From assembly GCF_947241125.1 (NCBI RefSeq), contig NZ_OX365700.1:3690001-3754000 (forward strand): DNA of 64,000 bases. Reading direction: 5' to 3'. The notes below the pieces were generated by a model. It searched no databases. It saw nothing but the letters and a program-made list of their open reading frames with translations, and was not told the origin of the DNA. The translations under genes were made by a program, and so were the position numbers. Source of the stretch: Nitrospira tepida (GTDB taxonomy: Bacteria > Nitrospirota > Nitrospiria > Nitrospirales > Nitrospiraceae). Every line of letters starts with the position of its first letter. Position 1 is the stretch's first letter. Positions 1-64,000 of this stretch are shown here, piece by piece.

Positions 1-746
1 GGACTCAGATCAAGGGCTTCGACCAATGCGCGCAATCGTCGATCATAGCCCTGGTCGGCGAACTGTCCGGTCATCACGAGCACAGCGCTCGGAGCTTTGC
101 GACGCACCTCTTGGAACGCCTCAATGATTAACTCGTGCCGGTAAAAGGGTTGTGCAAGCCGAGGACTGAAGACCACTTGTTGATCGGCGCTGATGTTCCA
201 GTCCCGACGCAACGCCGCCGTATCCAGCCCCGGGCGGAACATGGCCAGATCGACACCCCATCCGATACGCGCGATCGGCGTGACGGCCGACACCAATCCT
301 TTAACTTGCTTTTCCAGGTATTGTGAGTGAGCCGTCACAAGATCCGCCTCTTCAAGAACTCGCCTGGTCAGGACACGGCCCGCCCAATCTCGAAATGCCC
401 CCTGTTCGTCCAATACATCGCTTCCCCAAGGCGTGGCGACATAGGGATGGTATCGACTTAGCAGGACGCCCCATGCCAACCCCCTGAGATAATGGACATG
501 GACAATATCCGGAGCAAACCGTCTGATATTCACAGCCAACCGGGCAGCGGAAATCAATCGTCCCACCTTGTGCGACATCGCCCGTGTTGATAAATCAATC
601 TGGTAAAAGTTCTGAACGTCACATGGATCGGCTGGTTCTACCGTGAGGAGTATTGCCTCATGTCCACGTCTTGAAAACCATTGAACCCAGCGTCTGGTCG
701 TGATGTTCTGCGCCGGCCCTACAAAACACAGACGTAGTCGCCTCAT
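1..746 (-). CDS. Glycosyltransferase, GT4-like (partial, 3' end outside window)
   Basis: About 248 residues are visible, starting at the ATG at 746 and running off the left edge without a stop. The protein opens with a Rossmann-type strand (RRLRLCFVGPAQN), followed by DIVHVHYLRG and TPWGSDVL, which are typical of the N-terminal half of GT-B fold group 1 glycosyltransferases. Near the edge VVFSPRLAQPFYRHELIIEAF marks entry into the donor-binding half. Such enzymes transfer a sugar from a nucleotide sugar to a growing glycan on the cytoplasmic side of the membrane. It is the last visible gene of the minus-strand polysaccharide locus, 139 bp after the Wzt-like ATPase gene. Sugar specificity cannot be told. 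Confidence 0.85.
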   Translation of the reverse strand, partial: MRRLRLCFVGPAQNITTRRWVQWFSRRGHEAILLTVEPADPCDVQNFYQIDLSTRAMSHKVGRLISAARLAVNIRRFAPDIVHVHYLRGLAWGVLLSRYHPYVATPWGSDVLDEQGAFRDWAGRVLTRRVLEEADLVTAHSQYLEKQVKGLVSAVTPIARIGWGVDLAMFRPGLDTAALRRDWNISADQQVVFSPRLAQPFYRHELIIEAFQEVRRKAPSAVLVMTGQFADQGYDRRLRALVEALDLS

Positions 747-885
747 AGCCCTTTCCAAGCCGACCGCGGCTACCCCGCAGCCCTTCACAATCGAGCGCCT
801 GATGCCGTGACACCAATGCCGGTTGGCTTTCAGTCTCGATTCCCTCCAAATACATTCTTCAATCGATAGGCAAAGGCCCTGCTCA

Positions 886-2106
886 TCAGTGTTCGACAGG
901 ATAGCTCCATCGATGTTCCAGACAGATGAGCCCTCCGTCGCGTCTCGTGCTCAATACCTCGAATTTGCACACGCGTTCCCGCAGATCATATGGGACGGAC
1001 CAATCATTGTCCGATGTGGCTCCTACCGTCAACCAATATGGACCAGGGACCATTGGGAGGTTTGGATAGAACAACTCAATCGTCCCGAATTCCCTGGTCA
1101 AATCCAATATCATCCCGTGAATGAACGTGTTCGTCCCATGCACAAAGACTCCATCATGAGACATGATGTTTATCCCAAATCCCGGATCGTAGCAGGGCTT
1201 ATGGACACGGTATTTGATCCGGACCAACAGCACTTCGTCTCCCCTAAACGCCATCCGCGGTGCCCCTGTTCCATCGCAGGTCGCAACCTCAACAATCTCC
1301 ACTTCACCCGTTCCTCGACGACGTTCCTCTGGTGCATGATCTCGATTTTTGTCGGCCCTCAGATGGTGATCACGGTCTCGCTGAACGGCTTGCAAATACG
1401 CCTCGATCACTTTTTCTGATTCCCCCTCGCCGTGAAGTCGTCCCTGCTTTATCCAGAGCACTCGCGAACACACTTCTTTGACCCTGACCAAGTCGTGTGA
1501 CACAAAAATGATCGTGGAGACAGCTTGGAGCTCCTTGAACTTCCGCAAACATTGCCGTTGAAATGCCGTGTCTCCAACCGCCAGAATCTCATCTGTCAGA
1601 ATGACATCGGCCTTTACATGTACCGCAATGGCAAACCCCAATCTCGCATACATACCAGACGAATAGTACTTGACTGGCACATCTAAAAAACTGCCCAATC
1701 CCGAGAAGGTAACGATCTGTCCCAGACAGCCGTCGATCTCTCGCCTGGTCAATCCCAAGACCGCCCCGTTGAGATAGATGTTCTCATACCCGGTAAGATC
1801 TGGGTTGAAGCCCGCCCCTAATTCGATGAGGCTGCTGATGCGTCCCTTGATATTCACTCGTCCATGAGTCGGCACCGTGATTCCGGCTATGAGCTTAAGA
1901 ATCGTGCTTTTCCCCGCTCCGTTGTCTCCAATGATTCCCAGGGTTTCTCCCCGTCTGACCTCAAAGCTCACATCCTTCACCGCCCAGAATCCCGCTTCCC
2001 TTGATGGCTCGCGCTCGATACTCTGCCCGCACAGACGAGTCAGGGATTCCCGGAATGTTCGCGCTTGTCTCACGTAACACTTCGAGACTTGGTCGAACTG
2101 AATCAT
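886..2106 (-). CDS. Wzt-like ABC transporter ATP-binding protein (polysaccharide export)
   Basis: A 406-residue ATPase of the O-antigen/teichoic acid export type. Walker A GDNGAGKST lies at residues 60-68, the signature YSSGM near 148-152, Walker B VILTDE near 168-173 and the H-loop VSHD near 200. Residues from about 245 form a C-terminal extension like the Wzt carbohydrate-binding domain, which in known systems recognises the finished glycan end. I chose the ATG at 2106 because GGGTGAG lies just upstream; an in-frame ATG at 2124, three bases after the permease stop, is the alternative. The open frame extends further upstream inside the permease gene, but that part is not protein-like. Pairs with the permease at 2127. 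Confidence 0.9.
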   Translation of the reverse strand: MIQFDQVSKCYVRQARTFRESLTRLCGQSIEREPSREAGFWAVKDVSFEVRRGETLGIIGDNGAGKSTILKLIAGITVPTHGRVNIKGRISSLIELGAGFNPDLTGYENIYLNGAVLGLTRREIDGCLGQIVTFSGLGSFLDVPVKYYSSGMYARLGFAIAVHVKADVILTDEILAVGDTAFQRQCLRKFKELQAVSTIIFVSHDLVRVKEVCSRVLWIKQGRLHGEGESEKVIEAYLQAVQRDRDHHLRADKNRDHAPEERRRGTGEVEIVEVATCDGTGAPRMAFRGDEVLLVRIKYRVHKPCYDPGFGINIMSHDGVFVHGTNTFIHGMILDLTREFGTIELFYPNLPMVPGPYWLTVGATSDNDWSVPYDLRERVCKFEVLSTRRDGGLICLEHRWSYPVEH

Positions 2107-2126
2107 ATGCTCACCCAAACCCATGT

Positions 2127-2969
2127 TTACATGATGTCCGCGAAACGGACTTCCATGGACTTGAAATATGCATATCCACTCACAAAGACCGCCAGCGCGA
2201 TGAACGTGGCCGAAGCCATGATTCCTAATGGAGGAACGGTTCCTCCCAGCATCGCACCCCGGTACGATTCGATGATAGCTGCCATGGGATTCAACAGATA
2301 AAGGGTCCGATAGCCGTCGGGAATCAGGTCCGAGGGATAAATGACTGGGCTCAGAAACATCCATACCTGCAATACGAGCGGAAGGAGGCTTCCCACGTCC
2401 CGTTTCAGCACGTAAAGCGCCGCTCCCCAGAGGACCATACCCGCTGTGAACAGCACATGAACGACGAGAACCCCGGGAACAATGAACCAGGCAGGCCTTG
2501 CTGGGACACCGTACCAAATGAGAAGGAGAATGAAACATGCCCAGCCAATCAGAAAATCGAATCCACTCGCAACCAACCTCGCAAGGGGAATCACTTCTCG
2601 CGGGAAGTTCGCCTTTGTAATGAGGTTCATCTGCCCGACGACGCTAATCGTCCCCGCCGAAAGCGAGGTGGAAAAAAATAGCCAGGTGACAAGACCGACA
2701 AACGAGAACAACGGATATGGAACATTCTTGACTGGCACGTTCACCACAACGGAAAAGACGATTGCATAGACGGCCATTAGAGACACCGGCTGAAGCAACG
2801 CCCACGTCATTCCGAGAGCGGTTTGGCGATGCTTGGCTTTCAATTCGCTGAGAGCCAGGTTCCAGAGCAAGCCTCGATACTGAACCAGCCTGGTCACATG
2901 TTGGATCATGGGTGAATTGTCTGTCAGGGGAGGAAGACTGAAAGGCCTCCGATCTGCACGCAACAACAT
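2127..2969 (-). CDS. Wzm-like ABC-2 type permease (polysaccharide export)
   Basis: A 280-residue integral membrane protein with about six hydrophobic segments and the ABC-2 exporter pattern (RYRGLLWNL-like cytoplasmic start, then LGMTWALLQPVSLMAVYAIVF). This family moves lipid-linked polysaccharides across the inner membrane together with a Wzt-type ATPase, here the next gene downstream. An ATG at 2909 would give a 260-residue protein starting MIQHVTRL, closer to the usual N-terminus; neither start has a strong ribosome-binding site. It is the second ABC-2 permease of this locus, the other being at 9066. Confidence 0.88.
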   Translation of the reverse strand: MLLRADRRPFSLPPLTDNSPMIQHVTRLVQYRGLLWNLALSELKAKHRQTALGMTWALLQPVSLMAVYAIVFSVVVNVPVKNVPYPLFSFVGLVTWLFFSTSLSAGTISVVGQMNLITKANFPREVIPLARLVASGFDFLIGWACFILLLIWYGVPARPAWFIVPGVLVVHVLFTAGMVLWGAALYVLKRDVGSLLPLVLQVWMFLSPVIYPSDLIPDGYRTLYLLNPMAAIIESYRGAMLGGTVPPLGIMASATFIALAVFVSGYAYFKSMEVRFADIM

Positions 2970-3019
2970 CCCATCGGAGTATGTGGCTCACGCAGACGAC
3001 CTGCCCGTTGAACACTTCT

Positions 3020-4342
3020 TCACAGGGAGCGAATCATGTGTTTAAATCGCTCCACCGCATCAGACAGACGATGATATTCCGTTGCGTAGGCATAGGCTCG
3101 GCGACCGTATTCATCTCGAAGACTTCGCGACGAGAGGAGCTGCTGCAGCATGCGGAGTAATTCTTCGAATGACCCAGCCGCACACATTCCGATGCCATGC
3201 CTCACCAACACGCCGTCTGGATCGACTGACCATGAAAGGATTGGAGCACCCGCCATTGCGGCCTGCACAAAGGTGTTGGGAAACCCTTCATACTCAGAGG
3301 TGCAGACCAACACCTTTGCCTCTTCGAAGAAACGGTCCATCGCATGCCAGGCCACATTCTCACATACGCGCAGATTGGGCAGCGCGGCAGCCTGTTTACG
3401 GATTTCCAGCCACAGATCCGGATACCCATCATCTTTCATGATGACCATAGTACATGGCTCATCGGAAAAGTGGCGCACGACATCCAAGAACTGGTGCGGT
3501 CGCTTTACCGGAGTAACCCTGCCTACCCACAAGAGCGTATGCCGTTCTGACGGTGCTTGATCCCTGCTCTGCGCCTTGACCTCGGCATGAGCCGATCTGA
3601 TGACAACTCCCACTTTATGAAAGCGCGTATGAAGCCATTCTTGCTGCTCTTCAGAGCGACACACCACCGTATGCGCAAAGCGGACTCCGAGCGGATAGAG
3701 CCAGCGGAGCGGAGACCTGACTTTACCGTAGGGCTCGCACAGATCAGCCGATGAAGCCACAACAAAGACAAACCGCCGATGGAGCAACCGGCAAATAAGG
3801 GCATAGGCTCCCACCTCGACTCCTGCTCCTGCGTGTATATACACATCGGCATCGATCGACCGGAGTAGGGCGAACATTTCGAGGAACGCCGAGACGTAGC
3901 CCCTGATTACCTTCGGAGCGGGCCAGCAACCATTGTTGTCAAGTCGGCCTCCCGCCCGCCGCTTTATCAATGTGACCAGCCCTACTTGTTCAGTCCCTGC
4001 TCCATCGTTCACGGTGGTCAGCACCGACACCCGGTAATCAGCTTCCGAAGACAAGGCCCTCGCGAGTAGGAATAGTTGAAATTCAGCTCCGCCCGAGTAT
4101 CCCACATCCGATTTGTACAGACCCGCGCCAAGTGGAGAAAGCACACAGACATGGAGCGTCCCTGCCAGCGTGCTCCCAGCCGCACCATTTTCGCCGCTCG
4201 GCCCATACGCCCCCAATGGAATAGATGCACGTTTTGCCGGTTCGGATGCTGCAATCAGGTGTGATGATCGCATTGCACTCTTGCCACTGGGTTCCCGGTA
4301 TAGTTCCCTCAGGATCCACCGACCTTGGTTGCGGTAGCGCAT
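3020..4342 (-). CDS. Glycosyltransferase family 4-like protein
   Basis: About 440 residues. The N-terminal half contains LHVCVLSPLGAGLYKSDVGYSGGAEFQLFLLARAL, the glycine-rich loop and acceptor region of GT-B enzymes. The C-terminal half has LLWVGRVTPVKRPHQFLDVVRHF and the donor-site pattern VLVCTSEYEGFPNTFVQAAMAGAPILS with the expected Glu residues. The ATG at 4342 was chosen since it follows the asnB stop by four bases; the frame stays open to 4387 inside asnB. A basic leader of about 60 residues before the Rossmann core is unusual, so an internal start is possible. Likely adds one sugar to the exported glycan. Confidence 0.87.
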   Translation of the reverse strand: MRYRNQGRWILRELYREPSGKSAMRSSHLIAASEPAKRASIPLGAYGPSGENGAAGSTLAGTLHVCVLSPLGAGLYKSDVGYSGGAEFQLFLLARALSSEADYRVSVLTTVNDGAGTEQVGLVTLIKRRAGGRLDNNGCWPAPKVIRGYVSAFLEMFALLRSIDADVYIHAGAGVEVGAYALICRLLHRRFVFVVASSADLCEPYGKVRSPLRWLYPLGVRFAHTVVCRSEEQQEWLHTRFHKVGVVIRSAHAEVKAQSRDQAPSERHTLLWVGRVTPVKRPHQFLDVVRHFSDEPCTMVIMKDDGYPDLWLEIRKQAAALPNLRVCENVAWHAMDRFFEEAKVLVCTSEYEGFPNTFVQAAMAGAPILSWSVDPDGVLVRHGIGMCAAGSFEELLRMLQQLLSSRSLRDEYGRRAYAYATEYHRLSDAVERFKHMIRSL

Positions 4343-4346
4343 GCGC

Positions 4347-6245
4347 TCATGCCGCGACAGGATCGGCACTGGCCTGGCTATCGACATATTCGCGATGCCA
4401 AAGCTCCAGCATAAGCAACGCGTATAATCTATAGCCGCAGGTCATCCCACGATACTGATGGTTATCGATCAGCTCCTGTACTCTCTCGCGGACAAAATAT
4501 CCTCGCGTCACGCTACGGGTGGACAGGAGCGTCTCTCGAATAAAATCCCGACACTCTTCACGAAACCAGCGGTCGATCGGCACCCCGAATCCCTGCTTGT
4601 TTCGAGCGATAACGCGGTCCGGCAATACCCCGCGCATGGCGCTTTTCAGCAGGTACTTCGACTCCCCTTTGCGAACTTTTAGGTCGATAGGCAGCAAGGC
4701 CCCGAACTCCATCAGCTTATGATCCAAGAATGGGCTACGAGCCTCAAGACCGTGAGCCATCGTTGCTCGATCGACCTTTACCAGCAAGTCATCCGGCAGA
4801 TACGTACGCGTATCGACGGCCAACAACTGGTCCAACAATTCGACCGCTGGAGCCTCGTCAAACCACTTCCTGAGAAGGTCAAACGAATCCTGTTGATGAA
4901 TCGCCTCCCAGAATTCCGGCGTGTATAAGGATGCTTTCTCGTTCGGCGAGAAATAGCAAATTCTGCCCAGATACGTGGCCGCAAACGGCTCACACACACG
5001 CTCGGCCATTCGCCGCCCCGCTTGCACTAGGGACAGGCGCGGCACTCGCGAAAGGACAGCCTTGAACGCCTTCCGCAGCCCAGCCGTCCCATACCGGTTC
5101 ATCCATCGCTCCGCTTCATAGTATTTGTATCTCGGGTATCCGGCAAGCAATTCATCACCGCCGTCACCGTTCAGAATTACCGTGACGTCCCGACGACTCA
5201 GCTCCGAGAGGTAATAGGTCGGGATCGCGGACGAGTCAGCATATGGCTCATCATAGACGCGTACCAACTTTGGAAGGATCTCCAAAGCAGACGGTTCAAC
5301 GATGAATTCATGATGATCTGTGCAGAAGCGCTGCGCGATGTCGCGCGCATACGACAGCTCGTTGTAATCCTCCTCCTTAAAACCGATCGAGAACGTCTTC
5401 ACCGGCTGTTTCATGAGCCTACTCATCACAGCTACAATGCTGCTCGAATCCAAGCCGCCGCTGAGGAACGCCCCGATCGGGACATCACTGATTAGACGGA
5501 GCTGCACGGATTCCTCAAGAAGATTTTCGAAAGCTGCGCGATACTCCTCGTCGGATCCCATCTGTATTTTTGTGTCGTATTGCAAAGACCAGTACGTGCT
5601 GAATGAGATCTTTCCCTGCTCGTATACCATCACCTGACCTGGAAGCAGTTTGTGAATGCCTCGAAAAATTGTCAGTGGGGCGGGAACATATTGAAAGGTC
5701 AGATAATGATTGAGGGAGATGGAGTCTATTTCCGGCCTTGGTTGTTCGACAAGTAACGCCTTGAGCTCAGATGCAAAAGCAAGACTCCTATCTGTTGATC
5801 GGTAAAAGAGAGGCTTTTTCCCGATGCGGTCTCTGACTAAGACAAGCCGCTGTGCCGGCTCATCCCATATGGCAAAAGCAAACATCCCCCGCAACATGTG
5901 CAGACATTGCAATCCGTAGTCTTCATAGAGATAAAGCAGTACCTCTGTATCTGTTCTGGTACGGAACTCCCGAGACGTGCGAAGACACCCTCGCAATTCC
6001 TCAAAGTTGTAAATCTCACCGTTGAAAACGATCCATAGACTACCTTGCGGATTGGACATCGGCTGTCGTCCTGCCGCGCTCAGATCCAAGATACTGAGTC
6101 GCTGATGTGCAAGACCAACGTGGCCTTTCACATAGATACCGGAGTCGTCAGGACCACGGTGGCGCAGTTGCGCGCTCATGGCCATGAGCAATTCGCGCTG
6201 TACCGGCCGTCGATCGCTCTGAATTCTTCCAGCTATGCCGCACAT
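4347..6245 (-). CDS. asnB: Asparagine synthase (glutamine-hydrolysing), AsnB-like
   Basis: 632 residues, the usual AsnB length. The N-terminal Ntn glutaminase domain starts MCGIAG, giving Cys2 as the nucleophile after Met removal, and includes LRHRGPDD and FNGEIYNF. The synthase domain carries the pyrophosphatase loop SGGLDSSSI and NGDGGDELLAGYPRY. In general the enzyme moves ammonia from glutamine to an adenylated carboxylate. Located between glycosyltransferase and methyltransferase genes, it may amidate a uronic acid or a linked amino acid of the glycan instead of making free asparagine; AsnB homologues are common in such loci. This substrate assignment is inference. Confidence 0.92.
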   Translation of the reverse strand: MCGIAGRIQSDRRPVQRELLMAMSAQLRHRGPDDSGIYVKGHVGLAHQRLSILDLSAAGRQPMSNPQGSLWIVFNGEIYNFEELRGCLRTSREFRTRTDTEVLLYLYEDYGLQCLHMLRGMFAFAIWDEPAQRLVLVRDRIGKKPLFYRSTDRSLAFASELKALLVEQPRPEIDSISLNHYLTFQYVPAPLTIFRGIHKLLPGQVMVYEQGKISFSTYWSLQYDTKIQMGSDEEYRAAFENLLEESVQLRLISDVPIGAFLSGGLDSSSIVAVMSRLMKQPVKTFSIGFKEEDYNELSYARDIAQRFCTDHHEFIVEPSALEILPKLVRVYDEPYADSSAIPTYYLSELSRRDVTVILNGDGGDELLAGYPRYKYYEAERWMNRYGTAGLRKAFKAVLSRVPRLSLVQAGRRMAERVCEPFAATYLGRICYFSPNEKASLYTPEFWEAIHQQDSFDLLRKWFDEAPAVELLDQLLAVDTRTYLPDDLLVKVDRATMAHGLEARSPFLDHKLMEFGALLPIDLKVRKGESKYLLKSAMRGVLPDRVIARNKQGFGVPIDRWFREECRDFIRETLLSTRSVTRGYFVRERVQELIDNHQYRGMTCGYRLYALLMLELWHREYVDSQASADPVAA

Positions 6246-6265
6246 GGCCTACTCCATTGGAGCGT

Positions 6266-7210
6266 CTAGGTGTGAGGCTTCCTGCCTCTTACCGAGACTG
6301 GGAAGTTCAGGACCCGGATATCCTCCAGATTGGCATCTTTGAACCAGTCGACCACCTCCGCTTCTGTATGTTTCCACTGATAGCGCGGAGAGTACGCATC
6401 AAACGTGTCCAATACGTCCCAGACCAACCCTCGTCCTTGGTTACTGACCGGCACATGCAAGGCCAGTTGTCCTAGACCTGGCATGCGCGCCATAGTTTGC
6501 AGCAGCGGCACTATGATCCAGCAGATCGTATAGAGTGGAAAACGGGGAATATGCACGGTAAGGGTGCGCACCCGATCCAAACGCCTCGAATATTCACCCG
6601 CCTCGACATACACCCAAATGGCTACGATCCCAGTCCGCTTCAACAGATGCGGAAGGCAAGCGAACGCTTTTCCTGTGGAGGGAGTGTGGTGAAGAACCCC
6701 GATACTGTAGATCACGTCGAAGGTTTCAGAACGAAACGGTAGACGGAAGACATCGGCCTGAACTACATGGACACCTGCCCGACGTCCCATGTTCACATAA
6801 GCCGCATCGACTGCGTACGAGAGATCTATGCCTATGACTTCCGCTCCCAAGTTGTTTGCCACCTCCATAAATCTTCCAGTTCCCACCCCGACATCTAGAA
6901 CCAGCTTGCCGTTGAGTTCAGCGTCGTTCAGCCCTGTTTTTGTGCGGAACGTGTTGCCGGACTCCGCGTGCCCTGCGAGAGAGTCCACTTGTGTTGTGCG
7001 ATGGGTATTCCACTGGAATGAAAAGTTTTTGACATATGCGTCGGTCGAGACGAACCTTGGGATGCCTCTAACGATGGGAAACATCGCCGAACAGGACGTA
7101 CAACGCAGTTCACCTCGTACAATCTCTTGGCCATCCCAATCCGCGGTCGCCAGATTCAACGAGTGCTTGCAGTCAGGACACACAAGGAACGAGACCAGCT
7201 TCTCTTTCAT
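6266..7210 (-). CDS. Class I SAM methyltransferase with N-terminal Trm112-like zinc ribbon
   Basis: 314 residues in two parts. Residues 1-55 form a Trm112-type zinc ribbon: CPDC at about 11-14, CTSC at about 37-40, then MFPIVRGIPRF. From about residue 90 there is a SAM-binding Rossmann domain with LDVGVGTGRFMEVA (motif I) and FDVIYSIGVLHHTP (motif IV region). Methyltransferases of this build are frequent in polysaccharide clusters, where they methylate a sugar or a lipid-linked intermediate. The gene lies 20 bp upstream of asnB and 15 bp downstream of a glycosyltransferase gene, so it is surely cotranscribed with them. The exact acceptor is unknown. Confidence 0.88.
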   Translation of the reverse strand: MKEKLVSFLVCPDCKHSLNLATADWDGQEIVRGELRCTSCSAMFPIVRGIPRFVSTDAYVKNFSFQWNTHRTTQVDSLAGHAESGNTFRTKTGLNDAELNGKLVLDVGVGTGRFMEVANNLGAEVIGIDLSYAVDAAYVNMGRRAGVHVVQADVFRLPFRSETFDVIYSIGVLHHTPSTGKAFACLPHLLKRTGIVAIWVYVEAGEYSRRLDRVRTLTVHIPRFPLYTICWIIVPLLQTMARMPGLGQLALHVPVSNQGRGLVWDVLDTFDAYSPRYQWKHTEAEVVDWFKDANLEDIRVLNFPVSVRGRKPHT

Positions 7211-7225
7211 AGGGCATCCTTCACT

Positions 7226-8980
7226 TCAGTCATGTGGGTGCTCAACCGCGACATGAGTATTTTTTCGCTTGTTATCCTGCTGATAGGTGCGGCCATACTG
7301 CTCGCAGTAACATCCCTCGACAGATGCTGCAAACCGCTCAGCTGAAAACAGGATGCGGGTTCGTGCCTTTGCCGCGTCGATAAACTTCTGTCTCAACGCC
7401 CGATCTCGAATGAGATCCAGTACCCTGTCTGCGACACTCCGAGGATCTTTGCAAGGCACCACAAATCCGGTTTCCCCGTGGACGACAACCTCACTCGCAC
7501 CACCAGCAGCGCAGGTAACTGTGGGAACACCACAGACCGCCGCCTCCAACAATACATTCGGAAGACCCTCACTCGTTGATGTCAGCACCAGAATATCCAT
7601 AAGTTGGATGAGGTACAGCACATCTCGACGCTCACCGGTCATCACGACGCAACCCTCCAGGCCGAGCGCCGCGATTTCTGCTCGAATCGCATCGTGCAAG
7701 GGGCCGCCGCCGACTACCACAAATACGGCGGTTGGCATAACATCTATTACGAACCGGGCCGCCCGAAGGAAAGTGATGTGGTCTTTCTCTGGAGAAAGAC
7801 GCCCCACGATCCCCACGACGGGTGTCCCTTGCGGCAAATGAAGCTCCTCCCGAAGCTGCCGTTCCTGCTCCGGAAGCAGCGGTCTAATGTCCTGGACATT
7901 GATTCCATTGTAGATCGTGACCATTTTCCGCTCAGGCAGGAATGCCCACTGTTGATTCTCGTGGCGGACGGCATTGGAATTGGCGATTATTACGGTTTGC
8001 AGCGGTGCAGTGACAATATCGATGGCACGTTGCCAAGGGGGGAAAAACCATGGAAACCGGGCTGGCTGTTCGCTTCTAATGGATCCGATAATTCTTGCAA
8101 TGCCCACCAGCGTACCTGCCACTGCACCAATTGCGACAGAAAAGTGAAGCCAACTATGCAATACATGGCAAGGCCTTCGATAAAGATATCGCACCAACTG
8201 CCACACCAGTCCCACTTCGTAAAGTTGGCAATGGGGGTTCAAATAATGAATCGTAATGTTCTGCTCCCGAATGGTCGGCTCAAAGAACTTATCCAATGCG
8301 TCAACGGTAACGACCTCTACGTCCCACAGACTTCGATCAATTCGTTCCAGAAAGATCGCTAGTTGGCGTTGGGCGCCGCCCAAGCCCAGACTGGGGATAT
8401 GGAGCACCACTCTTCGGCGTCCTGTTGGTAATCTCTTCTCGATGACCCATTTCACGGGATGAAGACCCAACGATGCCAAACCTCGAAGGAGCAACGCCAA
8501 TCCCGCCAGAACAAACAATACGGCAATGGATAGATTCCTGCGCAGCCTCCACCACACTCTCTTGCCAAAACACATCACGAGAACTATCGCTCGCGCGACG
8601 GTATTCACGAAAAGGCTTTCGAGGATCCAGATGGCAAGGGGTGCCTCCTTGAAACGATGGAGTCTGTTATAGGAACCGATGTGATGGATCCCCAACCGGA
8701 TAGGAATGGACCGAAAGGTCCAATATTGAATGCCGAACCGATCCTCAAATGGTACAAGACAATAGTCGAAAGAGGTGACACCCAGCTTATAGAGAGTCCG
8801 CAGAGGGCCGTCATCTTGAATTTGAATAATCTCCTTGAATAGCTTGCTGATTCTTGCTCGTTCCAGGTCATCAGCCTTGATAAGGCCGGTGAGCCTCGCA
8901 TCAGGATATCGCACAACCGCCTGTTCAACGGCAGAGCTGAAATGCTCATATTGCCCTGTCTGCAATGCAAGGATATTCAT
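7226..8980 (-). CDS. Glycosyltransferase with unusual N-terminal membrane-associated extension
   Basis: 584 residues, about 200 longer than a normal GT4 enzyme. Residues from about 190 (RRVVLHIPSLGLGGAQRQLAIFL) to the end form a complete GT-B group 1 enzyme, with VGIVGRLSPEKDHITFLRAA and the donor motif LVLTSTSEGLPNVLLEAAVCGVP. The first 190 residues start with an LTGLIKADDLERARISKLF region and end with a strongly hydrophobic stretch, SIAVLFVLAGLALLLRGLA, likely one or two membrane segments. I do not recognise that N-terminal part; it resembles a degenerate glycosyltransferase-like Rossmann half. It could anchor the enzyme at the membrane next to the ABC exporter encoded just upstream. Confidence 0.85.
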   Translation of the reverse strand: MNILALQTGQYEHFSSAVEQAVVRYPDARLTGLIKADDLERARISKLFKEIIQIQDDGPLRTLYKLGVTSFDYCLVPFEDRFGIQYWTFRSIPIRLGIHHIGSYNRLHRFKEAPLAIWILESLFVNTVARAIVLVMCFGKRVWWRLRRNLSIAVLFVLAGLALLLRGLASLGLHPVKWVIEKRLPTGRRRVVLHIPSLGLGGAQRQLAIFLERIDRSLWDVEVVTVDALDKFFEPTIREQNITIHYLNPHCQLYEVGLVWQLVRYLYRRPCHVLHSWLHFSVAIGAVAGTLVGIARIIGSIRSEQPARFPWFFPPWQRAIDIVTAPLQTVIIANSNAVRHENQQWAFLPERKMVTIYNGINVQDIRPLLPEQERQLREELHLPQGTPVVGIVGRLSPEKDHITFLRAARFVIDVMPTAVFVVVGGGPLHDAIRAEIAALGLEGCVVMTGERRDVLYLIQLMDILVLTSTSEGLPNVLLEAAVCGVPTVTCAAGGASEVVVHGETGFVVPCKDPRSVADRVLDLIRDRALRQKFIDAAKARTRILFSAERFAASVEGCYCEQYGRTYQQDNKRKNTHVAVEHPHD

Positions 8981-9065
8981 TGAGAAGCCATTGGCTTCGC
9001 ATGCGTGCTGAGGCCGAGGCAGTTCAGCTCCTTAGGCAGCGCTGACATACGTTCCAGAGGCATTA

Positions 9066-9830
9066 TTAGAAATCACGCCGTTGAAAGATCATGCAGGCCA
9101 AAGTGATCGCCGCGGCGGCATATGACAACCCATACAGTGAGGCTAGCGCTCCGTAACTCGCAGTCACCGCAACACCCATCGCAGCCTGTCCTTTAATATT
9201 CAGAACTTCCAGATTCGGACACAGATAGGACAGCGCGGAGACGACATTCTTTAACCCCACTGCTTGGCTGTTCTGCGTAAGGCCCTTGAGATCCCCAATC
9301 AGGTGTCCAATCACGTAGAGAGCGAGTGTAATAATTGCGCTGAGTGTCGAGGAGCTGAACGTCGAAAAGAGAAGAGCCATCGCCGTGATCAACAGCATCT
9401 CCACGAACATCAGTTGCACGGCTTGGAAGAGTGTCCAGGCAATTGGCACGCCGTACAATCCCAGTGTTGCCATGAATATCCCCAACATCACGATAAAATT
9501 GATCAACAGCGTGAGTACTAGTCCGCAATACTTCCCGAGAATGAACGCCGTCCGGCTGATTGGCCTGGCCATGATTGTGTATACCGTCCGTCGTTCGATC
9601 TCCCTGTTCACTAGTCCAATCCCGACAAAGATGCTAATGATCAACCCAACAAGGTTAATCGCCGCCAGACCCATATCTTTGATCATGCGGTGATGTTCCA
9701 TAATGGTCAGATCGGCAAGCAGTACCGATAGACCAATCAACACAACCGCAAATAAGATGAGGTTGTAGAGAATCTTGTCCCGCAGATTCTCCCGCAACGT
9801 GTTGAGAGCAATAACATAGATTGCCCGCAT
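9066..9830 (-). CDS. ABC-2 family transporter permease
   Basis: 254 residues with six predicted hydrophobic segments. It starts MRAIYVIALNTLRENLRDKILYNL, a pattern seen in ABC-2 permeases of the CcmB/NosY/GldF kind, followed by NREIERRTVYTIMARPISR. The ATG at 9830 is preceded by AGGAT and lies ten bases after the ATPase stop; the longer frame to 9872 overlaps the ATPase gene and is unlikely. It forms the membrane half of the transporter with the ATPase at 9841. The cargo is not evident; association with the pilin and glycan genes suggests polysaccharide export or a role in envelope assembly. Confidence 0.87.
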   Translation of the reverse strand: MRAIYVIALNTLRENLRDKILYNLILFAVVLIGLSVLLADLTIMEHHRMIKDMGLAAINLVGLIISIFVGIGLVNREIERRTVYTIMARPISRTAFILGKYCGLVLTLLINFIVMLGIFMATLGLYGVPIAWTLFQAVQLMFVEMLLITAMALLFSTFSSSTLSAIITLALYVIGHLIGDLKGLTQNSQAVGLKNVVSALSYLCPNLEVLNIKGQAAMGVAVTASYGALASLYGLSYAAAAITLACMIFQRRDF

Positions 9831-9840
9831 TGTGGATATC

Positions 9841-10803
9841 CTATGCCGCTCGTGATTCGGCACATACCACAAGCCTATCTTCGACGGCTTGACGCATGAA
9901 GAGCTCCTCCAGAGAGCCTTTCTGAGGAGTCACCGATACCAGCTTGCCTCCCTGTTTTCTAATCTCAGCCAAGGTTTCTTCGACTAGGTCCGCATTGGGA
10001 AGTACGACTAGGCATTGCCCTCTTTGTTGGAGAACCCGTGTCGCCCTCTCCCTCGTCACCGGCAGATCATCCACCCGAACATTGCGAAAGCCGATTTCCA
10101 CAGACTGAGTGTTCTGATGGTTAACGAGTTCGTCGATACGGCCGCTGGTGAGCATTCTGCCTTTCACGACTATGCCTACCCGATCACACATAACCTCGAC
10201 ATCCGCAATGATGTGAGAGCTAAAAAAGATTGTTTTGCCGCGCTCACGCAATCCGAGAATCACATCCCGCACGTGCTTGCGGCCAACAGGATCCAAGCCG
10301 GACATCGGCTCATCAAGGATTACCAATTCCGGGTCATGAATAAGCGCTTGGGCTAACCCCACGCGTTGCAGCATACCCTTGGAGAACTTGCACAACTGTC
10401 TCGTTCTAGCCTCGCATAGCCCGACAAGCTCGATCAGCTCAGTCACTCTTCGATGAATGCTCGATCGGCTTAAGCCGGCCAGTTGCCCGTAGAACCCCAG
10501 AAATTCTTCTGCGGTCAGGTAATCGTAGAAATATGGCGCCTCGGGCAAGAATCCGATTTTGGCGCGCGTCTGTACATCTCCTGCCGGCTTGCCCAGCACG
10601 GTGGCCTTTCCGCTTGTCGTACGCATGAGTCCCAGAAGTATCTTGAGTGTTGTAGTCTTGCCCGCCCCGTTAGGACCGAGAAATCCGAAAATCTCTCCTT
10701 GCGGAACAGACAGCGAGAGATTTGCCAGTGCAACGATCGGCGGACACCAAGGCCATCCAGATCCATACGTTTTGGTAAGTCCCTCAACAGTAATCGCGTC
10801 CAC
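9841..10803 (-). CDS. ABC transporter ATP-binding protein, CcmA/NosF-like
   Basis: 320 residues. Walker [11 protein letters not shown]-loop [14 protein letters not shown], signature [15 protein letters not shown], Walker [13 protein letters not shown] and the switch SSHI are all present, and a C-terminal regulatory tail of about 90 residues follows. The start is a GTG at 10803 with GGAGG five bases upstream. It is the nucleotide-binding partner of the permease at 9066. The gene order TPR protein, ATPase, permease recalls the part of the Geobacter xap locus that carries xapD, although that comparison comes from memory and was not computed. Confidence 0.9.
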
Positions 10804-10885
10804 ACATGCCTCCTACTTATCCGGCTGGGACGGACCACGACAAGTTCTTCCACGCCGGCAACTTCGATCCATCCGCATGGCTATC

Positions 10886-11755
10886 TCACCTTTGACAGCT
10901 CCCCTGTTGATGAAGGCGCAGACGTTCGCGATGGGCAGTGCTCTGGACCTGTCCTTCAGCATTCAGAACATACTGTCCTCCAAACGGATCGGCAGGAATC
11001 GCATCGATGATCTTTTTGGCAATCATGTCCTCGAGTGTGCCCGGCCCTTTGTGATATGAGGCAGAATATCTGCTGACAGCCGCATCGAGGAAGCGAAGAT
11101 TCCGTTCCTGCATCACATGTTTCATTCGTTCGGTCAGCACTGTGCGCAATCGTTCGTCGTTGGTTTGCCGAACCAATCCCTCCAGAAATTCAAGAGCCGC
11201 TTCTGGGTCGCCGGCTTCCACAGCCATCCTTGCAGCTAATCTAGGCAAGTACTCTGGAGCGCCCGGAAGCATCGCAGCGATTTGAAGGTATCGGGCAGCA
11301 CTGGAAGGATCGCATAGTTCATAGAAGTAGTCGTAGCCGATCAGAAATGGCAGTTGCCACACTTCAGGATTATGCTGCATTCCTTTCTTCAAGATCGCGA
11401 TACTTTCCTGAGTTCGTCCCGCCCATACACCCAAAATAGTGCCCGCTGCCTGATAGGCTGGAACAAACGTTGGATCCAAGTCTGTAAGCACATCGACCGC
11501 ATGATAGGTCCAGCGGTAACCTTGCTTGGTGTCAGTCCGAGCACCAAGGTGCTGCACGGCTTGCAGCCAGATAATGTCAGCCACTATCTGTCGATAACCC
11601 AATGACGCCAATCTTAAATATTGTCCTTTGGGAAGGTATCCTAGTTCCTCTGCTCTGACGTGGGGAGGGCGCTTCTCCTCCAGAGAAGGCAAGGCATACG
11701 CTCCCGTCAAAGCTACCCCCAGGAGGAACAACGCTCCAGATAATTTCTTCACCAT
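10886..11755 (-). CDS. TPR-containing exported or membrane-anchored protein
   Basis: 289 residues. An N-terminal hydrophobic segment (LSGALFLLGVALTGAYALP, residues 4-22) is a signal peptide or single anchor. The rest is helical with TPR-like repeats: VADIIWLQAVQHLG, FVPAYQAAGTILGVW, SIAILKKGMQHNPEVW and YLQIAAMLPGAPEYLPRLAARMA. The C-terminal part (TLEDMIAKKIIDAIPADPFGGQYVLNAEGQV) resembles the end of proteins found next to pilin and exosortase genes. The gene starts 24 bp after the O-antigen ligase gene and precedes the ABC ATPase gene. A scaffold role on the outer face of the inner membrane is plausible; no catalytic motif is seen. Confidence 0.8.
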   Translation of the reverse strand: MVKKLSGALFLLGVALTGAYALPSLEEKRPPHVRAEELGYLPKGQYLRLASLGYRQIVADIIWLQAVQHLGARTDTKQGYRWTYHAVDVLTDLDPTFVPAYQAAGTILGVWAGRTQESIAILKKGMQHNPEVWQLPFLIGYDYFYELCDPSSAARYLQIAAMLPGAPEYLPRLAARMAVEAGDPEAALEFLEGLVRQTNDERLRTVLTERMKHVMQERNLRFLDAAVSRYSASYHKGPGTLEDMIAKKIIDAIPADPFGGQYVLNAEGQVQSTAHRERLRLHQQGSCQR

Positions 11756-11778
11756 GCAGTTGACAATAAGCCGCGCTA

Positions 11779-13785
11779 TTATCCGGACGTCTGTTGCTGA
11801 TCAAGAACCACCCTGATTGGAGCTACGTCCACTGTCAGAAATGACACTTCGAGAGGGTTCTTCGGCCAACTGGCGAAACGCAGCCGACGCTCATGAATCT
11901 CTTGCAACTCTTGGCGTGCCTCACTTATTCGCTTGAGATCCACGTACAATCCAGCCAGCAACCCGCGCGCAGGCAGGTAGTTTGGTTCCAAGAGAAGGAG
12001 CTCACGTGCATGCTGTTCTGCGCTTCTCGGATCGCCAAGCAACGAATACAGTTTGGCCAGTCTAAACCGATAGTACGCGACAAAAGGGGCCAATTCGGCA
12101 GCGCGATGATAGGCACGCAGTGAGTTCCCTTGCAGGACTCGTCGCTGCTCCTGCCCCAACGCCTCATGCAGGAAGGACCACTGAAAATAAAGATCTCCCA
12201 GGAGTCCATGAAGTCTGCCGTCAAGAGGGTTGAGCTCGGTAGCCCTCTCTAATTCTTGAAGTGCTGCTCGGGCCGCTTCATGTTTTCCAGCCTGCTCATA
12301 TTGGTTCACGTATTGCATAGCCAAGGCACGATGATACAAAGCTTTTCCGGGATCTAGAGAAGCGGCAAGGCGAAGACTTTCAATGGCGGCAGATATCTGA
12401 TGCTCCGAGGAGTGCCGTGACCCGGTTTCGAATGCCGACCACGCAACACCCAAGCGAACAATCTCAAATCCCAGTGTAAGAACCAACGTCGCCGTAAGTA
12501 CTCCCCATAAACGACGCGACCTCATCGGTACGATTGTGACTGATTGTCGATATCTGCGTTGGAACGCTGCGGCACAAAAAAGAAGGCCAAGACAGACCGT
12601 AAAGAGAATCGCAATCGCTGGTTCGTGCAAGTTGGAGTCGAGCGCGGCGTGCGTCAGAATGGATGCCACACCGCCGCTCATACCCAGTATCATCCCTCGC
12701 TGCCATCGCGTCAGTCGCTGCTTAAGCAAAAAAGCAACATGACGTCCCGTCAGAATGACCGCCCATACAAATACAGCAATTGCCGCCACTCCCAGTTCGA
12801 CACCGATCTGGAGATACTCATTGTGAGGGGTTTGAGCGCTTCGCCCGTACCGTGTGATTTCCCCTTCAATGGGAAATCCATATCGGGGAGATATGTATTG
12901 ATACAGGCCCAGTCCGACTCCCAAGGGATGATCGGCCATGATGGCAAGCGCACGCTGCCACATTTGCCAGCGTGCATAGCTCGCCGTATTGGCCATATGC
13001 TCGTCAATGCTTCGCTCACGAATTGGGTTAGGGACCATCATGAGACATGTGAGGGCCATGACTATCACGGCTGTTGCTCGCCATAAACCATATCGCAACG
13101 CCAATACCACTCCCGTGCCTGCCATCATAGCGATGAGACCGCCGCGCGAGCCTGTCCATATAAGGGCGCCTAATAAGATTGCCAAAATCCCCGTGATTGC
13201 CAGGATGGTCATCGCATGGAATGATTTGGGGAAACAAACGCAGCGCCATCTGATCCTCAAGCACACTAATAGACCAATGAGAAGAGTCCAACTCACGCAC
13301 AGGTATCCGGCAAGAAAATTCGGATTGAAAAAGGTCCCGTGTGAACGTTGAACTTTCCATATAAGCCCTTGCCATAGTGCCCATGCGGCTTCAGCAGTGC
13401 CCACACATAGGATAGCGACAACGATTTTCCTTATATGTTCCCATTGGGTAACAAAAGATGTAACCAAGTAAAGAAACAATGCGTAGCTCGCTAGCACCAG
13501 CAACCATTGCCAGCTTTGGTTCGTATAGTCGGAGAAAAGCACCGAGAGCAGGGCTAAAGTCAAAAATATCATCACCGGCATTCCGATCGGCAGCGAAGGC
13601 CACGTCAATTGTCTGTTGGTGACGCTGTTCCAGAACAGTAAGCCAAGTAAGCTTAGGATCATCAGGCGAATCACCATGACTGCCAGATGAGTCGTTCCTC
13701 CGTCTAATAGAGGAGAGAAGACGACCATACAGGCAATGCCTATGATCGGAGCATGTTGAGGCTCCGCCCCTTTGTGCACCATCAT
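11779..13785 (-). CDS. O-antigen ligase (WaaL/Wzy/PglL) family protein with C-terminal TPR domain
   Basis: About 668 residues. Residues 1-420 carry ten or more hydrophobic segments with the Wzy_C family landmarks: SHGTFFNPNFLAGYL, TGSRGGLIAMMAG, and the periplasmic-loop motif TPHNEYLQIGVELG. Residues from about 440 are soluble TPR repeats (AIESLRLAASLDPGKALYHRALAMQY, ELERATELNPLDGRLHGLLGDLYF). Enzymes of this family move a lipid-linked glycan onto lipid A, a protein or another glycan in the periplasm. Placed directly after two pilin genes it could be a pilin oligosaccharyltransferase or a polysaccharide ligase; sequence alone does not decide. The ATG at 13785 is used; the frame opens at a TTG at 13794. 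Confidence 0.87.
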   Translation of the reverse strand: MMVHKGAEPQHAPIIGIACMVVFSPLLDGGTTHLAVMVIRLMILSLLGLLFWNSVTNRQLTWPSLPIGMPVMIFLTLALLSVLFSDYTNQSWQWLLVLASYALFLYLVTSFVTQWEHIRKIVVAILCVGTAEAAWALWQGLIWKVQRSHGTFFNPNFLAGYLCVSWTLLIGLLVCLRIRWRCVCFPKSFHAMTILAITGILAILLGALIWTGSRGGLIAMMAGTGVVLALRYGLWRATAVIVMALTCLMMVPNPIRERSIDEHMANTASYARWQMWQRALAIMADHPLGVGLGLYQYISPRYGFPIEGEITRYGRSAQTPHNEYLQIGVELGVAAIAVFVWAVILTGRHVAFLLKQRLTRWQRGMILGMSGGVASILTHAALDSNLHEPAIAILFTVCLGLLFCAAAFQRRYRQSVTIVPMRSRRLWGVLTATLVLTLGFEIVRLGVAWSAFETGSRHSSEHQISAAIESLRLAASLDPGKALYHRALAMQYVNQYEQAGKHEAARAALQELERATELNPLDGRLHGLLGDLYFQWSFLHEALGQEQRRVLQGNSLRAYHRAAELAPFVAYYRFRLAKLYSLLGDPRSAEQHARELLLLEPNYLPARGLLAGLYVDLKRISEARQELQEIHERRLRFASWPKNPLEVSFLTVDVAPIRVVLDQQQTSG

Positions 13786-13931
13786 GAGTATCAATCTAGT
13801 AGTCTAGCTCAACGAGGGTCGATGGAGGATCCCATATAACGGTCTAATGTTATCCTGAAGAACGAATTTTCTGAAATTAATTTCGAATCTACGTTGGAAG
13901 GAAAAGCGTAAAGGGAGATGTGGAGAAGGAT

Positions 13932-13968
13932 GAGGGGAAGAGGGAGAAACGCTTTCCCTCTTCCCCTC
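13932..13968 (-). terminator. Strong hairpin after the second pilin gene
   Basis: A perfect 14-bp stem (13932-13945 pairs with 13955-13968) with a 9-base loop lies 12 bases after the pilin stop. No T-run follows, so it may act as an mRNA 3'-end stabiliser or leaky terminator, allowing much pilin and little downstream ligase mRNA. Confidence 0.6.
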
Positions 13969-13979
13969 CAGCGCCGCTA

Positions 13980-14492
13980 CTAACCAGTCACGTCGTCGGT
14001 ATCCGCTTGCTGCAGGTTTTGCTTGATATCGTTCACGTGCCACTGGTCCGGATTCGGATCGTTGTCGAGATTTCCAGTCGCTGTGGCAGTGAAACCAACA
14101 GCGCCTGCGGCCGTGCTTGCATTGGAAGCCACCACCGTATTTTCTGCTGTAGCCGCAAGAGGAGCAGGGGGATTAAGCTGATCAACGTTCGCAGTGCCGC
14201 CTGAGCCACCATTACCGCCGGTGGTCGGGCTCCGGTACGTGTACCGGTTGGACGCACCAGCCAATGCATAGCCGATTTCCTGAAAACTACCGTACCGAGA
14301 TTGTTCTCCAAAATACGACGTTTCTGCCACAAAGATCGCGCCCAAGTTGGTCTTGGCCTCTGATTGGCGCGCCTTCGCCTGATAACGCAGGAAGTTAGGA
14401 ATCGCAATCGCCGCCAGAATACCGATGATCGCAACAACGATCATCAACTCGATCAGCGTAAAACCTTGCTCACTTCGAGACCGTTGTAACAT
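13980..14492 (-). CDS. Type IV major pilin (PilA-like), paralogue 1
   Basis: 170 residues with a class III prepilin leader: [10 protein letters not shown], cut before [24 protein letters not shown], with Glu5 of the mature protein present. The globular part has no cysteine, so the usual C-terminal disulfide loop is missing. It has a glycine-rich insert (GGNGGSGG) and ends [21 protein letters not shown], nearly the same as in the neighbouring paralogue. The ATG at 14492 has a very strong ribosome-binding site (AAGGGAGG, five bases before); a longer frame to 14534 is rejected. It lies between paralogue 2 and the O-antigen ligase gene. Assembly genes pilB, pilC, pilD, pilM-Q are not in the window; pilT and pilU are at 27-29 kb. 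Confidence 0.93.
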
Positions 14493-14597
14493 GTGCGCCT
14501 CCCTTGTTGTTAATGACCACCGACTGACTATCATCTTGCCGCTGCAGACGTTTCCGCGCTCTTGGGATGCTTGCCTTGTCAGGAGCAGGTTTCATGC

Positions 14598-14613
14598 CGA
14601 TCAACCTTTTCGG
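14598..14613 (-). promoter_or_regulatory. 16-base motif shared by both pilin leaders, copy 1
   Basis: On the minus strand this reads CCGAAAAGGTTGATCG, 105 bases before the pilin ATG at 14492. A 13/16 match occurs at 15307-15322 before the other pilin gene. No known site could be assigned. Confidence 0.35.
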
Positions 14614-14730
14614 ACATCGACTTATTTTTCCATCACTTCGATTGTCTCTTTCCCTAAATCTCAACAGCCTTGCACTCCTTAGAGCCATTTTTTGTATATC
14701 CCATGATCCAAATCTTGTTACGTTCTTCCC

Positions 14731-15222
14731 TTAGAATCCCGGGTCGTTGACATCGGCAACCGTTAAACCGTTTTTCAAGTCATTTACGTGCCATTGATCA
14801 ATTGTGGGATCGTTGTCAATATTGCCTGTAGCGGTTGCGGTAAACCCCGGAGTGGTCGCAGTCATGGAGGCGGCAGCGACAACTGTGTTCTCTGCAGAAG
14901 GACCTGACATAGGAGCGAGCACCTCGATCACACCCGGAGTTGCGGCACTATCAGTAACCTGCGCCCGATAGGTATATCGCTGCGTCGCTCCTGCCACCTG
15001 GTACCCGGTTTCCGTAAACCCGCTATATCGTGAATGTTCACCATAAAATGCGACCTCCGTCACATATACGCCAGCTAGATTACTCTTTGCTTCCGATTGA
15101 ATGCTCTTGGCCCGCCAAGCCATGTAGGCCGGAGCAGCGATGGCCGCAAGAATTCCGATAATGGCAACCACCACCATCAATTCAATCAGCGTAAATCCGT
15201 TCCGTGATTGGATAAATTTCAT
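14731..15222 (-). CDS. Type IV major pilin (PilA-like), paralogue 2
   Basis: 163 residues: leader MKFIQSRNG, then [24 protein letters not shown] with Glu5 of the mature protein. It is clearly a paralogue of the pilin at 13980: both share QSEAK-NL, the SRY-F-E-GY-AGA-RYTYR block and the ending [21 protein letters not shown]. No cysteine is found in the mature part. It lacks the glycine-rich insert of paralogue 1. The start at 15222 is set by the leader peptide; the frame upstream to 15309 is not protein-like. A 238-bp gap with its own shared motif separates the two pilin genes, so each may have its own promoter. Confidence 0.93.
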
Positions 15223-15306
15223 AGCATCTTTCGTGTTGCCCTGCAGGCAGGTCTGACACAAATCTAGCAAGCATATGATATGCCTGATCTCCAAGCGGAC
15301 AAAAAT

Positions 15307-15322
15307 CAATTAACTTTTTCGG
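15307..15322 (-). promoter_or_regulatory. 16-base motif shared by both pilin leaders, copy 2
   Basis: On the minus strand this reads CCGAAAAAGTTAATTG, 84 bases before the pilin ATG at 15222; it matches copy 1 in 13 of 16 positions. It is AT-rich and could be part of a promoter or a regulator site. Confidence 0.35.
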
Positions 15323-15456
15323 CAGATCAGCAACCGATAAGGATGTCGGATAGACCGATCCCGCCATCAGAAAAGACAATTTTTGGTGACAGAAGCCGGA
15401 TTACGGCCTTGATTTCGAGAGAACGAAACGGGGATTCGCAGAGAGATTGAACTAGC

Positions 15457-17322
15457 TTACCGCGGGGAATGCTGGGAGGACATCTGTTCGGACACACGGC
15501 GCTTGGCCTGTTGAATTCGCTCCTCGTGAGAGGGATCACCCAGGCCTACTTCGCGAAAACGCTCCATCAGCTTAATATTGTTAGGATCCAACTCAAGGGA
15601 CTTGAGCCATGCTTCACGGGCTTCAGTCGAACGTCCCTGTTTGAGATAGATTTCGCCGAGATGCTCATAGATCACCGGATCATCTCCGACAAGCGCCGCG
15701 GCTTTTTTGATCTCAATCAATGCTTCGGCCACTTCTCCTTTCTTAAAAAAAGCCCATCCTAAGCTATCGATATAGTAGCCGTTATTGGGTTTTAGCGCGA
15801 CCGCTCGTTGAGTGAGGGAAACCGCTTCCTCGATCTTGATACCTCGCTCCGCATAACTGTAGCCCAAATAATTGAGAGCATCCGCATGTTTGGGATCGAT
15901 CTGGAGCGTTTTCTCCATCGCCCGCACCACGTCCTCAAATCGATCCATTTTGTCGTAGACGGTCCCAAGATTGAAATGCAGATCGGCGTTTGATGGGTGG
16001 AACCGAACCCCTTGTTCAAATGCCTGCGATGCGAGATCAAATTGCTCCGCCTGAAGATGTGTCAATCCCAGCAACAAATGCCCATCCGGCTGCTTCGGAT
16101 TCAAGCGAACTGCTTCAACAAGATGTGGGGCGGCGTCTGCCCAGCGCTTCTGTCGATACAGCAGGAATCCATAGTGCAAGTGGCTGTCATAATAGGTCGG
16201 ATCAATTCGAAGGTTCTCCTCATAGGCCAACGCCGCCTGGTCAACCTGTTTGTTCTCCTCGTACACCATGGCGAGATAATCGCGCACGCGTAGTTCGCCA
16301 GGCCTCTCCCGCAGAATATTCTTGAGCTTTTCGATCGCCTTCGGATACTCCTTCATTTCGCCGTAGACGAGGCTGATCCTGAGTTGGGCATCAAGGTCGC
16401 TCGGATCTTGAGCGATCAGTTCCTCCAACTCGTGAAGCGCCCGCTGATACTCACGCCCTTGAAGAAAGACACGGACTAATTGCTGGCGCATTTCCCGACT
16501 GTGTGGGTAATTGCCTCGAAGATACCGCCGATACACCGCTACAGCCTTGTCTGTTTCTTGGCGGGATTCGTGGAGGGCGCCCAACGCAAGATAGGCCTGC
16601 TCAAATGAGGGATTAAGATCGATGGCACGCTCAAACTCCGTCGCGGCCTGATCCGGCCGTCTGGCCTCCAACGCAAGCCGTCCCAGGTAATAATGCCCCA
16701 TCGGAGCCTCAGGAGCAATCTTGAGTCCTTCCCGAAAGGCTTCTTCGGCTTCGGGATAGCGTTTCAGATTGATCAACAGGAGCCCTTTCGCAAAATACAG
16801 TTCCGATTTTCCGGGATCAGCCACGGTCGCATGCGAGTACAGGCGAAGCGCCTTGTCCGGCTTCCCGGCACCCGTATAGATTCCGGCCAAATGCGCCAGC
16901 GTTTGCGCATCTTTCACTTCCTCCACCGGAACCTGGTCGGCGTACAACAATGCATTGTTCACATCACCCATCGAGAAATACAAACTTGCAACTCTTGTCT
17001 TAAGAAGATTCGAGTGGGAATCGACCGTTAGGGCCGCTTGATATTCGCGAATGGCCGTCTCGTAATCTTGTTGCATTTCCGCCAGGTTCCCGCGCATGAA
17101 ATGATACGAAGCACGCGGATCCATCGGCTCTGTTGCGCGGGCGGCCGTCGATGCCGACTCGGCCGGCTGGTCGGATGCCTTGGGCGACGAAGAAGTCGCA
17201 GCGCAAGCCGTGATGGCTATCGACGCAAGCAACATCGAGAGCGCCAGGAAATCCAGCCGTTGTTGCCTCCAGGGAGAGCGGACGCTGCGGGAGCAGATGA
17301 GTATGGGAAAGTGGTGCATCAT
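15457..17322 (-). CDS. TPR-repeat lipoprotein
   Basis: About 621 residues. The N-terminal region is basic, then hydrophobic (FLALSMLLASIAITACAATSS), ending in a lipobox-like ITAC at about residues 38-41, so the protein is probably a lipoprotein facing the periplasm. From residue 70 on it is made of at least twelve TPR units, for example ASYHFMRGNLAEMQQDYETAI and AEEAFREGLKIAPEAPMGHYYLGRLAL. TPR lipoproteins of this kind act as scaffolds in outer-membrane assembly, pili or polysaccharide secretion. Start chosen at the first of two adjacent ATGs (17322 and 17319). It has its own promoter at 17368-17397 inside the end of dnaB. Confidence 0.82.
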   Translation of the reverse strand: MMHHFPILICSRSVRSPWRQQRLDFLALSMLLASIAITACAATSSSPKASDQPAESASTAARATEPMDPRASYHFMRGNLAEMQQDYETAIREYQAALTVDSHSNLLKTRVASLYFSMGDVNNALLYADQVPVEEVKDAQTLAHLAGIYTGAGKPDKALRLYSHATVADPGKSELYFAKGLLLINLKRYPEAEEAFREGLKIAPEAPMGHYYLGRLALEARRPDQAATEFERAIDLNPSFEQAYLALGALHESRQETDKAVAVYRRYLRGNYPHSREMRQQLVRVFLQGREYQRALHELEELIAQDPSDLDAQLRISLVYGEMKEYPKAIEKLKNILRERPGELRVRDYLAMVYEENKQVDQAALAYEENLRIDPTYYDSHLHYGFLLYRQKRWADAAPHLVEAVRLNPKQPDGHLLLGLTHLQAEQFDLASQAFEQGVRFHPSNADLHFNLGTVYDKMDRFEDVVRAMEKTLQIDPKHADALNYLGYSYAERGIKIEEAVSLTQRAVALKPNNGYYIDSLGWAFFKKGEVAEALIEIKKAAALVGDDPVIYEHLGEIYLKQGRSTEAREAWLKSLELDPNNIKLMERFREVGLGDPSHEERIQQAKRRVSEQMSSQHSPR

Positions 17323-17367
17323 GGAGATCGATCTTACTGTATCACGAACCCACCAGCATGTAGGGGA

Positions 17368-17397
17368 ATTATAACGAGAGGCGTGAACAAGGGTCAA
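17368..17397 (-). promoter_or_regulatory. Sigma-70-type promoter for the TPR lipoprotein gene
   Basis: TTGACC at 17397-17392, an 18-bp spacer, and a perfect TATAAT at 17373-17368. The start of transcription would be near 17361, about 40 bases before the ATG. The -35 box overlaps the last codons of dnaB. Confidence 0.65.
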
Positions 17398-18740
17398 AGG
17401 CCTTCGCGATTCTCAAGATTCTCGAACTTGGCGTACCGGTCGTGGAAGAACAACTGACACTCCCCCACCGGCCCGTTCCGATGCTTCCGAATGAGAATCT
17501 CGGCAATACCCTTTTTCTCCGATTCTGGCTCGTACATCTCTTCCCGATAAATGAACATCACGACGTCGGCATCCTGTTCGATCGCACCGCTTTCGCGCAG
17601 ATCCGCCAGAACCGGGATTGGGGGCTTTCTTGATTCAACCGCCCGACTCAACTGCGACAGCGCGATCACTGGCACATTCAGTTCCTTGGCCAGCCCTTTC
17701 AGCGAGCGCGAGATATCGGAAATTTCCTGCTGGCGCGACTCCGCATCACTCCGGCCTTGGATTAGTTGCAGATAGTCTACGACAATCAGATCCAGTCCTC
17801 GCTCAGCCTTGAGACGGCGCGCCTTGGCCCGCATTTGCTGCACGGTCATGGCGCCGGAATCATCAATATAAATGGGAGCCTGTTCCAGGCGACCCGCAGC
17901 CTCCGCCAATCGCCACCAGTCTTCTTTCGCCAAGCGACCGATCCGCAGCGAGTGGGAGTCGACGCGAGCCTCCGAGCTGAGCATGCGCAGAACCAGTTGC
18001 GGCTTCGACATTTCCAGGCTGAAGATGCCGACGGTGTGATGACTTGAGATCGCCGCATACTGTGCCATGCCGAGCGCAAGGCTGGTTTTCCCCATGCTGG
18101 GCCGCCCGGCCACGACGACAAGATCGGATGGTTGAAGACCTGCCAGCATATTGTCCAGGTCGAGATAGCCGGTCGGCACACCAGTCACATGTTCTTTTCG
18201 CTTCGACAGTCGATCGACAAGGTCCAGGCTTTCTTTGATCACGTCCTTTAACGGCGTAAAGGACCGCCCGAGCTTGCCTTCCGCCAAGCGGAAGACCGCC
18301 TGCTCCGCAGAATCCAGCAGATCACCGACGGGCGTGTCCCCTTCGTATCCGCGCGTAATGATGTCCGTCGAGACCGTGATCAACCCGCGCACCAGGGCCT
18401 TTTCATGAACGATCTTGCAGTGATACCGAACATTTGCCGCGCTGGGCACGATGTGAACCAGTTCAGCCAGATAGGCGACGCCCCCGACTGCCTCGAGGTC
18501 GCCCCGTGCTTTCAACCGCTCAGCGAGCGTGATAGAGTCAATTTCTTCATTGGCCTCTGAAAGATCCATCATTGCGGCAAAGATCTTCCGATGGGCGGAC
18601 CGGTAGAAGTCTTCTTCCGTGAGCATCTCGACGGCTTTATTCAACGCATCCTTGTCCAGAAGGATGGCGCCGAGGATGCATTGTTCAGCTTCGATATTCT
18701 GAGGGGGCACCTTCGGGTTGAGAATATCGGTCGCACTCAT
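17394..18740 (-). CDS. dnaB: Replicative DNA helicase DnaB
   Basis: 448 residues, normal length. The N-terminal domain (PPQNIEAEQCILGAILLD) is followed by a RecA-type motor: Walker A GRPSMGKTSLALGMA near residue 215, VDYLQLIQG (Walker B), EISDISRSLKGLAKELNVPVIALSQLSRAVE, and the arginine-finger region near VMFIYREE. No intein is present. DnaB unwinds DNA ahead of the replisome as a hexamer. The start ATG at 18740 is 19 bases after the hisZ stop, so it is likely transcribed with the upstream operon. Confidence 0.97.
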   Translation of the reverse strand: MSATDILNPKVPPQNIEAEQCILGAILLDKDALNKAVEMLTEEDFYRSAHRKIFAAMMDLSEANEEIDSITLAERLKARGDLEAVGGVAYLAELVHIVPSAANVRYHCKIVHEKALVRGLITVSTDIITRGYEGDTPVGDLLDSAEQAVFRLAEGKLGRSFTPLKDVIKESLDLVDRLSKRKEHVTGVPTGYLDLDNMLAGLQPSDLVVVAGRPSMGKTSLALGMAQYAAISSHHTVGIFSLEMSKPQLVLRMLSSEARVDSHSLRIGRLAKEDWWRLAEAAGRLEQAPIYIDDSGAMTVQQMRAKARRLKAERGLDLIVVDYLQLIQGRSDAESRQQEISDISRSLKGLAKELNVPVIALSQLSRAVESRKPPIPVLADLRESGAIEQDADVVMFIYREEMYEPESEKKGIAEILIRKHRNGPVGECQLFFHDRYAKFENLENREGL

Positions 18741-18759
18741 CGCCTTGTCCTCATCCCGG

Positions 18760-20163
18760 TCATGATTTCCGAGGGGCTTTGGTCAGGGCATCCGCCACAG
18801 TATCAACAGAGAGTACGCGTGCCCCGGCGATCGTGAGCACAGAACTGGGCATACGGGCGGCACCCAGCGGCAACAAGGCCGGCTCGATCAATACCGCTTG
18901 CTCGGGGGTGGTTGGAGGCACACCCAAGAAGATCAGCCTGATAGCCCCAAGACGCCTGGCTTCGTCGATCGCATCACCGATTGCGCGCGAGCCGGCTGCC
19001 AGCGGCCTGCCGAGGATGGCGCAGACCCCACGCATCCGCAGAAGCTGGGCCACGCGCCGCATCGCGGAGGCCTGAGACTTTGGAGCGACCACGAGCACCT
19101 CGGCCTCGGATGCCGAGGTGCTGATTTCGATCTGTTCGGAAACTTGAAAAAGCCGATCGACATCGAAGGCAAAACCCGTGGAAGGGGACATCCGTCCGAA
19201 ACGTCCTAAGAGGTGGTCGTAGCGCCCCCCTCCGCCGAGTTCATATCCCACCCCCTCGGCAAATACGTCGAAAACGATGCCGTCGTAATAGTCCAAGCCC
19301 CGCAACTCCCCAAGGTCCAAAAGGAGGTGCTCACGGAACCCGCTCTCTTCAAGTGCCCGATAGACCGCACCGAGACGGTCGAGGGCGGCACAGACCACTC
19401 GATCGCGGCCGGCCAAGGCCCGCCCCCTTTCCAACACTTCCTCCCGGCCATAGAGCCCAGGGGCCTCGAGAACGGCTCTGGCGCGCCGGGATGGGATTCG
19501 CTCCTTGGCCAGCAGTTCTTCAAGCTTCGGAATGTCCTTTCGCGCCGCCGCGTGTTCGGCTTCTTTTCGAGCCGCCGGCCCCATGCCCGTCCGGCGCAAC
19601 AGCCCCTGCAAAAACCCGGCGTGCCCCAGTGAGATCTTGAACGATTTGACCCCGATGCGGCGCAAGCACTCGATCATCAATGCGATGATCTCCGTGTCGG
19701 CCTCCATATCCGGAAGCCCGATGAGTTCCGCCCCAACCTGGAGCAGTTCTCGGTCCCGCCCCAAGTGCTCGGGCTCGTAGCGAAAAACGGTGGTGCGATA
19801 GGCCAGCCGCAGCGGAAGCCGGTCGCCCAACATCCCCATCGCCACGGTCCGAGCAATCTGGGCCGTCGCGTCCGGCCGCAGCACCAGCGTCCGGCCGGTC
19901 GTACGATCCGTCAGTTGATACCCCTTTTCGATTGCCCGCGCCTGCAGTCCGGGTGACAACACATCGAGGTATTCGAACGTGGGGAGAATGATCTCGTGAT
20001 AACCCCATCGACCGAGCGTCGCCAGCAGGGCATCTTCCAACTGGCGAACCCGTCGAGCGGTTTCTGGTAGGATCGTGGTGATACCGACGGGCAGGAGCGA
20101 TCGACCGGTGGTCGGACCGAGCATGCCGACGACCGGTCTGGGCCTGGAAGGACGAACTGGCAT
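18760..20163 (-). CDS. hisZ: ATP phosphoribosyltransferase regulatory subunit HisZ (HisRS-like)
   Basis: 467 residues with a class II aaRS-like catalytic fold: LPVGITTILPETARRVRQLEDALL, EIILPTFEYLDVLSPGL, TLVLRPDATAQIARTVA, YRTTVFRYE and LDYYDGIVFDVFAEGVGYELGGGGRYDHLLGRFG. HisZ activates a short HisG in the first step of histidine synthesis; hisG is not in the window. A true HisRS is a less likely alternative. The ATG at 20163 follows the serA stop by 19 bases; the frame open to 20277 lies inside serA. Neighbours serA and the aminotransferase make this an amino-acid biosynthesis operon. Confidence 0.85.
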   Translation of the reverse strand: MPVRPSRPRPVVGMLGPTTGRSLLPVGITTILPETARRVRQLEDALLATLGRWGYHEIILPTFEYLDVLSPGLQARAIEKGYQLTDRTTGRTLVLRPDATAQIARTVAMGMLGDRLPLRLAYRTTVFRYEPEHLGRDRELLQVGAELIGLPDMEADTEIIALMIECLRRIGVKSFKISLGHAGFLQGLLRRTGMGPAARKEAEHAAARKDIPKLEELLAKERIPSRRARAVLEAPGLYGREEVLERGRALAGRDRVVCAALDRLGAVYRALEESGFREHLLLDLGELRGLDYYDGIVFDVFAEGVGYELGGGGRYDHLLGRFGRMSPSTGFAFDVDRLFQVSEQIEISTSASEAEVLVVAPKSQASAMRRVAQLLRMRGVCAILGRPLAAGSRAIGDAIDEARRLGAIRLIFLGVPPTTPEQAVLIEPALLPLGAARMPSSVLTIAGARVLSVDTVADALTKAPRKS

Positions 20164-20182
20164 CGGTCGGACGGAACCCGTG

Positions 20183-21775
20183 TTAGAGCCCCGGGGACAG
20201 ATCGACGACTTTGACGGAAAGAATATTCGGCGAGGTTCGAATACGCTCGACGATGGCCGGAGCGATCGGTGCATCAAGCCCGATGATCAAGAGCGCATTG
20301 CCCCCTCGTTCTTCTCGCGAACACTGCATACGCGCGATGTTGATCTGATGATCACCCAACGCCGATGACACCGCGCCGATGACGCCGGGCCGGTCCACAT
20401 TTTGAATCAACAGCATGTGGCCCTCCGGAAAGATTTCCACCTGAAAGCGGTCGATCTCGATGATCCGGGGGTCTTTCTTGTGGAACAACGTGCCGGCCAC
20501 GTGATGAACCTTTTTCCCCGATTCGACCCGCACCCGAATCACGCTCGTGAAATCGCCGGCATCGCTGCTCTTGACCTCTTTGACCTCGATGCCGCGATCT
20601 TTAGCCAGGACTGGCGCATTCACATAATTCACGTCGTTGCCCAGGATCGGCGTCAAGAGCCCCCTGAGCACGGCGATGGTGAGCGGCGCGACGGAGAGGC
20701 CGGCCACTTCGCCGTTGTACTCCACTGTCACCCGTTCAAGACCGCCCTCATAGAGTTGCGCCTGGGTCAACCCGACTTTCTCGGCCAGCGAGAGATAGGG
20801 TTGAAGCCGCGGCAACAACTCCGGCGGCACCGAGGGAATGTTGACGGCCCCCCGGGCGATGCCTTTGCTGAAGTAATCGACGATTTGCTCGGCAATCCCC
20901 ACGGCCACGTTCTCCTGCGCTTCGGTTGTCGAAGCGCCGATATGCGGGGTGGAAATAAAGTTATCCAGCATCAGCAACGGGTGATCCGGCTTGGCCGGCT
21001 CTTCTTCGAAGACATCGAACGCGGCCGCGGAGACCCGTTTCGTCTTGAGAGCCTCGTAGAGATCCGCCTCATTGACGATTCCGCCTCGCGCGCAGTTCAC
21101 GATCATCACCCCGGGTTTCATCTTCGCAATGGCCTGCGCATTGATCAGCGATTTGGTTTCCGCCGTCAGCGGCGTGTGCACGGAAATGATGTCGGCTCGA
21201 CCGTACAACTCGTCGAGATCGACGATCTCGATCCCCATCTTCTTGGCCCGCTCCTCGGCAAGGTATGGATCGTAGGCAATAACCGTCATGGCAATGCCCT
21301 GGGCCAGTTTCGCCAAATAGCCGCCGATCTGTCCGACTCCGACGATCCCCAAGGTCTTGTTGTACAGCTCCATACCCATGAACTTTTCTTTTTCCCACTT
21401 GCCGGCTCGCATTGACGCGGTGGCTTGAGGAATCCGCCGCGTCATGGCAAAGATCATGGCCATGGTATGTTCGGCGGTGGTCACCGTGTTGCCGCCGGGC
21501 GTGTTCATCACGACGATGCCCCGACGGGTCGCCGCCTGGCTATCAACGTTGTCCAGTCCCGAGCCGGCGCGGCCCACGACCTTGAGCCGTTCGCCGGCCG
21601 CGATGACCTCAGCGGTCACCTTCGTGCCGGACCGGACAATGAGTCCGTCGCAATCCCGGATCTCCTTCAACAGCTCGTCCTTCGGCAACTTGGTCTTGAC
21701 CACAACCTGAAAGCCGGCCTTCTCAAGAAGCTCAACCCCCTGTTTCGACAAACTGTCGCTCACAAGAATTTTCAT
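20183..21775 (-). CDS. serA: D-3-phosphoglycerate dehydrogenase SerA
   Basis: 530 residues, the long form. The NAD-binding domain has [14 protein letters not shown] near residue 148; catalytic Arg is in [10 protein letters not shown], Glu in FDVFEEEP and His in TPHIGAST. An allosteric substrate-binding domain (about 315-440) and a C-terminal ACT domain ([31 protein letters not shown]) follow, so serine feedback is likely. It oxidises 3-phosphoglycerate to phosphohydroxypyruvate. ATG 21775 has AGGA close upstream; ATG 21787 is an alternative. The frame stays open to 22339 within the aminotransferase gene but encodes nothing recognisable there. Confidence 0.95.
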
Positions 21776-21816
21776 GGGTCCTGCCATCGTAGATAAGTGG
21801 TCGTCGAGAACGTGAG

Positions 21817-22962
21817 TTAGGCCTTCGGCATCAACAACTCTTGGGCGCGTCCGACCCCGCTTCCCAATGTGATCGGATAGCCGAGCCCCTTGACGACCAT
21901 TTCGGTCGCCGCCAGAGCCGTGATGACATCGAACCGATCGGCATAGCCCATATGGGAGATGCGGAAGACCTTGCCCTTGAGATGGTCTTGTCCGCCGGCC
22001 GCGGTAATCCCGTATTGCACCCGGAGGTTCTTGTAGATCTGCTGCCCATCGACTCCCTCGGGAGCCGTCACGGTGGTCAGGGCGTCGCTGGGGGATTCTT
22101 TCGGGAACAGCGTCAGACCGGCGGCCTTGACGCCCTCTCGCATAGCCTGCGCCAGAGTGGCATGCCGCGCAAAGACGTTGGCCAACCCTTCGGCCTTCAG
22201 CATGCGCAGCACTTCTTGCAAGCCGAGAATCATGGAGACCGCCGGCGTATAGGCAGTTTGGTTTTTCTGCTGATTCTCCCGCTCGCGCTTGAAATTGAAA
22301 TAGAACGCGGCGTTCTTCGCCTTGTCCGCGAGCCGCCACGCCTTATCGCTGACGCTCACAAACGCCATGCCGGGCGGAAGCATCAGGGCCTTCTGGGAAC
22401 CGGTCACGACCACATCGAGGCCCCACTCATCCGTCTTCAAATCAAACACGCCAAGGGCGGTGATGGCGTCCACCACCAGAATGGTTTCGCCGAGCGGGCG
22501 TACGATGTCCGCGAGGGCCTTGCAGTTGTGCGCCACTCCGGTCGAGGTTTCACTCGCCTGGACGTACACCGCTTTGATGGACGGATCCTTTTTGAGCGCC
22601 TCGGCGACCATTTGAGGATCGACGGCGCGCCCCCAATCGACTTTGATCTCATGAACCTGCACACCAAACGTCTTACAGATCTTGGTCCAGCGCTCGCCGA
22701 ATTTTCCCCCGTTGATGCAAATCGCCTTGTCGCCGGGCGATAGGAAATTCGAGACGGCTCCCTCCATTCCACCCGTTCCCGAGCAAGCAAGCTGAAGGAC
22801 ATCGTTCCTGGTCTGGAACAGCCACTTCAGGTTCTCCCGAACCTCTGCAAAGATGGGATCAAATTCCGGCGCCCGATGGTGGATCATCGGACGAGCCATG
22901 GCGAGCAACACTTCAGGGGGCACCGGGGTCGGTCCGGGAGCGAGCAGGTAACGCTTTAACAT
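21817..22962 (-). CDS. Class V aminotransferase (alanine/serine-glyoxylate or phosphoserine type)
   Basis: 381 codons. The N-terminus KRYLLAPGPTPVPPEVLLAMARPMIHHRAPEF is typical of fold-type I class V enzymes related to serine-glyoxylate aminotransferase, and the PLP lysine is in VVVTGSQKALMLPPGMAF (about residue 190). The position directly before serA suggests that it converts phosphohydroxypyruvate to phosphoserine in place of a classical SerC, as is known for similar enzymes in some archaea and bacteria; this is inference. The ATG at 22962 has GGAGG eight bases upstream. It is the first gene of the operon, with a promoter at 23031-23059. Confidence 0.87.
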   Translation of the reverse strand: MLKRYLLAPGPTPVPPEVLLAMARPMIHHRAPEFDPIFAEVRENLKWLFQTRNDVLQLACSGTGGMEGAVSNFLSPGDKAICINGGKFGERWTKICKTFGVQVHEIKVDWGRAVDPQMVAEALKKDPSIKAVYVQASETSTGVAHNCKALADIVRPLGETILVVDAITALGVFDLKTDEWGLDVVVTGSQKALMLPPGMAFVSVSDKAWRLADKAKNAAFYFNFKRERENQQKNQTAYTPAVSMILGLQEVLRMLKAEGLANVFARHATLAQAMREGVKAAGLTLFPKESPSDALTTVTAPEGVDGQQIYKNLRVQYGITAAGGQDHLKGKVFRISHMGYADRFDVITALAATEMVVKGLGYPITLGSGVGRAQELLMPKA

Positions 22963-23030
22963 GGGTTTAGCCTCCGGGGGAACTCTACCGTCAAGATTGA
23001 TGATACTGGCTTGCGGATTGCGGAGCGCGC

Positions 23031-23059
23031 ACGCTACCACACCACTAGACGGGAGTCAA
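23031..23059 (-). promoter_or_regulatory. Promoter of the aminotransferase-serA-hisZ operon
   Basis: TTGACT at 23059-23054, a 17-bp spacer and TAGCGT at 23036-23031. Transcription would start near 23024, giving a leader of about 60 bases. Same form as the promoters before purA and tRNA-Ala. Confidence 0.6.
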
Positions 23060-23197
23060 GGTAAGGACGTGTTTTCAATGAGTTGAGTCATGTTTGGGAG
23101 TGAGAGCCTACAGGGAGTTTCGCGGTGATTGCGCCCCGCGGCGACACGTCTTCGGATGACTGGAGCGCGCTAACCTATTGGTGAATGTTACATTTTC

Positions 23198-23226
23198 TTG
23201 ACATCGTGGAGCGACACGGATACCTT
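23198..23226 (+). promoter_or_regulatory. Promoter of the lytic transglycosylase gene
   Basis: TTGACA at 23198-23203, 17-bp spacer, TACCTT at 23221-23226. The ATG at 23237 is only ten bases after the -10 box, so the transcript would be leaderless or nearly so. Confidence 0.5.
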
Positions 23227-23236
23227 TAGCCCCATC

Positions 23237-24613
23237 ATGATGAACGGGTGCGCTCATCGGGCTGTTCTCCTCTTCGTTCCTTTGCTGGCACTGTGCAATT
23301 GGGCACCGGCTCGAGCGGACCAAACGGGGTTCGAGGTTGTTCCGACCATCCGGCAGAGCATTCATGCGGAAACCCTTCCGCTTCCCGCGGGTCCTCAGGG
23401 GCCCAGTGCTTCGGATCCTGCACCCAGCGACCGTTCTTCTGCATCTCTATCTAACCCGGATCAGCCTTCGGAGGCCGTCCTTCCAGAATCAGCGGAGGAC
23501 GCACCTGTCACCCAACCGGCATCCGGTCCCTCTCCCAAGGAGGCAGAATCTTCGCAAGCCGCTGCGCATCAGGCTTTGGGGCACCAATCGCAGCAAGCTA
23601 GTACGGCAGTCGCTCTTAAGAAGGCGGCCCCTTACAATGTGCCGATCGTGATCGATTCTCAGGTCGAATCCCACATCCGTTATTTCAACACCGCGATCCG
23701 AGATCGATTTGAAAAGTGGCTGCTCCGCCTCAGTCATTATCGGCCCCTGGTCGAGCGCATTTTCTCGGAATTCGAGTTGCCCACAGACCTGGTCTACCTG
23801 TCCCTCGTGGAGAGCGGATTCAACCCCTATGCCTACTCGAGGGCGCGGGCAACCGGCCCCTGGCAATTTATGAAAGGCACGGCCCGGGTCTACGGACTGC
23901 GAGTCGACAGTTACGTGGATGAGCGCCGGGATCCCATTAAATCGACCGTGGCCGCCGCCCGCTATCTGCGCGATCTGTACGATCTCTTCGGAACCTGGCC
24001 CCTGGCCATGGCCGCATACAACGCGGGCGAAGGGAAGGTCATGCGCGCCCTTCAGAAGAGCCAATCGGAGAGTTTTGTCGAGATTTCACAAACCCGTTTC
24101 ATTCGACGGGAAACCAAGGAATATGTGCCGCGCTTCATGGCCGCCACGATTATTGCCAAAGACCCGGAGCGGTTTGGATTTCAATTGGCGGATGTGGCGC
24201 CCCATGATTTTGATGAAGTGATCGTTCGCCGCTCCATTCATCTGCAATCGCTGGCTGCCGCTAGCGGCGTGCCTTTCGAAGTCCTCAAAAACCTCAACCC
24301 CGAGTTGCGCCGATACGCCACGCCCCCGGGGGAAGCGGCCTACCATCTCAAAGTGCCGCTGGGCGCCAAATCCAAGATCGAGTCGGTCTTAGAGCGAGTT
24401 CCGACGTGGAAAGCGACGCCGGAACCCCGGTCCTTCCGTTCCGTCAAGACGAAACCGCCCTCCTCCACAACCCGCAAATGGTATCGTGTGCGCGGAGGAG
24501 ATACGCTCGTCTCGATCGCCAAACGCTTCGGGCTCTCCGTTGAAGCGCTCAAGCATCGCAACCGCATCTCCGCTCGGCAGCTCCGAGCGGGTGAGCTGCT
24601 CGCGATCCGCTGA
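23237..24613 (+). CDS. Membrane-bound lytic transglycosylase (MltD-like) with LysM
   Basis: 458 residues. Signal peptide at 1-28 (HRAVLLFVPLLALCNWAPARA), then a Pro/Ser-rich low-complexity linker to about residue 130. The SLT domain follows, with catalytic Glu in LVESGFNPYAYSRARATGPWQFM and the family landmark AAYNAGEGKV. A C-terminal LysM (KWYRVRGGDTLVSIAKRFGLSVEALKHRN) binds peptidoglycan. The enzyme cuts murein with formation of 1,6-anhydro ends in the periplasm. The start is the first of two adjacent ATGs, MMNG. It is divergent from the serine operon. Confidence 0.92.
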   Translation: MMNGCAHRAVLLFVPLLALCNWAPARADQTGFEVVPTIRQSIHAETLPLPAGPQGPSASDPAPSDRSSASLSNPDQPSEAVLPESAEDAPVTQPASGPSPKEAESSQAAAHQALGHQSQQASTAVALKKAAPYNVPIVIDSQVESHIRYFNTAIRDRFEKWLLRLSHYRPLVERIFSEFELPTDLVYLSLVESGFNPYAYSRARATGPWQFMKGTARVYGLRVDSYVDERRDPIKSTVAAARYLRDLYDLFGTWPLAMAAYNAGEGKVMRALQKSQSESFVEISQTRFIRRETKEYVPRFMAATIIAKDPERFGFQLADVAPHDFDEVIVRRSIHLQSLAAASGVPFEVLKNLNPELRRYATPPGEAAYHLKVPLGAKSKIESVLERVPTWKATPEPRSFRSVKTKPPSSTTRKWYRVRGGDTLVSIAKRFGLSVEALKHRNRISARQLRAGELLAIR

Positions 24614-24642
24614 CCCCTCCCCCTCGCTTGCCTGGCAACGAT

Positions 24643-25440
24643 TTATTTCGAAGAAGAGCTGGATGAATCCTTCGCCGGCTGACTGGAGGCCGAAGGGGAG
24701 GAATTGCCTTGAGGAGAACCTGCGCCCGAGGATTTTTTCACGTCCAACACTTTCAGTCTCACGCCGGCTTCACTGGCCAGCGGGGAATCCGGATAAGTTT
24801 TCATCAGCTCTTGATAGTGGGCCAACGCTCCTTCAGGCCTCGATTGAGCTTCCTCAAGCTTTCCCAGTTCAAACAGGGCATGGTCTCGGTTCAAGGCGCC
24901 GGGAATATCGACGATCGCCGAAAAGGACTTCGCCGCCAGCTCCCGATCGCCCTTCACGAGATAGGCATAGGCAAGCCTCTGGTGGATCAGCCCCGCCATC
25001 ATGGGATTGCCCGCATAGGCCACGAGGGCCTTCTGATACGCCTCTATGGCGCCCGGCAGGTCGTTCTGTTGAGTCAACAGGTTGCCGAGATTGTACAGCC
25101 CGATGGCGGCAAACGGCGTGCGCGGGTAAGCCTCTACAAGCTGGCGATAGAGCGCGACAGCCTGCTTCACATTCTCTTCAGTTTCCTTCGGCTTGTCCGG
25201 CACACGCGCCAGCGACAAGCTGGTCGCCCGCTGCAATAAATGGGACGCGGCTTCCGTGCGCTGACCGTCGTACCAGAGGATCCCGCCGACAATCCCGACC
25301 GCCGCAATAATCACGCCCCCCCCGGCCAATACCGCACGCCGGTTGTCCTCCAGACCCTGGAGCAGACGATCACCCCACGTTCCTAGATGGGCCTCATCTA
25401 GAGGAATCGATTTGGGCGGGATCTTGATTCGATACGACAT
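24643..25440 (-). CDS. YfgM-like TPR membrane protein
   Basis: 265 residues. One transmembrane segment (AVLAGGGVIIAAVGIVGGILWY, about 36-57) is followed by TPR-like repeats: AIGLYNLGNLLTQQNDLPGAIEAYQKALVAY and DHALFELGKLEEAQSRPEGALAHYQELMKTYPDSPLASEAGVRL. The tail is Ser-rich and disordered. The plan matches the YfgM family (TPR_21), ancillary SecYEG/BamB-linked periplasmic proteins. GGAGGA lies about nine bases before the ATG. Convergent with the transglycosylase gene. Confidence 0.8.
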   Translation of the reverse strand: MSYRIKIPPKSIPLDEAHLGTWGDRLLQGLEDNRRAVLAGGGVIIAAVGIVGGILWYDGQRTEAASHLLQRATSLSLARVPDKPKETEENVKQAVALYRQLVEAYPRTPFAAIGLYNLGNLLTQQNDLPGAIEAYQKALVAYAGNPMMAGLIHQRLAYAYLVKGDRELAAKSFSAIVDIPGALNRDHALFELGKLEEAQSRPEGALAHYQELMKTYPDSPLASEAGVRLKVLDVKKSSGAGSPQGNSSPSASSQPAKDSSSSSSK

Positions 25441-25560
25441 AAAGAAGCATCCTCCGACACAGACCGATCAATCGCGCCAAGATTTCACGGCCATAAGCCG
25501 TTGCTTATACTAAGGTCTCAACAAGTTGTCAACGAACCGGTGGGACGCGAGATCATCTGC

Positions 25561-25590
25561 TTGACTCTCCACCGCTTCCATTTGTATAGG
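25561..25590 (+). promoter_or_regulatory. Promoter of bioF
   Basis: TTGACT at 25561-25566, 18-bp spacer and TATAGG at 25585-25590. The transcript would start near 25597, about 50 bases before the GTG start. Confidence 0.5.
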
Positions 25591-25647
25591 CTCCATGCGC
25601 CTGCCGTTACCGATCCGCCATCTCGTTCTTGCTTTGGTACGGCCACC

Positions 25648-26826
25648 GTGAATGAATTCGATCCCCTCTTTGAGCCTGAATTGTCCAGACTTGACGCACA
25701 GCATTGGCTTAGACAATGCCGTGTCATCGAGTCCGCCTGCGCGCCGGAGATCGTGTATCAAGGGCGCCGCCTCATCCTCATGGCGTCCAACGACTATCTC
25801 GGCCTGGCCAACCATCCGGCCGTCAAGGAGGCGGCCGCCCAGGCAATTCGGCAATATGGGATCGGCGCAGGCGCCGCACGCCTGATCTCCGGAACCCAAC
25901 CACCGCACCATGACTTGGAAGTGGCCCTGGCAAAATGGAAGGACGCCGAGGCGGCCTTGTGCTTCGGGTCCGGCTATCTCGCCAACCTGGGCCTCCTTTC
26001 CAGCCTGGCCGGCCCTCAGGACATCATCCTGGCCGATCGGCTCTGCCATGCAAGCGTGATCGACGGCTGCCGCCTCAGCCGAGCAAGGCTCCGCATCTTT
26101 CATCACGCGGATGTCGACCACCTCGAACGGCTCCTCAAACGACGGCCCGCTGTTCGCCGGACGCTCATCGTCACAGACGGCCTGTTTAGCATGGATGGAG
26201 ATCTGGCGCCTCTCTCGGCATTGGCACGGCTCGCCAACCAGTATGAAGGCCTGCTGGTCGTGGACGATGCCCATGGCACCGGCGTGATGGGCGCGCATGG
26301 GCGAGGGTCGCTGGAGGCCTGCGGCGTCGAAGCTGACGTGCCCTTTCATATGGGCACCCTTGGGAAGGCGCTCGGGACGAGTGGGGCTTATGTGGTCGGC
26401 TCCGAAACCTTCGTGCGATTCCTTGTGAATACCGCCCGGACTTTTCTCTTCACGACCTCACCCCCCGCCGCCATGGCGGCGGCCACGATCGCCGCTCTGG
26501 AGCTGCTCCAAAGAGAGCCAGACCGCCGCGCGCGTTTGTGGGCCAATCGCGAGGTCCTGTTCCAGGGTCTCATCAGGATGGGGCTCCGACTGACGGCCAC
26601 CGCCAGCCCGATTCTTCCGGTCATCATCGGAGATGAGGCGCTCGCGCTGGGGGTGGCCCAGGCTCTATTGGAGCGAGGAATTTACGCGCCCGCCATCCGG
26701 CCTCCGACTGTTCCGAAGGGAAGCAGCCGGATCAGGCTCACGGTTACAGCCGAGCATACCCGCGAGCACTTGGATCAGGTGCTGCACGCCTTCCAAGACA
26801 TTCTCGCCTCGCGTTCGTTGACGTAA
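25648..26826 (+). CDS. bioF: 8-amino-7-oxononanoate synthase BioF
   Basis: 392 residues from a GTG start. Landmarks of the alpha-oxoamine synthase family are complete: LMASNDYLGLANHPAVKEAA, YGIGAGAARLISGTQPPHHDLE, DDAHGTGVMGAHGRG and the PLP lysine in HMGTLGKALGTSGAYV. It condenses pimeloyl-ACP/CoA with L-alanine in biotin synthesis. A 2-amino-3-ketobutyrate CoA ligase is a less likely alternative. No other bio gene is near. The GTG start at 25648 gives the normal length; the upstream open frame to 25501 crosses the promoter. Confidence 0.85.
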   Translation: MNEFDPLFEPELSRLDAQHWLRQCRVIESACAPEIVYQGRRLILMASNDYLGLANHPAVKEAAAQAIRQYGIGAGAARLISGTQPPHHDLEVALAKWKDAEAALCFGSGYLANLGLLSSLAGPQDIILADRLCHASVIDGCRLSRARLRIFHHADVDHLERLLKRRPAVRRTLIVTDGLFSMDGDLAPLSALARLANQYEGLLVVDDAHGTGVMGAHGRGSLEACGVEADVPFHMGTLGKALGTSGAYVVGSETFVRFLVNTARTFLFTTSPPAAMAAATIAALELLQREPDRRARLWANREVLFQGLIRMGLRLTATASPILPVIIGDEALALGVAQALLERGIYAPAIRPPTVPKGSSRIRLTVTAEHTREHLDQVLHAFQDILASRSLT

Positions 26827-27052
26827 CCGTTTTCAGCTTCCCCGCGTCTCTCCTCATTTTCCATCGACGCCCGAACATCCACTGACGATCCGTGCTCGCA
26901 AGCTGCTGCATCTTGACGCGATTTTCTTGCTTTCCGACCTCACTGTGGCATGATGCGACGAGCTGGAGCGACGGCGATCCTACCGCCTCTTCTAGGCCGG
27001 GCCGGCATCATCTTTTCTCGTTATTCGTCTTTTCCAAGGAGGGCGACGCGCA

Positions 27053-28099
27053 ATGGACATTTCCCAACTGCTCAGCTTTGGCGTGAAGGAGGGCGCATCG
27101 GACTGTCACCTCAGCGCGGGGGAACCGCCGATGTTGCGGCTGCACGGCGACATGAAGAAAGTGGACATGCCTCCCATGACGCAAGAGCAGGTCCATTCCT
27201 TGGTCTACGACATCATGAGCGACGCCCAACGGAAGAGCTTTGAAGAGCATCTGGAATGTGATTTCTCCTTCGCGCTGGGAGACATCTCCCGCTTCCGCGT
27301 GAACGTGTTCCTGCAGAACCGGGGCTTGGCGGCGGTGTTCCGGACCATCCCGACGGAAATCCTTCCACTTGAGAAGCTAGGCATGCCCCCCATCGTCCGC
27401 CAACTGTGCGATCGTGAAAAGGGCCTCATTCTCGTCACCGGACCGACCGGATCAGGCAAGTCCACCACCCTGGCCGGCATGATCGACTACCTGAACAATC
27501 TCTACGAAGGGCACGTCATCACGATCGAAGACCCGATCGAGTTCGTCCATAAGTCCAAGAAATGCCTGGTCAACCAGCGGGAACTCGGCGTGCACACCAA
27601 GTCGTTTGCCAACGCGCTCCGATCCGCTCTGCGGGAAGATCCCGATATTGTCCTGGTCGGCGAAATGCGGGATCTCGAAACCATTCAACTGGCGTTGACC
27701 GCCGCGGAAACGGGGCACCTGGTCTTCGCCACCCTGCATACATCCAGCGCGCCCAAGACCGTGGATCGGATCATCGACGCCTTCCCGCCCAACCAGCAGG
27801 CCCAGGTGCGAACCCAGCTCGCGGAGGCGCTGGAGGCCGTGCTCACGCAGACGCTCGTCAAGAAAAAGACGGGCGGCCGCGCCGCCGCCGTGGAGATTCT
27901 GGTCGCCACCACTGCGATCCGCAACCTCATCCGAGAACAGAAGCTCCACCAAATTCCCGGCTTGATGCAGGCCAGCCAGAAGGAAGGGATGCAGACCATG
28001 GATATGGCCCTGCTCGATCTGGCCACGCGGGGCGTGATCACCAAGGCCGAGGCCCAATCGCGCAGCATGAACCCGAACCTGTTTGCCAACGCCGTGTAG
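27053..28099 (+). CDS. pilT: Type IV pilus retraction ATPase PilT
   Basis: 348 residues of the GspE/PilT secretion ATPase family. The N-terminal domain (DISQLLSFGVKEGASDCHLSAGEPPMLRLHGDMK) precedes Walker A GPTGSGKST near residue 135, the Asp box ITIEDPIEFVH, Walker B VLVGEMRDLETI and the His box TGHLVFATLHT. PilT depolymerises pili from the cytoplasmic base and drives twitching. AAGGAGG lies about ten bases before the ATG. It forms a pair with pilU, 60 bp downstream, and would act on pili made from the pilins at 14-15 kb. Confidence 0.95.
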   Translation: MDISQLLSFGVKEGASDCHLSAGEPPMLRLHGDMKKVDMPPMTQEQVHSLVYDIMSDAQRKSFEEHLECDFSFALGDISRFRVNVFLQNRGLAAVFRTIPTEILPLEKLGMPPIVRQLCDREKGLILVTGPTGSGKSTTLAGMIDYLNNLYEGHVITIEDPIEFVHKSKKCLVNQRELGVHTKSFANALRSALREDPDIVLVGEMRDLETIQLALTAAETGHLVFATLHTSSAPKTVDRIIDAFPPNQQAQVRTQLAEALEAVLTQTLVKKKTGGRAAAVEILVATTAIRNLIREQKLHQIPGLMQASQKEGMQTMDMALLDLATRGVITKAEAQSRSMNPNLFANAV

Positions 28100-28158
28100 C
28101 ACCATCGACGATCGGCATCATTATCCCGGGAACGGTCCTGCCACAGACGGAGAGAGCA

Positions 28159-29334
28159 ATGGAAATTCGCGAGCTGCTCAAGACCATGGTCGACCGCGAA
28201 GGGTCGGACCTGTACCTCACCGTGGATGCGCCGCCCATCTACCGCATCCATGGGATGACGCACCCCACGTCGGACCCTCCCTTCACCAACGAACAATTGG
28301 AGGCCCTGGCGCTCGCCTTGATGCGCGGACCGCAGCGAAGCGAGTTCGAGGAGAAGATGGAGATGAATCTGGCCCTCTATTACAAAGACCTGGGCCGTTT
28401 CCGCGTGAACGTCTTTCGCCAGCGGGGCAACGTGGGCCTCGTGTTTCGGCACATCAAGGCGGAGATTCAGAGCGTGGAGCAGCTCGGACTGCCCCCGATC
28501 ATCAAGGACCTCGCCATGACCAAGCGCGGGTTGATCCTCGTGGTCGGCGCCACAGGGTCCGGAAAATCTACCACCCTGGCGGCCATGATCGACCACCGCA
28601 ACTCGGTCTCGCCCGGACATATCATCTCGGTTGAGGATCCGATCGAGTTCGTGCACCCGCACAAGAAATGCCTCATCACCCAACGTGAAGTCGGCTTCGA
28701 CACCTTGTCCTTCCACAACGCGCTCAAGAACACCCTGCGGCAGGCGCCGGACGTGATCCTCATCGGCGAAATCCGGGACACGGAAACCATGGAAGCCGCC
28801 ATCACGTTCGCGGAAACCGGCCATCTCTGCCTGGGCACGCTGCACTCCAACAACGCCAACCAGGCCATCGAACGCATCATGAACTTCTTTCCGGTGGAGC
28901 GACACCAGCAGATCTACCTGCAACTGTCCTTGAACCTGCGCGCCATCCTGTCCCAGCGCCTCGTCCCCTCTCTGGACGGACGGCGGGCGCCGGCGATCGA
29001 GATCATGCTGGATACCCCCCGCATCAAGGACCTGATCAAGAAGGCCGAGATCGACACGCTGAAGGAAGCGATGGAACAGGGCGTCGAAGAAGGGTGCCAG
29101 ACTTTCGATTACGTCCTGTTTACCCTGTACAAAGAAGGAAAGATCAGCCTGGAGCAGGCTTTGATCAACGCCGACAGCGCCAATAACCTCCGCCTCAAGA
29201 TCAAGCTGGAGGGGGTGCGGAGCGGAGATGAGCAGCTCTCGAAACTGTTGGAGGGAGACAACAAAGACAAAACCCGAGACCGCAAGGCCACCTTCCAGAT
29301 TGTCGGAAACGAACCTACCCTCCGGAGGAAATAG
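28159..29334 (+). CDS. pilU: PilT-like ATPase PilU
   Basis: 391 residues. It is a paralogue of the upstream PilT, with EIRELLKTMVDREGSDLYLTVDAPP, Walker A GATGSGKST, Asp box ISVEDPIEFVH, Walker B VILIGEIRDTETM and His box TGHLCLGTLHSNNANQAIERIMNFFP. The longer C-terminus (EQLSKLLEGDNKDKTRDRKATFQIVG) fits PilU, which needs PilT for retraction in known systems. The ATG at 28159 has GGAGAGAG upstream; the frame opens much earlier inside pilT, where it is a shadow. Confidence 0.93.
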   Translation: MEIRELLKTMVDREGSDLYLTVDAPPIYRIHGMTHPTSDPPFTNEQLEALALALMRGPQRSEFEEKMEMNLALYYKDLGRFRVNVFRQRGNVGLVFRHIKAEIQSVEQLGLPPIIKDLAMTKRGLILVVGATGSGKSTTLAAMIDHRNSVSPGHIISVEDPIEFVHPHKKCLITQREVGFDTLSFHNALKNTLRQAPDVILIGEIRDTETMEAAITFAETGHLCLGTLHSNNANQAIERIMNFFPVERHQQIYLQLSLNLRAILSQRLVPSLDGRRAPAIEIMLDTPRIKDLIKKAEIDTLKEAMEQGVEEGCQTFDYVLFTLYKEGKISLEQALINADSANNLRLKIKLEGVRSGDEQLSKLLEGDNKDKTRDRKATFQIVGNEPTLRRK

Positions 29335-29357
29335 CGCCGGGCCGCCGCGCCAGGCGC

Positions 29358-29921
29358 TCAGGGCATGGCGGCGGACGGCTCCGTCAACTGTTCCAGATAG
29401 GCAGCCATCTGATCGAGCGCTTCCGCGCTCAGCTTCTGCCCGTACCAACGCGGCATGGCATGGGTCGGATAACCCGGCACAATATACACGCCGGGATTCA
29501 CAATCGACTCCACGATATATTCCCGCACCGTTTGCGCCTTTCCCTTATATTTGGGATCAGCCAGCCGCTGCGGCCCCGTCGTTCCGAGCCTGAGCGCAGG
29601 ACCTTCGCGCCCCTGCGCCCCTTCAATCCCCGGGATGGTGTGACAGACCGGACAACCGGCCTTGAGGAACATGACCTGGAGCGGCTCCTGGCCGCTGACG
29701 AGCGGCACCATCTCCGGCGTCAACTGCGGTCCGGTGATGCCTCCTCCATCCTTCGGGTGTTCCGACACCGTCGGAGTCCGGCTGATCGTGTAGAGGGCAA
29801 ACAGCAGGACGGCGCCGACAAGCCAGGCCGTGATGCTGCGCTCGCGCCGCCGAGCTGCGGCTTTCTTGCTATCGGATGTGGCGTCCCTGTCGGATGACGA
29901 TGTCGGTGGTGAATCTGACAC
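29358..29921 (-). CDS. Membrane-anchored monohaem cytochrome c
   Basis: 187 residues from a GTG start with GGGAGGGG just upstream. A Ser-rich cytoplasmic tip is followed by one transmembrane helix (ITAWLVGAVLLFALYTIS, about 30-47), then a periplasmic class I cytochrome c domain with haem site CPVCH and a likely axial Met in THAMPRWYG. The LSAEALDQMAAYLEQL helix closes the fold. It probably passes electrons in a respiratory chain. Convergent with pilU (23-bp gap). Confidence 0.88.
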   Translation of the reverse strand: MSDSPPTSSSDRDATSDSKKAAARRRERSITAWLVGAVLLFALYTISRTPTVSEHPKDGGGITGPQLTPEMVPLVSGQEPLQVMFLKAGCPVCHTIPGIEGAQGREGPALRLGTTGPQRLADPKYKGKAQTVREYIVESIVNPGVYIVPGYPTHAMPRWYGQKLSAEALDQMAAYLEQLTEPSAAMP

Positions 29922-30087
29922 AACCCCTCCCGCCTCGACTCTCCCATCGCAGACGTTGCCTCAAGGCCTCGGCTTGAATCGGATCGCCCGATCGCAGCCG
30001 GTCAACCGTTCAGCCCTGCATGGCCTGCGAGCTTCATGGATGGACAGCCCAGAGTCAACGTCGAGGAAGGGCCCGGCCGGCTCCCGC

Positions 30088-30918
30088 TCATTGGGGAACC
30101 GTCGTCGCCGCACAGCGGAACCCGATGGTGCGATCCCTGAATTCCGGCTCCGCCGACACTCGGGCAGTGACGCGCAACGCCACCGGCAGATCGGCCCAGG
30201 ACCCGCCCCGAATCACTCGCTTTTCTCCCTCAGCCGGACCGGGAGGATTTTTCGCGGGACTCTTGGCGTAGTATTCACGGTCATACCAATCCGCCACCCA
30301 TTCCGCCGCATTCCCGGACATATGGGCCACCCCATAGGGACTCTTGCCCCCTTCCTTGAGGCCATGGCGCACACTCATGCCCTCGCCGCCGCTCGTGACC
30401 GCCGCCAACGTGATGGCTTCGCTGACCCAAAGCCCCCGGTTGTAATTGGCAATATCGACGAACGGTTGCATATGTCCCCAGGGGTATCGCCGGCCGTCTG
30501 TGCCGCGCGCCGCCTTCTCCCATTCCGCTTCAGTCGGAAGCCGCTTCCCGGCCCACTTGCAATAGGCATCCGCATCGTGCCAACTGACGCCGACTACCGG
30601 CCGATCGCCCGCCGCCGTGACAGCTTCTTCATCCCAGGTCGGGGGAGGCCGGCGCTTGGCCGCCTCCAGAAAGGCGGCATATTGGGCGATCGTCACTTCA
30701 TACTGGTCGATATAGAAGGTATCCAGCGTCACCTGATGCTGGGGACGCTCATTGGGGAGCCCGTCGTCGCTGCCCATCGTAAAGGCCCCTTCGGGAATCT
30801 GCATCATCGGACCATCCTTGCTCTTGACCGGCTCGGCGCCGAAGGATAGGGCGCCTACGAAGATCATCATTCCCGCCGCCATCACGCCCGCCGCTACACC
30901 CACGCCTCGTCGGTTCAT
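30088..30918 (-). CDS. SUMF1/formylglycine-generating-enzyme fold protein, catalytic Cys absent
   Basis: 276 residues. Signal peptide or anchor at 1-30 (GVAAGVMAAGMMIFVGALSFGA). The SUMF1 fold is complete: MMQIPEGAFTMGSDDGLPNERPQHQVTLDTFYIDQYEVTIAQYAAFL, KRLPTEAEWEKAARG, GNAAEWVADWYD, RVIRGGSWADLPVALRVTAR and a final GFRCA. In true formylglycine enzymes the segment after RGGSW carries the catalytic Cys-Arg; here it is Leu-Arg, so sulfatase activation is unlikely. Similar proteins occur beside respiratory enzymes and cytochromes, as here. ATG 30918 has GGGGG six bases upstream. Confidence 0.85.
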   Translation of the reverse strand: MNRRGVGVAAGVMAAGMMIFVGALSFGAEPVKSKDGPMMQIPEGAFTMGSDDGLPNERPQHQVTLDTFYIDQYEVTIAQYAAFLEAAKRRPPPTWDEEAVTAAGDRPVVGVSWHDADAYCKWAGKRLPTEAEWEKAARGTDGRRYPWGHMQPFVDIANYNRGLWVSEAITLAAVTSGGEGMSVRHGLKEGGKSPYGVAHMSGNAAEWVADWYDREYYAKSPAKNPPGPAEGEKRVIRGGSWADLPVALRVTARVSAEPEFRDRTIGFRCAATTVPQ

Positions 30919-31001
30919 GAGTCCCCCCATTAAGAGATCAAGCGCCGAGTTCCACCGGGATAATCCGAGGCAGTGTACCGTCGGCCTTATTCAAACTCAA
31001 C

Positions 31002-31023
31002 GGCTGATTGCGGGCTGATTGCG
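31002..31023. repeat. 11-bp tandem duplication
   Basis: GGCTGATTGCG occurs twice in direct tandem (31002-31012, 31013-31023) between the SUMF1 gene and tRNA-Glu. It looks like replication slippage; no function is proposed. Confidence 0.7.
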
Positions 31024-31117
31024 GGATGGCAGGACCGGGCGAGATGCCGATCAGCGCCGTGGCAAGGACCTACCTCTGGTGACGATTGTCGAGACTCGAC
31101 CAATGGAGGGAAGAAGG

Positions 31118-31195
31118 TGGCGTCCCCAACGGGATTCGAACCCGTGTTGCCGGCTTGAAAGGCCGGCGTCCTAGGCCAGGCTAGACGATGGGGAC
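31118..31195 (-). tRNA. tRNA-Glu (anticodon TTC)
   Basis: 78 bases including an encoded CCA. The acceptor stem GTCCCCA pairs with TGGGGAC (7 bp), the T-arm contains GGTTCGAATCC and the anticodon stem CCGGC/GCCGG holds the loop CTTTCAA with anticodon TTC. The 5' end is at 31195. Confidence 0.95.
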
Positions 31196-31215
31196 GCACG
31201 AGGGAATGTCGGGCG

Positions 31216-31263
31216 ATAGTAACGGATGGGCAGGAGGTGAGTCAATTAGAGGTGAGTCAATTA
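31216..31263 (-). promoter_or_regulatory. tRNA-Glu promoter with tandemly duplicated -35 segment
   Basis: TTGACT at 31245-31240, an 18-bp spacer and TACTAT at 31221-31216, upstream of tRNA-Glu. The 15-bp unit GAGGTGAGTCAATTA (plus strand) is repeated exactly at 31234-31248 and 31249-31263, giving a second TTGACT 15 bp further upstream. Confidence 0.55.
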
Positions 31264-31425
31264 TCGGCAACGATCCGGACACGAACGATCGCCACTGTAT
31301 GATGTAGGCACATACCGATCGTCGTGTTCGCAGTCCCGCCCTTGTGCGCCATCCGCCGGTTCAGTATGCTCACCGAGATTCAACCCGGTCCACTCATGAC
31401 AAAGCTTTATCACGAGGCCTGCACC

Positions 31426-32436
31426 ATGATCATGTCCGTCCTGCGATCCAGCACTCGCCCGTTCGTCGCACTGCTGGCTTGTGTCCTCTACTTCGGTTCC
31501 GCCGAAGCCGGGCCATTGCCCTCGGAGCGTATCGAAACCAGCAAACTGGCCACCGTCGGCGTACTGCAACCGGGCGAAGATCTCACAAGCCCGGCCAGCA
31601 AGACCCACTTTACGATGCGGGGGACCGCGGTGCATCTACGGGACGGGTTTATCGTGACGGCGCGCCACGTCGTGGAGAAGGACGACAACGGAAGAAAAGT
31701 CGTCCCGAATCAGATCACCGTGATGACCGCCGGGTTGGAGGAGACCGCCGCCTCATTGGTCGGCGGGAGCGCCTTTCTGGATCTGGCCGTCTTTCGGATC
31801 GACGGCGACGTGGCCGCGCATCTGCCGCCCACGCGGTTCGCGGACGGCGAAGCATCACCGGGCCAGCCGGTCTACACGATCGGCTATCCGCTCGGTTGGG
31901 GGCCGGCCATGGGATTCGGGCGAGTGGGCAATCCCAACACATTTCTCCCGACCGCCGACACCAGATTGCTCCAACTCGATCTCTCTGCCTGCAGCGGCAA
32001 TTCCGGCGGAGGGGTATTCAACGAACAGGGAGAACTCGTCGGCCTCATGCATGCCATCATTCAAACCGAGACCGCCCAGGGCGAGCAACGTTGCAGTCGA
32101 TTCGGCTTTGCCGTCCCCGGTTCATTGGCGCAAAAAATCGTGACCGCGGTCCTGAACGGCGAGCAGCCTCGGTTTTCCCGCCTCGGGGTCGGGCTGACCC
32201 TGATGAGGATGGGCGGTCAATGGCGCATCGCCGCCTCCGACGTGACGGGACCGGCCCGCGACGGAGGCCTTCAAAAGGGCGACATCATCCTGGCCATCGA
32301 CGACACCGAGCTGACCGACGGCGTGCAACTGAAGAATTATCTCATCGAACACACCGCCCCGGGACAGCAGATCTCAGTCAAGGTCCTGCGGGGACAAACC
32401 GAACGCGTGCTCAAGGTGACGCTGGGACAGTCCTAG
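31426..32436 (+). CDS. Trypsin-like serine protease with PDZ domain (HtrA/DegP-related)
   Basis: 336 residues. A signal peptide (VALLACVLYFGSAEAG) ends near residue 29. The S1C protease domain shows His in VTARHVV, Asp in AFLDLAVFRID and Ser in LDLSACSGNSGGGVFNEQGE, the full triad. A single C-terminal PDZ domain follows (GPARDGGLQKGDIILAIDDTELTDGVQLKNYLIEHTAPGQQISVKVLRG). Likely a periplasmic quality-control protease. GAGG eight bases before ATG 31426 supports this start; the open frame begins earlier at 31324. Confidence 0.9.
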   Translation: MIMSVLRSSTRPFVALLACVLYFGSAEAGPLPSERIETSKLATVGVLQPGEDLTSPASKTHFTMRGTAVHLRDGFIVTARHVVEKDDNGRKVVPNQITVMTAGLEETAASLVGGSAFLDLAVFRIDGDVAAHLPPTRFADGEASPGQPVYTIGYPLGWGPAMGFGRVGNPNTFLPTADTRLLQLDLSACSGNSGGGVFNEQGELVGLMHAIIQTETAQGEQRCSRFGFAVPGSLAQKIVTAVLNGEQPRFSRLGVGLTLMRMGGQWRIAASDVTGPARDGGLQKGDIILAIDDTELTDGVQLKNYLIEHTAPGQQISVKVLRGQTERVLKVTLGQS

Positions 32437-32475
32437 TCGAACGGCAGGCGGGCTAATATCGGGACCATCTCACGA

Positions 32476-32952
32476 TCAGCGAACGATATAGCGAGGAAGC
32501 CGTTCGACCAATGAGGGAATTGCCGTCCAGATGTACTCGACGATGCCGGTGACATAGGCCTTGGCGGCCTCGGGAAATTCCTGCCACTGCGGCAGTGCCT
32601 CGTGCAGATCAAGAATGGCGGATTCTCGGCCGTAGCTGACCTCGTTGAACAGCCGGATTTCTCGACCGAAGCGCCGTCGAATGATGTCCCGATGATCCAG
32701 ACTCATCGCCACGGGCAAGGCCGCCTCATCCAGCAACATCTGGGTGAGCCGGCGCTGCACATGAGCGGTGACATCCACTCCCTTGGCGAGCAAGAGTCCT
32801 CGCACGAATGGATGGATTGCTTGAGGACTGGCCTCAATGCCGGCAGAGCTGACAAGGTAGCCGGACTGTTCGCCAAAATAGGGCTTCAATGCATGTTCGG
32901 CGACCAGGCTGCGGAAGATATTGCCGGTGCAGATAAAGAGGATCGAGGCCAT
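32476..32952 (-). CDS. Low-molecular-weight protein tyrosine phosphatase-like protein
   Basis: 158 residues. The P-loop CTGNIFRS near residue 8 fits the C-x5-R-S signature of the LMW-PTP/arsenate reductase fold, followed by AEHALKPYF and SSAGIEA. Two details differ from standard enzymes: the second Cys of the loop (usually CxGNxCRS) is Phe, and the general-acid DP motif near the C-terminus appears as DL (ILDLHEALP). Activity is therefore uncertain. ATG 32952 fits the family start. Divergent from ttcA. Confidence 0.8.
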
Positions 32953-33025
32953 GCGACGACTCACACACCGATTCCACTCACCAGCCCAACCCACCCCTCC
33001 CTTTTTGATCACGTCGAGAGGTAGA

Positions 33026-33931
33026 ATGCCGCCCATGATCGAATCAACCAACCCGCAGCCGCGCCCGTCCGATCGCATTGCCGGCTTGACCGGCGAGGCC
33101 AGAAAACTCCAAACCCGCCTGTGCCGGTTGACGGGACAAGCCATTGCCGATTACGGCATGATCGATGAGGGCGACACGATCATGGTCTGCCTGTCCGGCG
33201 GCAAGGACAGTTACGGCTTGCTGGACATCCTCCTCCTGCTGCAGAGCCGGGCGCCGATCAGCTACAACATCGTCGCGGTGAACCTGGACCAAAAACAGCC
33301 AGGATTTCCAGCCCATGTGTTGCCGGAGTATCTTTCCAAACTGGGCGTGCCCTTTCGGATCGAGACGCGCGACACCTATTCGACGGTCAAACGCGTGATC
33401 CCCGAAGGGGAAACGATGTGTTCCCTCTGCTCGCGGCTGCGGCGCGCCATCCTTTATCAGGTCGCGACGGAACTCGGGGCGACCAAGATCGCCCTCGGCC
33501 ACCATCGTGAGGATATCCTGGAAACGTTTGTCTTGAATATGCTGTACAACGGCGCACTCAAGACCATGCCGCCCAAGCTGGGCTCGGACGACGGGCGCCA
33601 CGTCGTGATCCGGCCGTTGGCCTATGTGCCGGAATCGGACCTGGCCGCCTATGCCGAGGCCCGGAGATTTCCCATCATCCCCTGCGACCTCTGCGGCTCT
33701 CAAGAGCATCTCAAGCGGAAGGTCGTGAAGTCCCTGTTGGGGACCTGGGAACAGGAATCACCCGGCTGCTTGGACAGCATGCTCGCGGCCCTGGGGAATG
33801 TGGCTCCCTCGCACCTCTTGGATCGCGCCCTGTACGATTTTCAGGCGCTGGAGCCGGAGCGCGAGACCGGCCGGCCGACTGAAGCGATTCATCCCGCCTC
33901 GCTCCAGTCGTTGAAATCATCGTCGCGCTAA
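33026..33931 (+). CDS. ttcA: tRNA 2-thiocytidine biosynthesis protein TtcA
   Basis: 301 residues. The PP-loop ATPase motif [15 protein letters not shown] lies near residue 60. CSLC and CDLC pairs mark the [4Fe-4S] cluster ligands of the TtcA/TtuA family, and [29 protein letters not shown] is a TtcA hallmark. It thiolates C32 of certain tRNAs. ATG 33026 has GAGAGG five bases upstream; ATG 33035 is possible. Confidence 0.92.
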
Positions 33932-33962
33932 CGAACCCCGACGGTTGGAGCCCGGAGACGGC

Positions 33963-34004
33963 GCGGGCGCGGCCTTTCCCTCAGCAGGGAAAAGCCGCGC
34001 CCGC
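33963..34004. terminator. Bidirectional hairpin terminator
   Basis: A 19-bp stem with one mismatch (33963-33981 with 33986-34004) and loop CAGC sits between the convergent genes ttcA and the secreted-protein gene at 34040. A/T-rich inner pairs and a very GC-rich base are visible; there is no long T-run. Confidence 0.75.
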
Positions 34005-34039
34005 ACGGATGACTCAACCGATTTTCGGATCAGAACCGG

Positions 34040-34414
34040 CTACAAGGAGGTCGCTTTCTCGTACTGAACAGCCAGCAGCTTCAGCATGTCGTCCACGCTC
34101 TCCCGCATCTCCGCCCCCCACTTCGAGCCTTCCGGCTTGTTTTGAACCTTGTAGATTTCGCGGGCGACGTTGTCGCGGGTCATCATGAGGTCCGCGACCA
34201 CAGCGAAGTTCTTCTGATCCCCCTTCAGCTTGCCGATTACCTGATCGACCTTGGCAAGAATTTCATCCACCTTGGCCTTGTAGGCAGCCGGTTCCTTCGG
34301 CAGCCCTTCGACGTTGATCGAATCCGCCCAACTGACCGTGGCGCCCATCCAGACGGTGGCGGCCATCACCACCGCCAGCACCATCCCTGCCTGACCAACC
34401 ATCCGCTTTCCCAT
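34040..34414 (-). CDS. Secreted hypothetical protein
   Basis: 124 residues. A clear signal peptide ends near residue 30 (MVLAVVMAATVWMGATVSWA). The mature part, about 94 residues, is predicted helical and charged (AYKAKVDEILAKVDQVIGKLKGDQKNFAVVADLMMTRDNVAREIYKVQN), like a small four-helix periplasmic protein. No family recognised. GGAGG stands in a strong ribosome-binding site before the ATG. Monocistronic, ending at the bidirectional terminator. Confidence 0.8.
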   Translation of the reverse strand: MGKRMVGQAGMVLAVVMAATVWMGATVSWADSINVEGLPKEPAAYKAKVDEILAKVDQVIGKLKGDQKNFAVVADLMMTRDNVAREIYKVQNKPEGSKWGAEMRESVDDMLKLLAVQYEKATSL

Positions 34415-34600
34415 GCAATCCTCCTTTCATCACCCTTTCAAGCAATCCATCACGACAAGATGACTATGATCGACCCCGTCGATTCATTACCTGTACATGA
34501 ACGGACGACGGACGAGCACCTCCTTGGCAACCGGCGTCTATATCCCAACCGGCCCCAAAAAGGCAAGCCCCGGTCGACGCCCTACCGTATTGACGGAATG

Positions 34601-35152
34601 CTAGGTTCCAGCCTTTAGGCGATCAGCGAATTTCTTTCGGAATTTTGAGACCTTGGGGCCGACCACGTAGGTGCAGTAGTGTTGGGAAGGATTCCTGGCA
34701 AAGTATTCCTGATGATAGGCCTCAGCCAAGTAGAAGGGGCCGGCAGGGACCACCTCCGTGACAATCGGATTGTCATAGAGCCGTTCAGCGGTCAGGGTTG
34801 CAATCACATCCGACGCAACGGCCTTTTGCTCGGGCGAGTGGTAGAAAATCGCCGATCGGTATTGGGTTCCGACGTCGTTGCCCTGCCGGTTGAGGGTCGT
34901 GGGGTCGTGGATGACGAAGAAGATATCCAGAATATCGCGAAAGGAAACAACAGAAGGGTCGAACCGGATCTGCACCACCTCGGCATGGCCGGTCCGGCCC
35001 ATACAGACCGCTTCATAGGTCGGATGTTCGACCTGTCCGCCCATGTACCCCGACTCGACGGAGGAGACCCCCTTCAATTGGTCGTAGACGGCTTCCAGAC
35101 ACCAGAAACACCCGCCGGCAAGTGTGGCGACTTCTTGGCTAGCTGTGGACAT
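34601..35152 (-). CDS. msrA: Peptide-methionine (S)-S-oxide reductase MsrA
   Basis: 183 residues. The catalytic motif GGCFWCLEAVYDQLKGV (Cys at about 15) is followed by SGYMGGQVEHPTYEAVC, GHAEVVQI, FFVIHDPTTLNRQGNDVGTQYRSAIF and the EYFARNPSQHYC end. It reduces methionine sulfoxide in damaged proteins. ATG 35152 (MSTASQEV) matches the family start; the open frame to 35530 overlaps hrpB and is a shadow. Confidence 0.95.
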   Translation of the reverse strand: MSTASQEVATLAGGCFWCLEAVYDQLKGVSSVESGYMGGQVEHPTYEAVCMGRTGHAEVVQIRFDPSVVSFRDILDIFFVIHDPTTLNRQGNDVGTQYRSAIFYHSPEQKAVASDVIATLTAERLYDNPIVTEVVPAGPFYLAEAYHQEYFARNPSQHYCTYVVGPKVSKFRKKFADRLKAGT

Positions 35153-35289
35153 GATCCGTTCCCTTGCCCCCTGCCGCTTACCGGTCTTGCGTGATCGAGC
35201 CAGCCATCGCAGATAGTCCGAGCTTGGATGGAACCTTACACGACCGTGCAGCGAGATGTACAGGGCTCCCCCCGGGCTCTCAGGCTCAA

Positions 35290-37827
35290 TTACGAACGAG
35301 GCTCCCGTTCGCCGGGTCGTTTGGCTCGGCGGGTCGGCGTCGCGCTCAACGGGTCCTCGGGCCAATGGTGCTTCGGATAGCGTCCTCGCAATTCCTTCCG
35401 GACCGCGACATAAGACGTGGTCCAAAAGCCGGCGAGATCGTTGGTGACCTGAACCGGCCGGCCAGCCGGCGATAAGAGATGGATCATGATTGGGACCTTC
35501 CCATCGGCTACTCGTGGAGTCTCCCGGCATCCGAACAGTTCTTGCAACCGCACTGCCAACACAGGCCGCTCGTTCCCTTCATAGTCCAGGTGCACGCGAG
35601 AACCGGTGGGGACCGTCACATGGGTCGGCGCAAGCCGATCCAACCGCTGCTGTTGCTCTCTGGTGAGCAGGCTCTGGAGCGGACCGGTAAGGTCGAGCCG
35701 TTGCACCTGATCCCATCGCGTGAGCCTGCCCAGCCAGGGCCCAAGCCAGACAGCCAATCGCTCGGACAGGGCCTGATCGGAGACATCCGGCCAGTTTGAC
35801 TCCGGTCCAAAGATACGGCGGAGAAACGCCACACGGGCCCGCCATTGATGCAATTCTCTGGTCCAGGGCAGATTCGCCACGCCGGCGCGACGAATGCCGT
35901 CGAGCAGCGCATGACTGACCTGTTCGGGGTCGGGATCAGACAATCCCTGATCCGAGAGCACCAGGGAACCCAATCGCCGTTGCCGGCGGGCCTGGACCTC
36001 CCTTCCACGCTCGTCCCACCGGATAAAATCCACGGTCTGAATGAGCGGACCGCAGGACGATTCAAGCTCCTCCAACCGGACCGGCGCGGCGAGATCGATA
36101 CGCGCCCATTGTCCTGTCCCGTCGAGACCGGCGATGACAAGATACTCTTCGGTCGCGAGCGCATCCGGAGAGGCAAACTGAGCGCCACGGCCGTTGGCCA
36201 AGAGATATCGGCCTTGTCCGCCAGGCTGACGCTGCGCGCTTCGGTCCGGATAGGCCAGCGCGAGAAGCGCACCGAGGGAATCGAGTTGCGACGCCTTGCG
36301 TCCCGTGGATTGACCTGCTCCTGAAAGTCGGCGTTGCAGCGCGGCAGCCACTCGATGAACCCGCTGACCGAGCGCTCGATCATATTGGGCGCCGCCAGCC
36401 GGATCATGATCCCGTTCGAGCGCGTCCAACCGAAGGCGCAGATCGGCATTGCGCCAGCCGCTCGGCCCTCGCAACAGGTCTCGCTCGCTGAGCAAGGCCG
36501 CCACGTTGCAGGCCAAGTTCCCAAGTCCCTGCTCGCCGCCACGGAGCACCATATGGGCCAGCCTCGGATGCAAAGCCAACTCCGCCACGCGCCGCCCATG
36601 CTCCGTCACCTTTCCCTTCCCATCGAGCGCCGCCAGTTGGATCAAGAGACTGCGCGCTTGGGCCGTCGCCCCGGTCGGCGGCGGATCGAGCCATGACAGG
36701 TCCGCCGGATCATGCGTGCCCCAGAGGGCCAATTCCAAAACCAGCGGGGCCAGGTCCGCTTCGAGGATCTCTGGAGGGCGGCTCGGCAAGAGCGTCTGTT
36801 GATCCGCTTCGGTCCAGAGGCGGTAACAGACTCCGGGCTCCAGACGCCCGGCGCGGCCGCGCCGCTGTTCGGCCGAATCTTGCGTGACGCGAACCGTATC
36901 CAGGCGCGTGAGCCCGGTGCGGGGATCGAACCGCGGGATTCTCAAGAGTCCCGCATCGACCACGACGCGCACCCCTTCGATCGTCAAACTGGTCTCAGCG
37001 ATCGAGGTGGTCAAGACCACTTTGCGCCTGCCGGCGGCGGACGGAGCGATCGCCAGATCCTGCGCCTCCTGCGGCAACTCGCCATGCAACGGCGCAATGG
37101 TGATGGATGAGTCGAGCGCCGCCTCCTGCAAGCGGCGCTCGACCCGGCGGATTTCTGCCATGCCCGGGAGGAACACCAGGATGCTGCCGCCGTCTTGCAG
37201 GAGCGCACGCCTGACAGTCTGGACCACCACCTGTTCCAGGGGAGCCGCGATCCGCCGATCCAGATAGCGGGTCTCGACCGGATAATTCCGACCCTGGCAG
37301 GAGAGGATCGGCGCCTGGCCCAACAGATCGGACAGGGTCGCACAGTCCAAGGTCGCTGACATCACGACCAGACGAAGATCGGGGCGGAACAGCCGTTGCG
37401 ATTCCAGCGCCAAGGCCAATCCAAGGTCGGCCTGCAGGCTCCGCTCGTGAAATTCGTCGAAGAGCACGGTTCCGTACCCGGCGAGCGAGGGATCGTGCTG
37501 GAGCAGGCGCGTCAGAATGCCCTCCGTTACGACTTCGATCCTGGTCGTTCGTCCGACTTTCGTATCAAGACGGGTTCGATACCCGACCGTCATGCCGACC
37601 GACTCGCCGAGCAGCCGCGCCATGTAATGCGCCGCCGCCCTTGCGGCCAGCCGGCGAGGCTCCAGCAGTAGCAGCTTTTGTCCCTCCATCCAGGCGGTCT
37701 TCAGCAAGGCCAATGGGACGCGGGTCGTTTTGCCTGCCCCCGGCTCGGCCGTCACCAGCAGCGACGGCCGGCATTCCAGCATGCCGCAGAGTTCGGGCAG
37801 CACCTGTTCAATGGGAAGATCGGTCAT
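35290..37827 (-). CDS. hrpB: ATP-dependent helicase HrpB
   Basis: 845 residues, normal for HrpB. DEAH/RHA helicase core: Walker A AEPGAGKTT at 27-35, DEFH box near residue 124, VMSATLD, the second RecA domain with VFLPGMAEIRRVERRL, and RRGRAGRLEPGVCYRLW. The HrpB-specific C-terminal part is complete. Role is poorly known even in model bacteria; RNA-related helicase action is presumed. It lies 137 bp upstream of msrA on the same strand. Confidence 0.95.
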   Translation of the reverse strand: MTDLPIEQVLPELCGMLECRPSLLVTAEPGAGKTTRVPLALLKTAWMEGQKLLLLEPRRLAARAAAHYMARLLGESVGMTVGYRTRLDTKVGRTTRIEVVTEGILTRLLQHDPSLAGYGTVLFDEFHERSLQADLGLALALESQRLFRPDLRLVVMSATLDCATLSDLLGQAPILSCQGRNYPVETRYLDRRIAAPLEQVVVQTVRRALLQDGGSILVFLPGMAEIRRVERRLQEAALDSSITIAPLHGELPQEAQDLAIAPSAAGRRKVVLTTSIAETSLTIEGVRVVVDAGLLRIPRFDPRTGLTRLDTVRVTQDSAEQRRGRAGRLEPGVCYRLWTEADQQTLLPSRPPEILEADLAPLVLELALWGTHDPADLSWLDPPPTGATAQARSLLIQLAALDGKGKVTEHGRRVAELALHPRLAHMVLRGGEQGLGNLACNVAALLSERDLLRGPSGWRNADLRLRLDALERDHDPAGGAQYDRALGQRVHRVAAALQRRLSGAGQSTGRKASQLDSLGALLALAYPDRSAQRQPGGQGRYLLANGRGAQFASPDALATEEYLVIAGLDGTGQWARIDLAAPVRLEELESSCGPLIQTVDFIRWDERGREVQARRQRRLGSLVLSDQGLSDPDPEQVSHALLDGIRRAGVANLPWTRELHQWRARVAFLRRIFGPESNWPDVSDQALSERLAVWLGPWLGRLTRWDQVQRLDLTGPLQSLLTREQQQRLDRLAPTHVTVPTGSRVHLDYEGNERPVLAVRLQELFGCRETPRVADGKVPIMIHLLSPAGRPVQVTNDLAGFWTTSYVAVRKELRGRYPKHHWPEDPLSATPTRRAKRPGEREPRS

Positions 37828-37897
37828 GGCTCCAACGCGAGACGGACCAGATCGATCCGATGACTTTATCAGAAACGGCTAAAGGAAACCGGCTTAG

Positions 37898-38088
37898 CCC
37901 GCATTATTCATGACGGTTCGTCGTGTTGCACCCGTTGCATTGAAAGGACAACGGGTACCCGGCAGTCGCCAGGCGTTGGACCCATTGCATGGAAAAGCGC
38001 AATGGGTACCCCCAAGCACAGCCGCCGTCAGGCTCTGTCGCAGCGGCGAATCCGCGATTGCAGCAGGAGCGCTCATGAATAATGCGGG
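37898..38088. mobile_element. MITE-like element 1 (191 bp) with TTAG target duplication
   Basis: Perfect 16-bp terminal inverted repeats: CCCGCATTATTCATGA at 37898-37913 and its complement at 38073-38088. Direct TTAG copies flank it (37894-37897, 38089-38092), which fits transposition with a 4-bp target duplication. No coding capacity. About 55 bases at the right end and 30 at the left are homologous to element 2 at 38456; the middle differs. Probably moved by a transposase encoded elsewhere. Confidence 0.8.
37931..38011. repeat. Two related hairpin repeats inside MITE 1
   Basis: Units of 30 and 31 bases at 37931-37960 and 37981-38011 share CCC-TTGCAT-GAAA-GGGTACCC. Each folds: CCCGTTG with CAACGGG in the first, CCCATTGC with GCAATGGG in the second. 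The G-C to A-T change is compensated on the other arm. Confidence 0.65.
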
Positions 38089-38177
38089 TTAGGGACGCGC
38101 AATGCCAACGGCCGGAAGATCTCCGAGTTACCGCGGAGACGACGGGGATCCTGTCGATGTTGGAGATCGAATCAGCG

Positions 38178-38183
38178 TATAAT
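38178..38183 (+). promoter_or_regulatory. -10 box (TATAAT) directly before the small gene at 38191
   Basis: Perfect TATAAT ends seven bases before the ATG at 38191, so the mRNA would start at or next to the start codon. No clear -35 box at 16-18 bp spacing. Confidence 0.45.
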
Positions 38184-38190
38184 TCGTTTG

Positions 38191-38418
38191 ATGTCTCCGA
38201 GAAAGCCGTCCGTCCAGATCAGCCCACTCAGATGGACCAGCGAAAAGCCGATCCAACCAGGTTGGTATTGGTATCGTGGCCTGATTGATGAGGCCGATCC
38301 CTTGATCGTGCTGGTGGATGAAGCCGGCTATTTCCAGTGGCCCGACGGCGCGTTCGAGGATGTCAGACAGACCGATGGACAATGGGCCGGCCCCATCGCC
38401 TTGCCTAGCGAAGCCTGA
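38191..38418 (+). CDS. Small hypothetical protein between two MITEs
   Basis: 75 residues: SPLRWTSEKPIQPGWYWYRGLIDEADPLIVLVDEAGYFQWPDGAFEDVRQTDGQWAGPI. Tryptophan-rich with a beta-strand look; PGWYWYR and QWAGPI resemble small single-domain proteins often found as orphans, but no family is named with confidence. No ribosome-binding site; a TATAAT lies seven bases before the ATG, which suggests leaderless translation. Flanked by MITE-like elements on both sides, so it may have arrived, or been isolated, by their insertion. Confidence 0.65.
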   Translation: MSPRKPSVQISPLRWTSEKPIQPGWYWYRGLIDEADPLIVLVDEAGYFQWPDGAFEDVRQTDGQWAGPIALPSEA

Positions 38419-38455
38419 CAATACCGGCTCAGCCGCAGACCGGCCTATCCCTTAG

Positions 38456-38661
38456 CCCGCATTATTCACGAGAGTCCGTCACGAAACCATGGAGACGCCT
38501 CGCGAGGGCGCGTGGAGCCCGTCGGGGCCGAAGCATACTTGACACAGTATGTTGAGGCCACGAGGGGCGAGCCCGCCCGCTTGGGTGCGAGCATCCCGCA
38601 GCCAAGCTTGTCGCAGCGGCGCATCGGTGGTTGCAGTAGGAGTCATCGTGAATAATGCGGG
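38456..38661. mobile_element. MITE-like element 2 (206 bp)
   Basis: Terminal inverted repeats CCCGCATTATTCACGA (38456-38471) and its exact complement (38646-38661). Flanked by TTAG on the left (38452-38455) and TGAG on the right (38662-38665), a near match to the 4-bp duplication of element 1. The TIRs differ from those of element 1 at one symmetric position on both arms (ATGA versus ACGA), so the arms coevolved. The centre has a different hairpin with CATACT and AGTATG arms near 38534-38553. Confidence 0.78.
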
Positions 38662-38676
38662 TGAGACCACCGGGGC

Positions 38677-39246
38677 TTATGAAGACAAGCCGAGCGCGCT
38701 AAATCTCTGTTCCAGCGAGGTGAGAATCGCATCGCGGAGTTGATCCCGAAAGGAAGCAAAGGACGGATCCCCCAGATAACGATCGAGGGTGCGAGGGAGA
38801 CGATTCCACCAAGCCTGAGCGGAGTTCCTTGCGCATCGGGCCGGCCCTTCTCCGCTTGAGAGGAGAGACCTGAGCTGCCGTTCAAAAAATCCGACGTGCG
38901 CCTCCTCGTCCTTGAGGATTTCAGCCAAATCCGGCCGGACTGCCACCAGTAAGGTTGCGAATTCAAGGCCGAGCGCTTCATAGCCGTAGAGGTGAACGGC
39001 CAGGGCGCACCATTGTTCGGGAACCCTTGGCAGGCGCTCCCGTCCCAGCGAGCGGGCGCCCAGCATCTCCTCGAATTGCTGTAGGTGTCGCTGCTCATCC
39101 TGCTCATGTCGCTGGAGGAAATTCATCACGGATGTAGGTAGCGCCTGTTTCTGTGCCGCCTGGACCGCCCACATCGCCATGGCTTCGGCCCGAAGGAACC
39201 GTTCCAGCAACGCGCGTTCGCAGCTCTGGGGCAGCAGGAGCTTCAC
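38677..39246 (-). CDS. Ferritin-like (di-iron) domain protein
   Basis: 189 residues, GTG start. Four-helix pattern with carboxylate/His ligands: RAEAMAMWAVQAAQ (Glu), HEQDEQRHLQQFEEML (ExxH), YEALGLEFATLL (Glu) and LKDEEAHVGFFERQL (ExxH). These are the spacing features of rubrerythrin/MiaE-type di-iron proteins. The second half is basic and unlike ferritin. Function could be iron handling or an oxygenase; not decidable. Sits directly after MITE 2. Confidence 0.72.
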   Translation of the reverse strand: MKLLLPQSCERALLERFLRAEAMAMWAVQAAQKQALPTSVMNFLQRHEQDEQRHLQQFEEMLGARSLGRERLPRVPEQWCALAVHLYGYEALGLEFATLLVAVRPDLAEILKDEEAHVGFFERQLRSLLSSGEGPARCARNSAQAWWNRLPRTLDRYLGDPSFASFRDQLRDAILTSLEQRFSALGLSS

Positions 39247-39382
39247 AAGACCGGCTTCTCTGCGCAGACGACCAGAGCCACGGTCAACGCCGCTTCGCGG
39301 GAGTATTGACGGGGGTCTGACAACTTGGGACGGACCCGCTCAATGTCCGCACTTTCAGCTTCCATTCCATCAGATTCCACAG

Positions 39383-39673
39383 TCAGGCCGGATACCGCAA
39401 ACAGTCGAAGAGGTGTTGCCGGTCACTGGAGCGATAGACGGCATGATCGGCCAAATCGACGTTCGCAATCAAGAGCCCTGGGCGTGAGTGGTACGCCTCT
39501 GCACACCGGCGCGGGATGGCGAAGGTATCGAAGGGATTGGGCGACCAGATCGGATCCCATCGCGCGGATGGGAACGGGTTCGTTCTGGACAGGAAGGGAA
39601 CCGCACGAGTGAAACGATTGGCGAGTAGCGCAGCGGCATCCAAGCAGTTGCAAGAAGCGCACGACAATCGCAT
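39383..39673 (-). CDS. Small hypothetical protein
   Basis: 96 residues. Supported by a very good ribosome-binding site (GAGGAGGA six bases before ATG 39673). The sequence starts MRLSCASCNCLDAAALLANRF and has RWDPIWSPNPFDTFAIPRRCAEAYHSRPGLLIANVDLADHAVYR. Three close N-terminal cysteines could bind metal. No family recognised; the neighbouring intergenic DNA otherwise holds no gene. Confidence 0.55.
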   Translation of the reverse strand: MRLSCASCNCLDAAALLANRFTRAVPFLSRTNPFPSARWDPIWSPNPFDTFAIPRRCAEAYHSRPGLLIANVDLADHAVYRSSDRQHLFDCLRYPA

Positions 39674-39793
39674 CGTTTCTCCTCCTCACCCTGTAGGCTT
39701 CAACACACAATCAGGCAGAAGTCGGCCGCCAGCCTCAGCCTTGGACCAGCCCGATCAGGCCGCAACCACCCTCTCCAGGCCACAGAGCAAAAT

Positions 39794-39802
39794 TGTTATA
39801 AT
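39794..39802 (+). promoter_or_regulatory. Extended -10 promoter of yacG
   Basis: TGTTATAAT at 39794-39802 (extended -10 followed by a perfect TATAAT) ends eight bases before the yacG ATG at 39811. The transcript is probably leaderless. Confidence 0.5.
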
Positions 39803-39810
39803 CTGCTGCC

Positions 39811-39993
39811 ATGACTTGCCCGATCTGCAAGACCCCTGTCACCTGGCAGGACAATCCCGTGCGGCCCTTCTGCTCCGAGCGCTGTAAATTGATCGACCTG
39901 GGCCGCTGGGCTTCCGGACAATACCGGATTCCCGGCCAGAGCTTCGCGCTGACTCCGCCTGAATCCAGTTCCTCGGACCAGGAACCAGAGTGA
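39811..39993 (+). CDS. yacG: Zinc-binding DNA gyrase inhibitor YacG
   Basis: 60 residues. Four-cysteine zinc finger: CPIC at 3-6 and CSERC at 21-25, then [17 protein letters not shown], the YacG signature. It binds GyrB and inhibits gyrase in E. coli. No ribosome-binding site is seen before the ATG; a TATAAT is just upstream. Confidence 0.92.
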
Positions 39994-40032
39994 ACGGGCC
40001 AGCCGGCTGAACGGCCATTGGCAGCCCCCACG

Positions 40033-40968
40033 TCAGACCTTCACCTTGCGATCGCCGGTCCCCGCCACCCATTGTCCTGATTTCGGCAAGCGCAAGATGG
40101 CAGCCACCAACCGATCATGGGCCCGATCTCCGAAGAACCGTTTGGCCGCTGCCCGGACCTTAGCATCGGTCCCGACCAGATAGCGGAGGCGGGGACGAGC
40201 CGCGGTCAGCGCATGGACAACGGCCAAGGCCACTGCATTGGGCGAGAGGGCTCGGCGCTCCGCATCTGTGGCACGCCGGGCCAATCCCCGCATTAAGGGT
40301 TCGTAGAGCGCGACCAGTGCTGGATCGGCCGAGGCGCGGATCGATTCGGCCAAGCAAGCCGATTTGTTCCAAATCCGGGTGGCGATTGCGCCCGGCTCCA
40401 CCAGGGAAACCGAGATCCCCCAAGCCCTCAATTCAAGCCGGAGCGCGTCGGTCATCGCCTCCAGCGCGAATTTTGAGGCTCCGTAGATTCCCAGAAACGG
40501 CACAGCCGCGACCCCGGCAATCGACGACATATTCACGATACGGCCCCGTCCCTTGCGCAACAGGGGAAGAAAGGCCTGAATCACCGCGATCTGCCCGACA
40601 ACATTGACCTCGAACTGTCTTCGGACAAGATCGAGCGGCACCGTTTCGATCGGGCCTGGCACGGCGATCCCGGCGTTGTTGACCAACCCGGCCAGCCCGG
40701 CCTCCCCTACCGCCTCGGAAACCGTCCGGACCGCCGTTGCAATCGAGTCGAGATCCGTGACATCCAGCCGCAGCGGCGTCAGCCGCGATGAAGCCTTGGC
40801 CCGCAAGGCCGCTCGATCTCGCTCAGCCCTGACTCCGGCAAAGACGCGGAACCCCTGCCGATCAAGGTGCATCGCGCAGGCTTCCCCGATGCCACTGGAA
40901 GCTCCTGTGATCACGATTCCTGCCCGCCCGGTCGAGGCCGCTGCCCCCGTTCCCGTCTCCACACCCAT
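40033..40968 (-). CDS. Short-chain dehydrogenase/reductase (SDR)
   Basis: 311 residues, longer than the usual 250. NAD(P) motif TGASSGIGEACAMHL, NNAG, catalytic Ser in NMSSIAGV, Tyr-Lys in YGASKFALEA. The C-terminal extension (ALTAARPRLRYLVGTDAKVRAAAKRFFGDRAHDRLVAAIL) matches the retinol-dehydrogenase-like group (classical SDR). Substrate unknown. ATG 40968 has GAGAGG upstream; the frame to 41007 has no such site. Confidence 0.88.
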   Translation of the reverse strand: MGVETGTGAAASTGRAGIVITGASSGIGEACAMHLDRQGFRVFAGVRAERDRAALRAKASSRLTPLRLDVTDLDSIATAVRTVSEAVGEAGLAGLVNNAGIAVPGPIETVPLDLVRRQFEVNVVGQIAVIQAFLPLLRKGRGRIVNMSSIAGVAAVPFLGIYGASKFALEAMTDALRLELRAWGISVSLVEPGAIATRIWNKSACLAESIRASADPALVALYEPLMRGLARRATDAERRALSPNAVALAVVHALTAARPRLRYLVGTDAKVRAAAKRFFGDRAHDRLVAAILRLPKSGQWVAGTGDRKVKV

Positions 40969-41197
40969 AGCCGCCTCTCTTTTTGATGAAGGTTCGGACG
41001 GTACCACGACCGTGCCCGGAACAAAACAGTTTCTCAGCCGGGTGAATGGGCGAATCCTTTTCTCCGGAATAGGCTCTTAAAACAGACAGGGAGGTTCTCG
41101 CTGTCGGGTGATGGAATCAGTGGTCATCTGACAGAGACGAGAGCACGAGTGAGATTCCCTGAGTGACGGTGTTCATCCAGGAGAGGAGAAGGCAAAC

Positions 41198-41440
41198 GTG
41201 GTGGGTCAAGAGAAGAAACCCAGGACATCGGGAACCCCGGGACCCTGCCACCGTTGCGGCGGGCTTATGGTCCCGGAACGGAGCCAAGACCGATACATGA
41301 CTGAGTGGCGGTGCGTGAGTTGCGGAGATCGCATCGATCCGGTGATTTTGGCGCACCGTGCCCAACACCAACAGCAGACAGAAAAGGATACGGCTCGGGA
41401 ACGCGCGGAGACGCTCTTCACGCCGTTCAGTCTGAATTAG
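41198..41440 (+). CDS. Small zinc-ribbon protein
   Basis: 80 residues from GTG. PCHRCGGLMVPERSQDRYMTEWRCVSCGDRIDPVILAHRAQHQ: two CxxC pairs form a zinc ribbon of about 35 residues, followed by a charged helix. A second protein of the same build is encoded at 59336 (CPRC-GFMV ... CMNCGNVVEP-I-ANR). Such proteins may bind nucleic acid or be adaptors; the function is unknown. GAGAAGG precedes the start. Confidence 0.75.
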   Translation: MVGQEKKPRTSGTPGPCHRCGGLMVPERSQDRYMTEWRCVSCGDRIDPVILAHRAQHQQQTEKDTARERAETLFTPFSLN

Positions 41441-41755
41441 ATAGAGTATCTCTCCGGGTCACTCCAGCCAGCGGCCGCTGCCGGTTGGTGCTCCTATGCG
41501 CTCTCACCCTCCACCTGTTGAGCGCATAGCCCCGCCGGCCGCGCGGCGGCCCGTTTTGCGTTCCATCCCCGATTTGACTGCTGGCCCCTACGTAGCTTCA
41601 TTCTCACCTAGGGATAGTCCGAGAGCCATTGAATCGACGGAAGCTGTAAGCTAATCTTTCCATCACCGACATCGCTCTCAGTATCATCCACAGTCGCAGC
41701 AGCGGCACGCTTCCGGCCCCGCCGCCTGCGCAATTGCAAGAGGAGCCGTGATTTC
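41441..41755. terminator. Intergenic region with two hairpins (terminator) before hpnR
   Basis: No gene seen. A 10-bp stem CTATGCGCTC/GAGCGCATAG (41494-41503 with 41520-41529) is followed by CCGCCG/CGGCGG (41532-41537 with 41544-41549) and TTTT at 41554-41557, a likely terminator for the zinc-ribbon gene. A weak promoter TTGAAT-N17-TAATCT (41629-41657) could serve hpnR. Confidence 0.55.
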
Positions 41756-43300
41756 GTGAAGCTCCTTCTCGTTCATCCAGGTCCGTTGATGTACACCAAG
41801 ATCTACCTCCGCCTGGAACCGTTGGGGCTGGAGCTTGTGGCAGATGCGGCCCGCCGCGCCGGGCACCAGGTCGCGTTGCTCGACCTCCAGGTGGAGCAGC
41901 CGGAGGCCTACCTGGCGCTGGCGGCGGAATGGCGGCCGGACGCGATCGGGTTCTCGTGCAACTATCTGGCGAACGTGCCGGAAATCGTGGACCTTGCCAA
42001 GGAGACCAAGGCGCGATGGCCGGACGTGTTTCTCTTTGTCGGCGGCCACAGCGCATCGTTCGTCGCGGAGGAACTGCTGGAACATGCGGAGGGGGCGATC
42101 GACTGCGTGGTCAAAGGCGAAGGGGAACCGGCGATCGTCGCGCTCCTTGACGCCCTGCAGGAGGACCGCGCCGCCATCGCCTCCGTCGCCGGCGTGGTCT
42201 CGCATCTGGGTCAGGGTCCCCCTCCGCAATTCCTGCATAGCCTGGACGAGTGCCGGCCGGCCCGGGATCTGCTCCGGCATCGCCGGCGGTATTTCATCGG
42301 GGTCCTCGATCCCTGCGCCTCCATCGAATTTTCACGGGGCTGTCCCTGGGACTGCTCGTTCTGTAGCGCATGGACCTTTTATGGAAGGAGCTACCGGCTG
42401 GTCTCTCCTGAGGTCGTCGTGGAGGATCTGGCACGTGTGCGGGAGCCAGGGGTCTTCATCGTGGACGACGTGGCCTTCATCCAGGCGAAACACGGGCTGG
42501 CGATCGGTGAGGCCATCGCCAGACGTGGCATCAAGAAACAGTACTATCTCGAGACGCGCGGCGACGTGCTGCTTCGCAACAAGGAGGTGTTCCAACTGTG
42601 GAAACGGCTGGGCCTCGAATACATGTTCATCGGCATCGAAGCGATCGATGAGGAAGGGCTGCGGCTGTATCGCAAGCGCATCTCGCAAAGCAAGAACTTC
42701 GAAGCCCTGGAGTATGCCCGATCCCTGGGGATCACCGTGGCCATCAACTTGATCGCCGACCCGGACTGGGACCGTCGCCAGTTTGAAGTGATCAGGCGGT
42801 GGTGCCTGGAGATTCCCGAGATCGTCAACGTGAGCGTCAATACCCCTTACCCCGGCACGGAAAGCTGGCGGACGGAGTCCCGCAGGATCGTCTCGCGGGA
42901 TTATCGGCTGTACGATATTCAACATGCGGTGTTGCCCACGAAGCTGCCGTTGCCCGAATTCTACGAGGAATTGGTGAAGACCCAGCAAATTCTCAACCGC
43001 AAGCACCTGGGTTGGGCCGCGTTGAAATCCACGGCCTGGATCGCCGCTGGACACCTCCTGCGCGGACAGACCAACTTCGTCAAAATGCTCTGGAAATTCG
43101 ACAGTGTCTATGACCCCAAGCTGCAACTGGCCGACCATGCGAGGCCGGTCCGCTATCAGATGGCTCCGCCGCCCGACCCATCGCCGCATGCGAATGGCGC
43201 GCTACTCTACATTCACCGCGCCAAAGGCCGCCAGAGCCGGGCGATTGACGACGACACCGAAGCGTTCGTCGATACCAGTCGCACCGGGACCGGTCTCTAA
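41756..43300 (+). CDS. hpnR: Hopanoid C-3 methylase HpnR (radical SAM, B12-binding)
   Basis: 514 residues from GTG with AGAGGAG upstream. Residues 1-150 are a cobalamin-binding domain (LLLVHPGPLMYTKIYLRLEPLGLELVADAARRAGH, VGGHSASF). The radical SAM core has the cluster motif CPWDCSFC (CxxxCxxC) near residue 199 within EFSRGCPWDCSFCSAWTFYGRSYR, and VNTPYPGTESW and YDIQHAVLPTKLPLPEFYEEL are characteristic of HpnR as I remember it. HpnR adds the C-3 methyl group to bacteriohopanepolyols. No other hpn gene (shc, hpnH, hpnP) is near. B12 and radical SAM dependence follow from the family. Confidence 0.88.
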   Translation: MKLLLVHPGPLMYTKIYLRLEPLGLELVADAARRAGHQVALLDLQVEQPEAYLALAAEWRPDAIGFSCNYLANVPEIVDLAKETKARWPDVFLFVGGHSASFVAEELLEHAEGAIDCVVKGEGEPAIVALLDALQEDRAAIASVAGVVSHLGQGPPPQFLHSLDECRPARDLLRHRRRYFIGVLDPCASIEFSRGCPWDCSFCSAWTFYGRSYRLVSPEVVVEDLARVREPGVFIVDDVAFIQAKHGLAIGEAIARRGIKKQYYLETRGDVLLRNKEVFQLWKRLGLEYMFIGIEAIDEEGLRLYRKRISQSKNFEALEYARSLGITVAINLIADPDWDRRQFEVIRRWCLEIPEIVNVSVNTPYPGTESWRTESRRIVSRDYRLYDIQHAVLPTKLPLPEFYEELVKTQQILNRKHLGWAALKSTAWIAAGHLLRGQTNFVKMLWKFDSVYDPKLQLADHARPVRYQMAPPPDPSPHANGALLYIHRAKGRQSRAIDDDTEAFVDTSRTGTGL

Positions 43301-43420
43301 CCTCCCCTCCGACGTTGTGCTGATGAGGCAGAACGGGATATCGTGAACCCGGAGGCCGCGCGTTCTTGTTCATTCATATGCGTCCTGCGCATAAGCGCTG
43401 CCGGAAGAGGATCCCGCTCC

Positions 43421-44707
43421 ATGGCGTCCAACAGCTCCGTGCCTCCACACATCGTCATTGTCGGAGGCGGCTTCGGCGGCCTCGCAGCGGCGCAGGGTTT
43501 GGCCCATGCCCCGGTCGAGGTCCTGCTCATCGACCGGACCAACCACCATCTCTTCCAGCCCCTGCTCTATCAGGTCGCAACCGCCGCCTTGTCGCCTGGA
43601 GACATTGCCTGGCCCCTGCGGACCGCCGTGCGTGGACAACAGAACGTGCGGGTGGTGATGGACAAGGTCGAAGCGGTCGATCGTGCAACCCGCCGTGTCA
43701 TCGTCACAAACGGTCCCGCCATTCCGTTCGACACGTTGATTTTGGCGCCGGGGTCCCGGCCCGCCTACTTCGGGCATGACGAATGGGCCGCCCACGCGCC
43801 AGGACTCAAAACGTTGTCCGATGCTTTGACGCTCCGTGAACGGCTGCTGCTGGCCTTCGAAAACGCCGACCGCCGCGCCAGATTCGCGGCGGCCCAGCCG
43901 CTTACCTTCGTGATCGTCGGCGGAGGGCCAACCGGTGTGGAGTTGGCCGGCGCCCTTGCCGAAATCGGGCGCAACGCGATGGTCCCGGACTTCCCCGCTC
44001 TCCGATGGGACGAGGTCCGCATTCTCCTGGTCGAAGGGGGAGAGCGGATTTTACCGGGATTCAGCCCGGCCCTTTCGAGTCAAGCCACGATCGCGCTCCA
44101 GCGAATGGGGGTCACGGTCCTGCTCAAAACACAGGTGCGGGAGGTGCGCGACTCCGGCGTCATGGTCGGTGATCGATTCATCGAACCGGCCTCTGTGATC
44201 TGGGCGGCCGGCAACCGGGCTTCCCCGCTCACACAAGGTCTCGGGTGCCCATTGGATTCGTCGGGACGGGTGCGGGTGCAAGCCGACCTGTCGATTCCCG
44301 GCGATCCCTGGATCTTCGTGATCGGCGACGCCGCCCATTGTACCGGCAAGGATGAGCGGCCGTTACCGGGTTTGGCCCCGGTCGCGATGCAACAGGGCCG
44401 TTACGTCGCAGAGGTGATCCGAAATCGGCAAGCACCGGGTCAACGGGCTCCGTTCGTCTATGCGGACCGAGGCCAGCTCGCCACCATCGGACGCGCCAAG
44501 GCCGTCGCTGAACTCGGCCCCCTGCGGTTCTCAGGCCTTCCCGCCTGGCTGCTCTGGTGCGTCGTGCATGTCTTCTTCCTCATCAGCCTGCGCAACCGCT
44601 TTCGCGTCATGTCCGAATGGATCTGGTATTACCTCACCTTTAAACCCGGCGCTCGGCTCATCTATGATGGGGGCGAGCGGCACAGCAGATCAGGAGGACA
44701 GCCATGA
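43421..44707 (+). CDS. ndh: NADH dehydrogenase type II (NDH-2)
   Basis: 428 residues. FAD site IVIVGGGFGGLAAAQGLA, quinone region NHHLFQPLLYQVATAALSPGDIAWPLR, NAD site FVIVGGGPTGVELAGALAEIG, and FVIGDAAHCTGKDERPLPGLAPVAMQQGRYVA. A C-terminal membrane-attaching segment (LLWCVVHVFFLISLRNRFRVMSEWIWYYLTFKPGARLI) is typical. Moves electrons from NADH to quinone without pumping. Ends with an ATGA overlap to the next gene, so they are translated together. Confidence 0.93.
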   Translation: MASNSSVPPHIVIVGGGFGGLAAAQGLAHAPVEVLLIDRTNHHLFQPLLYQVATAALSPGDIAWPLRTAVRGQQNVRVVMDKVEAVDRATRRVIVTNGPAIPFDTLILAPGSRPAYFGHDEWAAHAPGLKTLSDALTLRERLLLAFENADRRARFAAAQPLTFVIVGGGPTGVELAGALAEIGRNAMVPDFPALRWDEVRILLVEGGERILPGFSPALSSQATIALQRMGVTVLLKTQVREVRDSGVMVGDRFIEPASVIWAAGNRASPLTQGLGCPLDSSGRVRVQADLSIPGDPWIFVIGDAAHCTGKDERPLPGLAPVAMQQGRYVAEVIRNRQAPGQRAPFVYADRGQLATIGRAKAVAELGPLRFSGLPAWLLWCVVHVFFLISLRNRFRVMSEWIWYYLTFKPGARLIYDGGERHSRSGGQP

Positions 44708-45327
44708 CCCAACAGGGATCCCCGGGCGAGCGCCGCGCTCAAGCGCGCTTCGGCACCGCCGATCGGGCGGACCAGTTCTATAACAGCCAGATGCTGGCCT
44801 ACCTGAACCCGCACATGCGGGAATTCATTGCCCGCCAGGAGATGGTCTACATCGCCACAGCCGGGACGGACGGGGCCTGTGATTGCTCACTGCGGTCCGG
44901 TCCGCCTGGTTTCGTGCAGGCGCTCGACGACAAGACCCTCGTCTATCCGGAATATCGAGGAAACGGCGTGTTCGCGAGCGTGGGCAACATCCTGGAGAAT
45001 CCTCGGATCGGCCTGCTCTTTGTCGATTATTTCCAGAGTACGGTGGGCCTGCACGTGAACGGAACGGCCCGCGTCCTGTCCAACGACGACATCTTGAGTC
45101 TGCCTGATGGCCCCGCCTCACTGGCCGAGGCGACCAAGCAAAGGGGAGGCCGGCGACCGGAATGTTGGATCGCCGTCGAGGTCGAAGAAGCCTACATCCA
45201 CTGCTCGAAACACGTCCCGCTGCTGGCCAAGCGGGACAAGCACCTGGCCTGGGGCACAGATGATGAGGCCGCAAAAGGCGGCGATTACTTCAAGGCCAAA
45301 TCTGAGTCCCGCTGCTCCACGACGTGA
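44704..45327 (+). CDS. Pyridoxamine 5'-phosphate oxidase-like flavin protein
   Basis: 207 residues. AGGAGG before the ATG; the start overlaps the NDH-2 stop by four bases. FGTADRADQFYNSQMLAYLNPHMREFIARQEMVYIATAGTDGACDCSLRSGPPGF and YPEYRGNGVFASVGNILENPRIGLLFVDYF are landmarks of the PNPOx-like split-barrel family, which bind FMN or F420. Translational coupling to NDH-2 suggests a linked redox role. Substrate unknown. Confidence 0.85.
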   Translation: MTQQGSPGERRAQARFGTADRADQFYNSQMLAYLNPHMREFIARQEMVYIATAGTDGACDCSLRSGPPGFVQALDDKTLVYPEYRGNGVFASVGNILENPRIGLLFVDYFQSTVGLHVNGTARVLSNDDILSLPDGPASLAEATKQRGGRRPECWIAVEVEEAYIHCSKHVPLLAKRDKHLAWGTDDEAAKGGDYFKAKSESRCSTT

Positions 45328-45445
45328 CCGCCGGATCTGGTCACGAATCGGGGTTCGCCCGGCCGGACATGGATTTCATATTCGGCTCAGCCTAATATAC
45401 GAGGCCGTTCACGCTTCATCCTATTCTCACCTCAAGGAGGACGCG

Positions 45446-46051
45446 ATGATTCGGATAGTCCTGCTCATCCTTGTATTCGCTGTCTCCATCGCCAGTCCTG
45501 CCGCGCTCGTCGCGGCAGACAAGCCGTCCAAGAAGGGTGCATCGGTCAAGGACGTCAAATCCATGCCCGAGCAGCAACAAATCGCGCTGGCCCTGAGCGC
45601 CGCGCCGGCTCACATCGCAAAAGACGCCGCCGTCATGGTCTACGGCGAAGACGGCAAGCTCAAGGAGGTGAAGGCCGGCACCAACGGCTTCACCTGCATT
45701 CCTACCGTGATGAACCTGCCGGAACCGGATCCGATGTGCATGGATGCCGCCGTGCACCAGTGGATGACCGATCTGATGAACAACGCGCCCAAGCCGTCGA
45801 ACACGGTCCCCGGGATCGCCTATATGGCGCGAGGCGGATCACATTTCGAGAAAAGCGGGAAAATCGTGATGAATCGGGAAGACGGGACGAAGGTCGTGAA
45901 GGAACCGCCGCACTGGATGATCATGTGGCCATTTGACGCGGCGGCAACCAAGCTCCCGACCGCGCCCAACCCGTCGGGTGTCTATATCATGTTCGAGGGC
46001 ACGCCCTACGCGCACCTGATGGTGTATCAGGACCCCAAGAAAATGAAATAG
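45446..46051 (+). CDS. Periplasmic hypothetical protein
   Basis: 201 residues. Signal peptide (IVLLILVFAVSIASPAALVAADK) of about 23 residues; AAGGAGG in front of the ATG. The mature protein has GTNGFTCIPTVMNLPEPDPMCMDAAVHQWMTDL and PPHWMIMWPFDAAATKLPTAPNPSGVYIMFEGTPYAHLMVYQ, with two cysteines that may form a disulfide and many Met/Trp. Proteins of this look are widespread but uncharacterised. No motif allows a function. Confidence 0.75.
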   Translation: MIRIVLLILVFAVSIASPAALVAADKPSKKGASVKDVKSMPEQQQIALALSAAPAHIAKDAAVMVYGEDGKLKEVKAGTNGFTCIPTVMNLPEPDPMCMDAAVHQWMTDLMNNAPKPSNTVPGIAYMARGGSHFEKSGKIVMNREDGTKVVKEPPHWMIMWPFDAAATKLPTAPNPSGVYIMFEGTPYAHLMVYQDPKKMK

Positions 46052-46108
46052 CCGGCGAGCGCCGTTCCCGGCCAACTGTCGGAACAAGACGCGGATCGCA
46101 GGCGGAGT

Positions 46109-48898
46109 TCAGCGAACCACTTCGTTGATGATCGCGGATCGGATGGCCTGGTATAACTGCTCGGCGGCGGACTCCTTGGTCAAGAAGCCGGTGGCGCCGG
46201 CGGCTCTCATGGCCTGTTCGGTTTCCCGATCGTTGCGGACGGACAGGCCGATGACCAACGGGCCGGGGGTGGCCTGCTTGATCACGCGCGTGGCGTCGAT
46301 GCCGTCCATGCGGGGCATAGTCACATCCATGACAACCACGTCCGGCGACAGGCTGTGCGCCAATTCAATCGCTTCGATGCCGTTGCCGGCTTCGCCAGCG
46401 ATGTGGATGTCCTCGTATCCTTCCAGAATGCTCCGCAACCCCTGCCGCACCATCGCATGGTCATCGACCAGCAGGACGCGAATCACCCCGCTCTTGCATG
46501 GACCGCGAGACAGGGGTCCCTGGTGGGGCTTCCCATGGGACGCCGAAGGAATGGCAGGTTCCGCGACCGGAACCCTCTGTTCTTGGGACGCTGCGGCGGC
46601 CGCCCGGTAGGGGATCACCAACGTCACGCATGTCCCCTGCTCAGGACCGGAATCGATCGCCAGCGTGCCGCCCATCACCGTCATCCGCTCCCGAATGCTG
46701 AAGAGCCCGAACCGCGGCGGCATCGTCTCGGCGGTCGCGCTTTCAGTGAAATCCCCGCCACGCCCCCGGTCGGTCACCGCAATGCGCAGTTCCCCCTCCA
46801 GCGACAGACGCAGCGATACGGTGGCTCGATCGACGCCGGCATGCTTGACGACGTTGAAGAGCAATTCTCGCACCGATTGATAGAGCAGCACGGCCTGATC
46901 CTCCGGCAGATCGAGGTCCTCGTGCCCTGCCTCCACCGCCACCGTCAGCCCGTGCTGGCGCATCTGGTCGGCCAGCCACCGGAGCGCCACCACTAACCCG
47001 AATTCGTGCAGCACCGGCGGGCTCAATTGCGCCACCAACGAACGGGTATAGGTCAGCGATTGCTCCAACAGGCCGTCGAGTTCCTTCAACCAGTCTTGTT
47101 GGGGAGTATTGTGCAGCCATCTTTGTCCCTGACTCAGTTTCAGCCGGCCCACGACGAGGAGTTGCGCCAGGTAATCGTGGAGTTCCGTGGCAATGCGCCG
47201 GCGCTCCTTCTGTTCCGTCAGCGTGACCTCGGCCGCCAGCGCCCGCAGCCGCTGCTGCGATCGCGTCAACTCCTCCGTCCGCTCCTTGACTCGAACCTCC
47301 AACTCTTCCGTCAGTTGCCGCAACTGCTCTTCAGCCCGTTTCCGCTCGGTGACGTCGCGCAAGATGACCGTGAACAGCCGTTCGCCCGCCACCTCGCTCT
47401 GGGAAATAGAGGCCTCGATCGGAAACTCCTCCCCGTCGCGCCGGTATGCTGTCAGGGAACCGAGCGCGCCTGTGTGCCGGCCGGCTTCGTCGCCGTGCCC
47501 GACCGTCAGGCCTTTTTCGATCCGGAACCGCGAGGAGATGAACCGATCGAGCGACGATCCCACGGCATCCTGCGCGGGACATTGGAACATCTCTTCGGCG
47601 GCGGGATTGAACAAGACGATGCGTTGGCGGGAATCGACGGCGATCACCGCGTCCATCGCGGAGTTGATGATCCCGTCGAGCCGGGCTCGGCCTTCGGCGA
47701 TCTCCCGTTCGACCTGTTTTTGTGCCGTGAGATCCCGCGTCACCTTGGAGAACCCGCGCAGATGGCCTTGCTCGTCACGAATCGCCGTGATCACTCCGTT
47801 GGCCCAGAAGCGCGAACCGTCCTTTCGCACACGCCAGCCTTCCTCCTCCGACCGCCCCAAAGCCCTGGCCCGCTCCAGTTCCCCTTCCGGCTCACCCGCG
47901 GCGACATCCTCCGGCAGATAAAACCAGGACATGTGCTTGCCGATGACTTCTTCGGCCGTATAGCCCTTAATCCGCTCGGCGCCGCTGTTCCAGCTTGCGA
48001 CCCGCCCCTCCGGATCGAGAATGAAAATGGCATAGTCCTGGACTCCGTCGATGAACGTGCGAAACCGCGCCTCGCTCTCGCGCAGGGCGTCCTCCGCCTG
48101 CTTCCGCTCCGTGACGTCGCTGACCACCGCCACCAATCCCCGGATTTCACCTGAAGGGGCCACGTCCGGCACGTACGCGCAATGCATGTAACGAGACCCG
48201 ATGGCCCTGTAGGGAATGAGCGCGTCGAACTCGACCTTCTCCCCCGCAAGCGCTCGCTCCACGAAGGGATGGATACTTTCGTAGGCCTGCTGCCCCAACA
48301 CGTCCGCGATCCGCTTCCCGATGATGTCCTCCGGCTCGAGCCCCAGACGGGCCGCATAGGCCCGATTGACGAACTGATAGCGTCGTTCGGTATCGCAGTG
48401 GGCGATGAAAATCGGGGCATGGTCGGTGATGAGGCGCAGATGGGCCTCCTTCTTTTGCAAGGCCTCTTCGGCCCGCAATCGTTCGCTGATGTCGATCGCC
48501 ATGCCACCGATCAGGATGACCCGGCCTTCCCGATCCAAGATCGGGAACTTGCTGACGAGCGAATGATGCAGGCCGTCGTCATGCCGTAATGTCTCCACGA
48601 TCTGGATGCCGGACGGAGACTGCATCGCCCTCTGGTCGTTGGCCCTGAACTGGGCGGCGGTGTCGGGCGAGAAGAGGTCGTCGTCGGTCTTGCCCACGAG
48701 GTCGGACCAACGGACCCCGAACGCCTGGATGGCCGCGTCGTTCGCATACACGTACCGACCTTCCAGGTCTTTGATCCAGGCCAGACCCGGCAGGTGCTCC
48801 ATGAACCGTCCGAACCGCTGGTCGTTCCGATGCTCGGCCTCGGCGAGACGTCTGCGCAGTTCCTCGTTCTCTCGCATGAGCCTGTCAACGGGTTTCAT
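46109..48898 (-). CDS. Multi-PAS sensor histidine kinase with C-terminal receiver domain
   Basis: 929 residues, soluble. An N-terminal coiled coil is followed by four PAS domains (about 30-145, 150-265, 275-395, 400-520), each ending in a DIxERxxAE-type helix. The kinase is NarX/DesK-like: phospho-acceptor His in RRIATELHDYLAQLLVV, then HATPase with RELLFNVVKHAGV and FGLFSIRERM. The chain ends in a NarL-type receiver (LLVDDHAMVRQGLRSIL, phospho-Asp in VVMDVTMPRMDG, Lys in GFLTKES) without an HTH output. No transmembrane segment; signal unknown, possibly redox or oxygen via PAS. Confidence 0.9.
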   Translation of the reverse strand: MKPVDRLMRENEELRRRLAEAEHRNDQRFGRFMEHLPGLAWIKDLEGRYVYANDAAIQAFGVRWSDLVGKTDDDLFSPDTAAQFRANDQRAMQSPSGIQIVETLRHDDGLHHSLVSKFPILDREGRVILIGGMAIDISERLRAEEALQKKEAHLRLITDHAPIFIAHCDTERRYQFVNRAYAARLGLEPEDIIGKRIADVLGQQAYESIHPFVERALAGEKVEFDALIPYRAIGSRYMHCAYVPDVAPSGEIRGLVAVVSDVTERKQAEDALRESEARFRTFIDGVQDYAIFILDPEGRVASWNSGAERIKGYTAEEVIGKHMSWFYLPEDVAAGEPEGELERARALGRSEEEGWRVRKDGSRFWANGVITAIRDEQGHLRGFSKVTRDLTAQKQVEREIAEGRARLDGIINSAMDAVIAVDSRQRIVLFNPAAEEMFQCPAQDAVGSSLDRFISSRFRIEKGLTVGHGDEAGRHTGALGSLTAYRRDGEEFPIEASISQSEVAGERLFTVILRDVTERKRAEEQLRQLTEELEVRVKERTEELTRSQQRLRALAAEVTLTEQKERRRIATELHDYLAQLLVVGRLKLSQGQRWLHNTPQQDWLKELDGLLEQSLTYTRSLVAQLSPPVLHEFGLVVALRWLADQMRQHGLTVAVEAGHEDLDLPEDQAVLLYQSVRELLFNVVKHAGVDRATVSLRLSLEGELRIAVTDRGRGGDFTESATAETMPPRFGLFSIRERMTVMGGTLAIDSGPEQGTCVTLVIPYRAAAAASQEQRVPVAEPAIPSASHGKPHQGPLSRGPCKSGVIRVLLVDDHAMVRQGLRSILEGYEDIHIAGEAGNGIEAIELAHSLSPDVVVMDVTMPRMDGIDATRVIKQATPGPLVIGLSVRNDRETEQAMRAAGATGFLTKESAAEQLYQAIRSAIINEVVR

Positions 48899-49129
48899 CG
48901 CATACCCCTCGGCCGGTTGAGGGCGACCCGCGTGATGCGGCCGGCCGTGATTGTGTCATGGCCACCGGTTCTTTGCCAACCGCGAGAACTCGGCTAGGGA
49001 TCGCGCTAGTTCTCACTCCATGAACCGCGGCGCTACCCTCGCACTATCTGACCCTTATCGTTTCGTTACGGTTGGGAGCCCTTCACGCCCGCCGCACCCG
49101 GCCGACGACAGAAGGAGAAAGGACGACCC

Positions 49130-49624
49130 ATGCAGCCGACGGCCACCGTGCCCTCTCCGCTCCCCCTTGTGCTCCTCCTGTCCATCGCTTTCACGCTGTC
49201 GCCGGCAGGACCATCCGATGCCGCGAGCGACATCGTCAAGGCCTCGACGATCATCGGAACCCGCGTTCAGAGCCTGGAGAGGAAAGACATTGGCGAAGTC
49301 AAGGATTTGGCGATCGATGAACATACGGGGGAAATCCTCTATGCCGTGCTCTCCTTCGGCGGCGTCTTTGGAATCGGCGACAAGTATTTCGCCGTTCCGT
49401 GGGAAGCCTTGGACCAGACCGACGACGCAAAATATTTTCTCCTGAACGTCAAGAAGACCGATCTCAGCAAGGCGCCGGGATTCGACAAGGACAATTGGCC
49501 GGATTTCGCCGATCCGGAGAACTATCTCCAGATCTACGAATATTACGAACTCCCTCCTCCCGAACGCCACGGACAGCCGCGCGTCAGCCCGGAGAGGGGC
49601 GTACTGCTCCCGCAGCCTGAGTGA
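49130..49624 (+). CDS. Secreted PRC-barrel domain protein
   Basis: 164 residues. Signal peptide to about residue 32 (LPLVLLLSIAFTLSPAGPSDA). The PRC-barrel lies at about 35-110: IIGTRVQSLERKDIGEVKDLAIDEHTGEILYAVLSFGGVFGIGDKYFAVPWEAL. An acidic, Tyr-rich tail follows. PRC-barrel proteins bind RNA, reaction-centre subunits or unknown partners; an exported one is often a stress or envelope protein. AAGGACG precedes the ATG. Confidence 0.85.
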   Translation: MQPTATVPSPLPLVLLLSIAFTLSPAGPSDAASDIVKASTIIGTRVQSLERKDIGEVKDLAIDEHTGEILYAVLSFGGVFGIGDKYFAVPWEALDQTDDAKYFLLNVKKTDLSKAPGFDKDNWPDFADPENYLQIYEYYELPPPERHGQPRVSPERGVLLPQPE

Positions 49625-49672
49625 TAGGGCTGCACGCTTCCTCCCGCCTGGTATCCGGCGCTCCGGCGTTCC

Positions 49673-50392
49673 TCACCAGTCCGCGCCGAGCCGATCGACG
49701 ACGATCTGGTGGACGACGGCGTAGGGCCCCAGCGTCGCCAAATACAGGGCGGTTTCCGCAATATCGTAGGGGCTGATCCGCTCGCTGCGCAGGAGTTCGT
49801 CCGGCGTGGCATCCACCAGCTCGTCGGCCACCCCGCCTGGGCAAATGGCGCTCACCTTGATGCGATGGGGCCGTCCCTCATCGGCCAACGCCTTCGTCAG
49901 CGCCATGATCGCATGTTTGGATGCGCTGTAGGTCCCCGTGCCGCTCCAGGCCTGCACACCCGCCACGCTCGACATGTTGATGATCACCCCTCCGCCTTGC
50001 CGTTTCATCTGGTTGAACCCGGCCCGGCAGCAGAAGAAGGTCCCGCGCACGTTCGTGTTCATCACCTCGTCGAACGCCTCGGTTGCGGTTTCGGCCAGTC
50101 GGGTGCCTCCGAAGATGCCGGCATTGTTCACGAGAATATCGAGGCGGCCGAACTGCCGCACGGTGTCTTGGATCAGCGACTCGACCTGGCGTTCGTCCGC
50201 CACGTCCGTGGGAAGGACGATGGCCGTTCCCCCGTTCCGGCGGATCTGGTCCGCCGTGCGTTCGCACAAATCGGCCCGTCGGGCCGCCACCGCAACCTTG
50301 GCGCCCTCTTCGCCGAAGCGAAGCGCGATGGCCTTGCCGATGCCGCTGCTGCTCCCGGTGACAATAGCGACACGGTCATGCAAACGCGGCAT
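49673..50392 (-). CDS. Short-chain dehydrogenase/reductase (SDR, FabG-like)
   Basis: 239 residues. RVAIVTGSSSGIGKAIALRF, NNAG, INMSSVAGV and Tyr-Lys in YSASKHAIMALTKALADEG give the complete classical SDR set. The C-terminus ends KVSAICPGGVADELV ... YLATLGPYAVVHQIVVDRLGADW, like 3-oxoacyl-ACP reductases. ATG 50392 has GGGAGGACACC upstream. Not linked to other fatty-acid genes, so the substrate is open. Confidence 0.88.
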   Translation of the reverse strand: MPRLHDRVAIVTGSSSGIGKAIALRFGEEGAKVAVAARRADLCERTADQIRRNGGTAIVLPTDVADERQVESLIQDTVRQFGRLDILVNNAGIFGGTRLAETATEAFDEVMNTNVRGTFFCCRAGFNQMKRQGGGVIINMSSVAGVQAWSGTGTYSASKHAIMALTKALADEGRPHRIKVSAICPGGVADELVDATPDELLRSERISPYDIAETALYLATLGPYAVVHQIVVDRLGADW

Positions 50393-50497
50393 GGTGTCCT
50401 CCCGCTCATCATGAGTGATGCCGGCCGGCACGTCCGGACGGGACACTCCTCGCAAAGAATTGCACACTGTATGCGCCGACGTGCGGAAACTCGATTG

Positions 50498-50971
50498 TCA
50501 GCGCGAGCGTGGTTGAGCGCCGGCCGATTCCCGCAGCAGGGCGAGATAGGCGAGCAGCGCTCGAATGTCGTCATCCGTGAGTCGAGTATCCGGGAACATC
50601 CCCGTCCCCTCGTGCCCTTCGCGAATGAGGCGGAACCGCGCGGCGTCGTCCCGGAGCTTCAGACTTGAGGGCCTGCGCAGATCGGACGGCTTCGGCGTGA
50701 GGCGCTGAATGATCGCCTCGGTGTCCTTCGAGAGGTTCGGGCGTCTGTCGACGAAGGCTTCGATACCGTGACAGTAGAAACAGATACCGGTGCTGTTGAA
50801 GATGGTCTGTCCCCGTTCAGCGAGACGCTGCTCCGGTTTCGGAGTGCGAGCCTCCGGGAATTCCCTCGAGACACCCGGGAACGGGCCTCGTATCACCTCG
50901 GCCCCGACCAGCGGCGCCAGGCTCACCGCTGCGATCACTGTCCACACCGCTCGACGTGTCAGCGAGTCCAT
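50498..50971 (-). CDS. Periplasmic monohaem cytochrome c
   Basis: 157 residues. Signal peptide (AVWTVIAAVSLAPLVGA), then GQTIFNSTGICFYCHGIEAF with the CFYCH haem site and a probable axial Met in HEGTGMFPDTRLTDDDIRALLAYLALL. Similar to small class I cytochromes that serve oxidases or nitrite-oxidising complexes. The frame stays open to 51040; the ATG at 50971 was chosen because the signal peptide starts there. Confidence 0.87.
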   Translation of the reverse strand: MDSLTRRAVWTVIAAVSLAPLVGAEVIRGPFPGVSREFPEARTPKPEQRLAERGQTIFNSTGICFYCHGIEAFVDRRPNLSKDTEAIIQRLTPKPSDLRRPSSLKLRDDAARFRLIREGHEGTGMFPDTRLTDDDIRALLAYLALLRESAGAQPRSR

Positions 50972-51135
50972 GTCCTGACCCGATGGGGGAATCGGTCTCA
51001 ACTTGGAGCAACAGCACACAGGGTACGGTCGTGGGGTCAACCTGTCAATCGGCCCGCCGGTTAATTCCCGAGCGGTGAGCGGGAATGGGACAATCCTTTC
51101 GATCGGACAGCTCGCGATCGAACGGACGAACGGCG

Positions 51136-52041
51136 TCAGGCGGAGGAACTGGCCGGCGGCGTCGCACCGGCCCTTCTCTTCCAGAGAGTCAGCACCGCCG
51201 GCTGACTGCGGGCTCTGAGCGGCTGTTGATGTATATGCCGCCCGAGACAGTGCAGACCGGCCTGTATGGCCCCTTGCCGGGCGACTTGCAACTCGTCGAC
51301 ACTGTAGTTCACCATCACGAAGGTGCCGTCGACCGCCAAACTCCTGGATGCCTGCTCGAAGAGTTTCGTGGGCTCGAACAACGTCAGGGGCAACCGCCAG
51401 GCCAGCAGTCGCTTTGGCGTCACGAAGGGATACCAGGCCAGGATGACATCAGCCGTGAAGCGAAGGGTGCGATAGTCCGCGACCACATAGTCCGCGTGGG
51501 GTAGATCCCTCACATAGCCACGGGCCAAATCAAGCCGGCTCCTCCAATGGTGGTACAGCCGATAGGCATCGATCTCGACCGCTACCAGTCGCTGCGGCTT
51601 GAAAAAGGCATGGAGCGAAGCCGCGTAGGAAAAGGTGGCGGAACCCAAGTCGTAGACCGTCTTTCCCTGCGGGACCGCCCAATTCAATGCCTCACGCGCG
51701 CGATCCAGCACATCCAGATACGCATAGTTCCGGACCGCCGTGTCTTTTTGGTAGCGATGCTCGAATCGAACGTGGTAGCGGGCGATCAGGCTAATCACGC
51801 GCCGGCGTTGGACGGGCGAGAGTTCAGGAAGGTTCTCCGCCGGTATTTCGCGGACCATCCCCCGCGACCAGCGGACGGTTCGGCTCAGCTCATACCGGAC
51901 GCGATAGGTGAGCGAACGGACCCGATCGCCGACCGTGATGTTCAGACGGGCGGTCGCCGGCGCTTCCGATTCAGCCGTCGATTGGTTTGCGGCCCTCGCG
52001 TCCGCGAATGGATCAGACGCATCGGTGGATTCGGAATACAT
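51136..52041 (-). CDS. Class I SAM methyltransferase-like protein
   Basis: 301 residues. Motif I is TVYDLGSATFSYAASLHAFF near residue 128, followed by VAVEIDAYRL (acidic loop) and the DYVVADYRTLRFTADVILAWYPFV block (motif II/III). The N-terminal 100 residues are basic and helical (RYELSRTVRWSRGMVREI). No acceptor-specific motif is seen; small molecule, lipid or sugar remain possible. Stands alone. Confidence 0.7.
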   Translation of the reverse strand: MYSESTDASDPFADARAANQSTAESEAPATARLNITVGDRVRSLTYRVRYELSRTVRWSRGMVREIPAENLPELSPVQRRRVISLIARYHVRFEHRYQKDTAVRNYAYLDVLDRAREALNWAVPQGKTVYDLGSATFSYAASLHAFFKPQRLVAVEIDAYRLYHHWRSRLDLARGYVRDLPHADYVVADYRTLRFTADVILAWYPFVTPKRLLAWRLPLTLFEPTKLFEQASRSLAVDGTFVMVNYSVDELQVARQGAIQAGLHCLGRHIHQQPLRARSQPAVLTLWKRRAGATPPASSSA

Positions 52042-52209
52042 GGGGTGACGCCTGTCCGAGTTTCGCGCCGAGGAGGCGCCGCTTCCATTTCGACCGGCTG
52101 ATTGTCTCGCGAGCGCGACGCCGTGGCAAGTTGACTCGCACTTTCTGCAAGGCCCGCCGATTCGATCTGCGATCCGCCGAACCGCGGCAGAAAGGTGCCG
52201 AGGAGACGG

Positions 52210-53079
52210 CTACTTGGCGGCAGGAGGAGTCAACGTCAAGGTCATGGTCGTTTGATGCCCGGCGGTGAGCGTGACTGTTCCTTCCTGATACCCCAGCACG
52301 GGATGCCAGGCGCCGATCGTGTGTGTCCCCGGCGGGATGTCCGTCAATTCGAAGCGTCCCTGTTCGTTCGTGACGGTGGCATAGGGGTTGGCGGTGATCA
52401 GCACCCACCCTTCCATAAATCGATGCTGGTCGCAACTTAACTGGAGGATGCTGCTCCGCTTGATGTGGAGCGGAAAGGCCTGTTCGGCTCCGGGATTCAA
52501 CCCGCTTGAGAAAAACGACGGGATGCGGCTTTTGCCTACCATTTCCCACCCGCGAATCTGGTGCACGATCGTATCCTTCATCGACACGCCCAACAGTTGT
52601 CCGATGGTTCCCGTCACGACCCTCGGACCAAAGCGGCACTGCTCCACCGTGACCCGCGGCCCGTCCCTGGGAACCGGCTTGCCTTTCTCCACCTCCTGGA
52701 GGAACACGACCACGTCCGCCAATTCCTGCAACGCCGAGACCCGTACTTGCGGCGCCACAATGTTGCCGTCGGCATCGGCAATAGCACGGCAATACTCGGG
52801 ATTCGCCCCCATCGTCACCCGGTATCGTTGGGGCGGCGGAACCGTGCCGCTGAACTTGACCACTCCGACGATCGAGGCTGGTTTCTCGACAGTCATTTCG
52901 TCATAGGCGCCGGCCGGCCCGCCAAGCAGACCTATCGCAAGCAGTGCCGCACAGATTCCAAGCTCCGCTGGTGGATTGCGCGTATGTCCGCCATCGAACC
53001 TTGCCACAGATCCCCGTCGCTCATGACACCACGATGCCATCCAACTGAGAAACATTGGTCTGTTTATCCTCTCTTCCAT
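52210..53079 (-). CDS. Exported protein with carboxypeptidase-regulatory-like/cupredoxin-like domain
   Basis: 289 residues. A late signal sequence (LGICAALLAIGLLGGPAGAYDEM, about 38-60) implies that the true start may be internal, for example a later Met. The mature part has VGVVKFSGTVPPPQRYRVTMGANPEYC, an LQLSCDQHRFMEGWVLITANPYATVTNEQGRFELTDIPPGTHTIGAWHPVLG block with Cys, His and Met, typical of methylamine-utilisation-like periplasmic proteins. The Cys-x-x-His pattern could bind copper. Likely part of periplasmic electron transfer or adhesion. Confidence 0.75.
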   Translation of the reverse strand: MEERINRPMFLSWMASWCHERRGSVARFDGGHTRNPPAELGICAALLAIGLLGGPAGAYDEMTVEKPASIVGVVKFSGTVPPPQRYRVTMGANPEYCRAIADADGNIVAPQVRVSALQELADVVVFLQEVEKGKPVPRDGPRVTVEQCRFGPRVVTGTIGQLLGVSMKDTIVHQIRGWEMVGKSRIPSFFSSGLNPGAEQAFPLHIKRSSILQLSCDQHRFMEGWVLITANPYATVTNEQGRFELTDIPPGTHTIGAWHPVLGYQEGTVTLTAGHQTTMTLTLTPPAAK

Positions 53080-53190
53080 TTTTCCAGTAGCATGCAGACG
53101 GATAGGCCGGCGAGGCAGAAGTTCCGGTCCTCAGTCACTCGCCGTTCAGCGACGAGGCGGAGCGCTCTCACCATCCTCGACAGAATCTAC

Positions 53191-53218
53191 TTGATCTGGC
53201 GGCTCTTCTCCCTATACT
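53191..53218 (+). promoter_or_regulatory. Promoter of the TonB-C protein gene
   Basis: TTGATC at 53191-53196, 16-bp spacer, TATACT at 53213-53218; start near 53225, about 28 bases before the first ATG. Confidence 0.45.
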
Positions 53219-53252
53219 GTCGCCCGGTCCGAGAAGCATTCCTCATCACCCC

Positions 53253-54284
53253 ATGCGCAAGACAACCATGAAGAGATTCCCGTGGTGGCCGACCTGCGGA
53301 CTCCTCAAGCCGCTTCTCCTGTCGCGACCTTCACTTTGTGCTCAGTTGGGAGCGGCCGCCATTCTGCTCTGGGCCGACCTCGCGGCCGGCTTCACCCCGA
53401 TGGTCGACGTGTCGTTGGATCGCGACGGGGCCAAAGGCTCGCTGGGTCCCGGAGAACGTGCTCAGTTAATTCTTTCGGTCGATACGCCCCCCCGCCCCCA
53501 TGAGGACGACATCGTGGCTATCCTGGAAAGTCCCTTTCTCGCCACCCGACTCCTGCCGCTGACGTTCGACCAGGGCACGCGCACTTTGATCGGACATGTG
53601 GATGTCGAAGCCCCGGTGCTCGGCGCAGGGGGAACCCTTCCGAAGGCCATTCCTGTGCGAGTGATCGTGGCCTCCCGCCAGGGCACCAGACTGACCCCCT
53701 TGGCCCGCCGCCTGCTCTATGTCACGATGCAACCGCCGCAGCCAGATCTTCGCGGAAACCCCGTCGCCGGTTCTTTGCCGGCCGCTCCGTCCGAACCGCC
53801 TGTGCCAAGCGGCGAAGTCCAGCCGGCTGTCGCCCCACTGCCTTTTGCGGAGTCCGACGGCACGTTACAGGAGCAGTCCCTGCTTCCCGAATCCGCCTCT
53901 GTTCCCAATCCCGGCTATTGGAGCACGGTCAAAGCCCGTATCGTCCAGAGTGTCCGCGAGCATCTGCCGGCTCACCATCGAACAGGGTCCGCACAGGCCG
54001 TGACCGTACATTTTCGGCTCTATGCAAACGGGGACGCCCAGCTCATCCAAATCGAGCAGAGTTCCGGCGACGCGGCCGTTGATGACGCGGCCATGAGAGC
54101 GGTCGTGGAGGCACAACCCTTTCCCCCATTTCCTCCGGACATCACGGACCCGCACCTTGAAGTCCACATCGCGGTTCCGCCGGCCTCAAGCCGAGCACGT
54201 CGCCAGACTGACCGGCCCGGCGGCTCCGTCTCTATTTCTCCCGCAACTGCGTCGGGCCCAGACCGCACCCAGATCTCCGATTGA
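53253..54284 (+). CDS. TonB C-terminal-domain protein
   Basis: 343 residues. An N-terminal hydrophobic segment (LGAAAILLWADLAAGF) ends near residue 47 and acts as signal or anchor. A beta-rich domain (about 48-165), a Pro-rich linker (PPQPDLRGNPVAGSLPAAPSEPPVPSGE) and a TonB-C fold (VTVHFRLYANGDAQLIQIEQSSGDAAVDDAAMRAVVEAQPFPPFPPDI) follow. Unlike classical TonB there is no short cytoplasmic tip with SHxxH motif, and exbB/exbD are not near. It may be a periplasmic protein with a TonB-like end. Two possible ATGs, 53253 and 53268. Confidence 0.8.
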   Translation: MRKTTMKRFPWWPTCGLLKPLLLSRPSLCAQLGAAAILLWADLAAGFTPMVDVSLDRDGAKGSLGPGERAQLILSVDTPPRPHEDDIVAILESPFLATRLLPLTFDQGTRTLIGHVDVEAPVLGAGGTLPKAIPVRVIVASRQGTRLTPLARRLLYVTMQPPQPDLRGNPVAGSLPAAPSEPPVPSGEVQPAVAPLPFAESDGTLQEQSLLPESASVPNPGYWSTVKARIVQSVREHLPAHHRTGSAQAVTVHFRLYANGDAQLIQIEQSSGDAAVDDAAMRAVVEAQPFPPFPPDITDPHLEVHIAVPPASSRARRQTDRPGGSVSISPATASGPDRTQISD

Positions 54285-54390
54285 ACACGACCCGTTTGGC
54301 TCGCAGGCTCCAGGAAACCCCTTTGGGTGGCTTTTGGATTGCGAGGTCATCCGTTATCTCCGGCAAAGAGAGGTCGCCCGGAGCACGCCG

Positions 54391-54636
54391 CTAGGACCTC
54401 GGCCGGCCCAAAAGCATGCCCAATGCGGTCCCCAGCGTAAGCCCGGCCAGCATCAGGACAAGGGCCTCTCCATGTGACCATTCCCGCAAACCGGCCTCTC
54501 GCTTGGACCGGCTGTACCCGGGACCGACCATGGCTTCTCCACCCAGCCACTGGTCGGAGCCGGTTGAACCGAAGCCGGCTGAACTGGCGATATCCGGCAC
54601 GGCCTCTGCGCGTCGAGTTCTCGTTGGATCGTTCAT
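54391..54636 (-). CDS. Small single-pass membrane protein
   Basis: 81 residues. N-terminal 55 residues are hydrophilic and Gly/Ser-rich; then one transmembrane helix (EALVLMLAGLTLGTALGMLLG) at the C-terminus. The ATG overlaps the TGA of the DUF3422 gene (ATGA, 54633-54636), so translation is coupled. Probably a partner of that protein. No family known to me. Confidence 0.7.
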   Translation of the reverse strand: MNDPTRTRRAEAVPDIASSAGFGSTGSDQWLGGEAMVGPGYSRSKREAGLREWSHGEALVLMLAGLTLGTALGMLLGRPRS

Positions 54637-56093
54637 GATCCCGAATTCCTTTCGAGGTGCGCCGCGCCGGAGCCCATCCGCTTATAGATGACCTTCCTGC
54701 CGATCAACATCAACCCGAACGACGTGGCAAACGCGATCGGAACGAAGATGGCCGAAGCCAACGTGGCATTGCCCAGCCATCCCATCTCATGCAACGCCTT
54801 GAAGATATAGCTCCCGAGCCCGCTGAGGTAATACGTGATGACAATCACCGAGAGGCTCTCGACCGTATGCTGCAAGATAGCCTGGCTGCGCGTGGTCTTA
54901 TCCACGCTGGCCAGCAGCTTGAGGTTTTGATCCTGAGCGGCCAAATTCTGTTCCTGCAACCGCAGCTCGATCTGCGTGCGGATGACGGCCACCGTGGCCT
55001 CGAAATCCGCCTGCATGGCATCGATCCGCCGCAGGAGCTGTTGGTAGCCGTCCGCCACACCGGTGATGCGCCAGCGAATATACTCTGAAATCGGCCGGAT
55101 CGACGGCACCGGCTGTTCCTGCAAGGCCTCTAAATTTCCCCGGACGATCTTGTCGTAGGGGAAGGCTCCTGACAACCGATACCGCATGGATTCAGCGAGC
55201 CGGCTGACTTGCAGCAAGTCCTGCGTCAGCGCATTGAGCCATTTTTGAAGGGAGGCGGGGGTCGCCGTCCCCATCTGCTCCATAATGACGGCGCGCTGAT
55301 AGAGATGGCGCTGCTCGTAATCGTGAATCTGATCGACCGCCCGGGAAAAGGCCTGCATCGGCAACATCACCAAGTGGTAGTAATTCTCGATGGCGACGAT
55401 CGTGTCCACCAGCTTGACTGCGTATTGCCTGAGCGTCTCACCTGACCGCCCGCTGACGTGGTAGCGTTCTCGCGTATCATCGTCCGGCGTGAAGCTGGTC
55501 GCCAGCGTGATGTCTTCGCCGAACACCCGGCTGGCGTGGAGGTGGGGGCCAGGCAGTAGAGGTTTCAGATGTTCCGGCGTGACCGATCCTTCGACCTGGA
55601 TGACAATGTCCAGCGCGTTGACCCGAATCCCAAGCGGACAGACCGGAAAGACATAGCCCGGATAGGTGATCGGACCGAAAGAAAGCGGCTTGGTCTTGTC
55701 GGCCGGAATGTGCCATGCCTGATAGCTGTAGTACTCCGTATGCGCTTCCCAGGCAACGATCAGGCGATCGCCATGCTCATCCAGTTTGGCCCCAAAGCCA
55801 AACCGTTCCCGTACATCCGCCTGATCAGCTCGAATGGCGAGGCAGTCAAGAATGTGCAGGAATTCCCGCCGGCTGTGCGGGCGATCCACAGGGGGATTAG
55901 CCATCCGATGAGCCACATGGTGGATGTGCGCCGGAACATCCAGCGAGCTGGGCAAGAAATGCTTGATTGGCTCATGAATACGGCGGAGAAACGGTTTCCC
56001 GCCGTCCGCCCGATCGCTTTCCTGGCCGACCGACACGTCCGGTTCCTCCTCAGTAATGTCCGCATCCGGTTGTACCGAATTCACCGCGGGCAA
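54633..56093 (-). CDS. DUF3422 family membrane protein
   Basis: 486 residues. HEPIKHFLPSSLDVPAHIHHVAHRM and RLIVAWEAHTEYYSYQAWHIP, with the conserved LHASRVFGEDITLATSFTPDDDTRERYHV, are the DUF3422 hallmarks. Two C-terminal transmembrane helices (SLSVIVITYYLSGLGSYIFKAL and ATLASAIFVPIAFATSFGLMLIG) anchor it. A central coiled-coil-like part (AVIRTQIELRLQEQNLAAQDQNLKLLASVDKTTRSQ) resembles CorA-like transporters. Start is unclear: the frame opens with TTG at 56093; GTG at 56084 is possible. Function unknown. Confidence 0.8.
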   Translation of the reverse strand: MPAVNSVQPDADITEEEPDVSVGQESDRADGGKPFLRRIHEPIKHFLPSSLDVPAHIHHVAHRMANPPVDRPHSRREFLHILDCLAIRADQADVRERFGFGAKLDEHGDRLIVAWEAHTEYYSYQAWHIPADKTKPLSFGPITYPGYVFPVCPLGIRVNALDIVIQVEGSVTPEHLKPLLPGPHLHASRVFGEDITLATSFTPDDDTRERYHVSGRSGETLRQYAVKLVDTIVAIENYYHLVMLPMQAFSRAVDQIHDYEQRHLYQRAVIMEQMGTATPASLQKWLNALTQDLLQVSRLAESMRYRLSGAFPYDKIVRGNLEALQEQPVPSIRPISEYIRWRITGVADGYQQLLRRIDAMQADFEATVAVIRTQIELRLQEQNLAAQDQNLKLLASVDKTTRSQAILQHTVESLSVIVITYYLSGLGSYIFKALHEMGWLGNATLASAIFVPIAFATSFGLMLIGRKVIYKRMGSGAAHLERNSGS

Positions 56094-56214
56094 TCAAGCG
56101 AAGCGGAAGCGAGCGAAGCCGTGATGACACAATAACCATGGGCAAGGTCGGCGCGAGCATGGATCGCCGGGGGGGAGCGGAGGCGGCGCGGCGGCACGAC
56201 GTGGATCGGATCCG

Positions 56215-56391
56215 CTACTCCTCTTCCACCTCCTCTTCCTCCTCGATATCTTCGATCCCCTCATAGCTGGCCTCGCTGAGCGAAAACGAGGCGGCGGCTT
56301 TCTCTCCCATGGAATCCACGAACTCCTCGGCCTCTTCAGGCGAGTCGGCGCTGACAATAAATTTGACGATGACTCCGTAACGTTGGCTCAC
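56215..56391 (-). CDS. Small acidic hypothetical protein
   Basis: 58 residues from GTG with AAAGGAG six bases upstream, a strong site. Sequence SQRYGVIVKFIVSADSPEEAEEFVDSMGEKAAASFSLSEASYEGIEDIEEEEEVEEE: a short beta-alpha unit (YGVIVKFIV, SPEEAEEFVDSM), then an acidic tail of Glu/Asp. Resembles small ferredoxin-like or ACT-like half folds. The longer open frame to 56610 has no support. Function unknown. Confidence 0.65.
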   Translation of the reverse strand: MSQRYGVIVKFIVSADSPEEAEEFVDSMGEKAAASFSLSEASYEGIEDIEEEEEVEEE

Positions 56392-56725
56392 TGGATACTC
56401 CTTTGTGATAACGGCGACCTTCGATCGGCTTGATCCAACCTGTCCGTTCTTTGCCGGCTCTCCAACCTCTCTGCACCAAGCGTTGTTGGGTTGGAAGAGG
56501 GGCGCATCATACACCAGACGATCCGCCGCCGTCATCCGCCCCCCTCTCCAAACGAACCGATTCAACACGAACATGCGCCGCACCAGATGCCCTGTCGGCC
56601 TTTCGGGCAAAACACGGCGCGACGAGAAGCCGGCGCGATCCCGCCGCCGCGGTTACGGCGCAGGAAACGTTGGCTGAAATGCGGAGATCGTTTTCTGGAA
56701 AGCCAATGAGGCAGGAAAGGGAGGC

Positions 56726-56762
56726 CCCGTCGGCTCGATCGTCCGATGATCGAGCCGACGGG
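56726..56762 (-). terminator. Terminator of the Pal-like gene
   Basis: Perfect 15-bp stem (56726-56740 with 56748-56762), 7-base loop, 18 bases after the stop at 56780. A pyrimidine-rich stretch follows on the minus strand. Confidence 0.7.
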
Positions 56763-56779
56763 ACAGTGGAAGGCCGCGA

Positions 56780-57562
56780 TTACTTCATGCTCAAAAAGAA
56801 ATGGCCGCGACGGTTCTGCTGATAACACGATTCATCGTGCTCCGAACAGAACGGCCGGTTCTTACCGAACGAGATGATGGAGACCTGTTTGGGGTTCACA
56901 CCCAGATCGCTCAGAACCCGTTTGACAGCCTTCGCTCGCTTCTCTCCGAGCACGACGTTGTAATCGTTGGTGCCCCGCTCATCGCAATGACCGGATACGC
57001 GGATCTGGGCGCGCGGGTTTCGTTTGATCCACTCGGCATTCGCCGACAATCCCGTCATCGTTTCATTGGAGATGCTCCAGAGATCGAAGCCGAAGAAGGC
57101 ATCTCTCAAACCTGCTTCAATGGCAGCTTCTTCTTCCCGACGAAGCTCGGCCATTCGCCGATCCGACTGTTCTCCGGTCGCCGTCAGCATGCGGGATGAG
57201 ATTGCGCCCTGCCCCACCCGTTCCTCCGAGGGTTCTTGGCCCGGATTGAGTCGGTCCAACCCGCGCAATGTTCCTCCATCTACCGTTTCAGGCGACACGC
57301 CCGGACTTGTCTTCGAGAGAGCCGGGGCGTCATGCCTGACGCCGTCGCCGGCGACCATTTCATCGGATGATCCTCCATCGAGGCTGGGAGAGCCAACCGA
57401 CTGGGAATCCTCCCCATGACTGGAGGTTCCGGCCGAACGATGGGTCTGGACATACTCAGCGTCCGAAGTGGACGAAAACCATTTCCCGCCACTACAGCCT
57501 GGCAAGACAAGGAAGCACAACCCCGCACAGACCGCAACGTGTCTGGAAACTTGACGTACCAT
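56780..57562 (-). CDS. pal: Peptidoglycan-associated lipoprotein (Pal/OmpA-like)
   Basis: 260 residues. Lipoprotein signal with lipobox LPGC near residue 22 (VCAGLCFLVLPGCSGG). A 115-residue Ser/Gly-rich disordered linker is followed by the OmpA C-terminal domain: AFFGFDLWSISNETMTGLSANAEWIKRNPRAQIRVSGHCDERGTNDYNVVLGEKRAKAVKRVLSDLGV, the peptidoglycan-binding motif. It links outer membrane and murein; tolA, tolB are not near. AAGGAG seven bases before ATG 57562. The frame remains open upstream to 57796 with another plausible site (GGAGG before ATG at 57742). Confidence 0.9.
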   Translation of the reverse strand: MVRQVSRHVAVCAGLCFLVLPGCSGGKWFSSTSDAEYVQTHRSAGTSSHGEDSQSVGSPSLDGGSSDEMVAGDGVRHDAPALSKTSPGVSPETVDGGTLRGLDRLNPGQEPSEERVGQGAISSRMLTATGEQSDRRMAELRREEEAAIEAGLRDAFFGFDLWSISNETMTGLSANAEWIKRNPRAQIRVSGHCDERGTNDYNVVLGEKRAKAVKRVLSDLGVNPKQVSIISFGKNRPFCSEHDESCYQQNRRGHFFLSMK

Positions 57563-57564
57563 AA

Positions 57565-58177
57565 GGAGACTCCTTGTGTGTGATGGCAGCCACGTGACAG
57601 CAATCTGCTCGGCGATCACGTCTGGATTCCCCAAGTGTAGCTCATCCAGAAGAGCCGGCCGTGTACTGTCGGTCTGTACCCATTTGTGCCCATTTGGGCA
57701 ATCGGGCCGCATACAACACGCCGCCAAAGTCGCCGTGTCCGACATTAATACTTCGCCTCCCTCATCACTTCGAACCCGTCCACCTCGAGTCGGCATCAGC
57801 TCACTGACTGAATGAGGATCTCTTCTGGAATCCGTGGATCTTAGAAAGGATCAAGCTTCGAGCCAGGTTTGTCTGCACTGACTTTTCAAGATTGCCGTAA
57901 CAGGTTTGCCTCTGGACGGTCGCTAGGAGGACGGGACCAGGCGATAGGGCTGATCTGTCATGTCCATGCAGTCTTGCCGACTAGGGTCTAGTGAATCTAC
58001 AAGAGATGACGACAGTGTGATAGCGTTTGAAGGATGGAACATTCGCTTACAGAGGCTCGCCTGTAGCATGGGGGCCGAGACGCCTTCGCACACGGCCCAA
58101 GGTATGAGCTTCGTCCCAATGATAACGAAAAGGCTCCTACTGACAGATGGCTCGGAATGGCGGGAAGGGAGAAGTCG
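57565..58177. other. Intergenic region without a convincing gene
   Basis: About 610 bp between pal and the winged-helix gene. Open frames here lack ribosome-binding sites and show no protein-like sequence. The left part stays in frame with pal; the right part (57830-58150) is less GC-rich and may hold control sites or a small RNA, but I see no clear structure. Confidence 0.4.
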
Positions 58178-58420
58178 ATGCCGCTGGACCCGGACAGCCA
58201 AATAAAGCGAAAGATATTAAGGCTCTTGCAAGATCGCGGCGGCACATGGGGGCACCAAGAATGGAGACAAATCGATTCGGGTCCTTTTCGACTCGATCAA
58301 CATATGGCCGAATTAGTGCGAGAAGGATCGGTACAGGACGATGAAGTCGGACAGCATTACCGACTCACCGAGAGCGGAAAGAAAAAGTTGGCCTCACTGG
58401 AAGAGTCTGTCGAAGGCTAG
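58178..58420 (+). CDS. Small winged-helix-like protein, paralogue A
   Basis: 80 residues. SD GGGAG seven bases before ATG 58178. IKRKILRLLQDRGGTWGHQEWRQIDSGPFRLDQHMAELVREGSVQDDEVGQHYRLTESGKKKLASLEES has the helix-turn-helix and beta-wing pattern of small wHTH proteins (GQHYRLTESGKKKL at the wing end). The protein at 58983 shares this architecture. Probably DNA-binding. Confidence 0.65.
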   Translation: MPLDPDSQIKRKILRLLQDRGGTWGHQEWRQIDSGPFRLDQHMAELVREGSVQDDEVGQHYRLTESGKKKLASLEESVEG

Positions 58421-58519
58421 AACAGCTTCAGTCACTACCAGATGTTTCGAAGCTCATCCTCCCGATTAGACTCTGGGTTGTGCGGATTCTTGGATAAGCT
58501 GTTCTTCCTGGGCCGTCGC

Positions 58520-58846
58520 CTATAGCTCCGACGCCATGAGACAGGCCCAACTCTTCAGCCGCTGCTGTGTCTCCGGGTTGGGATTCACCAACTCGATTCC
58601 GAACTCATGTCCCCGGCTCCATTGCACGACGGCTTGAGGAATCTGGAGCGGACTCGGGTCTTCCGGCAACTGCACCCGCAAGCTGAGCCGCGTCCCTTGC
58701 CGAACAGGATAGGTTCCGACCAACCGCCACCCTCTTAGCGAGAAGTCGGTTACGGTCGCTTGGCCTGCACAGTCTTTGCCCAGATAGTAGGCCGGCAATT
58801 GGACCGAAAACCGTTGATGCATTCGTGCGATGAACCGTGCGATCAT
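58520..58846 (-). CDS. PilZ domain protein
   Basis: 108 residues, almost only a PilZ domain. RMHQR (RxxxR) near residues 8-12 and DFSLRG (DxSxxG) near 34-39 are the c-di-GMP-binding motifs; then GTRLSLRVQLPEDPSPLQIPQAVVQWSRGHEFGIELVNPN. Likely a c-di-GMP receptor, possibly acting on pili or polysaccharide export. ATG 58846 chosen; GGGAG lies upstream. The frame upstream to 58951 is not protein-like. Confidence 0.8.
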   Translation of the reverse strand: MIARFIARMHQRFSVQLPAYYLGKDCAGQATVTDFSLRGWRLVGTYPVRQGTRLSLRVQLPEDPSPLQIPQAVVQWSRGHEFGIELVNPNPETQQRLKSWACLMASEL

Positions 58847-58982
58847 ATCTCGCTCTCCCTTGTTGTGTGCCCCGGACACGCCTATCCCCCTGACCATCCC
58901 GAATATAGCCGGCGCGTTGTCCCGTGACATGACGCGCAGGAGGTACTGCAAAGGAGGGAGAGATCGCTGGCGAAGTAAACGG

Positions 58983-59309
58983 TCAATGTGTTGGTCTACC
59001 GCTTGTGGAATCTAACAAGTTGAGTCGTTGCCGACCGGCGTCGGTCAGGCGATAGTACTGCCCGTCGTCATCCGTGTGCACATACCCCAAGTTCGCGAGC
59101 GCAGTGAGATAGGGCGCGATGGCCTCTTTGCCAGAGATGAGGACTCCACCATTCCCCTCATGCCAGCCTTCTTCTCCATCCTGCAAGCGTCGGAGGAGGG
59201 TCCGGATGATGTACCGGCCACGCTCGAGAACTCGGCCCACCTCCTGCTCCTGTTCGGTCTGATCGTTCTCGACTCGCTCCTTCGCGATCATGGCTAAATT
59301 GGCCCGCAT
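58983..59309 (-). CDS. Small winged-helix-like protein, paralogue B
   Basis: 108 residues. After a charged helix (AKERVENDQTEQEQEVGRVLERGRYIIRTLLRRLQDGEEGW) comes a wHTH end ALANLGYVHTDDDGQYYRLTDAGRQRLNLL, aligned with paralogue A (LVREGSVQDDEVGQHYRLTESGKKKLASL). Start at ATG 59309 (GAGGG upstream) or ATG 59291. Lies 26 bp downstream of the zinc-ribbon gene on the same strand. Confidence 0.65.
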   Translation of the reverse strand: MRANLAMIAKERVENDQTEQEQEVGRVLERGRYIIRTLLRRLQDGEEGWHEGNGGVLISGKEAIAPYLTALANLGYVHTDDDGQYYRLTDAGRQRLNLLDSTSGRPTH

Positions 59310-59335
59310 GACACCCTCACGATCTCAGGCCCGCG

Positions 59336-59569
59336 TCAGGCAGCCCGCTCAAAAGGCACCATGTCCGACGGCTCGGCCGGCACGGGTGCGTCACTCGCGA
59401 CCGTCATCAGACTCGCTTCGTGACGCCGGCGGTTGGCTTCAATCTGGGGTTCGACCACGTTCCCACAGTTCATGCAGCGCATCGCCATGACCCAGTGCGG
59501 CCCCATTGTCTCCTGAAGATCTAAGAAATAGTCTTCGACCATGAACCCCTGACATCGCGGACAGTTCAT
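59336..59569 (-). CDS. Small zinc-ribbon protein, paralogue of that at 41198
   Basis: 77 residues. CPRCQGFMVEDYFLDLQETMGPHWVMAMRCMNCGNVVEPQIEANRRRHE: two CxxC pairs. Same build as the protein at 41198 (CHRCGGLMV ... CVSCGDRIDPVILAHRAQH). A very strong ribosome-binding site (GGAGG) precedes the ATG. It may act with the wHTH protein downstream. Confidence 0.75.
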   Translation of the reverse strand: MNCPRCQGFMVEDYFLDLQETMGPHWVMAMRCMNCGNVVEPQIEANRRRHEASLMTVASDAPVPAEPSDMVPFERAA

Positions 59570-59769
59570 CCCTCACCTCCCTAGTCGCATCACTTCGTAA
59601 TCACACCACTCCGCCCGATTCCGGGGCGCATGTTTCAAGGATAATGGCCGGGGATCGGATCGGTAGACCCGTTGAGGGTAGCTCAAAAGGTGGGCACGGG
59701 AAAGTTATCAGAAAGCCTGGGAAGCTGGGTGACAAGCAGTCAGGCGGAGATGCGAACTTGCTTGAAAAG

Positions 59770-59845
59770 TGGTGAGCCGGCTGGGACTCGAACCCAGGGC
59801 CCTCGCCTTAAAAGGGCGATGCTCTACCGACTGAGCTACCGGCTC
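59770..59845 (-). tRNA. tRNA-Lys (anticodon TTT)
   Basis: 76 bases including encoded CCA. Acceptor GAGCCGG/CCGGCTC, D-arm GTAGCTCAGTCGGTAGAGC, anticodon arm TCGCC-CTTTTAA-GGCGA, T-loop GGTTCGAGTCC. 5' end at 59845. Confidence 0.95.
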
Positions 59846-59886
59846 AACTGATGTGATGGTGGCGCCTCGGCCGAGGCCTGACCGGG

Positions 59887-59916
59887 ATGCTGTCACCTGG
59901 GGGGCATGTCTGTCAA
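59887..59916 (-). promoter_or_regulatory. Probable tRNA-Lys promoter in the end of purA
   Basis: TTGACA at 59916-59911, 18-bp spacer, CAGCAT at 59892-59887. Transcription would start near 59880, 35 bases before the tRNA. Confidence 0.4.
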
Positions 59917-61235
59917 CCTCGCCGAGAGGCGCTGCGAGTGGAAGCCCGTTTGCTCAGTGGATTCCTGATAATGATCGTTTCGCGGCGTTTGGTTCCTGTC
60001 GAGACCAGATCGATCGGGCATCCGGTCAGTTCCTCGATCCGATCGAGGTAACGTCGCGCCAGTTTCGGCAACGCGGACCGCGAGGTGATACCGGTCGTCG
60101 ACGATTGCCAGCCCGGCCATGTTTCATACACTGGTTCGCACTGCGACAAGACGTCCAGATCGGCCGGGACCTCCGTGTAGGTCTTTCCCTGATAACGATA
60201 GGCCGTGCACACGTTGATCTCGGCGCTGTCATCCAACACATCCAGTTTGGTGATGGCTTGTGAGGTGAGCCCGTTCACCCGTTTGGCATAGCGCACCGCC
60301 ACCGCGTCAAACCACCCGCATCGCCGCGGACGGCCGGTGGTGGCGCCGAATTCCCGTCCTCGCTCCTGCAGCCGAGCCCCGACCTCATCCTTCAGCTCCG
60401 TGGGAAACGGTCCGCTTCCCACCCTCGTCGTATAGGCTTTCGTGATGCCCAAGACCGCATCGATCATGGTCGGTCCCACACCGGTCCCGGTGCAGGCTCC
60501 CCCCGCCGAGGCGCTTGATGACGTCACATAGGGATAGGTGCCGAAATCTACATCGAGGTGGGTGCCTTGCGCCCCCTCAAAGAGGATGGTCTTCTTCTTC
60601 GCGATCGCCCGATCAAGTTGAAGCGAGACGTCCACGATGTGCTGGGCCAGTCGCTCTCCATAGGCTCGGTATTGAAGAAAGACCTTTTCAAGCTCGACGC
60701 CGTTGATTTGGTACACTCGCTCCAGGAAGGTGTTGATTTCCGCCACGTTGACTTCAAGCTTGACGCGGAGGAGATCGGGGTTCAACAGATCACTCATGCG
60801 CACGCCGATGCGGGCCATCTTGTCGGCGTAGGTCGGGCCGATCCCACGGCCGGTGGTGCCGATGCGGTGCGGGCCTTTGGATTCCTCGCTCGCCTTTTCC
60901 ACGACCTTATGGTATGGCATGATCACGTGCGCCCGATCGCTGATCAGCAGATTCCGGCCGATCTTGACGCCCGATCTCTGCAAGCTATCGATCTCCTCGA
61001 TCAACGCTTCCGGATCAACGACTACCCCGTTGCCGACCAGGCACAACTTTCCTCGGTACAACACGCCGGAAGGCAATAGATGGAACACATAGGTTCCCTT
61101 GCTTGTGACGACCGTATGACCCGCATTCGATCCCCCTTGGTAGCGCACGACCACGTCGGCGTCGCGGGCGAGCACGTCGACGATCTTGCCTTTCCCCTCG
61201 TCGCCCCACTGTGATCCCACGATAACCAGATTCAT
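59913..61235 (-). CDS. purA: Adenylosuccinate synthetase PurA
   Basis: 440 residues. P-loop VVGSQWGDEGKGKIVDVLA (GDEGKGK at 12-18), GGSNAGHTVV, GTTGRGIGPTYADKMARIGVRM, GAQGTHLDVDFGTYPYVTSS, TTGRPRRCGWFD and CPIDLVSTGTKRRETI. It makes adenylosuccinate from IMP, GTP and aspartate. The C-terminus is about 18 residues longer than usual and basic. The leader holds an attenuator-like structure at 61296-61337. Confidence 0.96.
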   Translation of the reverse strand: MNLVIVGSQWGDEGKGKIVDVLARDADVVVRYQGGSNAGHTVVTSKGTYVFHLLPSGVLYRGKLCLVGNGVVVDPEALIEEIDSLQRSGVKIGRNLLISDRAHVIMPYHKVVEKASEESKGPHRIGTTGRGIGPTYADKMARIGVRMSDLLNPDLLRVKLEVNVAEINTFLERVYQINGVELEKVFLQYRAYGERLAQHIVDVSLQLDRAIAKKKTILFEGAQGTHLDVDFGTYPYVTSSSASAGGACTGTGVGPTMIDAVLGITKAYTTRVGSGPFPTELKDEVGARLQERGREFGATTGRPRRCGWFDAVAVRYAKRVNGLTSQAITKLDVLDDSAEINVCTAYRYQGKTYTEVPADLDVLSQCEPVYETWPGWQSSTTGITSRSALPKLARRYLDRIEELTGCPIDLVSTGTKRRETIIIRNPLSKRASTRSASRRG

Positions 61236-61295
61236 CGTTCTTCGACCAACTCACCAGAGGTTCTTGATAGGACGATTGACTTCGATAGCGGCTTC

Positions 61296-61337
61296 AAAAA
61301 AATGGCCCTGACCCGGGATCGGCCAGAGCCTCTGGCC
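61296..61337 (-). promoter_or_regulatory. Attenuator-like leader of purA with T7 terminator
   Basis: On the minus strand the RNA begins GGCCAGAGGCUCUGGCC (7-bp stem, 61337-61321), then GGGCCA and seven U (61302-61296). The UGGCC segment can pair either back to the first arm or forward to GGCCA in front of the U-run; the two folds exclude each other. Confidence 0.45.
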
Positions 61338-61342
61338 CGCGC

Positions 61343-61371
61343 ATGCTATGCCGAGGATACGCCATTGTCAA
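61343..61371 (-). promoter_or_regulatory. Promoter of purA
   Basis: TTGACA at 61371-61366, 17-bp spacer, TAGCAT at 61348-61343. Predicted start near 61336, exactly at the first arm of the leader hairpin. Confidence 0.6.
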
Positions 61372-61525
61372 GCAGCGGTTCATGCCATAGGACCGGACAA
61401 TTACAGGCGGCACTGTCGAGTCGACGGCGGCGGAGATCTGGGATCAGAGTTTAGTCAACGATCCGCCTCTGTCCTCGATCAAGAAAACTGGACTGAAAAC
61501 ACGCCGACGAAGATGGCCGTCAAGG

Positions 61526-63063
61526 CCCTATTCTCCGGCTAAGCGGGGCTGAGCGCCAGGATTTTGCTTCGCGCCAAGGCCAAAAGGGTCTGTTGGACCG
61601 CTGCTGTGAGGCGCAAGAGCGTGCGGCGGGCATGATGGATGACTGTGCCGACCGTATTGAACACCAGAAATCGCAGCCGCTTCGGCCGGGCGTCGGAGAA
61701 ATCTCCGGGTAGCGCGAGGCGCTTCAACGCGCTGAGCAGGTTATACGTGAGCACGTTGAGCCGGAACCAGGCGGCATTGGCGCCAAACTTCCCACTGGGC
61801 AGGGCCTCTGCCGCCAACTCGTTCTTGAGGACATGATGCACATGCTCCACCGTCCCGGCCTTCTCTCGATGCCAGCGGACCAGGGAGCGACCGTCGCCCT
61901 CCCGGTTGGTCACGATCGCGAAGTGTTTCACGGTGCTGCCATCCGCGAACAGCTCGCCTTGGCGGTGTCGCACGCGAATCGCCAAGTAGCGCCGCGCGCA
62001 AGGCCGACCCTTCCGGTAGTCCTTATCATCGGGGACAGAGGGCACCTCGGCCCACTCGCGGATCATATCCGGCTCGTCGCGGTCTGGTTGCCAGGCGGTC
62101 CCCGGCAGCCGCTCGATCTCGGCCCGCAACGGCGGGCTCATGTCCGCGCTGATCGCGTAGCCGATCCCTCGCGCCGGCTCCTCGCACCACGCCAGCACCT
62201 CCTGTTCATACAGGGCGCTGTCGCCCCGGACGAAGAGCTGCTCCACGCCGGCTGGCAACGCCGCCACGGCCCGCTCCAGGATGCGCACGTTGCCGCAGCC
62301 CGCCGGCACGTTCCCATCCCGGAATTCGTCGTGGACGACCAGGTCCTGCTCGGCCCAGACGACCACGACGGGTTGATAGCCCGACGTGCCCTCGTACGTC
62401 ACCGTCGCCGTGCGCTTGTGGGCTTCCAGGATCGTGGCATCCACATCCAGCGTGGCGGTGCGCTGCGGCATCTGCTGCTGCACCGCGGCGAGGATGCGCC
62501 GGTTCGCGGCCCCCACGCCCGCCAAGGGCGCCGACTCCTCGGGCACGGCCGTCTTCTCGCCAGCACGCAGCAACGGGAGATCCTCGACATGACACGCCTC
62601 CAAGAAGTCGCGCATCGTGGTGGCCGCGGGCAGCTCATAGCCCAGCAGGGCGGCCAGTGCGGCATCGGCGCGCAGGGTCGTGAGGTCCTGGCAGCGGTCC
62701 CCGCCCGCCGCCCACAGCGCGATCCGCGTCTCCACCCACTGCGCCGACGTCACGCCGCGCTGCCGCTGTTTGATCCGGACCTGCTCATTGACGACCTGCG
62801 CCGCTCCGACGCGGCGAAACAGCTCGATCACCAAGGGCACGCCCGCATGCGCGGTGACCAGACGGGGATCAATGCGGTCGTCAATCTCGAACGGCAGCCG
62901 AGGACTCGCAAACGGCTTCTCAGGCATCAACCTCCTCCTTGGTTGGCGAATCACCCATTGGGTGAATCACCTCGCAAGGCTGATGCCATGCGGTCGCCTG
63001 CTGCTCATGCGTCCAGACCGATTCCGTGTCCATCACGATTGGGAGCTTAGCCGGAGAATAGGG
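61526..63063. mobile_element. IS1380-family insertion sequence, complete (1538 bp)
   Basis: Perfect 19-bp terminal inverted repeats (61526-61544 CCCTATTCTCCGGCTAAGC, and 63045-63063). The 5-bp sequence CAAGG is duplicated at both sides (61521-61525, 63064-63068). One transposase gene fills it. It lies between the purA promoter and the tRNA-Ala promoter and leaves both intact. Confidence 0.93.
61539..62927 (-). CDS. IS1380-family transposase
   Basis: 462 residues, DDE type. DVDATILEAHKRTATVTYEGTSGYQPVVVVWAE (first Asp region), FVRGDSALYEQEVLAWCEE (second Asp) and EHVHHVLKNELAAEALPSGKFGANAAWFRLNVLTYNLLSALKRLAL (catalytic Glu and the typical IS1380 end). Strong ribosome-binding site AAGGAGGAGG before ATG 62927. 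The stop codon TAG (61541-61539) lies inside the left TIR. No frameshift, so it may be active. Confidence 0.93.
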   Translation of the reverse strand: MPEKPFASPRLPFEIDDRIDPRLVTAHAGVPLVIELFRRVGAAQVVNEQVRIKQRQRGVTSAQWVETRIALWAAGGDRCQDLTTLRADAALAALLGYELPAATTMRDFLEACHVEDLPLLRAGEKTAVPEESAPLAGVGAANRRILAAVQQQMPQRTATLDVDATILEAHKRTATVTYEGTSGYQPVVVVWAEQDLVVHDEFRDGNVPAGCGNVRILERAVAALPAGVEQLFVRGDSALYEQEVLAWCEEPARGIGYAISADMSPPLRAEIERLPGTAWQPDRDEPDMIREWAEVPSVPDDKDYRKGRPCARRYLAIRVRHRQGELFADGSTVKHFAIVTNREGDGRSLVRWHREKAGTVEHVHHVLKNELAAEALPSGKFGANAAWFRLNVLTYNLLSALKRLALPGDFSDARPKRLRFLVFNTVGTVIHHARRTLLRLTAAVQQTLLALARSKILALSPA

Positions 63064-63077
63064 CAAGGCCACCTTTC

Positions 63078-63106
63078 TTGACTGGCTTACTGCCGCATGG
63101 TAGCAT
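63078..63106 (+). promoter_or_regulatory. Promoter of tRNA-Ala
   Basis: TTGACT at 63078-63083, 17-bp spacer, TAGCAT at 63101-63106; about 50 bases later the tRNA begins. Nearly identical to the purA promoter. Confidence 0.6.
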
Positions 63107-63161
63107 GCTGAAAATTCAGCACTTTTCCCGCACCATGAGAAGTCCATTGATCGTGCAAAGT

Positions 63162-63237
63162 GGGGCTGTGGCGCAGTTGGGAGCGCGCGTGAATGGCATT
63201 CACGAGGTCGCCGGTTCAATCCCGGCCAGCTCCACCA
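63162..63237 (+). tRNA. tRNA-Ala (anticodon GGC)
   Basis: 76 bases with encoded CCA. Acceptor GGGGCTG/CAGCTCC with one G-U pair, D-arm, anticodon arm CGTGA-ATGGCAT-TCACG, T-loop GGTTCAATCC. Discriminator A at 63234. Confidence 0.95.
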
Positions 63238-63353
63238 CTTTGTCTCGACCTCCTCGATTGCCTACACGCTAGTCTCACATTCTCGCTACCCTATCCATCT
63301 CGAATCGTTCCGGAGTGTGAACCGGGCCATGCTGTGTAATCGATAGGCTCACT

Positions 63354-64000
63354 ATGCTGCAAATCGAAGAGGTATGGAAACAATTTGGCACTCGCGTCCT
63401 GCTCAAGGATGCGTCGGCACACCTGCGCCCGAACACCCGCGTGGGCCTGGTGGGGCCGAATGGGTGCGGCAAGACGACGTTGTTGCGCATGATCATGGGG
63501 GAACAGTCTCCCGACAAGGGGACGATTCGAAAGCGCCCGCGCCTGACCATTGGATATTTGGCGCAGGAACTCGAGCCTCTCCTAGGAAAGAGTGTGCTGG
63601 AAGCCACCCATCGGGACCTTTATCCGGAGCACGAGGCCAAACGCATCCTGATGGGCCTGGGCTTCACCGTTCACGACTTTTCGCGCATGGTGGACACCCT
63701 GTCCGGAGGCTACCGCATGCGCGTGGCGCTGGCCCATCTCCTCTTGTCCAACCCGGATGTGCTGCTGCTGGATGAACCGACGAACCATCTGGACAAGGTG
63801 ACGCAACGCTGGTTCGAGGAATTCCTCCTCGCTTCCAAGATGACGCTCCTCATCGTCAGCCACGACACGAAGTTTCTGGATCAGGTGGCTACGCATATGT
63901 GGGAAATCCGGCACCAGCAGATCCGGGAGTACCGCGGCAACTATTCGCAATTCGTCGTTCTGAAAGCCGAACAGGACGCGCAGTTGGAATCCGCTGCCAC
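63354..64000 (+). CDS. ABC-F family ATP-binding protein (partial, 3' end outside window)
   Basis: About 215 residues visible: LQIEEVWKQFGTRVLLKDASAHLRPNTRVGLVGPNGCGKTTLLRMIMGEQSPDKGTIRKRP (Walker A), LSGGYRMRVALAHLLLSNPDVLLLDEPTNHLD (signature and Walker B) and IVSHDTKFLD. YRGNYSQF in the linker region is typical of ABC-F (Uup/EttA-like) ribosome-associated factors. Such proteins have no membrane domain and act on translation. The second ABC domain lies beyond the window. Confidence 0.9.
   Translation, partial: MLQIEEVWKQFGTRVLLKDASAHLRPNTRVGLVGPNGCGKTTLLRMIMGEQSPDKGTIRKRPRLTIGYLAQELEPLLGKSVLEATHRDLYPEHEAKRILMGLGFTVHDFSRMVDTLSGGYRMRVALAHLLLSNPDVLLLDEPTNHLDKVTQRWFEEFLLASKMTLLIVSHDTKFLDQVATHMWEIRHQQIREYRGNYSQFVVLKAEQDAQLESAA

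Follow-up and report, generated by a model that had tools for sequence, protein, structure and literature searches.

The window analysed here, a stretch of 64,000 nucleotides from the Nitrospira tepida genome, carries a gene that by family and motif is a genuine, ordinary and intact hopanoid C-3 methylase gene (hpnR), and the same genome holds the core hopanoid pathway and a second, divergent hpnR. We assign a probability of about 90% to the reading as a whole, namely that HpnR is intact and its substrates are made by the host, that the window copy is native, that copy 2 is probably a lateral acquisition, and that the cobalamin is probably salvaged. The family assignment, the motif, the pathway genes, nxrB, the tree positions and the missing CbiC are direct observations. 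Coordinates are collected in Table 1.

Table 1. Features at and around the two hpnR copies (window positions, except where prefixed with C1, the host contig)
Feature	Position	Strand	Basis or remark
80-aa ORF with two CxxC pairs, probable small zinc-ribbon protein, possible gene only	41198-41440	+	ORF reading
6-pair terminator-like hairpin that would end the small upstream ORF	41537-41551	+	not above chance
GAGGAG, probable ribosome-binding site	41740-41745	+	direct sequence reading; ten bases 5' of GTG
hpnR (window copy), hopanoid C-3 methylase	41756-43300	+	514 aa, GTG start; TIGR04367 and domains
CPWDCSFC, the CxxxCxxC iron-sulfur motif of radical SAM enzymes	42341-42364	+	residues 196-203
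NDH-2-like pyridine nucleotide-disulphide oxidoreductase	43343-44707	+	Pyr_redox_2 and NDH2_C above cut-off
hpnR copy 2, full-length HpnR (L083)	C1:1242841-1244304	-	908 bits, HpnR model

The window protein matched the HpnR model of NCBIfam (TIGR04367, an equivalog model with a curated cut-off of 650 bits) at 902.4 bits (E 5.9e-272), covering model positions 1-489 of 490. Pfam assigned it a B12-binding domain (PF02310) at 14-130 followed by a Radical_SAM domain (PF04055) at 190-349, both above cut-off. The motif CPWDCSFC is intact and is identical in 97 of 102 HpnRs, and none of the 228 columns kept in at least 97% of these 102 proteins is altered in the window copy. Solved structures were remote, the closest reaching 36.9 bits at best. 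An ATG start was found in 134 of the 141 relatives with a full N terminus; the GTG start of the window gene is unusual, not unique. The results for the family model and the motif uphold the HpnR identity proposed in the first-pass annotation.

The host genome is closed, a single contig of 4.73 Mb with an estimated completeness of 100% and a G+C content of 59-63% in the stretches read. Three NxrB-like genes were found, each encoding 429 aa with identical first 50 residues, and the one protein compared scored 588 bits against nitrite oxidoreductase subunit B (PDB 7b04). With these three genes and its placement in Nitrospiraceae, the host is, by gene content, a Nitrospiraceae nitrite oxidizer, as the suggestion of a nitrifying Nitrospirota host had anticipated. 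A search for pmoA/amoA (PF02461) returned zero matches in the host and was equally silent in the control genomes. The proposed check for shc elsewhere in the genome was run and found SHC starting at C1:1165151 (TIGR01507, 788 bits; cut-off 431), with HpnH ~11 kb beyond it at C1:1178317 (549 bits; cut-off 225); an HpnG-like protein adjoining SHC scored under its cut-off. A candidate second SHC at C1:3041000 (L002:1039-2283, minus strand) was rejected, its 415-aa protein having a weak SHC C-terminal domain match and also matching C5-epimerase and pectate-lyase models. In the pathway that we propose, SHC would cyclise squalene and HpnH would begin side-chain extension, and the host would in this way supply the substrates of HpnR. 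HpnR itself is a predicted cobalamin-binding radical-SAM methyltransferase that would place a methyl group on C-3 of hopanoid ring A, both the catalysis and the lipid product being predicted from sequence.

Among the neighbours of window hpnR scanned with family models, no hopanoid gene was seen, in agreement with the earlier description, and SHC and HpnH lie ~2.5 Mb away on the contig. That description had also placed the gene behind a terminator-containing gap (41008-41755) and had taken this to suggest regulation separate from that of the other hopanoid genes. The distance and the hairpin upstream of hpnR speak for such separate control. However, distance by itself does not demonstrate regulation, and because ring-A methylase genes in Alphaproteobacteria are mostly unlinked from other hopanoid genes (PMC12583986), the isolation of window hpnR is not special. 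The hairpin is indeed present, but at chance level (3 terminator-like sites against 1.6 +/- 1.1 in shuffles), and the gap is occupied by the same-strand 80-aa ORF, for which no Pfam match was found. A search for a sigma-70-type promoter upstream of the gene found none. Separate control is thus not established, and we regard it as a tentative proposal that is somewhat less probable than its opposite. Downstream on the same strand lie the NDH-2-like gene, which may in fact begin with the ATG at 43421 and whose distance to hpnR is 42 to 120 bases depending on the start codon, and a gene for a PPOX-type flavoprotein; judged by this arrangement, the three genes could be co-transcribed. Across the related loci compared, no convincing conserved neighbour of window hpnR was found.

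Copy 2 is 75% identical to the window copy, at a distance of ~2.5 Mb. The gene order at this locus is sthA-type transhydrogenase, hpnR, transaldolase, and a transaldolase gene also adjoins hpnR in genomes G036, G037 and G038. Two near-complete HpnRs per genome were found in 3 of 379 Nitrospirota genomes, the host, G037 and G038. In genome G152, partial HpnR genes at two loci (L129 and L130) occur on separate short contigs, one gene with an in-frame TGA, and these may represent either two gene copies or assembly fragments. Two genes of the Pup-ligase family (PF03136; L093:10861-12381 and L093:14552-16033) lie ~3-8 kb from copy 2, and the pair points to a putative pupylation system in the host. 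A literature search brought up no paper devoted to genomes with two copies of hpnR, as judged from titles and the beginnings of abstracts, which is no proof of absence. What is new here is one genome with two HpnRs of differing ancestry, a modest detail.

The two copies occupied separate positions in the HpnR tree, in which deep branches have moderate support only. The window copy was sister to that of G006 (support 100/99), the nearest relative of the host by rpoB among the genomes used, and copy 2 was sister to copies of g14, a distant Nitrospira lineage to which G037 and G038 belong (support 100/99). The rpoB of G014 was left out for its spurious long branch, probably the product of a wrong reading frame. 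Constraining the two host HpnRs as one clade was rejected (p-AU 0.000115), which rules out recent duplication as their source, and an earlier quick tree likewise separated them. The placement of the window copy agrees with the host tree, and on this basis the copy was passed down vertically within the host's own lineage. Between copy 2 and the G037/G038 copies, HpnR identity is 86% at an rpoB identity of ~87.5%, whereas the 44 other genome pairs with 86-88% rpoB identity had a mean HpnR identity of 74.7% and a maximum of 80.3%. Because its HpnR identity exceeds that of pairs at like rpoB distance, copy 2 was most likely gained laterally from another Nitrospira lineage.

Alternatively, both HpnRs could be old paralogues of the ancestral Nitrospiraceae, retained here and lost in most relatives. 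The clades of both copies include members of several genera, and this, together with the moderate support of the deep branches, leaves room for such a history. We nevertheless consider it unlikely, since copy 2 is nearer to the g14 copies than the rpoB distance allows under vertical descent, shares the transaldolase neighbour with them, and would belong to a pair retained near-complete in so few genomes. A lateral gain of copy 2 is therefore preferred. More widely, HpnR identity ranged from 69.7% to 94.9% across the 16 pairs whose rpoB identity was 98% or more; this loose tie to host kinship suggests exchange, replacement or differential loss of hpnR within Nitrospiraceae. A bolder proposal, which we think improbable, is that both C-3 methylases of the host are functional, differ in origin and have distinct roles (for instance in hopanoid substrates, or in oxygen or cobalamin conditions), and that hpnR moves between Nitrospira lineages, partly in the sthA-hpnR-transaldolase neighbourhood. 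If this were true, the 3-methylhopane output of nitrifiers would be set by the copy carried and by cobalamin supply.

HpnR was present in 86 of 175 Nitrospiraceae genomes (62 of the 114 of good quality), and SHC in 166 of 175 (113 of the 114). By gene content, hopanoid capacity is near-universal in the family, and the capacity for C-3 methylation is common but patchy. The nearest named relatives of window HpnR were mostly from Nitrospira. The HpnR of Nitrospira moscoviensis (taken to be G055, whose HpnR is identical) is 75% identical to the window copy, comes from the same host family and is likewise encoded by an unlinked gene, but it is the only HpnR of its genome, against two in the host, and the window copy falls in a different HpnR clade. 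G037 and G038, also Nitrospiraceae, resemble the host in carrying two full HpnRs in a single-contig genome, one of them nearest to host copy 2, whereas their other copy lies in a clade different from that of the window copy. The HpnR of Methylococcus capsulatus is 69% identical to the window copy and shares its full-length family match and CxxxCxxC motif, yet it belongs to a methanotroph clade apart from the Nitrospira clades, while the window host is a nitrite oxidizer. Elling and co-workers have reportedly surveyed the hopanoids of cultured nitrifiers. The occurrence of hpnR in Nitrospirae is already published: it has been credited to Welander and Summons 2012 (PMC5462960), and the gene has been reported from two newly described marine Nitrospira as well as from N. 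marina (PMC10579370). With this record and the frequency of hpnR in the family, the first-pass annotation's expectation that the gene adds a non-methanotroph source does not hold as a novelty.

That the window protein is a different B12-dependent radical-SAM enzyme (HpnJ, HpnP or BchE-like) and no C-3 methylase is highly improbable: the fold is common to BchE, HpnJ and others, the protein scores above noise with their models, and several B12-radical SAM relatives in the genome reach 27-90 bits with the HpnR model, but the second-ranked model for the window protein, BchE, gave 155 bits, far under its own cut-off, so that the model scores rule out another family, and in the tree, which included no non-HpnR outgroup, the protein clusters among HpnRs, that of Methylococcus capsulatus included. 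The comparison with other B12-radical SAM enzymes called for earlier thus places it inside HpnR by both scores and tree.

The host genome was also searched for CbiC, which was not found; the same search detected CbiC in 7 control genomes and, within the family, in 8 of 60 members. Since CbiC is missing and only two TP-methylases are present, de novo cobalamin synthesis in the host is unlikely, and the corrin ring is apparently not made. HpnR therefore probably uses salvaged cobalamin. Several more B12-binding radical SAM proteins (L085, L086, L088, L090 and others), all below every curated cut-off tested, coexist in the host with this apparent absence of de novo synthesis. B12 auxotrophy has been remarked on in marine Nitrospira with hpnR (PMC10579370).

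3-Methylhopanes in rocks are often taken as a sign of aerobic methanotrophs, although 3-methylhopanoids have been described as unusable as markers of this group (PMC5462960). The presence of hpnR is no guarantee of 3-methylhopanoids, and 4 of 12 hpnR-bearing alphaproteobacteria tested yielded none (PMC12583986). The present host apparently cannot make the corrin ring, and any 3-methylhopanoid output would then depend on outside cobalamin; the same point has been made for marine Nitrospirales (PMC10579370). Nitrifiers had been put forward before as possible sources of 3-methylhopanes, and this view gains strength from the closed genome of a nitrite oxidizer that combines shc and hpnH with two hpnR genes. 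The genome also offers a single organism in which two divergent HpnRs may be compared.
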